DNA from: Prochlorococcus sp. AG-418-G23
GTDB taxonomy: Bacteria > Cyanobacteriota > Cyanobacteriia > PCC-6307 > Cyanobiaceae
Reading direction: 5' to 3'
Assembly (NCBI GenBank): GCA_003214195.1
Contig: QCLY01000012.1
Location: forward strand, 1 to 39,876
Length of the DNA stretch: 39,876 bases
Both the position numbers and the translations under genes were made by a program. Below the pieces are notes generated by a model. That model was not told the DNA's origin, searched no databases, and saw only the letters and a program-made list of their open reading frames with translations. Positions 1-39,876 of the stretch are shown in pieces (the first letter of the stretch is position 1; every line of letters starts with the position of its first letter).

Positions 1-207
1 ATAAGCTTATTTAAACTTGGATATAGTGCCAAAGTCAGATTAACAAGACTAAGAGAAATTCAAGAATCATTCTCATACGAAAAATATCGATTCAATGTCT
101 TGGCAAATAGGTTTGATGATTTATTTTCCGCTGAAGGAGAGCAAAGATTTATGAAGGATCAGGATCAAATAATTTCTAGGGACATTATCAGAGTAATATG
201 GCGTTGA
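1..207 (+). CDS. C-terminal fragment of an unknown protein (5' end outside the window)
   Basis: An open frame runs from base 1 to a TGA at 205-207, giving the last 68 residues of a protein whose start lies left of the window. The visible part is rich in charged residues (Arg, Glu, Asp, Lys) and reads as soluble and mostly helical, with no membrane segment and no motif I recognise. It ends in RDIIRVIWR. A short hairpin followed by a T-rich stretch (213-230) lies directly after the stop, as expected at the end of a real transcript. I do not recognise the family; a small conserved cyanobacterial protein, possibly connected with cell division, is only a guess. Confidence 0.55.
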   Translation: MSLFKLGYSAKVRLTRLREIQESFSYEKYRFNVLANRFDDLFSAEGEQRFMKDQDQIISRDIIRVIWR

Positions 208-212
208 TATGG

Positions 213-230
213 ATGATCTAGGATCATTTT
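213..230 (+). terminator. Candidate intrinsic terminator after the partial gene
   Basis: ATGATC (213-218), loop TAG, GATCAT (222-227), followed by TTT and further T-rich sequence up to 250. The stem is only 6 bp, so it is weak, but it sits immediately behind a stop codon. It also lies in the 54-base leader of por and could be part of that mRNA instead. Confidence 0.4.
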
Positions 231-261
231 CTTTCATCATTTTTTTATTAATTTTTCGCTA

Positions 262-1262
262 GTGAGTCAGAACATTAAAGGCCTAGTCCTCATTACAGGA
301 ACAACTTCAGGAGTTGGATTAAATACTCTAAAACCTCTTATAAGATTTGGATGGGAAATCATAGCTGTTAATCGATCAAATAAAAGAGCTATATCTGCAG
401 CTAAGGAATTCTTAACAAAAGAGGAATTTAAAAATATAAATTTTATAGAAATAGATCTCTCTAACTTGGATGATGTAAGAAAAGGTTGCAATGAAATATT
501 AGATAGATTTAAAAAACCAATAAATTCTCTTATTTGTAATGCAGCAGTTTATAAGCCGAGACTAAAGAGGCCTGAAAGATCTCCTCAGGGTTTTGAGAAC
601 TCTATGGCAGTCAATCATTTTGGACATTTTCTTATGATAAATTTGCTGATAGAAAATATTTTATCTTCAGAAAGAGAAATTTTTTTAAATGGAAAAGCCA
701 CTCTATTCAAGCCAAGAATTACAGTTTTAGGTACTGTAACAGCTAATTATTCAGAACTTGGAGGGAGGATCCCCATTCCTGCTCCTGCTGATCTAGGAGA
801 CTTATCTGGATTTAAAAATGGTTTTTTATCTCCAATAAGTATGGCGAATGGAAAGAAATTCAAACCAGGGAAGGCTTATAAGGATAGTAAACTTTGTAAT
901 ATGGTGACTGTTCAGGAATTATCAAAAAGATATCCTACAGATAAAATTATTGTTAATTCTTTATATCCTGGATGTGTCGCTGATACTAAACTTTTTAGAG
1001 ATACTCCTTGGTTATTTAGATTCCTTTTCCCAATCTTTCAAAAGTTCATAACAAAAGGATACGTTTCACAAAGATTGGCAGGAGAGCGGGTAGCTAAGGT
1101 GGCAACCTATAAAGAATTTGCTAAACCATCAGTCCATTGGAGCTGGGGAAATCGTCAGAAAACTGGTAGAAAAGCTTTTTCTCAAAAGCTGTCAAAAAGA
1201 ATAATTGATACTAAGACCTCTAAACAAACTTATGATCTAACAAAACAATTGGTCGGATTAGA

Positions 1263-1266
<4 letters not shown>
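262..1266 (+). CDS. por: Light-dependent protochlorophyllide oxidoreductase (LPOR)
   Basis: Reduces ring D of protochlorophyllide to chlorophyllide with NADPH and light. The protein is 334 aa, normal for cyanobacterial LPOR. It is a short-chain dehydrogenase: nucleotide-binding TGTTSGVG at residues 12-19, NAA motif after Cys92, and the catalytic pair in YKDSK (Tyr206, Lys210). The LPOR-specific features are Cys212 and Cys238 and the hydrophobic Trp/Phe-rich segment around 248-262 that ordinary SDRs lack. The start is a GTG at 262; no ATG gives the family N-terminus. It converges on chlL, with stop codons only a few bases apart inside a shared palindrome. The same reaction is catalysed in the dark by the oppositely oriented chlL/chlN/chlB genes, so the locus holds both enzymes. 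Confidence 0.97.
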
Positions 1267-2160
<894 letters not shown>

Positions 2161-2352
2161 TTAAAGCTAAAAAAACACATTTCTGTTTATATTCTTGCAG
2201 CGTAAATACACATGAAATATGTTTCTAAACAAATATGTATTCAATTGTATTAAAAGCGGGAAATATGTTTTTATAACTGGATTTTTAGGATCTAATTTAT
2301 TAGATTATGAGTGAAAATACTCATGACTTAATTATAGTTTATTAGTAAAAAA
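2161..2352 (-). promoter_or_regulatory. chlB-chlL intergenic region with two adjacent palindromes
   Basis: The gap between chlB and chlL contains a hairpin ATGAGT (2307-2312), loop GAAAAT, ACTCAT (2319-2324), and right beside it ATCTAAT (2290-2296), TT, ATTAGAT (2299-2305). Both lie just downstream of chlB and could end or stabilise its mRNA. The rest (2161-2289) is A/T-rich leader for chlL; I cannot name a promoter in it with confidence. Confidence 0.4.
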
Positions 2353-3924
2353 TTAACTGAAATATGCCTTTGCGTCGTAAAGAGTTTCATCGCTTATCTC
2401 TGGAATTCCTCTCAAGATTGCGTATTTTTCAGTATTTGTTTTAACTTTACCTCTTACAAAAAATGGAACTTTTGTTAATTCAGCTCTACCAGATTCAGTC
2501 CAGATAATTCCTTCTTTACTATTTTTTTCTTTTTTTTCGTCAGAATTTAAAATGTCCTTTGTATTTGTCGCTGTATGTCCTAAATGGCTTTGATGACCAT
2601 CAACAAACTCAAAGTCATGTTTGAACATATCAATAAGATGCTCTTCTAAGCCCATCATTAGGGGATGTACCCAGTCATCAAAAATCACATTTGCTCCTTC
2701 CCATCCCATTTGCGGGCTATATCTTGCAGGCACATCTTGAACATGCATTGGTGTACTAATTACTGAGCATGGAATGCCGAGTCTTTTCGCACTATGCCTT
2801 TCCATTTGGGTCCCTAAAACTAGTTCAGGGGCGGCTCTTTTCATGGCATCTTCCACTTCTAAATAATTGTTAGTTATCAGAGCTTCTACATTTAGATCTT
2901 TTGCAGTAGCTCTTACTTGCCTGGCCATCTCCCTGCTGTATGTTCCAAGACCCACTACTTCAAAACCCAATTCTTCCTTAGCAATTTTGGCTGCTGCAAT
3001 TGCATGTGTTCCATCACCAAAAATAAAAACTCTTTTGCCAGTTAGATAATTTGAGTCAACTGATTTTGAGTACCAAGGAAGTTTTGATTTATTTTCTAAT
3101 TCTTTTTTATTCGTCAAAGGAAGATCTAATTTCTTATGAACTTCATTTATAAATTCAATTGTATTTTTTATTCCAATTGGAATAGTGTTTGTATATTCCA
3201 TTCCAAAGTTCCGTTTAAGCCATTCGCATGATGCTTCCGCAATTTCTGGATAAAGACAAATATTTATTTCAGCATCAATTAGTCTTTCAATATCATCTGG
3301 ACTAGCACCTAATGGAGCAACTACGTTTGTATCTATTCCCTGTTCTGAAAGGATGCGTTGGATTTCGATTACATCATCTCTGCATCTAAATCCTAGTAAT
3401 GAAGGGCCAAGTATATTAACTTTTGGTCTACGCCCAAATTCCTTCCACCTTAGAGGACTTATTTTCTCTGAATAGCTTACTTTTTCTTTTAAAAGGGTTC
3501 TTGTTAGTTGATAAAAGGTTTCTGAGGCCCCCCAATTTTCTTTCTTGCTATAAGCAGGTAATTCAAGATTCACAATCGGCATATCAAACCCCATCCCTTT
3601 CGCAAGTGCTCCAGGTTGGTCTTGGATAAGTTCTGCTGTACAACTTTCTCCGACTAAAAGAGTTTTAGGTTTGAATCGTTCAACTGCTTCCTTAATATTT
3701 TTCTTTACCAATTCAGCTGTATCGCCTCCAAGGTCTCTAGCCTGAAAAGTTGTGTAAGTTACTGGAGGCCTTTGCCCCCTCCTCTCGATCATTGTAAAGA
3801 GAAGATCTGCATATGTATCTCCTTGGGGGGCATGAAGCACATAATGAATGTCTTTCATTGACGAGGCAATTCTCATAGCACCAACATGTGGTGGTCCTTC
3901 ATAAGTCCAAAGAGTTAATTCCAT
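2353..3924 (-). CDS. chlB: Light-independent protochlorophyllide reductase subunit ChlB
   Basis: One half of the NifDK-like catalytic heterotetramer of DPOR, which binds protochlorophyllide and the [4Fe-4S] NB cluster. At 523 aa it has the usual length. Asp36 (in HAPQGD) is the unusual fourth ligand of the NB cluster, the other three being cysteines of ChlN. The C-terminal part has the typical extra domain ending in the substrate-binding helix ([17 protein letters not shown]). It starts 5 bases after the chlN stop on the same strand, so the two subunits are almost certainly co-transcribed and perhaps translationally coupled. Confidence 0.98.
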
Positions 3925-3929
3925 AGTTT

Positions 3930-5195
<1,266 letters not shown>

Positions 5196-5344
5196 TCAAG
5201 AGCTTATATTTCAAGCTTGCATAAACTTTTTAATTTAAGAAAGTAATTAATAAGTTCTCTTACAAAATGAACACATTTAAAAAACTTATATGAATGTTTA
5301 AATACTTAAATGGGAATTATGAAAAAAAACTTTTGGGGTGTATT

Positions 5345-5713
5345 TTAATTTCTGTAGAAGGAATTCCCTTGACTTATTTTTGAAATCTTCCACACATTTC
5401 TAGCTATTTTCGTTGCTAATAATCCTGCTCTTTCTAACTTAGATTTCCCTGGCTTTGCCCCAATTAATGCTGTCACTTCTGAAGTGGTTAAAGGTGCTCC
5501 AGTATTTATAGCTAATTGCGTTAACTCTAATCTATCTCTAAGGTTCTTAAGATTTACCTTCTCAATTTTATCTTCTTCTAACCAACTAAAAGATGGGTCT
5601 TTCTGAGATAGTTTTTGCATTAAGCTTAGGCTAACTAATCCAAGAGTTTGATCAGGAGTTAATTCTTTTTCAGTGCCAGAAACATTTGGTTCTTTTTTTT
5701 GAGAAGTTCCCAT
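5345..5713 (-). CDS. Conserved small protein, possible winged-helix fold, divergent from csoS1D
   Basis: A 122-aa soluble protein of unknown function. The first 20 residues are polar and probably disordered. Residues ~70-115 (LTTSEVTALIGAKPG followed by KLERAGLLATKIARNVWKI) have the rhythm of a helix-turn-helix plus wing: a segment choosing between helices, an LIGAKPG turn and a basic strand with a Trp. That is a pattern impression, not a recognised family. It lies between chlN and csoS1D, is divergent from csoS1D, and shares a 97-base intergenic region with it. No signal peptide or membrane segment is visible. Its position could mean a role in regulating the carboxysome or chlorophyll genes, which is inference only. 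Confidence 0.75.
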   Translation of the reverse strand: MGTSQKKEPNVSGTEKELTPDQTLGLVSLSLMQKLSQKDPSFSWLEEDKIEKVNLKNLRDRLELTQLAINTGAPLTTSEVTALIGAKPGKSKLERAGLLATKIARNVWKISKISQGNSFYRN

Positions 5714-5796
5714 AAAAATGAATATCTTTTACTTGAACTTATCGTTTTGTGGGAAGCATGCAAGTAAATTTAATAGAAAAAATGAACCATTATCCG

Positions 5797-5803
5797 TTAT
5801 AGT
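5797..5803. promoter_or_regulatory. Symmetric -10-like element between csoS1D and its divergent neighbour
   Basis: TATAGT at 5798-5803 on the + strand lies 7 bases before the csoS1D ATG at 5811, so a transcript from it would be leaderless or nearly so. Read on the other strand, TATAAC lies over the same bases and would serve the gene starting at 5713 with a leader of roughly 80 bases. No good -35 is visible for either direction. Confidence 0.35.
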
Positions 5804-5810
5804 CGCGTGA

Positions 5811-6581
5811 ATGGAACCAACTTCTAGTTTAAACAGAGGAGAACGAAAAAAAGGCAGTTCTCTTGTCACAGGATCTGAGGTGCAATCTCAGGCCAGTGGT
5901 GCAAGCTGTTTTATTACAACTGATTCAGAAAAGTCTTTGGTGTCCAGACAAGCAAGTCAAGTTGAGCAAATTGAGTTGAGAACATATGTTTTTTTGGATT
6001 CTCTTCAACCTCAATTAGCTGCATATATGGGGACGGTTAGTAGAGGTTTTTTACCTATACCTGGAGATTCATGCCTTTGGATGGAAGTCTCACCTGGGAT
6101 GGCCGTGCATAGAGTCACTGATATTGCATTAAAAGCAAGTAATGTAAGACTTGGTCAGATGATTGTTGAAAGAGCATTTGGCTCTCTTGCTCTTTATCAC
6201 AAAGATCAAAGTACTGTTTTACATTCTGGTGATGTTGTTCTAGATGCTATTGGGAGTGAAGTTAGAAAAAGAACCAAACCTTCAACGAGTTGGACAGAAG
6301 TTATTCGAGCTATTACTCCAGATCATGCTGTTTTAATTAATAGACAAAACAGAAGTGGATCAATGATTCAATCTGGAATGAGCATGTTTATATTAGAAAC
6401 TGAACCAGCTGGGTATGTCTTAAAAGCAGCAAATGAAGCAGAAAAAGCATCAAATATAACTGTTGTTGATGTAAAGGCAGTTGGCGCTTTCGGTAGATTA
6501 ACTCTCGCTGGGAAAGAAGGAGATGTAGAAGAAGCAGCGGCCGCTGCTATAAGAGCAATTGATGAAATTTCAAATTATTGA
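5811..6581 (+). CDS. csoS1D: Carboxysome shell protein CsoS1D (tandem BMC-domain trimer)
   Basis: A minor shell protein of the alpha-carboxysome. Family knowledge: it has two BMC domains per chain, forms pseudohexameric trimers that stack face to face, and has a large central pore that can be open or closed, thought to pass RuBP and 3-PGA. The 256-aa length fits. Residues 1-50 are polar, Ser-rich and probably disordered; the first BMC domain covers ~52-150 and the second ~155-256. The second ends in ...[19 protein letters not shown], a typical BMC helix. It precedes the main cso operon and is separated from it by the oppositely oriented rdgB gene. It is therefore transcribed separately, consistent with a low-copy shell component. 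Confidence 0.96.
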
Positions 6582-6587
6582 TAATTT
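6572..6587. terminator. A/T-rich palindrome across the csoS1D stop codon
   Basis: AAATTAT (6572-6578), TG, ATAATTT (6581-6587): a perfect 7-bp inverted repeat spanning the csoS1D TGA (6579-6581) and reaching to the end of convergent rdgB. It is followed by a T-rich stretch on the + strand. Possible bidirectional 3' end, but the all-A/U stem makes it weak. Confidence 0.3.
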
Positions 6588-6588
6588 T

Positions 6589-7173
6589 CTAATTTAAACC
6601 AATTTCTTTTTTGAGGTAAGGTGACATAATTTTGGCAGCTTTACCTCTACTACCTAATTTATTTAATTGTGATTGTGAGAGCTCACCGTAAACACAGTTA
6701 GACTCTTTTACCCAAAAAATAGATTCGAATTCCCCGTTTGGATATTTGGGGTTCTTAAGAATTTCTCCCCAGCATATTCCTGTTGTATCTTTAATTAAGT
6801 TTCCTGAGGGATCGCACAAAACCATACAACTTATAAATCTTGCACTCCTATAAGGACTATCAGAAAGTTCATTAATTAATTTTTTAATTTTCTCATCATT
6901 AGTTTTGGCATATCGAGCAGAATAAATTCCTGGCCGACCATCTAAAACATCTACTTCAAGACCCGAGTCATCAGCTAATGCCCAAGTTTTAGTCTCTAAA
7001 GCAGCTGCTTTTGCTTTTAGAAGTGCATTCTCAAAATATGTGTTTCCAGTCTCTTCGACATTTAAATATTCTGGTTGCTTCTGAACCTTTAAAGACAAAA
7101 CATCCAGCATCTCTGAAATTTCAGATACTTTTCTTTGATTGCCACTAGCAATAGTTAGAACTGGAAGGTTCAA
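6589..7173 (-). CDS. rdgB: Non-canonical purine NTP pyrophosphatase (RdgB/HAM1 family)
   Basis: Hydrolyses ITP, dITP and XTP to monophosphates, keeping deaminated purines out of nucleic acids. The 194-aa protein shows SGNQRK at 10-15 (the family S/T-x-N-x-x-K start) and the DDSGLEVDVLDGRPGIYSAR signature around residues 67-86. The start is a TTG at 7173, which puts the first beta-strand at the correct distance. The gene lies on the - strand between csoS1D and csoS1, an arrangement I recall from Prochlorococcus carboxysome loci. Its job in the locus is unknown; linkage to carboxysome function has been suggested only by position. The C-terminal part (SQSQLNKLGSRGKAAK) matches the family. Confidence 0.93.
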   Translation of the reverse strand: MNLPVLTIASGNQRKVSEISEMLDVLSLKVQKQPEYLNVEETGNTYFENALLKAKAAALETKTWALADDSGLEVDVLDGRPGIYSARYAKTNDEKIKKLINELSDSPYRSARFISCMVLCDPSGNLIKDTTGICWGEILKNPKYPNGEFESIFWVKESNCVYGELSQSQLNKLGSRGKAAKIMSPYLKKEIGLN

Positions 7174-7220
7174 AATAATAAATAAATTTATTGTGAATAT
7201 TATCTTACTTCAAAGCTTGA

Positions 7221-7277
7221 TACGGAGACAGGAAAGGTTGAACATTCCACACCTGTGTAGACAGGGCCTGCCTCGTA
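7221..7277. other. G/C-richer stem-loop region upstream of csoS1
   Basis: TACGGAGACAGG (7221-7232) can pair with CCTGCCTCGTA (7267-7277), leaving one bulged G and one A-C mismatch. Its loop contains the first copy of a 14-mer repeat (7238-7251) and a nested hairpin CCTGT (7252-7256), GTAG, ACAGG (7261-7265). The block is clearly richer in G+C than the flanking A/T-rich DNA. It could be a structured leader for rdgB (- strand), a small RNA or a protein-binding site; I recognise no RNA family. Confidence 0.4.
7238..7251 (+). repeat. 14-mer direct repeat, copy 1 (TTGAACATTCCACA)
   Basis: Exact match to 7469-7482, 231 bases downstream. Both copies are followed after a short gap by GTAGACA (7257-7263 here, 7494-7500 at the second copy). 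Confidence 0.75.
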
Positions 7278-7348
7278 CGGAAATAACATAATGTAAATTT
7301 TTTCTTAACACAACAGTATGTTTTGATGCACTAACTAATTTGCATAAG

Positions 7349-7446
7349 TATTGACATATCAATAGTACCAAGGGTGATAAGTTTAACTTATGAATGATAG
7401 AAAAAACATTAATGGAGATTTTGTCGAAAACGCTTGACTTATAAGT
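7349..7446 (+). promoter_or_regulatory. csoS1 operon promoter/operator region with dyads
   Basis: This part of the 327-base rdgB-csoS1 gap contains TATTGA (7349-7354), CATA, TCAATA (7359-7364), overlapping a -35-like TTGACA at 7351-7356. Next comes the dyad ATAAGTT (7377-7383), T, AACTTAT (7385-7391), which has the form ATAAG-N5-CTTAT with T-N11-A spacing, as in LysR-type operators. Then the palindrome ACTTATAAGT lies at 7437-7446, with a -10-like TATAAG at 7440-7445. If that -10 is used, transcription starts near 7452 and the dyad is centred about 68 bases upstream. This fits RbcR/CbbR-type activation, but the regulator and the start site are inferred. Confidence 0.5.
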
Positions 7447-7468
7447 ACTTAATGAAGCATTCTTCGAA

Positions 7469-7482
7469 TTGAACATTCCACA
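7469..7482 (+). repeat. 14-mer direct repeat, copy 2, in the csoS1 leader
   Basis: TTGAACATTCCACA, identical to 7238-7251, ending 18 bases before the csoS1 ATG at 7501. It would lie in the 5' leader if transcription starts near 7452. There is no Shine-Dalgarno sequence between it and the ATG. Confidence 0.75.
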
Positions 7483-7500
7483 TTTAGTATTTAGTAGACA

Positions 7501-7812
7501 ATGGCTACAGAAACAATGGGTATCGCTCTCGGCATGATCGAGACACGCGGACTTGTACCTGCAATCGAAGCAGCAGACGCAATGACAAAGGCAGCAGAAG
7601 TTCGCCTTATTGGTCGTGAATTCGTAGGTGGCGGTTATGTCACAGTATTAGTTAGAGGCGAAACAGGCGCAGTTAACGCAGCTGTAAGAGCTGGTGCTGA
7701 TGCTTGTGAAAGAGTTGGTGACGGTTTAGTTGCAGCTCACATTATTGCTCGTCCTCATAGAGAAGTTGAACCTGCTCTTGGTAACGGTGAATTTCTTGGT
7801 CAAAAGGACTAA
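7501..7812 (+). CDS. csoS1: Major alpha-carboxysome shell hexamer protein CsoS1
   Basis: A single BMC-domain protein of 103 aa that forms the hexagonal tiles of the shell facets, with a small pore for bicarbonate and other anions. The sequence is near-invariant for the family: MGIALGMIETRGLVPAIEAA at the start, VRLIGREFVGGGYVTVLVRG in the core, and AHIIARPHREVEP near the end. It is the first gene of the main operon and is followed by rbcL after a hairpin. Its composition is unlike the surroundings: the first 60 bases hold 31 G or C. This probably reflects selected codons in a very highly expressed gene rather than recent transfer, because rbcL shows a milder form of the same bias. Confidence 0.98.
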   Translation: MATETMGIALGMIETRGLVPAIEAADAMTKAAEVRLIGREFVGGGYVTVLVRGETGAVNAAVRAGADACERVGDGLVAAHIIARPHREVEPALGNGEFLGQKD

Positions 7813-7821
7813 TTAAGTAAA

Positions 7822-7841
7822 GCAAAATTTGTAAATTTTGC
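7822..7841 (+). other. Intercistronic hairpin csoS1-rbcL
   Basis: GCAAAATTT (7822-7830), GT, AAATTTTGC (7833-7841): a perfect 9-bp inverted repeat just after the csoS1 stop. No continuous T tract follows, so it may protect the csoS1 3' end or act as a processing or attenuation site rather than stop transcription. Confidence 0.5.
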
Positions 7842-7881
7842 ACAATAATTATTTTCCCTAAACAGACCTAAATTTATCCTT

Positions 7882-9297
7882 ATGAGTAAGAAGTATGATG
7901 CAGGGGTAAAGGAGTACAGAGATACCTACTGGACTCCTGAATATGTACCCCTAGACACCGATTTATTAGCCTGTTTCAAATGTACAGGTCAAGAAGGTGT
8001 TCCCAGAGAAGAAGTTGCAGCAGCTGTTGCCGCTGAATCTTCAACAGGTACTTGGTCAACAGTTTGGTCCGAGTTACTTACAGATCTAGAATTTTATAAA
8101 GGACGTTGTTATCGAATCGAGGACGTTCCTGGAGATCCTGAAGCTTTTTATGCTTTTATTGCATATCCTTTAGATCTTTTTGAAGAAGGTTCTATTACAA
8201 ACGTATTAACATCTCTAGTAGGAAACGTTTTTGGATTTAAAGCTCTAAGACACTTACGTCTAGAAGATATTAGATTTCCAATCGCTTTCATCAAAACTTG
8301 CGGCGGTCCACCAAATGGAATCGTAGTTGAAAGAGATCGTCTAAACAAATATGGAAGACCTCTTCTTGGTTGTACCATTAAACCTAAATTAGGATTATCT
8401 GGTAAAAACTATGGTCGAGTTGTATATGAGTGCCTTAGAGGTGGTCTTGATTTAACGAAGGATGACGAGAATATAAACTCTCAGCCATTCCAACGTTGGA
8501 GAGAAAGATTTGAGTTTGTTGCAGAAGCAGTTAAACTTGCTCAACGAGAAACTGGAGAAGTTAAAGGTCACTATCTAAACTGTACTGCTAACACTCCTGA
8601 AGAACTCTACGAAAGAGCTGAATTTGCAAAAGAGCTAGATATGCCAATCATCATGCATGATTATATAACTGGTGGTTTTACTGCAAATACTGGATTAGCA
8701 AACTGGTGTCGTAAAAATGGCATGCTTCTTCATATTCATAGAGCGATGCATGCTGTTATTGATAGGCATCCAAAACACGGTATCCATTTCAGGGTTCTAG
8801 CAAAATGTTTGAGACTCTCCGGAGGAGATCAATTACATACTGGAACTGTTGTTGGAAAACTAGAAGGTGATCGTCAAACAACCCTTGGTTACATTGATAA
8901 CTTAAGAGAGTCATTTGTTCCTGAAGATAGATCAAGAGGTAACTTCTTTGATCAAGATTGGGGTTCAATGCCAGGAGTATTTGCTGTCGCATCAGGTGGT
9001 ATTCACGTATGGCATATGCCTGCACTCCTAGCGATTTTTGGAGATGATTCTTGTCTTCAGTTCGGTGGAGGAACACATGGTCATCCATGGGGTTCAGCCG
9101 CTGGAGCTGCAGCTAACAGAGTTGCTTTAGAAGCTTGTGTAAAAGCACGTAATGCTGGTCGCGAAATCGAAAAAGAGAGTAGAGACATTCTTATGGAAGC
9201 TGCTAAGCATAGTCCTGAATTAGCTATTGCTCTAGAAACTTGGAAGGAAATTAAGTTTGAGTTTGACACTGTCGACAAGCTTGATGTTCAGGGTTAA
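7882..9297 (+). CDS. rbcL: RuBisCO large subunit, form IA
   Basis: Catalytic subunit of ribulose-1,5-bisphosphate carboxylase/oxygenase, packed inside the carboxysome. The 471-aa sequence contains the first active-site lysine in TIKPKLGLS (Lys167) and the carbamylated lysine in LTKDDEN (Lys193), with the metal-binding Asp and Glu next to it. The HRAMHAV and [10 protein letters not shown] active-site segments and the [11 protein letters not shown] phosphate-binding loop are also present. Overall it looks like the proteobacterial-type form IA partner of alpha-carboxysomes, not the form IB of most freshwater cyanobacteria. It is flanked by hairpins on both sides, between csoS1 and rbcS. Confidence 0.99.
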
Positions 9298-9311
9298 CTC
9301 AAGTTTCGAAA

Positions 9312-9334
9312 TTGAGGAGATTTATTCTCCTCAA
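9312..9334 (+). other. Intercistronic hairpin rbcL-rbcS
   Basis: TTGAGGAGA (9312-9320), loop TTTAT, TCTCCTCAA (9326-9334): a perfect 9-bp stem. AAGT at 9301-9304 can add an outer stem with ACTT at 9335-9338. A second small hairpin, CTCGT (9347-9351), TTTT, ACGAG (9356-9360), follows. There is no T tract, so mRNA stabilisation or processing is more likely than termination. Confidence 0.6.
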
Positions 9335-9386
9335 ACTTATTAAAATCTCGTTTTTACGAGTAATTTCATTCACATTTTGATTAATT

Positions 9387-9728
9387 ATGCCTTTCCAGAG
9401 CACAGTAAGCGACTATCAAACAGTTGCAACCCTGGAAACATTCGGTTTTTTACCACCGATGACCCAGGAAGAAATATATGACCAAATTGCATACATAATT
9501 GCTCAAGGTTGGAGTCCTGTTATTGAGCATGTTCATCCTAGTGGATGTATGCAAACTTATTGGTCTTATTGGAAACTCCCATTTTTTGGGGAAAAAGATC
9601 TTAACTTGATCGTGAGCGAATTAGAGGCATGCCATAGAGCATACCCTGATCATCATGTAAGAATCATCGGATACGATGCTTACACTCAAAGTCAAGGAAC
9701 AGCTTTTGTAGTTTTCCAAGGACGTTAA
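9387..9728 (+). CDS. rbcS: RuBisCO small subunit, form IA
   Basis: The 113-aa small subunit capping the L8 core of the L8S8 holoenzyme. It shows the family's early FGFLPPMTQEEIYDQIAYII segment, the central YWSYWKLPFFGEKD motif and the C-terminal strands ending in AFVVFQGR. The length is typical for form IA, without the longer loops of plant subunits. It lies 89 bases after rbcL and is followed by a strong intrinsic terminator. Transcripts carrying csoS1-rbcL-rbcS should therefore greatly outnumber those that continue into csoS2. Confidence 0.99.
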   Translation: MPFQSTVSDYQTVATLETFGFLPPMTQEEIYDQIAYIIAQGWSPVIEHVHPSGCMQTYWSYWKLPFFGEKDLNLIVSELEACHRAYPDHHVRIIGYDAYTQSQGTAFVVFQGR

Positions 9729-9750
9729 AGCTACTTATCGTAGTTAATAT

Positions 9751-9784
9751 CTTTCTCCAAAAAAATGTTTTGGAGAAAGTTTTT
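9751..9784 (+). terminator. Strong intrinsic terminator/attenuator between rbcS and csoS2
   Basis: CTTTCTCCAAAA (9751-9762), loop AAATG (9763-9767), TTTTGGAGAAAG (9768-9779): a perfect 12-bp stem followed at once by TTTTT (9780-9784). It has the full form of a Rho-independent terminator, 22 bases after rbcS and within an operon. The in-frame ATG at 9765-9767 lies in its loop, which argues against using that ATG as the csoS2 start. Partial read-through would lower CsoS2, CsoSCA and CsoS4 relative to RuBisCO. Confidence 0.85.
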
Positions 9785-9809
9785 CAAAAGAGTTTCACAT
9801 TTGAAGATT

Positions 9810-12098
9810 ATGTCAAAAAAAACCAGTAGAGAGATTGCACTAGAAAGAAGAAAGGCGATGAGTGATAGCGGTAAAAAAGCCGCTGCTTATTCTTCAACTA
9901 CCAAAGATAGAGTTCGATCTTCTCAAGATATACAGATTTCTGGGACTCAGTCTTCTCATAATAATATTTCTAAACCAGCTACAAAACATATTCCAAAAAC
10001 TCAAGTAAACAGAAATTCTTCAACAACTTTATCTAGTAAAGAGTTAGTAATAGAGAGAAGAAAAGCAATGTCTACCCATGGGAAATCAGCTATAACTTCA
10101 TCTGATAGAACCCGTACTGATGTTAAAAAAGAAAGTCCTGTAAACACAGTTAAAACTACCACAAGCGAAAATCAAGAAGTTCAAAATTCACATAATACAG
10201 AAATTAAAACATCAAAACCAAACGTAAAAAGAAGAATTAATCAGAAGAGAAAGCCTATTACTAATACAAGTAGAGATATTGTTTTAGCGAGAAGAGAAGC
10301 TCAATCTAAACATGGTAAATCAGCAACTAAACAAAATACTAGTGCCGCTTCCTTAGCTAGAAGGGGAGACCCAGATTTAAGTAGTAGAGAAATTTCTCAG
10401 AGAGTGAGAGAGCTAAGAAGTAAAACTGGTGCCACAGGCAAAAAAGGTAATGGTAAATGTAGACCATGTGGTCCAAATAAAAATGGTGCCAAACAAAATA
10501 TTGCAGATGCTAGCTGGAAAGTTGGTAAAAGTGAAACTGATTCAGGTCAAATAGTTACTGGAACTCAAGCTAATAGATCTGTAAAAACTACAGGTAATGA
10601 AGCAAGTACATGCAGAACTGTAACTGGTACCCAATATATGGGATCAGAAGTTATTGATCAATTTTGTCAAGATAGACCAAGTTATAAACAACCACTTAGA
10701 TCTACTGTTACCTCTACAACATCAGGTAATAAAGTAACTGGAAATGAAGTTGGTAGATCTGATAGGGTTACAGGCGATGAGCCAGGAACTTGTAAAAACC
10801 TTACAGGTACTGAATATGTATCTTCTAATCAGTCGCAGAAGTATTGTGGTGATGTCCCAAAAAATCCTTCAAAGGTTAAACACAGCACTACAACCGATGG
10901 ATTAAAAGTATCTGGATCACTTCCTGGTAGATCAACCCTAGTTACTGGAGATGAATCAGGTTCTGGACAACAATTAACTGGAGATCAATATCTTGGCTCT
11001 GAGCCAAATCCAAAAGGTAAAGCATTTGAAAAAGTAGGCAGTTACAACACTCTTAATGGGAATAATGTAACTGGTACAGGGGTTGGAAGATCAGACCATA
11101 TGACAGGTAATGAACATGGGAGTTGTAAGAATGTAACTGGAGATGAGTACATAGGATCTCAACAATATGAGAAGTTTTGCGGTTCAAAACCAAAACCAGA
11201 AGCCAGAAAAGTAGGTTTAAGCCTTTCTTCAAAGTCAAATTTAATAAGCGGCACTATGACAGGAAGATCAGAAATAGTAACTGGAGATGAACCAGGTTCA
11301 TGCAAAGTGTTAACAGGAACACCATACGCAGGCTTAGATCAGATTAATGAAAATTGTAGTACTGAGATTTCAGAAGATATGAAATCCCGAGCAACAGTTA
11401 ATTCTGGAAATAATTCAAATGCCAGACTTACAGGACAGCAACCAGGAATTGGCGGAGTAATGACAGGTGCTAAGAAAGGTGCTTGTAAAAATCTAACAGG
11501 TACTCCCTATGTTGGTGGAGATCAGCTCTCACAAGCTTGTGATAATCCTCCACATGATGCGGCTTATGCGAATCCGGAAAAGTCGGCAGCTAACTCTTGG
11601 AACGAATTCTCTGTTAAATCTCCATCAAGAGATAAATATTCTGAAAAAAATACTCAAGGAGTTACAGGTAATGAATATGAAAATGGTTCAAAGGTAACAG
11701 GGCCTTTTGATATGGCAGTTGATAAGGTCACTGGCACTGAAAAATTTAGATTTGAACCGAATAAAAATATTACTTATAAACAAAAAATGGAAATTGAAGA
11801 GGCAGACCGTGCTGCAAAAACACCAGAAAAAAGAGTCGCATCAAGGATTACTGGTGAAGGTCAATCAGTAGGAAACGTAACTGGTGATGATTGGGATCGC
11901 GGCGATAAGGTAACAGGTACAGAGGGAGCTTCTTCTAGAAAGAGAAATCCATCAAGAGCAGGATTTATGAGCGCCATGCCCCCTATGGATGTTAAAAGAA
12001 ATGAGGAAACAGAAAAACCAGATTTCTTGATAACTGGATCTAGTGGAAATACTCGTGAAGGGCAACTTGTTACCTTTTCAGGTGGTGCAAGAGGTTAA
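9810..12098 (+). CDS. csoS2: Carboxysome assembly scaffold CsoS2
   Basis: A long, intrinsically disordered, basic protein that gathers RuBisCO and links it to the shell. From the ATG at 9810 it is 762 aa; an in-frame ATG at 9765 would add 15 residues but lies in the loop of a terminator hairpin. N-terminal repeats that bind RuBisCO, of the form SRE-ALxRRxAxSxxGKxA, lie at 5-24, 75-94, 153-172 and (divergent) 191-211. A CxxC follows at 217-220. Six middle repeats with VTG/LTG triplets and paired cysteines span ~246-579; the third (364-402) lacks both cysteines. C-terminal VTG repeats (~618-705) end in the shell-anchoring peptide LITGSSGNTREGQLVTFSGG. I saw no evident slippery heptamer of the kind that gives a short form in Halothiobacillus. 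Confidence 0.96.
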   Translation: MSKKTSREIALERRKAMSDSGKKAAAYSSTTKDRVRSSQDIQISGTQSSHNNISKPATKHIPKTQVNRNSSTTLSSKELVIERRKAMSTHGKSAITSSDRTRTDVKKESPVNTVKTTTSENQEVQNSHNTEIKTSKPNVKRRINQKRKPITNTSRDIVLARREAQSKHGKSATKQNTSAASLARRGDPDLSSREISQRVRELRSKTGATGKKGNGKCRPCGPNKNGAKQNIADASWKVGKSETDSGQIVTGTQANRSVKTTGNEASTCRTVTGTQYMGSEVIDQFCQDRPSYKQPLRSTVTSTTSGNKVTGNEVGRSDRVTGDEPGTCKNLTGTEYVSSNQSQKYCGDVPKNPSKVKHSTTTDGLKVSGSLPGRSTLVTGDESGSGQQLTGDQYLGSEPNPKGKAFEKVGSYNTLNGNNVTGTGVGRSDHMTGNEHGSCKNVTGDEYIGSQQYEKFCGSKPKPEARKVGLSLSSKSNLISGTMTGRSEIVTGDEPGSCKVLTGTPYAGLDQINENCSTEISEDMKSRATVNSGNNSNARLTGQQPGIGGVMTGAKKGACKNLTGTPYVGGDQLSQACDNPPHDAAYANPEKSAANSWNEFSVKSPSRDKYSEKNTQGVTGNEYENGSKVTGPFDMAVDKVTGTEKFRFEPNKNITYKQKMEIEEADRAAKTPEKRVASRITGEGQSVGNVTGDDWDRGDKVTGTEGASSRKRNPSRAGFMSAMPPMDVKRNEETEKPDFLITGSSGNTREGQLVTFSGGARG
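10545..11546 (+). repeat. CsoS2 middle-region repeats (six protein-level repeats)
   Basis: Within csoS2, units of about 42-58 codons recur. Each contains two or three VTG/LTG-type triplets, a GRSD-like turn, and usually a Cys before K-N-LTG and a second Cys about 17-19 residues later. Approximate residue ranges are 246-289, 305-349, 364-403, 414-459, 475-517 and 537-579. These repeats are thought to contact the shell and to be redox-sensitive through their cysteines. Confidence 0.8.
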
Positions 12099-12105
12099 GT
12101 AAATA

Positions 12106-13635
12106 ATGCCTTTAAGAGGACTGGCTAAAGCCAAGAACTTCACATTGGGGCCAACAGCTCCAATGAAAACTTTTACTGAAAATGTCCATACACAAAGTAA
12201 AGAATCAAATAATTTCCGAAATTCTGGAAAGTCTCATAAATTAACCAATAATATCCAAAATGAAAATCTATTTAGGTATGAAAGCAAAATAAAAAGTGAT
12301 TTTGATGAAATTGTTCCAACTCTCAAGGAAATTGCTCGAATTCAACATCACGAAGATTTTATAAATAAGGCACAGAAAATATCAAGAAAAAATTTGGGAA
12401 TAGATTTACCCCTACATGTATTAGATAAATCTTGGGTTAAACCTCTTGATATGAGGGCTTTATATGCATGGTGTGCTTTCAAACAGCATGAGAAACTAAG
12501 CGACAATTTTTTTAACAATGATCCACTTGAAGGTGCCGCTGGAAGTAGGAGTGCGGAAGACTTTGAAAAATTCCTCTTAGATTGTGGAATACATTTACTT
12601 GATATAACTCCTTGTTCAGATGGAAGATTAGCTCATTCAGTTGCTTATGTAATGAGAATACCTTTTAGTTCAGTAAGAAGAAGATCCCATGCTGGAGCAC
12701 TGTTTGATATTGAAAATACCGTTAATCGATGGGTAAAAACTGAACATAAAAGATATAGAGAGAATGTTCCTAATGAAGCTCATAAAGATACCAGGTACTT
12801 AAAAGTTGTAACTTATCACTTTAGTTCAGTAGATCCTTTGCATCAGGGATGCGCAGCTCATGGGAGTAATGACGAGTTAGCTGCTGCAGAAGGTAGAAAT
12901 AAATTATATGCTTTCAAAGAGGCTGTAGAGAATAGCTTTTGCTGCGGAGCTTCTGTGGATTTAATGTTAATTGGACTTGATACAGACACTGATTCATTAA
13001 AAATTCATTTATCAACTAGCGATGGCGGTATAGATTTAGAAAAAACCATTTCTACATTAGAAATTTATAATTCAACAATAAATTTCTCAAGAGAGGATGC
13101 AGAAAAAGAAATTTGCCAGACAATTTCTAAGCAATCTTCAAAAGATAAACTCAGTGGACTGGAAAAATTTACCTATAAATTAATTGTCAATAATATTTCT
13201 CAAATTGATTATGTTAAGAGTTTTCATAATGGTTCTTATAAAGATATTGGACATGCAGAGAGGTTTATTGGAGTAGGTATAGGTTTCAAAGAGGTACATC
13301 TCAGAAATTTAACTTATTTTGCTCATTTAGATACAGTCGAAGAAGGGGCTCCAGATTTAGATGTAGGAGTGAAGATTTTTACTGGATTAAATATTACTCA
13401 AGATCTACCTATTCCGGTAGTAATAAGATTTGATTACTCTGGGAAAGTCCCCGGCGCAAAAGAGAGGGCAATAAATGATTGTGAAAGAGTTAATAATGCG
13501 ATATCAATTAGATATAAAAATTTAGTTGATCAAGGGTTGTTACACACTTGCTCTACTATTAGAGATAGGGACAACATTCATTCCGCTCAAATTATTGGAA
13601 TGTCTTTAGATAAAAAAACAGAGGAGGCTCACTAA
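12106..13635 (+). CDS. csoSCA: Carboxysomal carbonic anhydrase CsoSCA (CsoS3)
   Basis: Converts bicarbonate to CO2 inside the carboxysome. It is a 509-aa member of the CsoS3 family, a structural relative of beta-carbonic anhydrases with one active and one degenerate domain. The first ~60 residues are basic and disordered and probably tether it to RuBisCO. The zinc ligands are visible as Cys170 (TPCSDGR), His238 (VTYHFSS) and Cys249 (HQGCAAHGS), and the catalytic Asp172-Arg174 dyad follows the first. It starts 7 bases after csoS2, so it shares the low-level downstream transcript. The degenerate second half (~270-400) has no such ligand set. Confidence 0.96.
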   Translation: MPLRGLAKAKNFTLGPTAPMKTFTENVHTQSKESNNFRNSGKSHKLTNNIQNENLFRYESKIKSDFDEIVPTLKEIARIQHHEDFINKAQKISRKNLGIDLPLHVLDKSWVKPLDMRALYAWCAFKQHEKLSDNFFNNDPLEGAAGSRSAEDFEKFLLDCGIHLLDITPCSDGRLAHSVAYVMRIPFSSVRRRSHAGALFDIENTVNRWVKTEHKRYRENVPNEAHKDTRYLKVVTYHFSSVDPLHQGCAAHGSNDELAAAEGRNKLYAFKEAVENSFCCGASVDLMLIGLDTDTDSLKIHLSTSDGGIDLEKTISTLEIYNSTINFSREDAEKEICQTISKQSSKDKLSGLEKFTYKLIVNNISQIDYVKSFHNGSYKDIGHAERFIGVGIGFKEVHLRNLTYFAHLDTVEEGAPDLDVGVKIFTGLNITQDLPIPVVIRFDYSGKVPGAKERAINDCERVNNAISIRYKNLVDQGLLHTCSTIRDRDNIHSAQIIGMSLDKKTEEAH

Positions 13636-13637
13636 TT

Positions 13638-13889
13638 ATGTTAATTTGCAAGGTTGTAAAACCACTTGTTTCTACCAATAGGATTCCTGGTTTTGAACAT
13701 AAACATCTGCAGGTTGTATTAGATGGTTCTTCAAATAAAGTTGCAGTTGATGCTGTTGGCTGTAAGCCAGGAGATTGGGTTATTTGTGTTGGAAGTTCTG
13801 CAGCTAGAGAAGCAGCGGGAAGTAAATCTTATCCAAGTGATTTAACGATTGTTGGAATAATTGATCATTGGGATCCTGACAAGTCATAA
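13638..13889 (+). CDS. csoS4A: Carboxysome vertex pentamer protein CsoS4A
   Basis: An 83-aa BMV-family (Pfam EutN/CcmL type) protein whose pentamers cap the shell vertices. The sequence has the MLICKVVKPLVST start and the GDWVICVGSSAAREA segment conserved in CsoS4/CcmL proteins, and ends in the VGIIDHWD strand. It begins 2 bases after the csoSCA stop and has a strong Shine-Dalgarno sequence, GAGGAGG at 13621-13627, inside the end of csoSCA. The upstream carboxysome genes mostly lack such a site. Only twelve pentamers are needed per carboxysome, so the strong ribosome site may offset low transcript levels after the rbcS terminator. Confidence 0.96.
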   Translation: MLICKVVKPLVSTNRIPGFEHKHLQVVLDGSSNKVAVDAVGCKPGDWVICVGSSAAREAAGSKSYPSDLTIVGIIDHWDPDKS

Positions 13890-13907
13890 AAAAGGAGCAT
13901 ATAAATT

Positions 13908-14156
13908 GTGGAAATTATGAAGGTACTAGGAAGGATGGTATGCACTCAAAGAGTCGCTGGCTTGGGTCACATGAATTTACGAATTTTAGAAAATAATAAA
14001 GGAAAGAAAGTAGTTGCTGTTGATCCTGTTGGAGCAAGAGAAGGTAACTGGGTTTTTACTGCTAGTGGCTCTGCCGCTAGATTTGCATGCCCTAATCCAG
14101 AAGTTCAAACCGATTTAACAATTGGAGGTATTATTGATTGTTGGGAGAGTGACTAA
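13908..14156 (+). CDS. csoS4B: Carboxysome vertex pentamer protein CsoS4B
   Basis: A paralogue of CsoS4A (82 aa), also forming shell-vertex pentamers. It shows the same plan: a K-V-LGRMVCTQR strand, a GNWVFTASGSAARFA loop region and a final GGIIDCWES. The start is the GTG at 13908, because AGGAG at 13893-13897 stands 10 bases before it; the ATG at 13917 would be 19 bases away and remove three residues. It lies 18 bases after csoS4A and ends the tightly packed part of the operon. A 75-base gap with a weak inverted repeat and a -10-like TATAGT (14199-14204) follows. Confidence 0.95.
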   Translation: MEIMKVLGRMVCTQRVAGLGHMNLRILENNKGKKVVAVDPVGAREGNWVFTASGSAARFACPNPEVQTDLTIGGIIDCWESD

Positions 14157-14198
14157 AAATTTTAACTTCAATAATTTATTGAGAAACTTTGTTGAATG

Positions 14199-14204
14199 TA
14201 TAGT
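14199..14204 (+). promoter_or_regulatory. Candidate -10 element upstream of the acRAF-like gene
   Basis: TATAGT, 27 bases before the ATG at 14232, in the 75-base gap after csoS4B. No clear -35 lies at the usual distance. It would let the PCD-like gene be transcribed independently of the cso operon. Confidence 0.3.
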
Positions 14205-14231
14205 GTTAATTAGTCTTGAATAAAGAATGTA

Positions 14232-14471
14232 ATGTGGAATGAAAGAGAATCACCTTTGAGGATTGAAAAAAGATTTGAATTTGATCAATACTCAAAAATC
14301 AGTAAATTCATAGGGGAAATTGAGAAATTATGCAAAGAAAGGGATATCTATCCAAATATCAGCTTCGGTAAGAATTTTGTAAGTCTTTCAATATTTTTAG
14401 ATAATAAAGAAATATCAGAAAAGGAAAAAGACTTTTCAATGGATATTGATAAATTTTATTTAGAGGATTAG
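14232..14471 (+). CDS. acRAF: PCD-like RuBisCO assembly factor (acRAF) of the alpha-carboxysome locus
   Basis: A 79-aa protein of the pterin-4a-carbinolamine dehydratase (PCD) fold family, found downstream of alpha-carboxysome genes. Family knowledge: the carboxysome-linked version helps form IA RuBisCO assemble and is not an active dehydratase. The sequence keeps the PCD skeleton (FEFDQYSKISKFIGEIEKLC, then VSLSIFL), but the His-His-Pro catalytic motif is replaced by DIYPNI at ~38-43. No conserved His is left in that region, which supports the chaperone role. Genome annotations may label it a dehydratase. It lies 75 bases after csoS4B and ends 6 bases before a convergent small gene. Confidence 0.82.
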   Translation: MWNERESPLRIEKRFEFDQYSKISKFIGEIEKLCKERDIYPNISFGKNFVSLSIFLDNKEISEKEKDFSMDIDKFYLED

Positions 14472-14477
14472 TCCTAT

Positions 14478-14705
14478 TTAATAATTATTAGGCTTTGCAA
14501 TATCTCTTTTGATTAAAGCCATTAAATATGTTGGGGCTTTATATCTACCAGGTAGACATCTATTTAAAGTCTCAAGATGACTCCAACACACTGTCTTTTC
14601 TATATCTTTAACTGAGTTTCCTTTTAAGATTAATAGTCTAAGAGCTTTACAAAATAAAGGATAACCTGCTTCTAGTTCATCTATATTAAGCTTTGCTGCT
14701 GACAT
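14478..14705 (-). CDS. Small conserved protein of carboxysome-bearing cyanobacteria (DUF3136-like)
   Basis: A 75-aa soluble protein of unknown function. The middle, ELEAGYPLFCKALRLLI and CWSHLETLNRCLPGRYKAP, looks highly constrained: two short helices with conserved Cys, Trp and a GRYKAP turn. I associate this with the marine-cyanobacterial DUF3136 family, from memory. It is convergent with the acRAF gene (6 bases between stops) at the end of the carboxysome locus. The helix pair could be a nucleic-acid-binding or protein-binding unit, but no function can be read from the sequence. The start ATG at 14705 gives a sensible N-terminus (MSAAKLNIDELEAGYP). Confidence 0.8.
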   Translation of the reverse strand: MSAAKLNIDELEAGYPLFCKALRLLILKGNSVKDIEKTVCWSHLETLNRCLPGRYKAPTYLMALIKRDIAKPNNY

Positions 14706-14790
14706 AGATCAAAGATGAATTATCAACTAATAATCTATACAACTATGGTGCACAATTGGTTCATATTTCAAATTTCTCAATAATTAGAAA

Positions 14791-15183
14791 TTAATCTAGA
14801 AATGCGACGCAATCTATTTCAACTAAAACTCCTTTTGGTAGAGATGAAACTTCCACGCAGGCCCTTGCGGGAGGATTATCTATATTAAAAAAATCACTAT
14901 ATATTTTATTGACAATTTGAAAATTACTTAAGTCCGTTAAGTAAATAGTTGTTTTTATTACATCTTCTATTTTGGCTCCACCAGCTTTAAGAACTTCTGC
15001 AAGATTTTTTAAAACTTGAATAGTTTCCTTCTCTATATCACCTAAACATGTTATTTCATTTAAAGCTGGGTCTATAGCAATTTGACCAGAACAATAGATA
15101 AAATCCCCAGCTTTTATTGCTTGATTATAAGGGCCTACTGGATCTGGAGCATTTGATGTTTTGATTACTTGTTTGGGGGACAT
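14791..15183 (-). CDS. ridA: RidA family enamine/imine deaminase
   Basis: Hydrolyses reactive 2-aminoacrylate and related enamines released by PLP enzymes, protecting those enzymes. The 130-aa length is standard for the YjgF/YER057c/UK114 family. It shows the PVGPYNQAIKAGDFIYCSGQ N-terminal motif and, near the C-terminus, PPARACVEVSSLPKG with the essential arginine at about residue 107, then VEIDCVA. It lies 24 bases downstream of gloB on the same strand, so the two detoxification genes are probably one transcript. A short inverted repeat, AATTTCT (14771-14777) with AGAAATT (14786-14792), covers its stop codon and could end that transcript. Confidence 0.96.
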   Translation of the reverse strand: MSPKQVIKTSNAPDPVGPYNQAIKAGDFIYCSGQIAIDPALNEITCLGDIEKETIQVLKNLAEVLKAGGAKIEDVIKTTIYLTDLSNFQIVNKIYSDFFNIDNPPARACVEVSSLPKGVLVEIDCVAFLD

Positions 15184-15207
15184 TTGTTTAAGAAGATACC
15201 TATCTAT

Positions 15208-15948
15208 TTAAACCCATAAATCTTTATTTGCTCTTAAAAAAGTAAATTCTTCTAAATTTTTTGCTCTTAAGAAAAGGTTTATTTTCATCTCTTCATCAAG
15301 TAAAAATGGAATTGTCAATTCGTTAAGTGAAAGTTTTTTTTCAACTTCCGAAAGTTTATTTTTTATATCTTGATCTTTTGGCTTGAGATTCAATGCCCAC
15401 AATATATTGCCCTTTGTATATTCATGTGCACAATATATGAGAGTATTTTTTGGTAAAGATTTGATTCTTTCTAGTGAAGAATACATTTGTTGATAAGTTC
15501 CCTCAAAAATTCTTCCACAACCTCCAGAAAATAATGTGTCACCAATAAAAAGAACAGGATTTTCCCCATTCAAAAAGAAGGCAATATGTGAGCTTGTATG
15601 ACCTAATACTTCAATTATTTTTACTTCTTCCCCTAAAATGTTTAAAGTTTCTCCATCTTCAACTGATACATTTTGAAAAGGGATTCGCTTTTTTTCTTTG
15701 GAGGAAGCAATCACCTTTACATTTGGCCATTTTTCAATAAGAGACTTCGTCCCTCCAATATGGTCTGAATGATGATGAGTTTGCAAAATAGCTTCTAAGT
15801 GCAAATTGTTTTCATTTATGTATCTAATAACTGGTTCGTGAACAGATGGGTCTACAACTACAACGGATTTATCTTTTACCAACAACCAAATGACGTTATC
15901 ACTTAAAACTCTAAGTCCTATTATATTTCGAGCTTTATTAAAATCCAT
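15208..15948 (-). CDS. gloB: Hydroxyacylglutathione hydrolase (glyoxalase II)
   Basis: Hydrolyses S-D-lactoylglutathione to lactate and glutathione, the second step of methylglyoxal detoxification. It is a 246-aa metallo-beta-lactamase-fold enzyme with the zinc motif THHHSDH at 57-63, a [10 protein letters not shown] segment, the bridging Asp in [13 protein letters not shown], and a final metal His in YCAHEYT. The C-terminal helical domain that binds glutathione is present. It is divergent from hisG with only 40 bases between starts, so promoters for both directions are compressed there or overlap the coding regions. Confidence 0.96.
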
Positions 15949-15988
15949 TAGTAACTTAGAATGAAGGATCTATGGAAGAAATTAATCT

Positions 15989-16627
15989 ATGTTTACTATA
16001 GCTTTACCAAAAGGAGCTCTGTTAGAAGATTCAATTTCAATTTTTAAAAGAACTGGTTTAGATTTCTCTGATGCTTTGGAAGAAAATAATAGATCATTAA
16101 CCTTTGAATCAAATTGCAAACGGGCTAAAGCCTTGTTGGTAAGAAATGGGGATGTCCCTGTATATGTAGGTTATGGACAGGCTGATTTAGGTATTGTTGG
16201 ATATGATGTTTTAAGAGAATCTGAGTTAAAAGTTGCAAATTTACTCGATCTAAGATTTGGGGGTTGTCATATGTCATTGGCAGTCAAAAAAGATAGTAAT
16301 TATTCTAAGCCGACTGATCTTCCTGCCAATTGTAAAGTAGCGAGTAAATTCACAAAAACAGCAAGATCTTATTTTGATGAATTAAATATACCTGTAGAAA
16401 TAGTTCATTTAACAGGCTCTGTCGAGCTTGGTCCGATAACAGGTATGGCAGAAGCTATTGTTGATTTGGTGGCGACAGGAAAGACTCTTAAAGAGAATGG
16501 TTTAATTAAAATAGATGATCTTTTTTACTCAACTGCAAGACTAATTGGTAACCCTTTATCAATGCGATTAGATGATAATCATCTCAGAGATACGATTTTA
16601 TCAATAGAATCAAATAATGCTTTATAG
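15989..16627 (+). CDS. hisG: ATP phosphoribosyltransferase, short form
   Basis: First enzyme of histidine synthesis, joining ATP and PRPP. At 212 aa it is the short HisG type, which lacks the C-terminal regulatory domain and works with HisZ, a HisRS-like subunit encoded elsewhere. Recognisable parts are the start [20 protein letters not shown], the [23 protein letters not shown] segment and the PRPP-binding loop in [19 protein letters not shown]. It is followed by an ABC exporter gene after 12 bases, so they may share a transcript despite unrelated roles. hisIE, a later-step gene of the pathway, lies about 15 kb away. Confidence 0.97.
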
Positions 16628-16639
16628 AATATTAGCTAA

Positions 16640-18436
16640 ATGTTTTTTAATGATTTTAGAAGGATTAAAAGATTAGGGAAATATTTAGCTAGAGATAAAA
16701 AAACAATCTATCTAATATTAATAGTTTTGCTGCCTGTATCTTTCTCTGGCGCTATTCAACCACTTTTGATAGGTCAAGCAATTACTATTCTTAAAAACGA
16801 AAGTACAGATGTTTGGCTGAGTAAAACGTTTTTTGGGCAGTCAATGAATGCCATTATTTTAACTTTATTTGTAACAGTTATTTTAAGGTTGATTTTGCAA
16901 GGATACCAAACCTATAACATCCAAGCAGTGGGTCAGAAATTAACTGCAAGGATAAGAAAAGAACTATTTGATCATTCAATATCTTTATCTCTCAAATATC
17001 ACGATAATATGCCTGTTGGGAAATTATTAACGAGATTAACAAATGATGTTGATGCTTTAGCTGAGGTTTTTGGTAGTGGTGCAGTTGGAGTAATTGCAGA
17101 CTTTGTTAGTCTGATAGTAATCTCTTTGACAATGCTTTCAATTGATCGAGGTCTTGCCATTTTATTGTTATTAACTCAAATTCCAGTTTCTTATTTCATT
17201 ATTTGGCTTCAAAAACGTTATAGAAGAGCAAATTATCAAGTAAGGGAAGAATTGTCTCAACTCAACTCTGATTTTCAAGAAAATCTTCAAGGTTTAGAAG
17301 TCGTTCAAATGTTCAGAAGAGAGGCCCTAAATAGCAAGAAATTTTCTAATACTGGAGTTGCTTATAAGAAAGCGGTAAATGGCACAATTTTTTATGACAG
17401 CAGTATTTCAGCATTTATAGAGTGGATTTCTCTTGCCGCAGTTTCCCTAGTTTTAGCAGTTGGAGGATATCTCGTTACTTCTGGAAATATTGGTTTAGGA
17501 ACTTTAACAACTTTTATTTTGTATTCCCAAAGACTTTTTGAACCTTTAAGGCAGCTTGCGGAAAGATTTACTCAGATACAAGGAGGTTTAACAGCTGTTG
17601 AAAGAATAAATGAATTATTGGATGAAGAAATTCAGATCAAGGACTCTATTTCTGCGAAGAATTTTTTAAAGCATGCCCAGAATCTAAATAAGAAATTCAA
17701 GGGCAAAATTGAGTTTAAAAACGTTAATTTCTTTTATAAAGAAGGTGAGGATATTCTTAAGAATTTATCATTCATAATCAATCCAGGAGAACATGTGGCT
17801 TTTGTAGGCCCAACTGGTTCGGGTAAAACAACAATAATAAGATTATTGTGTAGATTGTATGAACCCCAATCAGGTCAAATTTTAATTGATGATATAAATA
17901 TAAAAGATATTCCTATTGCAACTCTTAGAAATATGTTGGGAGTGGTTTTGCAAGACACCTTTATTTTTAGTGGAAATGTTGCAGATAATTTGAAATTAAA
18001 TGCGAATATAAACAATCTTGAATTAAAGAGACTTTGTAAAGAATTAGGATTAGATGATTTGTTAAAAAAATTACCAGAAGGTTTGGGCACCTTTCTTAGA
18101 GAAAGAGGCGGTAATCTTTCTTCTGGAGAAAGACAACTTCTTTCAGTAGCTCGTGTGGCGATTAGAAATCCTGTTGTTTTAATAATGGATGAAGCTACAG
18201 CATTTATGGACCCTTCTACAGAGGCTACTCTGCAGAGGGATCTTGAGAGAATTCTTTCGAAAAGAACAGCATTAGTAATAGCGCATAGACTGGCAACTAT
18301 TGAAAATTCTGATAAGATTTTAGTTTTAAAAGGAGGATCACTAGTTGAGGAGGGAACTCATAGTGAATTGCGATTGAAAAAAGGTTTATATTTTCAACTT
18401 TCTGAGCTTCAAGAAAAAGGATTTGCAAATTTTTAA
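16640..18436 (+). CDS. ABC exporter, fused permease and ATPase (MsbA/MDR type)
   Basis: A half-transporter of 598 aa that should work as a homodimer or heterodimer in the inner membrane. Residues ~20-320 carry the six-helix exporter domain, and the ATPase domain occupies ~350-598. It shows Walker A GPTGSGKTT (~390-398), a Q-loop before DTFIFSG, the signature LSSGERQLL (~493-501), Walker B VVLIMDEATA (~512-521) and the switch His in IAHRLATI. The substrate is not evident; lipid or drug export are the usual options for this subfamily. Its stop overlaps the ATG of the next gene by one base, so translation of the pair is probably coupled. Confidence 0.94.
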   Translation: MFFNDFRRIKRLGKYLARDKKTIYLILIVLLPVSFSGAIQPLLIGQAITILKNESTDVWLSKTFFGQSMNAIILTLFVTVILRLILQGYQTYNIQAVGQKLTARIRKELFDHSISLSLKYHDNMPVGKLLTRLTNDVDALAEVFGSGAVGVIADFVSLIVISLTMLSIDRGLAILLLLTQIPVSYFIIWLQKRYRRANYQVREELSQLNSDFQENLQGLEVVQMFRREALNSKKFSNTGVAYKKAVNGTIFYDSSISAFIEWISLAAVSLVLAVGGYLVTSGNIGLGTLTTFILYSQRLFEPLRQLAERFTQIQGGLTAVERINELLDEEIQIKDSISAKNFLKHAQNLNKKFKGKIEFKNVNFFYKEGEDILKNLSFIINPGEHVAFVGPTGSGKTTIIRLLCRLYEPQSGQILIDDINIKDIPIATLRNMLGVVLQDTFIFSGNVADNLKLNANINNLELKRLCKELGLDDLLKKLPEGLGTFLRERGGNLSSGERQLLSVARVAIRNPVVLIMDEATAFMDPSTEATLQRDLERILSKRTALVIAHRLATIENSDKILVLKGGSLVEEGTHSELRLKKGLYFQLSELQEKGFANF

Positions 18437-18966
18437 TGATTTTTAGAAACAGAGGGTCATCAATAAAAAATTCTTGCAGTATTTCGAAAGATGAACTCGT
18501 TAATTTATATGGTTCAAATTCTTATGAATTCACTCAAAAAAAGAGAGAAGAAATATTTGTATGTAGTAAAAGTAAAGAATTAGATCTAATTGAACTAGAT
18601 CAACTTTTACAAACTGTTGGTTGGAGCAGACGTCCAATAAGAAGAGTTAAAAGAGCTTTGGATTTTAGTATTTTGGTGGTTGGATTATGGCGTCATGATG
18701 ATAAATTTCCAAGGCTTGTAGGATTTGCAAGATGCACTGGTGATGGGATTCTAGAAGCTACAGTATGGGATGTGGCTGTTAATCCTGTCTATCAAGGACT
18801 AGGATTGGGGAAAGAGTTAATGAAATATATTCTAAAAGAATTAAAGAATACTGGCATTTCTAAAGTTACACTTTTTGCTGATGCGGAAGTTGTTTCATTT
18901 TATAAAAGACAAGGTTGGATATTAGAACCAAGAGGCACTAAATGCGCTTTTTGGTATGCAAATTAA
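18436..18966 (+). CDS. GNAT family N-acetyltransferase
   Basis: A 176-aa acetyl-CoA-dependent acetyltransferase. The acetyl-CoA motif A is clear: WDVAVNPVYQGLGLGKELM with its Q/G-x-G-L-G-K-E loop at ~111-129, followed by motif B around ISKVTLFADAEVVSFYKRQGW. The N-terminal ~45 residues are more variable. The segment LLQTVGWSRRPIRRVKRAL is typical of cyanobacterial/plastid relatives of GNAT2-like acetyltransferases, an assignment made from memory. Its ATG overlaps the stop of the ABC transporter. The acceptor may be a protein N-terminus, a lysine or a small amine; the sequence does not decide. The gene ends next to a convergent glycosyltransferase. Confidence 0.9.
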   Translation: MIFRNRGSSIKNSCSISKDELVNLYGSNSYEFTQKKREEIFVCSKSKELDLIELDQLLQTVGWSRRPIRRVKRALDFSILVVGLWRHDDKFPRLVGFARCTGDGILEATVWDVAVNPVYQGLGLGKELMKYILKELKNTGISKVTLFADAEVVSFYKRQGWILEPRGTKCAFWYAN

Positions 18967-19650
18967 TTAATGTTTATAGTAGTCAGAATATATAGATTTT
19001 ATAGATTCACCTTTTGACCATCTTCTTCTAAAGTTCCAGTTCTTGAATGCTTGGAGGAAAATATTAGTTCTTTCCCATTTCCTTGAACTTGTAAAAATAG
19101 GTAAATTTAATTGCTTTAAATCTTTTTTATTTTTTAATCTATTTAAAAAATCAATATCCTCCATTAAAGGAATTTTTCTAAATCCATTATTCTTAAAATA
19201 AATTGATCTATGAATTATTAAACCTTGGTCTCCATAGGGTTGTTTAAGATATTGACTCCTAAAATCAACAAAGATCTCAAGGAATCTATAAATTATCCTT
19301 TTATCATTAATTTTAAATTTAAAATAGTAAATAAAATATTTGTCTTCCTTTAGAAGTAATTTTATTTTTCTAAACCAGTCTTGCGTTAATCTGCTATCTG
19401 CATGTAAAAATATGAGCCATTCTCCCTTTGAATATTTTGCACCCATGTTTAATTGTAAACCTCTATTTCTTTCTTTTGATTTAAATACTTTCGCCCCATA
19501 AATATTTGCTACATCAATAGTTTTATCTTCACTACCACAGTCAACTATAATAATTTCCCCCTCTTTCTGAATGATTGACAAGTCTGAAAGCAACAATGGC
19601 AAATGATTGGCCTCATTGATAGTTGGAATGATAATAGAGATCTTAGACAA
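18967..19650 (-). CDS. Family 2 glycosyltransferase-like protein (TIGR04283 type)
   Basis: A 227-aa GT-A fold transferase. It starts ISIIIPTINEANHLPLLL, has IIIVDCGSEDKT for nucleotide-sugar binding, and FLHADSRL around residue 80 as the metal-binding D-x-D-like site. The short length, with no membrane helices at the end, and the RNRGLQLNMGAKYSKGEWLIFLHAD pattern are those of TIGR04283, a group often encoded beside radical-SAM or arsenosugar-type genes. The start is TTG at 19650, the only one giving the first strand. It follows the TIGR04282-type gene by 5 bases, so the two act as an operon. The sugar and acceptor are unknown. Confidence 0.85.
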   Translation of the reverse strand: MSKISIIIPTINEANHLPLLLSDLSIIQKEGEIIIVDCGSEDKTIDVANIYGAKVFKSKERNRGLQLNMGAKYSKGEWLIFLHADSRLTQDWFRKIKLLLKEDKYFIYYFKFKINDKRIIYRFLEIFVDFRSQYLKQPYGDQGLIIHRSIYFKNNGFRKIPLMEDIDFLNRLKNKKDLKQLNLPIFTSSRKWERTNIFLQAFKNWNFRRRWSKGESIKSIYSDYYKH

Positions 19651-19655
19651 GTTGA

Positions 19656-20291
19656 TTACTTTCTATCTTCAATATCAATTATTGTATCTATATCAATTTT
19701 TTTATCTAACAACTTATATTTCAATTGTTTAGAACCAAAATTATCAATTGTATTTTGAAGAACATATTGTGTACCCCAATTAATGTTGATAAAAGGCAAA
19801 TATAGATTGGTTGCCATTATTTTTTCTGATAAACCAATAAGCCAATATCCTCCATCATTGGATGGTCCTAATATGAGATCATTTTGTTGTAGCTCTTTTA
19901 GAGTATTCAACAAATCTTGATGACATAAGTCTGGAAGGTCAGTACCAATAAAAATAATATTTTTTATCTTCTGTTTAGTGCAGAATTTTTTGTTGATAAT
20001 TATTTGCCTTTTCATTTTTTCTCCTAAGCAGCCTTTCCCCTGTAAATTAAATTTTTTGATCCCAAATTCTTCAGACCATCTTCTACAATTTTTTTTCCCT
20101 AAACCAGATATAGCTATAGAAATATCAATTAGTTTTGTTTTTTGGAGAGATTTTGCGACTGAAATAGTGTGTTTGGTCATGATACTCTGTACATTCACAG
20201 AATTACTTTTACCTATATCTTTTGATAATCTTGTTTTGCATCTTCCAAAACCATGCCATTTTGCCATGATTATAAGTAGTGCTTTATCCAA
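19656..20291 (-). CDS. TIGR04282/DUF2064-type nucleotidyl-/glycosyltransferase-like protein
   Basis: A 211-aa protein with the CobU/MobA-like nucleotidyl-diphosphate-sugar fold. The N-terminal LLIIMAKWHGFGRCKTRLS resembles the AK-P-x-G-x-K-TRL nucleotide-binding motif, FIGTDLPDL carries the metal-binding Asp pair, and LGPSNDGGYWLIGL is the family's third block. The usual AKxPxxG reads AKWHGFG here, so the Pro is lost. The start is TTG at 20291, needed to include the first beta-strand. It forms a two-gene unit with the downstream GT2-like gene, the TIGR04282 + TIGR04283 pairing known from many bacteria. It is divergent from dnaA. Confidence 0.82.
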   Translation of the reverse strand: MDKALLIIMAKWHGFGRCKTRLSKDIGKSNSVNVQSIMTKHTISVAKSLQKTKLIDISIAISGLGKKNCRRWSEEFGIKKFNLQGKGCLGEKMKRQIIINKKFCTKQKIKNIIFIGTDLPDLCHQDLLNTLKELQQNDLILGPSNDGGYWLIGLSEKIMATNLYLPFININWGTQYVLQNTIDNFGSKQLKYKLLDKKIDIDTIIDIEDRK

Positions 20292-20433
20292 TACATTAGA
20301 GCTATTTTTAATAATTATATTCCTATTGAAAAAATATTAAATTTTTTTTATAAAGTTAGATGATACTTTGTTAAATAATTTTAAATTTGTCGTGATCTTG
20401 TGATTTGATAATGGCCAATTATTAAATTCCAAC

Positions 20434-20448
20434 TAGATTAATAATCTA
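20434..20448. promoter_or_regulatory. 15-bp quasi-palindrome upstream of dnaA
   Basis: TAGATTA (20434-20440), A, TAATCTA (20442-20448), ending 12 bases before the dnaA TTG. It could be an operator or contain the -10 region. No consensus DnaA box (TTATCCACA-like) is visible in 20292-20460. Confidence 0.35.
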
Positions 20449-20460
20449 TGGAATAAAACT

Positions 20461-21855
20461 TTGCAAGCAATTAATCCTATTTGGGCGGAAGTTCAACAAA
20501 CACTCCAAAAAACTTTAAGTAAGCCTTCATTTGAGACATGGATAAGGCCTGCTAAATTTAATTGTTTTGAGGATGGCTTATTAACCTTAATCGCTCCAAA
20601 TACATTTTCTAGTGATTATTTAAGAAAGAATTATTGTGAAACTATTGAAAAAACTGCTAAAGAAATTTGCGGCTATGATGTAAAAGTTGTATTTAAATCT
20701 GAATCAAATATAAGTAGCGACATAACAAATAAAGAGAAAATAGAGGAACAGAATTTGAATTACAAAACAAAATCATTTTCTAATAATAGTCAAGAAATTT
20801 CCTCAAAAAATAGATCCAGAAATCCTAACGGTTTAAATTTCCGCTACGTTTTTAAAAGATTTGTTGTGGGTCCAAATAGTAGGTTGGCTCATGCTGCAGC
20901 TTTAGCCGTTGCTGAATCTCCTGGAAGAGAATTCAATCCATTATTTATTTGTGGTGGAGTTGGTCTTGGGAAAACTCATTTAATGCAAGCAATAGGACAT
21001 TATCGAGTAGAAATAGATCCAGAAGCAAAAGTTAAATATGTATCTACAGAGACTTTCACTAACGACGTTATTAGTGGTATTAGGAGAGATGGAATGACAG
21101 CTATTCGAGATAAATATAGAAATGTAGATTTGATTTTAATAGATGATATACAATTCTTAGAAGGTAAAGAGTATACACAGGAAGAATTTTTTCATACTTT
21201 CAATGCTCTTCACGAATCAGGTAGTCAAATAGTTATTGCAAGTGATAGACCTCCTAATCAATTGTCGGGAATTCAAGAAAGATTAATTTCTAGATTCTCA
21301 ATGGGTATGACTGCAGATATTCAGCCCCCTGATCTTGAGACGAGAACTGCTATTCTTCAAAAAAAGGCAGAACAAGAGAGTATGAGTCTCCCCAGAGATT
21401 TAATCCAATTTATAGCAGGAAGATTCACTTCTAATATTCGAGAATTGGAAGGAGCATTTACTAGAGCTGTTGCATTTGCATCAATAACAGGCTTACCAAT
21501 GACAGTTCAGTCAATTGCCCCAATGCTTGATCCTAATAGTGTTGGAGTCGTTGTTACTCCCAAACAAGTTATTAACAAAGTATCAGATTTCTTTAAAGTT
21601 TCTACTGATGAATTGATCAGTTCAAGCAGGAGAAAACCAGTAAGTCAAGCTAGGCAAATAGGTATGTATCTTATGCGACATGGAACGGATCTAAGCTTAC
21701 CAAGAATTGGGGATGAATTTGGGGGTAAAGATCATACAACAGTAATGTATGCTATTGAACAAGTTGAAAAAAAATTATCTATTGATCCTAATATCGCAAG
21801 TCAAGTACAAAAAATAAGAGATTTACTTCAAATAGATTCAAGAAAAAATTTATAG
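20461..21855 (+). CDS. dnaA: Chromosomal replication initiator DnaA
   Basis: The AAA+ initiator that binds DnaA boxes at oriC and opens the duplex. The 464-aa protein shows domain I ([22 protein letters not shown]), a variable linker at ~80-125, domain III with Walker A GGVGLGKT at 165-172, Walker [10 protein letters not shown] and the ISRFSMGM sensor region. The C-terminal DNA-binding domain IV has the DnaA signature [15 protein letters not shown]. The start is TTG at 20461, giving the correct N-terminus. The neighbours are unrelated (no dnaN, no DnaA-box cluster), so this locus does not look like the origin. I recall that dnaA is away from dnaN in Prochlorococcus. Confidence 0.98.
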
Positions 21856-21857
21856 TT

Positions 21858-23093
21858 TTACTGTTTACCAGAAATAAAATTTCTAGGATCTTGATCAAAT
21901 CTGTGCCTGAGAGGTAAATTATCAATTTCATTGATATAACTGAGCGATTCAATTTTATTCAATGATTGTCTTAATAACCTTGCTGAAATAATTGGCATAT
22001 CTCTTGGAACTGATACTCTGTTTTTTAAGTATCTTAGAGAGATTCCTGAAATTTTTTTAGGGATAAGAACTTCACCTGTAATCATATATGTCAATACTGA
22101 TCTTAATGATTTATCAAAGGATTCTTTATTGTATGGATTTACTTTTAGTAAATTATCTTTATGCTTTATTACTCTTTTAAGAGCAATTTTAGCAAAATAT
22201 TTTGAATCATAATTTTTATTGAATTCATATTTACCTAGACCCTCTCCAGTATCTATTAGCTCAGAGAAATTAATCTGTTCTTCATTAATTTCTTTATAAC
22301 AACCTCCCATTTGTGGAGGTAAATCATGAGAGTGAGTATGAAAATCCCCTTGAGTGCCTCTATAAGCACTTGTCCCTTCAAACAGCGTGAACCATTTATC
22401 CAAATAACTGTAATTAGATCTTAAATTAAACCCTTTATAATACATTAGTGATGCATTCATTCTCTCCATATAGGGAATAAAAATTATATCTCCAACACCA
22501 GGCTCTATATCCCCTGTATTAGATACTGATGGATCAACAAACCCCGACTTTGATCTACTTAAGATTTCATCGAGTTTAGAAATGGATTCTTTAAATCCTT
22601 TTTTTCTAAAAGAGTTATCTATAAAATTAAAGCTTTCTCGGCAGAGCCAATTACACCAAAATCTGAAAATTTCTCTTTCTAACTCTCTAATTTTGATAAG
22701 GTGACTGGATGTAATAAAAGATCCAAGTGCTCCAAATTCATCTTCTAAAAAAGCTATGATATCGTCGCTTTCAGTGATAACTTGACCTTTAAATTCAATT
22801 GCAGGTAATTTCCCCGATCTGACTTTTTCAAGGAACCAACTTTCTTTTTGGCCGTAGCAAAACATATTTATTTTCTTGACTCTGTATGGAATTTTCTTAA
22901 ATTCAAGCCATAACCATATCTTCTGACAGTAAGGACACCAAGAATGCCTATCCCTATAGAGGGTAACTAATACATCATTTTCACTATGTCCAAATAATCT
23001 TAAATTTGAGTAGGAATTATTTATACCATGGACTCTATCAAGATCTTCAACTTCAAATTTATTTAAATCATCCCATGTCAAAATCCCATTCAT
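21858..23093 (-). CDS. Glutathione S-transferase-like protein with long C-terminal extension
   Basis: A 411-aa protein, much longer than the ~200-aa usual for GSTs. Residues ~38-125 form a thioredoxin-fold GST N-domain with the redox-type motif WCPYCQK, a cis-Pro in LPAIEF and the glutathione-binding ESDDIIAFLEDEFG. A helical GST C-domain follows to ~260. The last ~130 residues (from about KYFAKIALKRV) are extra and helical, and I do not recognise them. Its stop is 2 bases from that of dnaA (convergent), and its start is 52 bases from divergent glutathione reductase. A link to glutathione metabolism is likely; the substrate is unknown. Confidence 0.88.
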   Translation of the reverse strand: MNGILTWDDLNKFEVEDLDRVHGINNSYSNLRLFGHSENDVLVTLYRDRHSWCPYCQKIWLWLEFKKIPYRVKKINMFCYGQKESWFLEKVRSGKLPAIEFKGQVITESDDIIAFLEDEFGALGSFITSSHLIKIRELEREIFRFWCNWLCRESFNFIDNSFRKKGFKESISKLDEILSRSKSGFVDPSVSNTGDIEPGVGDIIFIPYMERMNASLMYYKGFNLRSNYSYLDKWFTLFEGTSAYRGTQGDFHTHSHDLPPQMGGCYKEINEEQINFSELIDTGEGLGKYEFNKNYDSKYFAKIALKRVIKHKDNLLKVNPYNKESFDKSLRSVLTYMITGEVLIPKKISGISLRYLKNRVSVPRDMPIISARLLRQSLNKIESLSYINEIDNLPLRHRFDQDPRNFISGKQ

Positions 23094-23121
23094 TATCTAA
23101 ATTAAAGCTTTAAACTAACGT

Positions 23122-23127
23122 TATAAT
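23122..23127 (+). promoter_or_regulatory. Consensus -10 box of the gor promoter
   Basis: A perfect TATAAT 18 bases before the gor TTG at 23146, predicting a start near 23134 and a leader of about 12 bases. It lies in the 52-base gap between the divergent GST and gor starts. Confidence 0.5.
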
Positions 23128-23145
23128 AATTGATTAAAAAAAGTC

Positions 23146-24510
23146 TTGGAATTTGAATTTGATTTAATTGTTGTTGGCGCTGGATCTGGAGGACTTGCGG
23201 CGGCAAAACGTGCGGCTAGTTATGGAGCAAAAGTCGCAATTATAGAAGCAAATCAAATAGGAGGAACTTGTGTGATAAAGGGATGTGTGCCTAAGAAATT
23301 AATGGTTTATGCAGCTAAAAGTAAAAAAAATATTGATTCTTCTGAAGGATATGGATTAAAGAATGAAGTTATTAATTTTGAATCAAATATTTTGTTGAAG
23401 AATGTTAGAGAGGAGGTTTCTAGATTAAGTAATTTACATAGAAATTCTTTAAAAAAGTTGAATATAACTATTTTTGAAGGCTTAGGAAGATTTATTACTC
23501 AAAATGAATTAGAAATTATTTGTTCAAACACAAAGAAAATTAAAAACAAAATAAGTTCAAAAAAAATTCTTATTTCAGTTGGAGGTAAACCAAAGAAATT
23601 AAATATTCCTGGGGTAGATTTGGCATGGACTAGTGATGATATTTTTGAATTAGAAAAGTTTCCTAAATCAATATTAATAGTGGGAGGTGGATATATTGCT
23701 TGTGAATTTGCTTCTATTTTCAGAAATCTAGGTACTGAAGTAACTCAATTAATTAGAGGTCAACATTTACTTAATGGTTTTGATGAGGATCTTTCTTCAT
23801 GCCTAGAGGAATCACCTACTTTTGCTGAAATCAATATAATCCCCAATACTCATTTAAATTCTATCAAAAAAGTAAATGAGAATCTGGAAGCTACCTTAGA
23901 CTCGGGAGATAAACTCCTAACTGATAATATCCTTATTGCTACAGGAAGAGAACCAAATCTTTTGCCTTTAAATTTAGATTTTTTAAATCTAAAGATGGAT
24001 GGCCAATATTTAGATGTCGATGAACTTAATCAAACAAGCAACGAAAATATTTTTGCAGTTGGCGATATCATAAATAAGCCAAACTTAACTCCAGTAGCAA
24101 TAGAACAAGGGAGAGTTTTTTCGGATAATTTTTTTAATGACCAAAATAGAAAAGTAAATTATGAATATATCCCTAAGGCCGTTTTTACTATTCCAGAAAT
24201 TTCAACAGTTGGCTTAAGTGAGAAAATAGCTAAAGAGATTTACTCTGAAAAAAATATAAAAATTTTTAAATGTAAATTTACCCCTATGTCTAATACCTTT
24301 AAAAAGAATAAATCAAAATGTATGTTGAAGATTGTAGTTCATAAGCTAACTGACAAAGTCCTAGGATGTCATATGTTTGGAGAAACATCGTCTGAGATTA
24401 TTCAAATGGTATCAATTTCATTAAATGCAGGGATAACAAAAAAAGACTTTGATATTACTATGGCTTTGCACCCAACCATCTCAGAAGAATTTGTGACTAT
24501 GTATGGATAA
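23146..24510 (+). CDS. gor: Glutathione reductase
   Basis: An FAD-dependent NADPH:glutathione disulfide oxidoreductase, 454 aa. It shows the FAD-binding GAGSGGLAAA at 11-20, the redox disulfide in GGTCVIKGCVPK (Cys42 and Cys47), the NADPH-binding GGGYIACEFAS segment, the second FAD segment FAVGDI and the C-terminal dimer-interface HPTISEE with the catalytic His. CVIKGCVPKK is the glutathione-reductase rather than lipoamide-dehydrogenase form. The start is TTG at 23146, giving the exact family N-terminus. It is divergent from a GST-like gene, so two glutathione functions share one short regulatory region. Confidence 0.96.
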   Translation: MEFEFDLIVVGAGSGGLAAAKRAASYGAKVAIIEANQIGGTCVIKGCVPKKLMVYAAKSKKNIDSSEGYGLKNEVINFESNILLKNVREEVSRLSNLHRNSLKKLNITIFEGLGRFITQNELEIICSNTKKIKNKISSKKILISVGGKPKKLNIPGVDLAWTSDDIFELEKFPKSILIVGGGYIACEFASIFRNLGTEVTQLIRGQHLLNGFDEDLSSCLEESPTFAEINIIPNTHLNSIKKVNENLEATLDSGDKLLTDNILIATGREPNLLPLNLDFLNLKMDGQYLDVDELNQTSNENIFAVGDIINKPNLTPVAIEQGRVFSDNFFNDQNRKVNYEYIPKAVFTIPEISTVGLSEKIAKEIYSEKNIKIFKCKFTPMSNTFKKNKSKCMLKIVVHKLTDKVLGCHMFGETSSEIIQMVSISLNAGITKKDFDITMALHPTISEEFVTMYG

Positions 24511-24512
24511 AA

Positions 24513-25592
24513 TTATGAATTAGAAAATTTTAATTTTTCTTGAACAATCAGAAATACTATAAGTAATGCAAAGTAAATAAATAAACCTATCCTTAATTCA
24601 GAAAGGAAGTTAAATTCATTCAGGAAAAGTATTTTATCGAGAATGTAGAAAATATAAAGATTAAGCAAAATAAATCCTTCAATTCTTGTGATTTTTCCTT
24701 TGCTCCAGAAAATTGGTAAGCATGCAAAGGTAGTTAAAACCATAAAAGGTAAGTCAACTTTTATTAGACTCTGTTCAATTACTAAACCTTTAAATCCTGA
24801 AAAAATGCTGCAACTACCAAGGATTAAAAGTTGATTGAGTAAATTACTTCCTATTACATTCCCAATCGCAAGATCTGTTTTGCCTTTAAATGCAGCAATT
24901 ATTGAAGTTACTAATTCTGGTAAAGATGTCCCAGTTGCGACGATAGTTAACCCAATAACAACTTCATTTACACCCAAAAGAGTAGCGACTGTTTGAGAAC
25001 CATTTACTAAAATATTTGAACCAAAGCTTAAAAGAAATATTCCCAATATTAACTTTAGTAAAATATTCATTTTCCCTTGATAGTTATCTTTTAATTCTTC
25101 TATCTCTGGTTCAGCATCTTTTGTCTCATCTCCTTTCTCATTGATGGTATTGATTTCCCATATTGTATTTAAGATTAAACAAAACATTAGGAATACCCCT
25201 GCTTGCAACGTTAATAGGCCTGTTGATGACATGGCCCAAACTGCACACGAAATTGCCATTAAAAGAGGTACATCTCTTCTGACTATTCTGCTTTTTACCT
25301 TGAGAGGCGTTATCAATGAACTTATACCTAAAACAACGAGAACATTAAAAATATTGCTTCCAATTACATTGCTTGCCGCAAGCGAATCACTGCCTTTTAA
25401 AATTGAACTTAAACTTACCAACAACTCAGGAGAGCTTGTTCCAAGAGAAACAACGGTTAAACCAATTACTATTTGAGGTATTCCTAAAATTAAAGACAAA
25501 GATATGGCACCTTGAATAAAGAACTCTCCTCCAGCAAAAAGTAGAACTATGCCTAAAACTATTTCTATTATTGGAAATAAAAAATCACTCAT
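24513..25592 (-). CDS. Sodium/calcium exchanger family membrane antiporter (CaCA, YrbG-like)
   Basis: A 359-aa integral membrane protein with two Na_Ca_ex repeats in inverted topology and about ten membrane helices. The ion-binding alpha-repeats are visible as GTSSPELLVS at 51-60 with SNVIGSNIFNVL at ~74-85, and GTSLPELVTS at 221-230 with GNVIGSNLLNQL shortly after. A hydrophilic, acidic loop (~148-172) separates the halves. It probably exports Ca2+ in exchange for Na+ or H+. It converges on gor (2 bases between stops) and is divergent from pyrC with a 118-base gap. Confidence 0.94.
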   Translation of the reverse strand: MSDFLFPIIEIVLGIVLLFAGGEFFIQGAISLSLILGIPQIVIGLTVVSLGTSSPELLVSLSSILKGSDSLAASNVIGSNIFNVLVVLGISSLITPLKVKSRIVRRDVPLLMAISCAVWAMSSTGLLTLQAGVFLMFCLILNTIWEINTINEKGDETKDAEPEIEELKDNYQGKMNILLKLILGIFLLSFGSNILVNGSQTVATLLGVNEVVIGLTIVATGTSLPELVTSIIAAFKGKTDLAIGNVIGSNLLNQLLILGSCSIFSGFKGLVIEQSLIKVDLPFMVLTTFACLPIFWSKGKITRIEGFILLNLYIFYILDKILFLNEFNFLSELRIGLFIYFALLIVFLIVQEKLKFSNS

Positions 25593-25655
25593 ATTTAGTT
25601 TTTTATTTAGATAATAAAAATTTTCATAATTGGTTATTAACTATCCTCGAATATC

Positions 25656-25692
25656 TATAATTTATTGTCAATTTTAATTTGCTGTTAAAATT
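25656..25692 (+). promoter_or_regulatory. pyrC promoter and leader hairpin
   Basis: A perfect -10 TATAAT at 25656-25661 predicts a start near 25668. Right there a hairpin begins: AATTTTAA (25670-25677), loop TTTGCTG, TTAAAATT (25685-25692), 18 bases before the pyrC TTG at 25711. The 8-bp stem occupies most of the predicted 43-base leader. Confidence 0.5.
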
Positions 25693-25710
25693 AATTAAAT
25701 AGAAAAAATT

Positions 25711-26760
25711 TTGAAGACTTTAACCATAATAAAACCTGATGATTGGCATTTACATTTAAGAGAAGGTGTTGTATTAAAAAATATCATTCAGTTTACTTCG
25801 GAATATTTTGGAAGAGCCATTGTTATGCCAAATACTACAAGTCCCATAACATCAATCAATAGCGCTATTTCTTATAGGAAATCTATTTTTGAAGCGTTAC
25901 CAGAAAGTTCTAAGTTTGAACCATTAATGACAATTTATCTTACAGATGACACGGATAAAGGGGAACTAATTAATGGTTTTAAAAATAATGTTTTTTTTGC
26001 AGCAAAATTATATCCTGCTAATGCCACAACAAATTCCAGTCATGGAGTTAGGAAAATAAAAGATCTATATAAGATCTTTGAATTAATGCAAGATTCTGGA
26101 ATGCCTCTTTTAATTCATGGGGAAGTGACTGATTCTGAAGTAGATGTATTCGATAGGGAAGAAGTTTTTATAGATAGAGAACTTTCTCAAATAACCAAAA
26201 GATTTCCAAAATTAAAAATCGTTCTAGAACATATAACCACCTCTTACGCAGTGGATTTTGTGCAAGAAAATAATATTGGGGCTACTATTACTCCTCATCA
26301 TTTGCATATCAATAGAAATGCAATGTTTTTTGGAGGCTTAAATAGTGATTTTTACTGCTTACCAGTTGCTAAGAGGGAAAATAATAGACTCGCTTTAAGG
26401 AAAGCTGCAACAAGTGGGAAAAAATGTTTTTTCTTGGGGACTGACTCTGCTCCACACCTTAGGAAGTGGAAGGCTTTTTGTGGATGTGCAGGCATTTTTA
26501 ATTCGCCAGTAGCAATAGAAAGCTACTTAACAGTTTTCGAAGAGGAGGATGCTCTAGATAATTTTGAAAAGTTTGCAAGTTTGAATGGTCCTAATTTTTA
26601 TAATGTCCCACCAAATAAAGAAAAATTAAAATTAGTTTCTAGACCTAACAAAATTAAAGAATATATTGATGTTGTTAAAGAAAAAAATATTGTCGGACAA
26701 ATAAAACCATTTCATGCAGGTGAAATTTTGCAATGGCAAGTAGAAGGAATTGTAAATTAA
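25711..26760 (+). CDS. pyrC: Dihydroorotase
   Basis: Third step of pyrimidine synthesis, closing carbamoyl-aspartate to dihydroorotate. It is a 349-aa class II (PyrC-type) dihydroorotase with the zinc ligands in DWHLHLRE (His13, His15), the carboxylated Lys99 in AAKLYPANATTNS, His136 in LIHGEVT, His174 in VLEHIT and the catalytic Asp245 in GTDSAPH. The start is TTG at 25711, giving MKTLTIIKPDDWHLHLRE in register with the family. It is transcribed alone from a good promoter and is followed by tRNA-Leu. Confidence 0.97.
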   Translation: MKTLTIIKPDDWHLHLREGVVLKNIIQFTSEYFGRAIVMPNTTSPITSINSAISYRKSIFEALPESSKFEPLMTIYLTDDTDKGELINGFKNNVFFAAKLYPANATTNSSHGVRKIKDLYKIFELMQDSGMPLLIHGEVTDSEVDVFDREEVFIDRELSQITKRFPKLKIVLEHITTSYAVDFVQENNIGATITPHHLHINRNAMFFGGLNSDFYCLPVAKRENNRLALRKAATSGKKCFFLGTDSAPHLRKWKAFCGCAGIFNSPVAIESYLTVFEEEDALDNFEKFASLNGPNFYNVPPNKEKLKLVSRPNKIKEYIDVVKEKNIVGQIKPFHAGEILQWQVEGIVN

Positions 26761-26858
26761 AAAAAAGATTTAATCTGACAATTAAAAGTGTAAATATTCC
26801 AATTTTTCTTGGTTAATTGGGTTACTTTCAGCTACGATTAAATAGCGCAAATACCTTT

Positions 26859-26944
26859 GGGAGTGTGGCGGAATTGGTAGACGCGCCGGACTTAAAATCC
26901 GTCGAGCGATTTAGCTCGTGGGGGTTCAAGTCCCCCCACTCCCA
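26859..26944 (+). tRNA. trnL-UAA: tRNA-Leu (anticodon UAA)
   Basis: Acceptor stem GGGAGTG (26859-26865) pairs perfectly with CACTCCC (26937-26943), with discriminator A at 26944. The anticodon loop is CTTAAAA (26891-26897) with anticodon TAA at 26893-26895. The long variable arm GAGCGATTTAGCTC and the T-arm GGGGGTTCAAGTCCCCC identify a class II leucine tRNA. The loop is continuous, so there is no group I intron, which many other cyanobacteria and plastids carry in this gene. CCA is not encoded: the sequence continues TAATTT. Confidence 0.98.
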
Positions 26945-27022
26945 TAATTTAATTATTTATTTTTAGTTCTGACGATAACCCTCAATAGTTGTTATGTTTT
27001 AACTAAGAAACCATAAATCAAA

Positions 27023-27256
27023 ATGGAAAGCTTCTTCAATAATTCATTCGCAACTCTATTTGCTTATATTGGAATTATTTCGGCCTATTTATTGGTTATT
27101 CCATTATTACTTTTTTACTGGATGAATAATAGATGGAATATTATGGGCAAATTTGAAAGATTAGGAATTTATGGCCTTGTATTCCTTTTTTTTCCAGGTT
27201 TAATTTTGTTTTCTCCATTTTTAAATCTCAGACTTAAAGGAAGTGGTAAAGGGTAA
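27023..27256 (+). CDS. ndhL: NDH-1 complex subunit NdhL
   Basis: A small membrane subunit of the cyanobacterial/plastid-type NDH-1 complex, used in cyclic electron flow, respiration and CO2 uptake. The 77-aa protein has two membrane helices (~12-32 and ~46-66). The linker carries the family motif FYWMNNRWN and the second helix the pattern [18 protein letters not shown]. It is followed 4 bases later by a DUF3007 gene that is commonly its neighbour. The gene starts 78 bases after tRNA-Leu. Confidence 0.95.
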
Positions 27257-27260
27257 ATAA

Positions 27261-27581
27261 TTGACTAAAGGTAAAGTTATACAAATAGGTTTATTTATTT
27301 CATTAATAGGATTAATTAGTTACAAATTTGCACCACAAATTGGTATTGATAATTTTTCAGCTACTACTCTATCGAGTTGTATCTTGATTTTGATTGTTAT
27401 TACTTGGGTAACATCTTATGTTTATAGAGTTGTAAATGGGAAAATGACTTTTATGGAACAAAGGAAGCGTTATAGAAAAGAGTATGAAAAAGTTGTTAAT
27501 GATAAACTAGAAACCAAATTCAACTCATTGTCAAAGGAAGAACAGCAAAAACTAATGGAAGATTTAGATAAAAATCCATAA
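27261..27581 (+). CDS. DUF3007 family membrane protein, ndhL neighbour
   Basis: A 106-aa protein with two N-terminal membrane helices (~7-24 and ~34-56) and a basic/acidic C-terminal tail (MEQRKRYRKEYEKVV, then KLEEL-like repeats) predicted to be a cytoplasmic or stromal-side coiled helix. It matches the DUF3007 pattern, conserved in cyanobacteria and chloroplasts and often adjacent to ndhL. The start is TTG at 27261, 4 bases after the ndhL stop. Guilt by association suggests assembly or stabilisation of NDH-1 or another photosynthetic complex; this is inference. Confidence 0.85.
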   Translation: MTKGKVIQIGLFISLIGLISYKFAPQIGIDNFSATTLSSCILILIVITWVTSYVYRVVNGKMTFMEQRKRYRKEYEKVVNDKLETKFNSLSKEEQQKLMEDLDKNP

Positions 27582-27598
27582 ATTTTTCATAGAAAAAT
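27582..27598 (+). other. Hairpin between the DUF3007 gene and trpA
   Basis: ATTTTTC (27582-27588), ATA, GAAAAAT (27592-27598), directly after the DUF3007 stop and 11 bases before the trpA ATG. A 7-bp A/U-rich stem, weak, without a T tract after it. Confidence 0.3.
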
Positions 27599-27609
27599 AT
27601 CTTAAAATC

Positions 27610-28452
27610 ATGAAAGATAACAAAATGCAAATCACTAAAAACGAATCTTTATCTAAGGTAGATGAGATGTTTTGTGAGTTAAAAAATAATAAAAAATTAG
27701 CTTTGATGCCTTTTATAATGGCTGGGGACCCGAATATTGAAATAACTTCTGAGATCTTATTAAAGTTACAAGAAAATGGAGCTGACCTTATTGAATTAGG
27801 TATCCCTTACAGTGACCCACTTGCAGACGGACCTGTTATTCAGTTGGCGGCCTCTCGCGCCTTAAAGTCAGGTACTAGCCTAAGAAAAGTAATTAAACTT
27901 TTAGAGTCTTTAAAAGGTAAATTAAATATTCCCATCATCCTTTTTTCTTACTTAAATCCATTACTATGTTTCGGCTTTGAAAAGTTTTGTGAGATGGCAT
28001 CTAATGCTGGAGTTTCTGGCCTAATAGTTCCTGATCTCCCTTTAGAGGAAGCTTATAAATTTTCTAAATTAGTGAGTAACCATTCTCTTGACTTGATTTT
28101 ATTGGTAGCGCCAACCACTCCTTTTGAAAGGATGAAACAAATATCAAATCATACAAAAGGCTTTACTTATTTAGTAAGTGTTACAGGTGTCACTGGTGAG
28201 AGAAACAAAATGGAAAATAGAGTAGAAAATCTTATTGCTAAATTAAAAGATGTAAATAGCAATCCAATTGCGGTTGGTTTTGGAATATCTACTCCAGAGC
28301 ATGTTAATAAAGTTCGTGAGTGGGGTGCAGATGGAGTAATTATTGGAAGTGCATTTGTAAAAAGAATTTCTAGTTCAAGTCAAAAAGATGTTGTAGATCA
28401 TGTTGGTGAATTTTGTAAAGAAATGCGTTTAGCTGCTGATCAAAAAAAATAA
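27610..28452 (+). CDS. trpA: Tryptophan synthase alpha subunit
   Basis: Cleaves indole-3-glycerol phosphate to indole and G3P and passes indole to TrpB. The 280-aa TIM barrel shows LMPFIMAGDPN, the catalytic Glu in ADLIELGIPYSDPLADGP with the catalytic Asp a few residues later, GLIVPDLPLEEA, the disordered-loop region YLVSVTGVTGERN, and the phosphate-binding GFGISTPEH and GVIIGSAFVK. The ATG at 27610 gives an N-terminal extension of ~15 residues over the shortest homologues; the in-frame ATG five codons on is an alternative. trpB is not in this window. Confidence 0.97.
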   Translation: MKDNKMQITKNESLSKVDEMFCELKNNKKLALMPFIMAGDPNIEITSEILLKLQENGADLIELGIPYSDPLADGPVIQLAASRALKSGTSLRKVIKLLESLKGKLNIPIILFSYLNPLLCFGFEKFCEMASNAGVSGLIVPDLPLEEAYKFSKLVSNHSLDLILLVAPTTPFERMKQISNHTKGFTYLVSVTGVTGERNKMENRVENLIAKLKDVNSNPIAVGFGISTPEHVNKVREWGADGVIIGSAFVKRISSSSQKDVVDHVGEFCKEMRLAADQKK

Positions 28453-28534
28453 ATACAAAGATAATTTATTAATTAAAAGAATTATTTATAGAAAATTAGT
28501 TAAAAATGTTATTAACAATTTATTGTTGTTGTCT

Positions 28535-28891
28535 TTAAGATTCTACTGTAGGTAATAATCTGATTTGTTTTTTTCCGAGCTTAATTTCGAATTCATCACC
28601 TGCTTTTAAATCAAGAAGTGCTGTATATGCTTTCCCAATTAGAAGATTTCCATTACCTTGAACTGTAGCAATATAACTGAGTTTTCTTCCACCTTTTCCA
28701 ATACCTGCAACTCCAGAATCACCAAGATTAACCCCTTTTGCTTCTAAAAGTGCTTCATAAAATGCGGTAAAGTTTAAGCGTTCACCTCCGTTTTTTTTAG
28801 TGGAAACATATCCACAGGCGCGAACTAAGTCAGATTTGCTAGCATCACCAAGTTCTTTAACTTTTGCAAGGAGATCGCTACCAGTTAGCAT
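28535..28891 (-). CDS. cyAbrB-type transcriptional regulator
   Basis: A 118-aa cyanobacterial AbrB-like regulator. Residues 1-55 form the conserved N-terminal helical part (SGSDLL-like start, ACGYVSTKKNGGERLNFTAFYEALLEAKG), and the C-terminal half carries the swapped-hairpin AbrB DNA-binding domain (YIATVQGNGNLLIGKAYTALLDLKAGDEFEIKLGKKQIRL). In cyAbrB proteins the DNA-binding domain is C-terminal, the reverse of Bacillus AbrB. Family members regulate carbon/nitrogen balance genes. It is convergent with trpA and divergent from the YCII gene. A short repeat, AACAAT (28514-28519), TT, ATTGTT (28522-28527), follows its stop and may be a weak terminator. Confidence 0.93.
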   Translation of the reverse strand: MLTGSDLLAKVKELGDASKSDLVRACGYVSTKKNGGERLNFTAFYEALLEAKGVNLGDSGVAGIGKGGRKLSYIATVQGNGNLLIGKAYTALLDLKAGDEFEIKLGKKQIRLLPTVES

Positions 28892-28988
28892 AATTAATTA
28901 AAAGAAAGTTGTATTAAATAACATAGCAATCTGCGTGTAATATATGCAATTATTAAGTATCTATTTATCCTATTATTTATATTTAAAA

Positions 28989-29258
28989 ATGGAAAAGTTT
29001 GTAGTTTTTGGACGGTACTGTGAAGATGCAATTATTAAAAGGGAACAATTTCGAGAACAACATCTTAAGAGACTCAAAAACTTAAAAGATAGCGATATTT
29101 TAGTTACATTAGGGCCAACAAAATGTACCAAATATTTGTTTGGAATTTTTAATGCTAATGATGTAAAAGAGTTGAAAGATCTTATTGAGGAGGATATATA
29201 TTGGAAAAAAGGTATATGGATTAATTATGATATTTATCCCTGGATACAAGCATTTTAA
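28989..29258 (+). CDS. YCII-related domain protein
   Basis: A small (89 aa) protein of the YciI-like dimeric alpha/beta-barrel family. It starts MEKFVVFGRYCEDAIIKREQFREQHLKRL, where an H follows the first helix as in YciI, and ends WINYDIYPWIQAF. The start at 28989 is chosen over an upstream in-frame ATG at 28944 because the extra 15 residues (Tyr/Leu-rich) are foreign to the family and lie in the promoter region shared with abrB. YciI proteins are thought to be small enzymes or metabolite-binding proteins; no specific reaction can be assigned here. Confidence 0.85.
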   Translation: MEKFVVFGRYCEDAIIKREQFREQHLKRLKNLKDSDILVTLGPTKCTKYLFGIFNANDVKELKDLIEEDIYWKKGIWINYDIYPWIQAF

Positions 29259-29453
29259 ATATGATTTACGGAAAAAATTTAGTAATTATTAACTATTTAT
29301 TAAAAGAATTAATCTAACTTAAAAATACATATTATTTTTGCTTTAATAATTCAATTATTTATCTTATTTAGGAGTTAAAACAATATTTATTTAAACGTTA
29401 GTTTTAAGAGGTTATATCATTTTTAATTAAAAATAAATTATTCTAAATAATAC
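29259..29453. other. Gene-free A/T-rich gap between convergent genes
   Basis: 195 bases with no plausible gene. The only structure seen is the perfect 16-base palindrome ATTTTTAATTAAAAAT at 29419-29434, close to the end of the HTH gene, which could act as a weak terminator for it. Confidence 0.4.
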
Positions 29454-29774
29454 TTATTTACTAGTATCTTGATTTATCTGGTTTACTAATGAGTCGATAT
29501 CTAATTGATTATATGGTGGTGTTTGTTTTGTTTCTAGATAATCGTTCTTGATATTGTTTAACCATTTTTGCTCAATCATTATAAGATTTTTTGCAATATT
29601 GAACATGCCGCCTTTTTTATATAATTCTTTCATTTTGATAATAATCTCGGAGGTTCTACTCGATTTAATATTTAATTCATTGGCTAAGTCTTTTTGGGTA
29701 AATCCATGCGTTTTTAACCAATCTTTAATGAAGGAGACGAGTTCTTTTTCTTCCTGTATAGATAATTTACTCAT
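29454..29774 (-). CDS. Small helix-turn-helix protein
   Basis: A 106-aa soluble protein. Residues ~8-55 (EEKELVSFIKDWLKTHGFTQ, then KDLANELNIKSSRTSEIIIKM) read as an XRE/Cro-like helix-turn-helix: a helix, QKDLANEL as helix 2, and SSRTSEII as the recognition helix. The rest is helical with a hydrophilic tail. It is probably a DNA-binding regulator, target unknown. The ATG at 29774 directly abuts the TAA of the upstream DUF1232 gene (29775-29777), so the two are co-transcribed and probably translationally coupled. Confidence 0.78.
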   Translation of the reverse strand: MSKLSIQEEKELVSFIKDWLKTHGFTQKDLANELNIKSSRTSEIIIKMKELYKKGGMFNIAKNLIMIEQKWLNNIKNDYLETKQTPPYNQLDIDSLVNQINQDTSK

Positions 29775-30143
29775 TTAATAAAAAGGAAATAACTTATTAA
29801 GCTTATTCTCGGCTCTTGCTCTTATTGAAGGAGTCATGTATTTGCTCCATATACTAAGTACTGCTGTGAGGGCGACAAAATCATCACTAAAACCAACTAA
29901 AGGCATAAAGTCAGGGAAAAGATCAAATGGCATAATCAAATATGCTAGAGCAGCCATTAATGAAACTCTCACTTGTGCAGGAGTATAAGGATCTAACGCC
30001 ATCTCCAAAACTTCTAATGCAGGTTTGGCAATTGTTCTTCCCGCTTTAATAAGAATCTTGATAATGATATTTTCATCAAATGTTGAACTTTCTAAAACTT
30101 CAGCATCATAGATTTTTTCTTGAGTTTTGTAATTCTCTTTCAT
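29775..30143 (-). CDS. DUF1232 (YkvA-like) protein
   Basis: A 122-aa protein with the DUF1232 core: ALAYLIMPFDLFPDFMPLVG followed by FSDDFVALTAVLSIW. The core has the P-x-D-x-x-P-D motif and a hydrophobic stretch that may be membrane-associated. The N-terminal 35 residues are variable. Function in the family is not established. It is the first gene of a pair with the HTH protein and lies 37 bases downstream of the sigma factor stop, so all three may be expressed together. Confidence 0.88.
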   Translation of the reverse strand: MKENYKTQEKIYDAEVLESSTFDENIIIKILIKAGRTIAKPALEVLEMALDPYTPAQVRVSLMAALAYLIMPFDLFPDFMPLVGFSDDFVALTAVLSIWSKYMTPSIRARAENKLNKLFPFY

Positions 30144-30180
30144 CCTTATAAATGAAATTTAAATATTTTTAATATAATTT

Positions 30181-31104
30181 TTAACTAATACTATCAACTA
30201 ATCCATTCTGTATCCCTGCTTTTCTAAGTTTTCTTAAAGCACGTTGAACAACTTGTCGGCAATATTCCCTGCTACAACTCATGTGTCTTGCAACTTCAGC
30301 TAAAGTTCTCCATTCATTTGAGCCGTCTAAACCAAATCTTAAGCTTACTATCTTTCTTTCTTTCTCAGTTAAATTTGCTTTATCTAATAACTTCCAAGCC
30401 GAGGCTGTCCTTTCAGCTAATTCGGCTAATTCCATTGGAGGAGTTTGATCACTTGGAAGAATATCAACTAACTCGGAAGGATCTGATTTTGATTTAACAG
30501 TGCCTTGGAGACTAACAGTGATGCTTCTCAATTCACAAGAAAGGAGTTCGTCAATTTCCTCTTTTGTTATTTTCATTTCTCCAGCTAGCTCATCACTAGT
30601 AGGTGGAATACCCTTAAGTTGCATAAGCTTTGATTTTGCTGATCTTAGTTTTGTAAGTTTTTCATTAATGTTAACAGGGATCCTTATCGTTCTACTTTGA
30701 GTTGACAATGCTCTATTTAAACCTTGCCTAATCCACCAATAAGCATAGGTGGAAAATCTATGTCCTCTAGACGGATCATATTTTTCTACGGCCCTTGTGA
30801 GACCTAATGTACCCTCCTGTATTAAGTCCAATAATTCTAATCCTTTCCCTTGGTATCTTTTGGCGAGGTTGACAACTAGTCTTAGGTTAGCTGTTATCAT
30901 CTCGTTTTTAGCTTTTTCACCAATTTTTATCTTTTTTCTCTCAGCTTCAGAGTATTCACAAGCGGGGCCATTACCTCCTGCCTCTTGACATCTATTAACA
31001 AGCACTACCATTTCTTGGACTTTTCTGCCCATTGTGAGTTCTCTTTCGGGAGTCAAAAGTTGATGACGCCCTATTTCACCAAGAAAATCGCTTAATGAAC
31101 TCAC
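30181..31104 (-). CDS. Group 2 sigma-70 family RNA polymerase sigma factor
   Basis: A 307-aa alternative sigma factor. It starts in region 1.2 (SDFLGEIGRHQLLTPERELTMG) and has no long region 1.1, as usual for cyanobacterial group 2 sigmas. Region 2 is nearly primary-like (ANLRLVVNLAKRYQGKGLELLDLIQEG, then RFSTYAYWWIRQGLNRAL, the -10 recognition helix). Region 3 and the region 4.2 helix-turn-helix (TLAEVARHMSCSREYCRQVVQRALRKLRK) complete it. The recognition helix SREYCRQVVQRAL differs from the primary sigma's SRERIRQIEAKAL, so -35 preference may differ. The start is GTG at 31104 with GAGG (31111-31114) 6 bases upstream. An 11-bp tandem repeat lies in its upstream region. Confidence 0.95.
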   Translation of the reverse strand: MSSLSDFLGEIGRHQLLTPERELTMGRKVQEMVVLVNRCQEAGGNGPACEYSEAERKKIKIGEKAKNEMITANLRLVVNLAKRYQGKGLELLDLIQEGTLGLTRAVEKYDPSRGHRFSTYAYWWIRQGLNRALSTQSRTIRIPVNINEKLTKLRSAKSKLMQLKGIPPTSDELAGEMKITKEEIDELLSCELRSITVSLQGTVKSKSDPSELVDILPSDQTPPMELAELAERTASAWKLLDKANLTEKERKIVSLRFGLDGSNEWRTLAEVARHMSCSREYCRQVVQRALRKLRKAGIQNGLVDSIS

Positions 31105-31164
31105 GATTTACCTCATTGTTGATATATTTAACTTATAGTCAATCCTGTATTAAGCCATACATGT

Positions 31165-31216
31165 AATAATTAATTAATAATTAATTAATAATTAATTAAT
31201 AATTAATTAATAATTA
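31165..31216. repeat. 11-bp tandem repeat upstream of the sigma factor gene
   Basis: The unit AATAATTAATT is repeated exactly four times (31165-31208), followed by eight matching bases of a fifth copy (31209-31216). It lies 60-112 bases upstream of the sigma factor GTG and 57 bases from the end of hisIE. The period is close to one helical turn. Confidence 0.9.
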
Positions 31217-31273
31217 TTAATTAGTTAATTAACATTATTTGTTAAAAATTTAGGTAAAAAATATAAATTTTAA

Positions 31274-31933
31274 TTATTTAATTTTTTTTCTTGATTCTAG
31301 AACAGCAAGTACATCTCTCCACTCAACCCCTTTGTGCTTAAGGGCTACTTGCAGATGATAGATTAAATCAGCAGCTTCATTTGAGATTGAATTTTTATCA
31401 TTATCTTTGCAAGCCATTATAAATTCAGCAGATTCCTCTCCTATTTTTTTCAAAATAGTATTACTACCTTTTGTTAATAAATGATTTGTGTAACTTTTTT
31501 CTGATGGATTTATTGATCTTTCGTTAATTGTATTGAATAATTCGGAGCAAATATTTGAGAAGGGAGTTGTTTTCTCTTTTTTATCACTTTGATTAATTTT
31601 GATTTCATTGAAAAAACAACTTTTTTCCCCAGTGTGACATGCTCCTGAACCATTTTGTTCAATCAAAAGGATTAGTGCATCATTATCGCAGTCGAATCTT
31701 ATCTCCTTAAGTATTTGGGTGCTTCCACTTGTAGCTCCTTTTCTCCAAATTTCGGATCTTGATCTACTCCAATAATGAACGTTTTTGGTTTCAAGTGTCA
31801 TTGTCAAAGATTCTTTGTTCATCCAAGCAAGCATAAGAATTGATCCGTCAAGCCAATCTTGTGCTATTGCAGGGATTAATCCATAATTATCAAAGCGTAG
31901 ATCCTCTATCGAAAAATTAGTTGAATAAGTCAT
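31274..31933 (-). CDS. hisIE: Bifunctional phosphoribosyl-AMP cyclohydrolase / phosphoribosyl-ATP pyrophosphatase
   Basis: Catalyses steps 2 and 3 of histidine synthesis. The N-terminal HisI domain (~1-115) has RSRSEIWRKGATSG, the metal-binding CDNDALILL and the cysteines of GACHTGEKSCFF. The C-terminal HisE domain (~135-219) has LLTKGSNTILKKIGEESAEF and NEAADLIYHLQVAL, the MazG-like helical pyrophosphatase. The ATG at 31933 (219 aa) is preferred; a GTG at 31957 would add eight residues that the family lacks. It is divergent from the PTPS-like gene, with about 60 bases between starts. Confidence 0.95.
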   Translation of the reverse strand: MTYSTNFSIEDLRFDNYGLIPAIAQDWLDGSILMLAWMNKESLTMTLETKNVHYWSRSRSEIWRKGATSGSTQILKEIRFDCDNDALILLIEQNGSGACHTGEKSCFFNEIKINQSDKKEKTTPFSNICSELFNTINERSINPSEKSYTNHLLTKGSNTILKKIGEESAEFIMACKDNDKNSISNEAADLIYHLQVALKHKGVEWRDVLAVLESRKKIK

Positions 31934-31996
31934 TATGTTCGTTATGTTAAGTCCCACTCAATGTATTTTATTAAAAATTATCCTAACAGTTAATTG

Positions 31997-32467
31997 ATGT
32001 ATATTCATTCTCTGAAATTTTCATGCAGCAAAAGTTACGAGGATTTTCCCTGTTCACATAGGCAATGGCGCCATGAAGGCCACTGCAGATTTGTGCATGG
32101 ATATTCAAGATCATTCACCTTTTGGTTTACTGCAAAAAAATTAGACCTAAATGGTTTTATTGTCGATTTTTCAAGTCTAAAGCCCCTAGAAAATAGACTA
32201 AAGGAGCAATTTGACCATACTTTTCTAATAAATAAAGATGACCCTTTGCTGAATTACTGGGAAAAATTACATGACTTAGATGCTTTAGATCTGAGAATTA
32301 TGGATAATGTTGGAATGGAGTTCACCTCTGAATTGATTTGGAGATGGGCTAATGAATACTTACAGGATAAGGATAAGGGCAGAACATGTTGTTGGAAAAC
32401 AGAATCAAAAGAAAATAAATCGAATAAAGCAAGTTATGAGAGAATTCCTGATTGGTTCAAATCTTAG
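31997..32467 (+). CDS. 6-pyruvoyl/6-carboxy-tetrahydropterin synthase-like protein (QueD/PTPS paralogue)
   Basis: A 156-aa T-fold protein of the PTPS/QueD family. It keeps the first zinc His (His21 in CSHRQW), the nucleophile Cys30 and His34 in CRFVHGY, GFIVDFSSLK, and the DH catalytic pair in FDHTFL. The second His of the usual C-x-x-x-H-G-H motif is Tyr36 here (H-G-Y). A Cys pair (RTCCWKTES) follows near the end. The sequence belongs to a distinct, well-conserved paralogue group with the HRQWRHEGHCRFVHGYSRSF block, so the reaction may not be queuosine synthesis. The start is ATG at 31997; the TTG just before it would add one residue. Confidence 0.82.
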   Translation: MYIHSLKFSCSKSYEDFPCSHRQWRHEGHCRFVHGYSRSFTFWFTAKKLDLNGFIVDFSSLKPLENRLKEQFDHTFLINKDDPLLNYWEKLHDLDALDLRIMDNVGMEFTSELIWRWANEYLQDKDKGRTCCWKTESKENKSNKASYERIPDWFKS

Positions 32468-32515
32468 ATTAAAGTTGTTATTTTTAATGTCATATAGGAT
32501 TCTTTAATTAGTTAT

Positions 32516-35098
32516 TTAATCAACATTTATCTCTCCATTAATCAGATAAATATTAATCTCGTCTTTATTAAGGTAATGATTATTCAATATATTATTTGAA
32601 ATTTTTGTCTCAATTTGTTTTTGAATAATTCTTTTTAAAGGCCTTGCACCATAGGTATGATCGAAACTATTTTCGACAAGTTGGTTTATTGCTTCATCCG
32701 TAATTTTAAATTTTAAGTTTTTTTTGTTAAGTCTTTTTTCTAAATGTTGAAGCTGGATTTTTGCAATTTCTTTTATGTCATTTAGTTCTAAATTATTAAA
32801 AATAACTATTTCATCAAGTCGATTTAAAAACTCAGGCTTAAAAAATTTTTTAATTTCATTATCTACAACTTTTTTAATTTCATTTGCATCTTCTTTTCTA
32901 ACTGATAAATCATTTATTGATTGACTTCCTAAATTACTTGTGAGAACAATGATTGAATTTTTAAAATTGATTGTACGACCTTGACCATCAGTAATAATTC
33001 CATCATCAAGAACCTGTAAGAGAATATCTAAAATATCTTTGTGAGCTTTCTCTATTTCATCTAGGAGTATTAATGAATAAGGATTTTTGCGTACAGCTTC
33101 AGTTAGTTGACCGCCTGATTCGAAACCTACATATCCAGGAGGCGCACCTATAATTTTGCTCACTGAATGCTTTTCCATATACTCAGACATATCCAGTCTT
33201 GTAATTGAAGAATTTGAATCGAATATTATTTTAGCTGTTACTTTACTTAGCTCTGTTTTCCCAACACCAGTTGGACCTAAAAAGAGAAAACTGGCTAATG
33301 GCTTGCTTGGATCATTTAGACCAGTCCTTGATCTCTTAATGGACTCTGCAACCGCCCTAATTGCACTATCTTGACCAATAATTTTTTCTTTAAGGATTGA
33401 CTCGAGGCTCAAGAGTTTATCTTTTTCTGACTGGTTTAAGTTCTGTACTGGAATAGAGGTCCACTTTGAGACAACTTCTGCAATATCATCAGAAGTTACC
33501 TCTTGTCTTAAAAGACTTTTATCTCCATTTTTTTGAGAATTTACTAAGGAATCACTTTTTTCTTTCAATTTTTTTTGCAAAGAATTTAAAGTTCCAAATT
33601 CTAATTCTGCTGCTTTGTTGAGATCAAAACTCCTTTTAGATTGATCTATTTGCAATTGAACAGATTCAATTTCTTCTTTTATGGTGCTAATCTCATCAAT
33701 TTCACCTTTTTCTTTTTTCCATTGAGCGCCTAATTCTGCCTGTTTATCTTTAAGGGATATAAGTTCATTATTGATTTTTTTTAATCTTTCTATAGAAAAA
33801 TCATCCGTTTCTCTTTTTAAAGATAATTTTTCCATTTCAAACTGTAGAACTTTTCGATCAATTTCATCAATTTCTTCTGGTTTGGAAGTTATGACCATAT
33901 TTAATCTTGAGGCTGCTTCATCGATTAAATCTATTGCTTTGTCAGGAAGAAATCTATCGTTAATATATCTTTCGCTAAGGGTTGCAGCAGCAACTAAAGC
34001 ATTATCAGAAATTCTCACACTATGATGAACTTCGTATCTTTCTCTTAATCCTCTTAAAATTGATACAGTATCATCTATTGAAGGAGCATGAACTTTTATC
34101 TTTTGAAATCTTCGTTCTAAAGCAGGATCTTTTTCTATATTTTGTTTATGTTCATTAATAGTTGTAGCACCAATACATCTAAGTTCTCCCCTCGCAAGCA
34201 TTGGTTTTAATAGGTTGCTTGCATCTAAAGAACCTCCACTAGCACCTGCACCAACTACCGTATGAATTTCATCAATAAAAAGAATAATCTTACCGTCTGA
34301 TTCTTTCACTTTCTTTAGAATATTTTTTATTCTTTCTTCAAATTCTCCACGATATTTTGCTCCAGCTAAAAGTGAACCCATATCTAATGAAATTAGTTTC
34401 CTATCTTGTAGCGCAGAAGGTATATCGCCATTAATAATTCTTTGAGCTAACCCTTCTACAATGGCTGTTTTCCCAACCCCAGGTTCTCCAATAAGAACTG
34501 GATTATTTTTTGTTCTTCTACTCAATATTTGAATTGTTCTTCTAATCTCTTCATCCCTACCAATAACAGGGTCTAAAATCCCATCTCGTGCAGATTGAGT
34601 TAGATCAATACCATATTTTTCCAAAGACTCATCAGAACTATTAAGTTCATTTTTTACTGCCGGATCTGACTTCATTTTCTTTATAATTTCAAGAAATTCT
34701 GGAATAACTTTTTGATTTAAAATTTGAAATCCATATTTATCATCATAAGTGAAACCGTAAACTAAGTGTTCTGTTGATATCACTACATCATTCAAAGTAT
34801 TTTTAATATCATTCGCCTTCAAAAATATTTTGTGAAGAGTATCACCAATATATAAATTATCTTGTTTATTTTTCATTTTTGCCTTCGCATTTAATGAAGA
34901 GATTATTTCCCTCTCAAGATCTTTTATATTTACATTATTTTTTTTAAAAATCTTTTTTGTAATATTGTCATCTTTTATAAGAGCTAATAATAAATTATCA
35001 GAGTCTACATTTTGTTGATAATTTTTATAAGCAATTTCTTTGGCAAAAATAAAACAGTTCCAAGCAGAATTTGAGAATTCGCTTGGAACTGTTTTCAT
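32516..35098 (-). CDS. clpB: ClpB-type disaggregase (AAA+ chaperone)
   Basis: An ATP-driven chaperone that pulls proteins out of aggregates with DnaK. The 860-aa protein has a divergent N-domain (1-145), AAA-1 with Walker A GEPGVGKT at 204-211 and pore loop KYRGEF, Walker B IILFIDE, a long coiled middle domain (~400-525) that marks ClpB rather than ClpC/ClpA, and AAA-2 with GPTGVGKTE, pore loop GYVGFE and Walker [10 protein letters not shown]. There is no ClpP-binding tripeptide loop that I can see. The sequence is Lys/Asn/Ile-rich and diverged, suggesting the second (non-heat-shock) ClpB paralogue of cyanobacteria. Codons 2-16 form a perfect 15-bp inverted repeat. It lies 67 bases downstream of petE. 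Confidence 0.94.
35045..35095 (-). terminator. Terminator-like 15-bp perfect hairpin inside the clpB start
   Basis: Read on the - strand, AAAACAGTTCCAAGC (35095-35081) and GCTTGGAACTGTTTT (35065-35051) are exact complements. The 15-base loop can pair further (GAATT with AATTC, one bulged T, loop CTCA). The 3' arm ends in TTTT and continues ATTTTT (35050-35045). This is the full form of an intrinsic terminator, yet the bases are codons 2-16 of clpB. It could end petE transcripts or gate clpB expression. Confidence 0.75.
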
Positions 35099-35100
35099 TA

Positions 35101-35125
35101 ATCAAAATTAGGGTATGCCCGTAAT
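35101..35125 (-). terminator. Candidate terminator between petE and clpB
   Basis: On the - strand ATTA-C-GGG (35125-35118), loop CATA, CCC-TAAT (35113-35107): a 7-bp stem with one bulged C, followed by TTTT (35107-35104) and GAT. It lies 41 bases after the petE stop and just before the clpB ATG. A TTGACT (35139-35134) and TAATAT (35133-35128) just upstream could instead be promoter elements of clpB. Confidence 0.5.
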
Positions 35126-35165
35126 GAATATTAAGTCAAAAAGGGTGTTTAACTATTGAGAAGAT

Positions 35166-35516
35166 TTATTCAACAATAACTTTACCTACCATCCCAGCGC
35201 CTCTATGTGGCTCGCAATAGTAATCGTAAGTTCCAGCAGTATCAAATGTTTCTTCCCAAGACTCTCCTGGAGCAAAAGCTAGGTCCGCATGACTTAATTC
35301 CTCATGCCCATCAAAAACAGCATTGTGAGGGGCAAGTTTATTATTGACGAATTTAACTGTATCACCAGCGCTAATGGTTACTGTACTTGGTTCAAATGCA
35401 AGCATTCCGGCATCTGTTCCAAGTTTTACTTCAACAGTCTTAGCTGAAACTGATGAAATACCTAGACCCAGAGTTAAAACTATTGCGAATAACCCTGCAA
35501 AGATTGAACGTAACAT
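35166..35516 (-). CDS. petE: Plastocyanin precursor
   Basis: A soluble copper protein carrying electrons from cytochrome b6f to photosystem I in the thylakoid lumen. The 116-aa precursor has a signal peptide with a hydrophobic core (~7-20) and likely cleavage after VSA (25). The copper ligands are all present: His64 (APHNAVF), Cys101 and His104 (YYCEPH) and Met109 (GAGMVGK). It is a single gene upstream of clpB on the same strand; terminator-like hairpins lie at 35101-35125 and inside the clpB start. A -10-like TATAGA lies in the 59-base gap upstream. High expression is expected. Confidence 0.98.
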
Positions 35517-35575
35517 AATAAAAATTTGCTTATCTATACATATTACAAGGCTTTGGTAACCTAACTGCGAGAATT

Positions 35576-36559
35576 TTAATTGTTATTACAGCTTGGTAAT
35601 TTTGATAGTCTTAAAATATCATTCAGTGACTTGGCATGACTTTTAAGTTTAAAAGTCTCAGGATTAGTGATGGGGACATGATTAAAGTCATATTTTTTGA
35701 TACTGAAGCTATCCCAAGGAGTAGTTTGGATGGGGAGAATTCTTAATAATATTTTTAGAATTTTTTTTGTAAGCGGTATCGCAAAAAATCTTCTCATATT
35801 ATGTTTCTTTAAAAGTGTAATTATGGCATCATCAATTGAAATGAATTTTTGACCTAGCACAAATTTTCTAAAGCCTTTGTATTGCTCTTCTTTATGATTT
35901 TTAATTAGAAACCCGCAAATCTGGGCGATATCATTTGCATGTATAAAGTGAAATTTAGAATCGAGTTTTAAAAATCTTGCTAACCAAAGCCATTTCCCAA
36001 TTTCTTTCAATCCACTAGTTAAATAACTCACAGGATATTTACTTTTTTTTCCAAGATTCCCTCCAAAAACCAAGGTAGGGAAAACAGCGAATGTTTTTTC
36101 TGCAAATGAGCTTTCTCTAAGTCTCTGGAAACATTCATATTTTGTTTGAATGTACTCTGTTCCATAAATCAATGATTCCCTCATTAATTCTGTTTGGGTA
36201 TCAAGAATGCTAGCTGTTGAAAAATAAATAATCTTTTCTAACTTTTCAATATCAAGCATTTCTAGTAATTCTTCAAAAGCTTTAATATTTACTTCATAGG
36301 CTCTTTTGGGATCTCCCCAAGCTGTAGCAGTATGTATTAGGTAATTAATTTGACTAATTTCCTTTTTATACCTATTTGATTCCCTGATATCGCACACCAT
36401 TAACTTGACTTTTTTATTTTCTTGAACAGAAATTGGTAACTTACTTTTGTCTCTGACCATGAGATAAAGCCTGAATTTTGTGTTTTTCAAAAACCAATCA
36501 ACTAAATATTGGCCAACACATCCATTAGCGCCTGTTATTAATAAGTTTTTATATCCCAA
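35576..36559 (-). CDS. NAD(P)-dependent epimerase/dehydratase (extended SDR)
   Basis: A 327-aa Rossmann-fold protein. The nucleotide-binding motif [14 protein letters not shown] (TGxxGxxG) is at 7-20, the VCDIRES acidic segment at ~57, the [11 protein letters not shown] strand at ~73 and a Tyr-x-x-x-Lys site in [10 protein letters not shown] (~135). The substrate region is not diagnostic; sugar nucleotides, steroid-like or reductive tetrapyrrole substrates are all possible. It starts 8 bases after the hemE stop (TTG at 36559), so it is probably in one transcript with hemE, and a pigment-related role is a guess from that. No transmembrane segment is evident. Confidence 0.88.
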
Positions 36560-36567
36560 GACTTTGA

Positions 36568-37608
36568 TTAGTAAGTGAGTTTTTTTCCATGTTCAAAAAA
36601 TGTTTTAGCATTTTCTTCTGGAGTCCCTGGTAAAATCCCATGACCCAAGTTAAGAATATATTTCCTGTCTTTAATTTTATTGAAAGTATTATCTATCCTT
36701 TCTTTTATTGATTCTTCGTTTCCGAATAAAATGCCAGGGTCAACATTACCTTGAATTCCAATCCCCCTGGGGATTCTTTTACAAGCCTCTTCAATATCTA
36801 CTGTCCAGTCTAATGAGATTATATCTACTCCAGTTTTTGCCATTCTTTCCAGTACTCCAGCACTTCCTGAAATGTAAAGAATTATCGGTGTTTCAGGGTA
36901 TTCCGACTTTACAATTTCAATAACTTTTTTCTGATACGGCCCAGCAAAGATATCGTAATCTTGTGGGCTTAGTTGGCCGGCCCATGAATCAAAAATTTGT
37001 ACTACTTGCGCTCCAGATTTTATTTGATATTTAAGATATTCTCCAATAGATTTTGCAAAATGATCAAGAAGTTTATGAAGTAAATCTGGTTCATTAAAAG
37101 CCATTGATTTTATTAAAGAATAATTTTTACTGCTTTTACCTTCAACTACATATGCAGCAAGCGTCCAAGGTGCGCCAACAAAACCTAAAACTGTTGCCTC
37201 ATTATTCACATCTTTTTTAAGTGAAGTAAGAACTTGCCCAACAAATCTTAAACTCTCAGTTGGATTTAATTCTTTTAAATTTTCTACCTGGTTAAGAGTT
37301 CTTATTGGGTCCTCAATAATTGGACCTTTACTTTCTATTATTTCAAAATTTATACCCATCCCTGGAAGAGGTGTGAGAATATCTGAAAAAAGGATCACAC
37401 CATCCGGTTTGAAGGCATGAAAAGGCTGCATTGAAATCTCATATGATAGTTCTGGATTTTCAGACCTCTCTCTAAAGCTTGGGTAACGCTCCCTTAAATC
37501 TCTATAGATTTTCATATATCTTCCTGCTTGCCTCATCATCCATACTGGAGGCCTATTTACTTTTTTACCTAAAGCGGCAGAAAGTAGTAGTGGTAAATCT
37601 TGACCCAT
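36568..37608 (-). CDS. hemE: Uroporphyrinogen III decarboxylase
   Basis: Decarboxylates the four acetate chains of uroporphyrinogen III to give coproporphyrinogen III, feeding both haem and chlorophyll. The 346-aa TIM barrel has the signature [14 protein letters not shown] (~19-32) with the substrate-binding arginines, the catalytic Asp in [26 protein letters not shown], and the C-terminal [15 protein letters not shown]. It is followed by the SDR gene on the same strand. The 115-base gap upstream, after glgB, contains a doubled TTATATGAA motif (37681-37689 and 37693-37701). Confidence 0.98.
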
Positions 37609-37680
37609 TTTTCAATTCGATATTCTTAAAAAATTAAAATCCAACTTAAAAATCTTACAATGTAAAGCAGAGCAAAAACG

Positions 37681-37701
37681 TTATATGAACATTTATATGA
37701 A
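37681..37701 (-). repeat. Tandem 9-mer repeat upstream of hemE
   Basis: TTATATGAA at 37681-37689 and again at 37693-37701, a 12-base period, about 73-93 bases before the hemE ATG. The same 9-mer stands about 100 bases before chlN at 5286-5294. In A/T-rich DNA single copies are unremarkable; the pairing is the unusual part. Confidence 0.5.
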
Positions 37702-37723
37702 GCACTAAGTTAAATGAGCCTTC

Positions 37724-39876
37724 TTATTTTTTTGATTGATGTTTAAAGATACTCACGCTTAATGGGGGCAAAGCAAGTTCTAGAGCATTTTGATAATCAT
37801 GAATATTGTAATTTATAGTTTCTTTACCTCCCATATTTCCTTTGTTACTACCCCCGTATCTAGAGCCATCTGAATTAAATATTTCTTTATAGAATCCTTC
37901 CACAGGGACACCTACTTTGTATGACCCATGAGTATTGGGTGTAAAGTTAGCAACGACAACAAGCCACTCATTGGTATCATTTTCTCTTCTCATGAAACTT
38001 ATAACTGAATTAGATTTGTCATTACAATCAATCCATTGGAATCCATAAGGGTCGAAGTCATTTTTCCATAATGCAGGTTCATTTTTGTAAAGAGCGTTTA
38101 GGTCATCAATCAAGTTTCTGATACCTTTATGAGGCTCAAATTCTAGTAACTCCCATTGCAGATCATCCCAAACATTCCATTCTTGTCTTTGCCCAAATTC
38201 CATCCCCATAAATATCGTTTTTTTACCAGGGTGGGTCCACATATAAGTTAGTAATGCTCGAGTATTTGCATATTTCTTCCAGTCATCGCCAGGCATTTTA
38301 TGCAAAAGATGACTTTTCCCATGGACAACCTCATCATGACTAAGTGCAAGCATAAAGTTCTCTGTATAGTTATATGTAATTGAGAAAGTTACACTATTTT
38401 GATGGAATTGCCTAAACCAAGGATCTATTTCAAAATAATCCAGCATATCGTGCATCCATCCCATATTCCATTTCAAGTTAAATCCTAACCCTCCCATGTC
38501 AGTTGGTTTGGTTACCATTGGCCAAGTTGTTGATTCTTCAGCGATAGAAAGTGCACCTGGGAAATGTTGGAAGAGTACATGATTAGCCTGTTGAAGAAAT
38601 TTAACAGCTTCTATATTTTCATTCCCACCATTTTCATTGGGTATCCACTCTCCATCTGGACGTAGATAATCTCTGTAAAGCATTGAAGCTACAGCATCTA
38701 CTCTTATGCCATCAATATGAAACTCTTCAAACCAATAAACGAGGTTGGCTACTAAGAAATTTCTTACTTCGTTTCTGCTGTAATTAAATATTAGGGTTCC
38801 CCATTCTTTGTGTTCTCCTATGCGTGAATCTCCATGTTCATAAAGATGACAACCATCAAAAAATGCTAAACCATGCTTATCTTTTGGAAAATGACCAGGC
38901 ACCCAATCAAGAATTACGCCTATGCCCTCTTCATGACATTTATTTACAAACTCTCTAAATTCATTTGGGGTGCCAAATCTACTTGTTGGTGCATACCAGC
39001 CTGTAACTTGGTATCCCCATGAACCATCGAAAGGATGTTCAGATATTGGCATTAGTTCAATATGAGTGAATCCTCTCTCTTTTACGTAAGGGATGAGTTT
39101 CTCGGTTAGTTCTGGATAAGTTAATAATCTTGTTCCGGGTTTTAAATCGGCTGCAGGCACTGGCTCTCTTGGATCACCATTGTCCTCCAGATATTTATTA
39201 TCTGTTGATTCATGGAGCCAACTTCCTAAATGCATTTCATAAACTGAAATCGGATTGTTTATTTGACTAGAAGAATCTCTATTAGAAATCCAAGAACTAT
39301 CATTCCAATTAAAGTTTTTCAATTTTGAAACTATTGAACCATTTTGAGGCCTGATTTCATGAAGGAATCCATATGGATCAGCTTTTTCATAAATATGACC
39401 TTGTTGTGTTCTTATTTCATATTTGTACTTGTCTCCTTCTTTCATTATTGGCATGAATAGTTCCCAAATGCCCCCTAATCTTTTTTGCATTGGATGATGT
39501 CTCCCATCCCAAGAATTTATATCTCCAATTATCGAGATTGATTTTGCATTTGGAGCCCAAATACAAAACATGACACCTTTTTGATTCTTATCTTCAATAA
39601 TATGGGCTCCCATTTTTTCCCAGATATGGTGATGATTACCTTCTGCAAAAAGATGCCTATCAACTTCTCCCATCCACTCTTCTCTATAAGACCAAGGGTC
39701 ATGTTGTGTATGAGTAATACCCCCTCTTGAAATATTTATTTCGTAATTAAAATTGGGATTTTCAGGCAGGATTGCTTCAAAAAGCCATTTGTGATTAATG
39801 TTTTCAGCTTTATAGGTTTTATTTTTAAAATTTATTTTAACTTCGTCCGCTTCAGGCATCCATACCCTTATTATCC
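37724..39876 (-). CDS. glgB: 1,4-alpha-glucan branching enzyme (N-terminus outside the window)
   Basis: Makes the alpha-1,6 branches of glycogen. The frame stays open to the right edge: upstream of the first visible Met (39859) it continues in frame as IIRVW, so the ATG is internal and the gene is cut by the window. About 716 residues are visible; full-length cyanobacterial GlgB is usually ~750-770 aa. Parts in order are an N-terminal carbohydrate-binding region, a second CBM48-type domain ([20 protein letters not shown]), and the GH13 barrel with [17 protein letters not shown], the nucleophile Asp in [12 protein letters not shown], the acid/base Glu in [10 protein letters not shown] and the third acidic residue in [10 protein letters not shown]. 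The C-terminal beta domain is complete. Confidence 0.97.

Follow-up and report, generated by a model that had tools for sequence, protein, structure and literature searches.

As far as the excerpt of PMC13289151 goes, cyanobacteria lack Rho, 22% of the transcription units of Synechococcus elongatus end at canonical intrinsic terminators, and some cyanobacterial 3' ends are noncanonical, with no strong structure and with means of protection that are unclear. Terminators predicted inside cyanobacterial transcripts often reduce transcription of the downstream ORF, again in S. elongatus (excerpt of PMC3219970). For Escherichia coli, partial texts describe a terminator of frd that doubles as the attenuator of ampC (PMC11838884), and RNA 3' ends that lie inside coding sequences, among them aceK int, which is attributed to intrinsic termination (PMC7815308). 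In the open-licence literature we found neither a case in which codons 2–18 of a gene contain a conserved terminator of the gene before it, nor a paper on the transcripts of the Prochlorococcus petE-clpB junction; petE and clpB go unmentioned in the excerpts of PMC5607370 and PMC2897979, and a search for terms in PMC2518516 gave no match.

The petE-clpB junction and its hairpin

The window, i.e. the whole stretch of DNA that was analysed, comprises positions 1–39,876 of the forward strand (39,876 nt) of contig QCLY01000012.1 from Prochlorococcus sp. AG-418-G23 (GCA_003214195.1). Prochlorococcus are tiny photosynthesizers of the ocean. Read along the minus strand of the window, petE is followed by a spacer of 67 nt and then by clpB. 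The petE ORF (35166..35516) encodes plastocyanin (116 aa; TIGR02656 at 128 bits, cut-off 87.85; PF00127), the spacer (35099..35165) is without a terminator-like hairpin at this locus (L001), and clpB (32516..35098) encodes an ATP-dependent chaperone ClpB of 860 aa with its ATG at 35098–35096. The top NCBIfam match of the latter product is TIGR03346 (ClpB) with 1183 bits, below the curated cut-off of 1232, and its Pfam Clp_N match starts at residue 19; by this sub-cut-off score it is a divergent ClpB. That the first encoded residues look like the beginning of a ClpB, as a sequence-only reading of this DNA had suggested, is borne out by that top match and by Phe8 and Ala12-Trp13, which are shared with the ClpB of many loci from other genera (MQPTAEQFTEKAW...). 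Within the genus Phe8 and Ala12 are invariant and Trp13 is found in 139 of the 140 loci in our codon table. Judged by this shared N-terminus, the start of the clpB ORF is the real start of ClpB.

The same reading had described a 15-bp inverted repeat directly after the start codon, a possible inner extension of 5 bp and an ATTTTT behind the second arm, and both sequence and fold confirm each of these at the same coordinates. All the parts lie on the minus strand. The 5' arm of the outer stem, AAAACAGTTCCAAGC (35081..35095), coincides with clpB codons 2–6, and the 3' arm, GCTTGGAACTGTTTT (35051..35065), with codons 12–16; they form 15 perfect outer pairs that begin right after the clpB ATG. Between them (35066..35080), and past a one-base bulge (T), lie five inner pairs (GAATT/AATTC) and a 4-nt loop (CTCA). 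The ATTTTT at 35050–35045 directly follows the 3' arm, and the U-rich tract as a whole, TTTTATTTTT (35045..35054), corresponds to codons 16–18 (Phe-Ile-Phe). Its first four T are also paired in the outer stem, so that four outer A-U pairs use up part of the tract, and it is broken by an A.

By RNAfold, 81 nt covering this structure have a minimum free energy of -26.7 kcal/mol, against a mean of -10.7 (sd 2.9) in 200 shuffles, none of which was as stable (z -5.6). The stem itself amounts to about -25 kcal/mol, starting after the clpB AUG. When the first 20 codons of clpB were recoded synonymously according to clpB codon usage, only 9 of 20,000 versions folded as well, and among the in-frame 60-nt windows of clpB the most stable is the start, exceeded by none of the others. 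A consensus terminator scan of 30000–39876 found no terminator, presumably because it permits loops of 3–8 nt and no bulge.

Conservation, covariation and codon choice

We searched 200 genomes of the same genus, of which 196 had a clpB match, and used 144 of these, namely those whose listed match reached the N-terminus of clpB, plus G050. In 143 of the 144 loci petE lies upstream on the same strand; the exception (L051) is at a contig end. The outer stem is complete (15 pairs) in 102 loci, has 14 pairs in 29, 13 in 11 and 11 in a single locus, and is down to 6 in L143, so that 143 of the 144 keep at least 11 of 15. The five inner pairs are all formed in 137, and the first 60 nt reach a folding energy of -16.6 kcal/mol or lower in every locus except L143 (-6.4). 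Two loci labelled Prochlorococcus outside this set (L194 and L195) also carry the start hairpin, and two others so labelled (L198 and L200) are without it.

For covariation we aligned 40 sequences picked for diversity from 116 distinct ones (L061, L074 and L143 were left out of the choice). Standard pairs make up 96.0% of the pair cells. Double-sided changes occupy 22 cells, where shuffles give 6.3, and the covariation score of 0.189 compares with 0.133 in shuffles; neither value was reached by any of 500 shuffles. Two coarser counts were not significant, the number of pairs with a double-sided change (4 against 2.8, 86 of 500 shuffles) and that of further pair types (16 against 14.3, 51 of 500). 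Pair 12–40 may serve as an example, being UA in 25 sequences, CG in 10 and UG in 5, and never broken. On a tree of 143 loci (without L051, whose contig ends before petE), the 20 pairs underwent 106 pair-keeping, 48 pair-breaking, 14 pair-making and 3 other changes. Sliding the 3' partners of the 15 outer pairs left 11–36 pair-keeping changes and brought the paired cells from 97% down to 35–56%.

The strand on which this structure is kept can be read from the cells that are not Watson-Crick. Over 143 loci (L143 left out) these comprise 180 G-U, 9 A-C or C-A and 56 other mismatches, about half of the G-U cells coming from the single pair 8–44. The excess of G-U over A-C/C-A points to the sense RNA, i.e. 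the petE-clpB strand, and disfavours a function as antisense RNA or DNA cruciform. On the evidence of these alignments, the hairpin is an evolved RNA structure and not a chance product of the protein sequence.

Codon choice in the genus follows the same pattern. In a table of 140 loci (without L061, L074, L113 and L116), Pro5 is CCA in 129 of 130, though the clpB sample uses CCT most often for Pro; all 140 have GCT or GCC for Ala12 and none has GCA, the commonest Ala codon of that sample. The loop residues are freer: Ser9 is spread over four codons, and Phe8 is TTT in 77 and TTC in 63. In the U-tract, Phe16 and Phe18 are TTT in 225 of 229 cases. The wobble bases are thus near-frozen in the stem codons and free in the loop. 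The Ala-Trp codons (GCTTGG) stand in the 3' arm, and their complement, CCAAGC, reads Pro5-Ser6 in the 5' arm. An alignment of many clpB starts had been proposed as a check on whether complementary changes keep the stem, and they do, with the synonymous stem sites nearly fixed. Pair retention, covariation, codon bias and recoding all agree with the earlier idea that the bases work twice, and it appears well supported that the same bases both encode protein and form an RNA hairpin that evolution has preserved.

Some genomes carry the hairpin in a clpB frame that breaks early. In G082 (L061) the 15-nt loop is exactly reverse-complemented between the arms, which produces a TGA at codon 9; G181 (L074) has a one-base insertion just past the stem, and in G113 (L113) and G059 (L116) the frame breaks near codon 50. 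Their outer pairs number 14, 14, 13 and 15 of 15, respectively. The hairpin thus outlives the clpB frame in four genomes, sequencing error being possible in these assemblies. In G361 one base is missing after the stem relative to L141.

A covariance model built from the 40 sequences was run against 15 genomes of the genus, and in 14 of them it gave E values below 1e-6 only at the clpB start. Such matches were on one or both strands, with the next-best sites at about 1e-3 or worse. The other genome, G107, had no site below E 0.0029. We also ran a finder of terminator-like hairpins (a stem whose next 8 nt include 5 or more T) over 400 kb of G171, a closed relative; a simple caller predicts 397 ORFs in this stretch, and the finder returned 41 hairpins. 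The five at or below -18 kcal/mol are the clpB-start hairpin, its antisense reading, two intergenic ones and one inside an ORF. Four sense hairpins are found no farther than 60 nt from an ORF start, that of clpB at -22.5 and the other three, much weaker, at -12.1 to -13.8 kcal/mol, which speaks against start hairpins being a general habit of this genome. No Rfam family reached its gathering score (the best, an unrelated snoRNA, had 30.7 of 80 bits). IMG/VR contained one match to the exact pattern, on a 4-kb contig that carries a host clpB together with the tail of petE, the latter fused to an ORF that looks like phage gp32. The contig, the only one found there, was read as a likely chimera, and carriage of the hairpin by phages was rejected.

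Where the probable petE terminator lies, within the genus and outside it

Outside the genus we examined 45 loci, 40 from 141 genomes of other genera (the best-scoring 20 plus 20 chosen) and 5 from a broader contig scan, these last being placed outside by title and identity and not by genus label. That scan returned mostly distant clpB genes, with four loci labelled Prochlorococcus. In the other genera of the family, 25 of 27 loci have a terminator-like stem with a T-rich tail no more than 150 nt from the petE stop (L169 and L189 are without it), and the clpB start, where it could be placed (20 of the 27), lies 262–1419 nt from that stop. A terminator-like hairpin over the clpB start was found in none of the 45. 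Within the genus the petE-clpB spacer is 59–84 nt long (59–78 in all 143 loci of the main set, L051 being left out of the spacer counts), and the finder placed a terminator-like site over clpB codons 1–20 in 141 of 143 loci, the two without being L044 and L143. The spacer itself is without a terminator-like hairpin in 137 of the 143, the locus of the window included. Five of the six that have one also keep the hairpin in clpB: L109 and L115 (-9.7 and -9.3 kcal/mol), and L123–L125, which form one group, with AT-rich hairpins at -23.6, -9.6 and -9.4 kcal/mol. The sixth is L143 (genome G107), in which the clpB stem is broken and the spacer has AATACTCACTATGCAAATAGTGGGTATT followed by TTTTTTTA.

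To test whether this link recurs, we searched further with the covariance model. It matched 143 of 166 genomes of the genus (E up to 1e-6); 20 of the 23 without a match were followed up, together with G361, G395, G369 and G358. In five of these 24, petE and the complete clpB start lie on a single piece. Of the remainder, the sequence of G001 stops inside the hairpin and that of G377 in the spacer; the clpB of G372 is decayed, and no terminator of -7 kcal/mol or better was found within 170 nt of its petE. Three of the five (G358, G369 and G361) keep the hairpin, at -23.6, -16.4 and -15.9 kcal/mol, and show no spacer terminator at -7 kcal/mol. In the other two, G395 and G363, the clpB hairpin is weak (-8.4 and -7.7 kcal/mol, compared with -6.4 in G107), although 12 and 11 of the 15 outer positions can still pair, so that it is stability that fails and not the pair count; G395 had matched the model at 2.2e-7 despite this. 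Some 20 nt past the petE stop, the spacer of both holds a stem, ACTACCC/GGGTAGT, accompanied by T-rich sequence.

A spacer terminator is thus present in 3 of the 3 genomes with a failing hairpin, and in 5 of the 145 hairpin-bearing loci whose spacer could be read; the chance of this in a random draw is 56 in 529,396, calculated by hand and ignoring relatedness. The spacer stems have 3–4 G-C pairs in the three replacements and 1–3 in the five hairpin-bearing loci, which is no sharp difference. The reciprocity is not strict, as those five show, L123 having a strong, if AT-rich, spacer hairpin (-23.6 kcal/mol). G107, G363 and G395 are distant members of the genus, with 68–71% ClpB identity to the window, and in protein trees (G093 left out because of frame breaks) they stand beside the hairpin-bearing group G121/G162/G134 with a printed support of 53. 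Because all three sit in one part of the tree, the replacements may represent one or two events, or in part an ancestral state. Among 40 genomes drawn for relatives of G107, no other clpB start was above 48% identity to it. The sequence-only reading had named a stem broken in relatives without compensation as what would count against it. Among the 144 loci such a break occurred in L143 and nowhere else, and G363 and G395, which were found later, have weak hairpins.

The hairpin shows four features of intrinsic terminators. A stable stem-loop is indicated by the fold, the shuffles, the recodings and the energies across the genus; a U-rich tract follows the stem in 141 of 143 loci, though interrupted by an A; the site comes after petE, and the spacer before it has no terminator-like hairpin in 137 of 143 loci; and the 180 G-U against 9 A-C/C-A cells speak for selection in the sense RNA strand. 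We therefore consider it quite probable that hairpin and U-tract are the intrinsic (Rho-independent) terminator of petE, lying inside clpB. Of the roles put forward from the sequence alone, petE termination is the best supported, through the other genera and the three spacer-terminator genomes. Comparison of genomes shows the upkeep of an RNA structure in the sense strand, its reciprocity with spacer terminators and its absence from the loci examined outside the genus; beyond these, we infer actual termination and its efficiency, streamlining as the cause, and passage of polymerase to clpB.

Proposed mechanism, alternatives and known systems

In the mechanism that we propose, the petE-clpB spacer would have shrunk to about 67 nt, and the terminator would have come to lie within the coding region of clpB, where it surrounds the conserved codons for Ala-Trp. 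RNA polymerase leaving petE would transcribe the hairpin, and most polymerases would be released in the U-rich stretch at clpB codons 16–18, which would leave petE mRNA with a piece of clpB at its 3' end. The mRNA of clpB would arise by incomplete termination, perhaps raised by a ribosome on the clpB AUG. A spacer promoter is also conceivable: the promoter-like pair TTGACT-16 nt-CATACC (35112..35139, minus strand) would place the 5' end of clpB RNA a few bases ahead of the ATG, and transcription would run straight into the hairpin. Its bases are partly conserved in the consensus of 122 spacers. A promoter search of 30000–39876 gave 39 matches against 42.1 in shuffles, and this pair was not among them.

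A possible, though doubtful, extension of petE termination is that the terminator is at the same time an attenuator of clpB. A ribosome that reached the clpB AUG before the second arm was made would cover the 5' arm, the hairpin would be blocked and polymerase would continue, so that clpB output would track ribosome availability. The geometry suits this idea, given that the stem begins at base +4 of clpB, which is within the footprint of an initiating ribosome; the promoter-like pair 14–41 nt before the clpB ATG and the conservation of parts of the spacer before it are also in its favour, and the E. coli frd terminator with ampC offers a precedent (excerpt of PMC11838884). However, the conserved Ala-Trp codons fix where the 3' arm lies, and the geometry may thus be incidental, while the genomes that keep the hairpin in early-broken frames indicate that such a gate is not needed for its upkeep there. 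That the double code acts as a switch throughout the genus, with clpB mRNA made only when translation initiation beats hairpin folding, seems to us rather improbable. If true, it would tie a protein-rescue chaperone to ribosome availability in a streamlined cell, without a regulator protein.

A role in protecting the message instead of ending it is unlikely, although a strong stem in the sense RNA would serve it well. The hairpin would then mainly shield the petE 3' end from exonucleases, with the end arising by processing or by termination elsewhere, and such protection alone predicts much of the same pattern. Cyanobacterial 3' ends can indeed arise otherwise, as the noncanonical ones show (excerpt of PMC13289151), and with 22% canonical ends in S. 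elongatus a canonical terminator need not be required at petE. A pure stabiliser, however, needs no U-tract, and this tract is kept at synonymous sites (TTT in 225 of 229); moreover, where the hairpin fails, what replaces it are stems with T-rich tails, which are terminator-like. Control of clpB translation unrelated to petE, in the form of a heat- or stress-sensitive block on initiation, is less probable still. ClpB is a heat-shock chaperone and the stem adjoins its start codon, yet a stem of about -25 kcal/mol that begins after the AUG makes a heat-melting block unlikely, and together with the lack of an Rfam match at gathering score it sets the hairpin apart from RNA thermometers (ROSE, fourU). 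Translation control would also leave the link with spacer terminators unexplained, and the hairpin is missing from clpB in all 45 loci outside the genus. There is, finally, next to no chance that the hairpin is a functionless by-product of protein sequence and AT-rich codon use. Phe and Ile would give T-rich DNA in an AT-rich genome regardless, but only 415 of 57,200 synonymous recodings over 143 loci (L061 left out because of its stop) were as stable as the native sequence, 314 of them from the hairpin-lacking L143, and the covariation contradicts this explanation.

Should termination of petE inside clpB be confirmed, a compact genome could hold a regulatory RNA signal inside the protein code of a neighbour, and both amino-acid and codon choices at the ClpB N-terminus would have been shaped by a terminator. 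It would also be a caution that N-terminal conservation in compact genomes can reflect RNA constraints and not protein function. The stem variants, the three spacer-terminator genomes and the several early-broken clpB frames that keep the stem form a natural set, with which termination in Rho-less marine cyanobacteria, and the contest of termination and translation at a start codon, become directly testable.

Compared with systems already described, the partial terminators of S. elongatus are alike in lying inside transcription units and affecting downstream genes, and the excerpt of PMC3219970 describes no double coding with the start region of the downstream gene. The ORF-internal 3' ends of E. 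coli (PMC7815308, in part) also place RNA ends within a coding sequence; unlike the hairpin described here, the part consulted presents them as internal RNAs of the gene itself and not as a conserved terminator of an upstream gene at codon 2. In the E. coli pair frd/ampC, as here, one terminator ends the upstream unit and lies in the path of the downstream gene (PMC11838884, in part). The petE terminators of the other genera likewise consist of a stem-loop and a T-rich tail within 150 nt of the petE stop; there they occupy a long spacer, whereas here the structure lies within the next gene, from its second codon on. The E. coli element presumably sits before the ampC coding sequence, whereas in Prochlorococcus stem and U-tract are themselves clpB codons 2–18.

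Sequence changes at the hairpin and at the clpB start

The hairpin loop is inverted in one genome of the genus (G082): the 15 nt spanning clpB codons 7–11 are present as their exact reverse complement between the flanking arms, which creates an in-frame TGA at codon 9. Template switching at the palindrome may have left this reversal behind. The clpB frame is shifted in two other genomes by a single base immediately 3' of the hairpin, inserted in G181 (locus L074) and absent in G361 (L381, compared to the same-genus locus L141), with the stem kept in both; these shifts reflect either error or real decay. In one group of four loci (L122–L125), ATT replaces the clpB ATG and is immediately preceded by an in-frame TTG. 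Three of them (L123–L125) carry an AT-rich palindrome in the petE–clpB spacer, strong in L123, that our own finder scored as terminator-like.

Candidate promoter and regulator sites upstream of clpB

A promoter-like sequence, TTGACT-16-CATACC, is found on the minus strand of the window (35112–35139); this putative promoter would render the clpB mRNA nearly leaderless. Many loci from other genera of the family (among L154–L173) share a recurrent motif, CATACGGT, ca. 15–40 nt 5' of the clpB ATG, which is a possible promoter or regulator site.

Decay and apparent absence of the gene pair, and a probable chimera

Genome G372 (loci L379 and L351) retains a decayed clpB 3' of petE, with nine stops across aligned residues 44–366 and its N-terminus absent. 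No terminator at −7 kcal/mol was found within 170 nt of this petE, and the genome also carries a second, diverged plastocyanin-like gene (57% identity). G144 (98% complete) yielded just a weak match to a cupredoxin and one of 45% to ClpB, but neither a petE orthologue nor a clpB of the petE–clpB type; this reflects either linked loss or an assembly gap. Within positions 1–2075 of an IMG/VR virus-database contig (L274), an ORF similar to T4-like gp32 continues in frame into the tail of a host petE, followed by the host clpB. This contig is probably a chimera.
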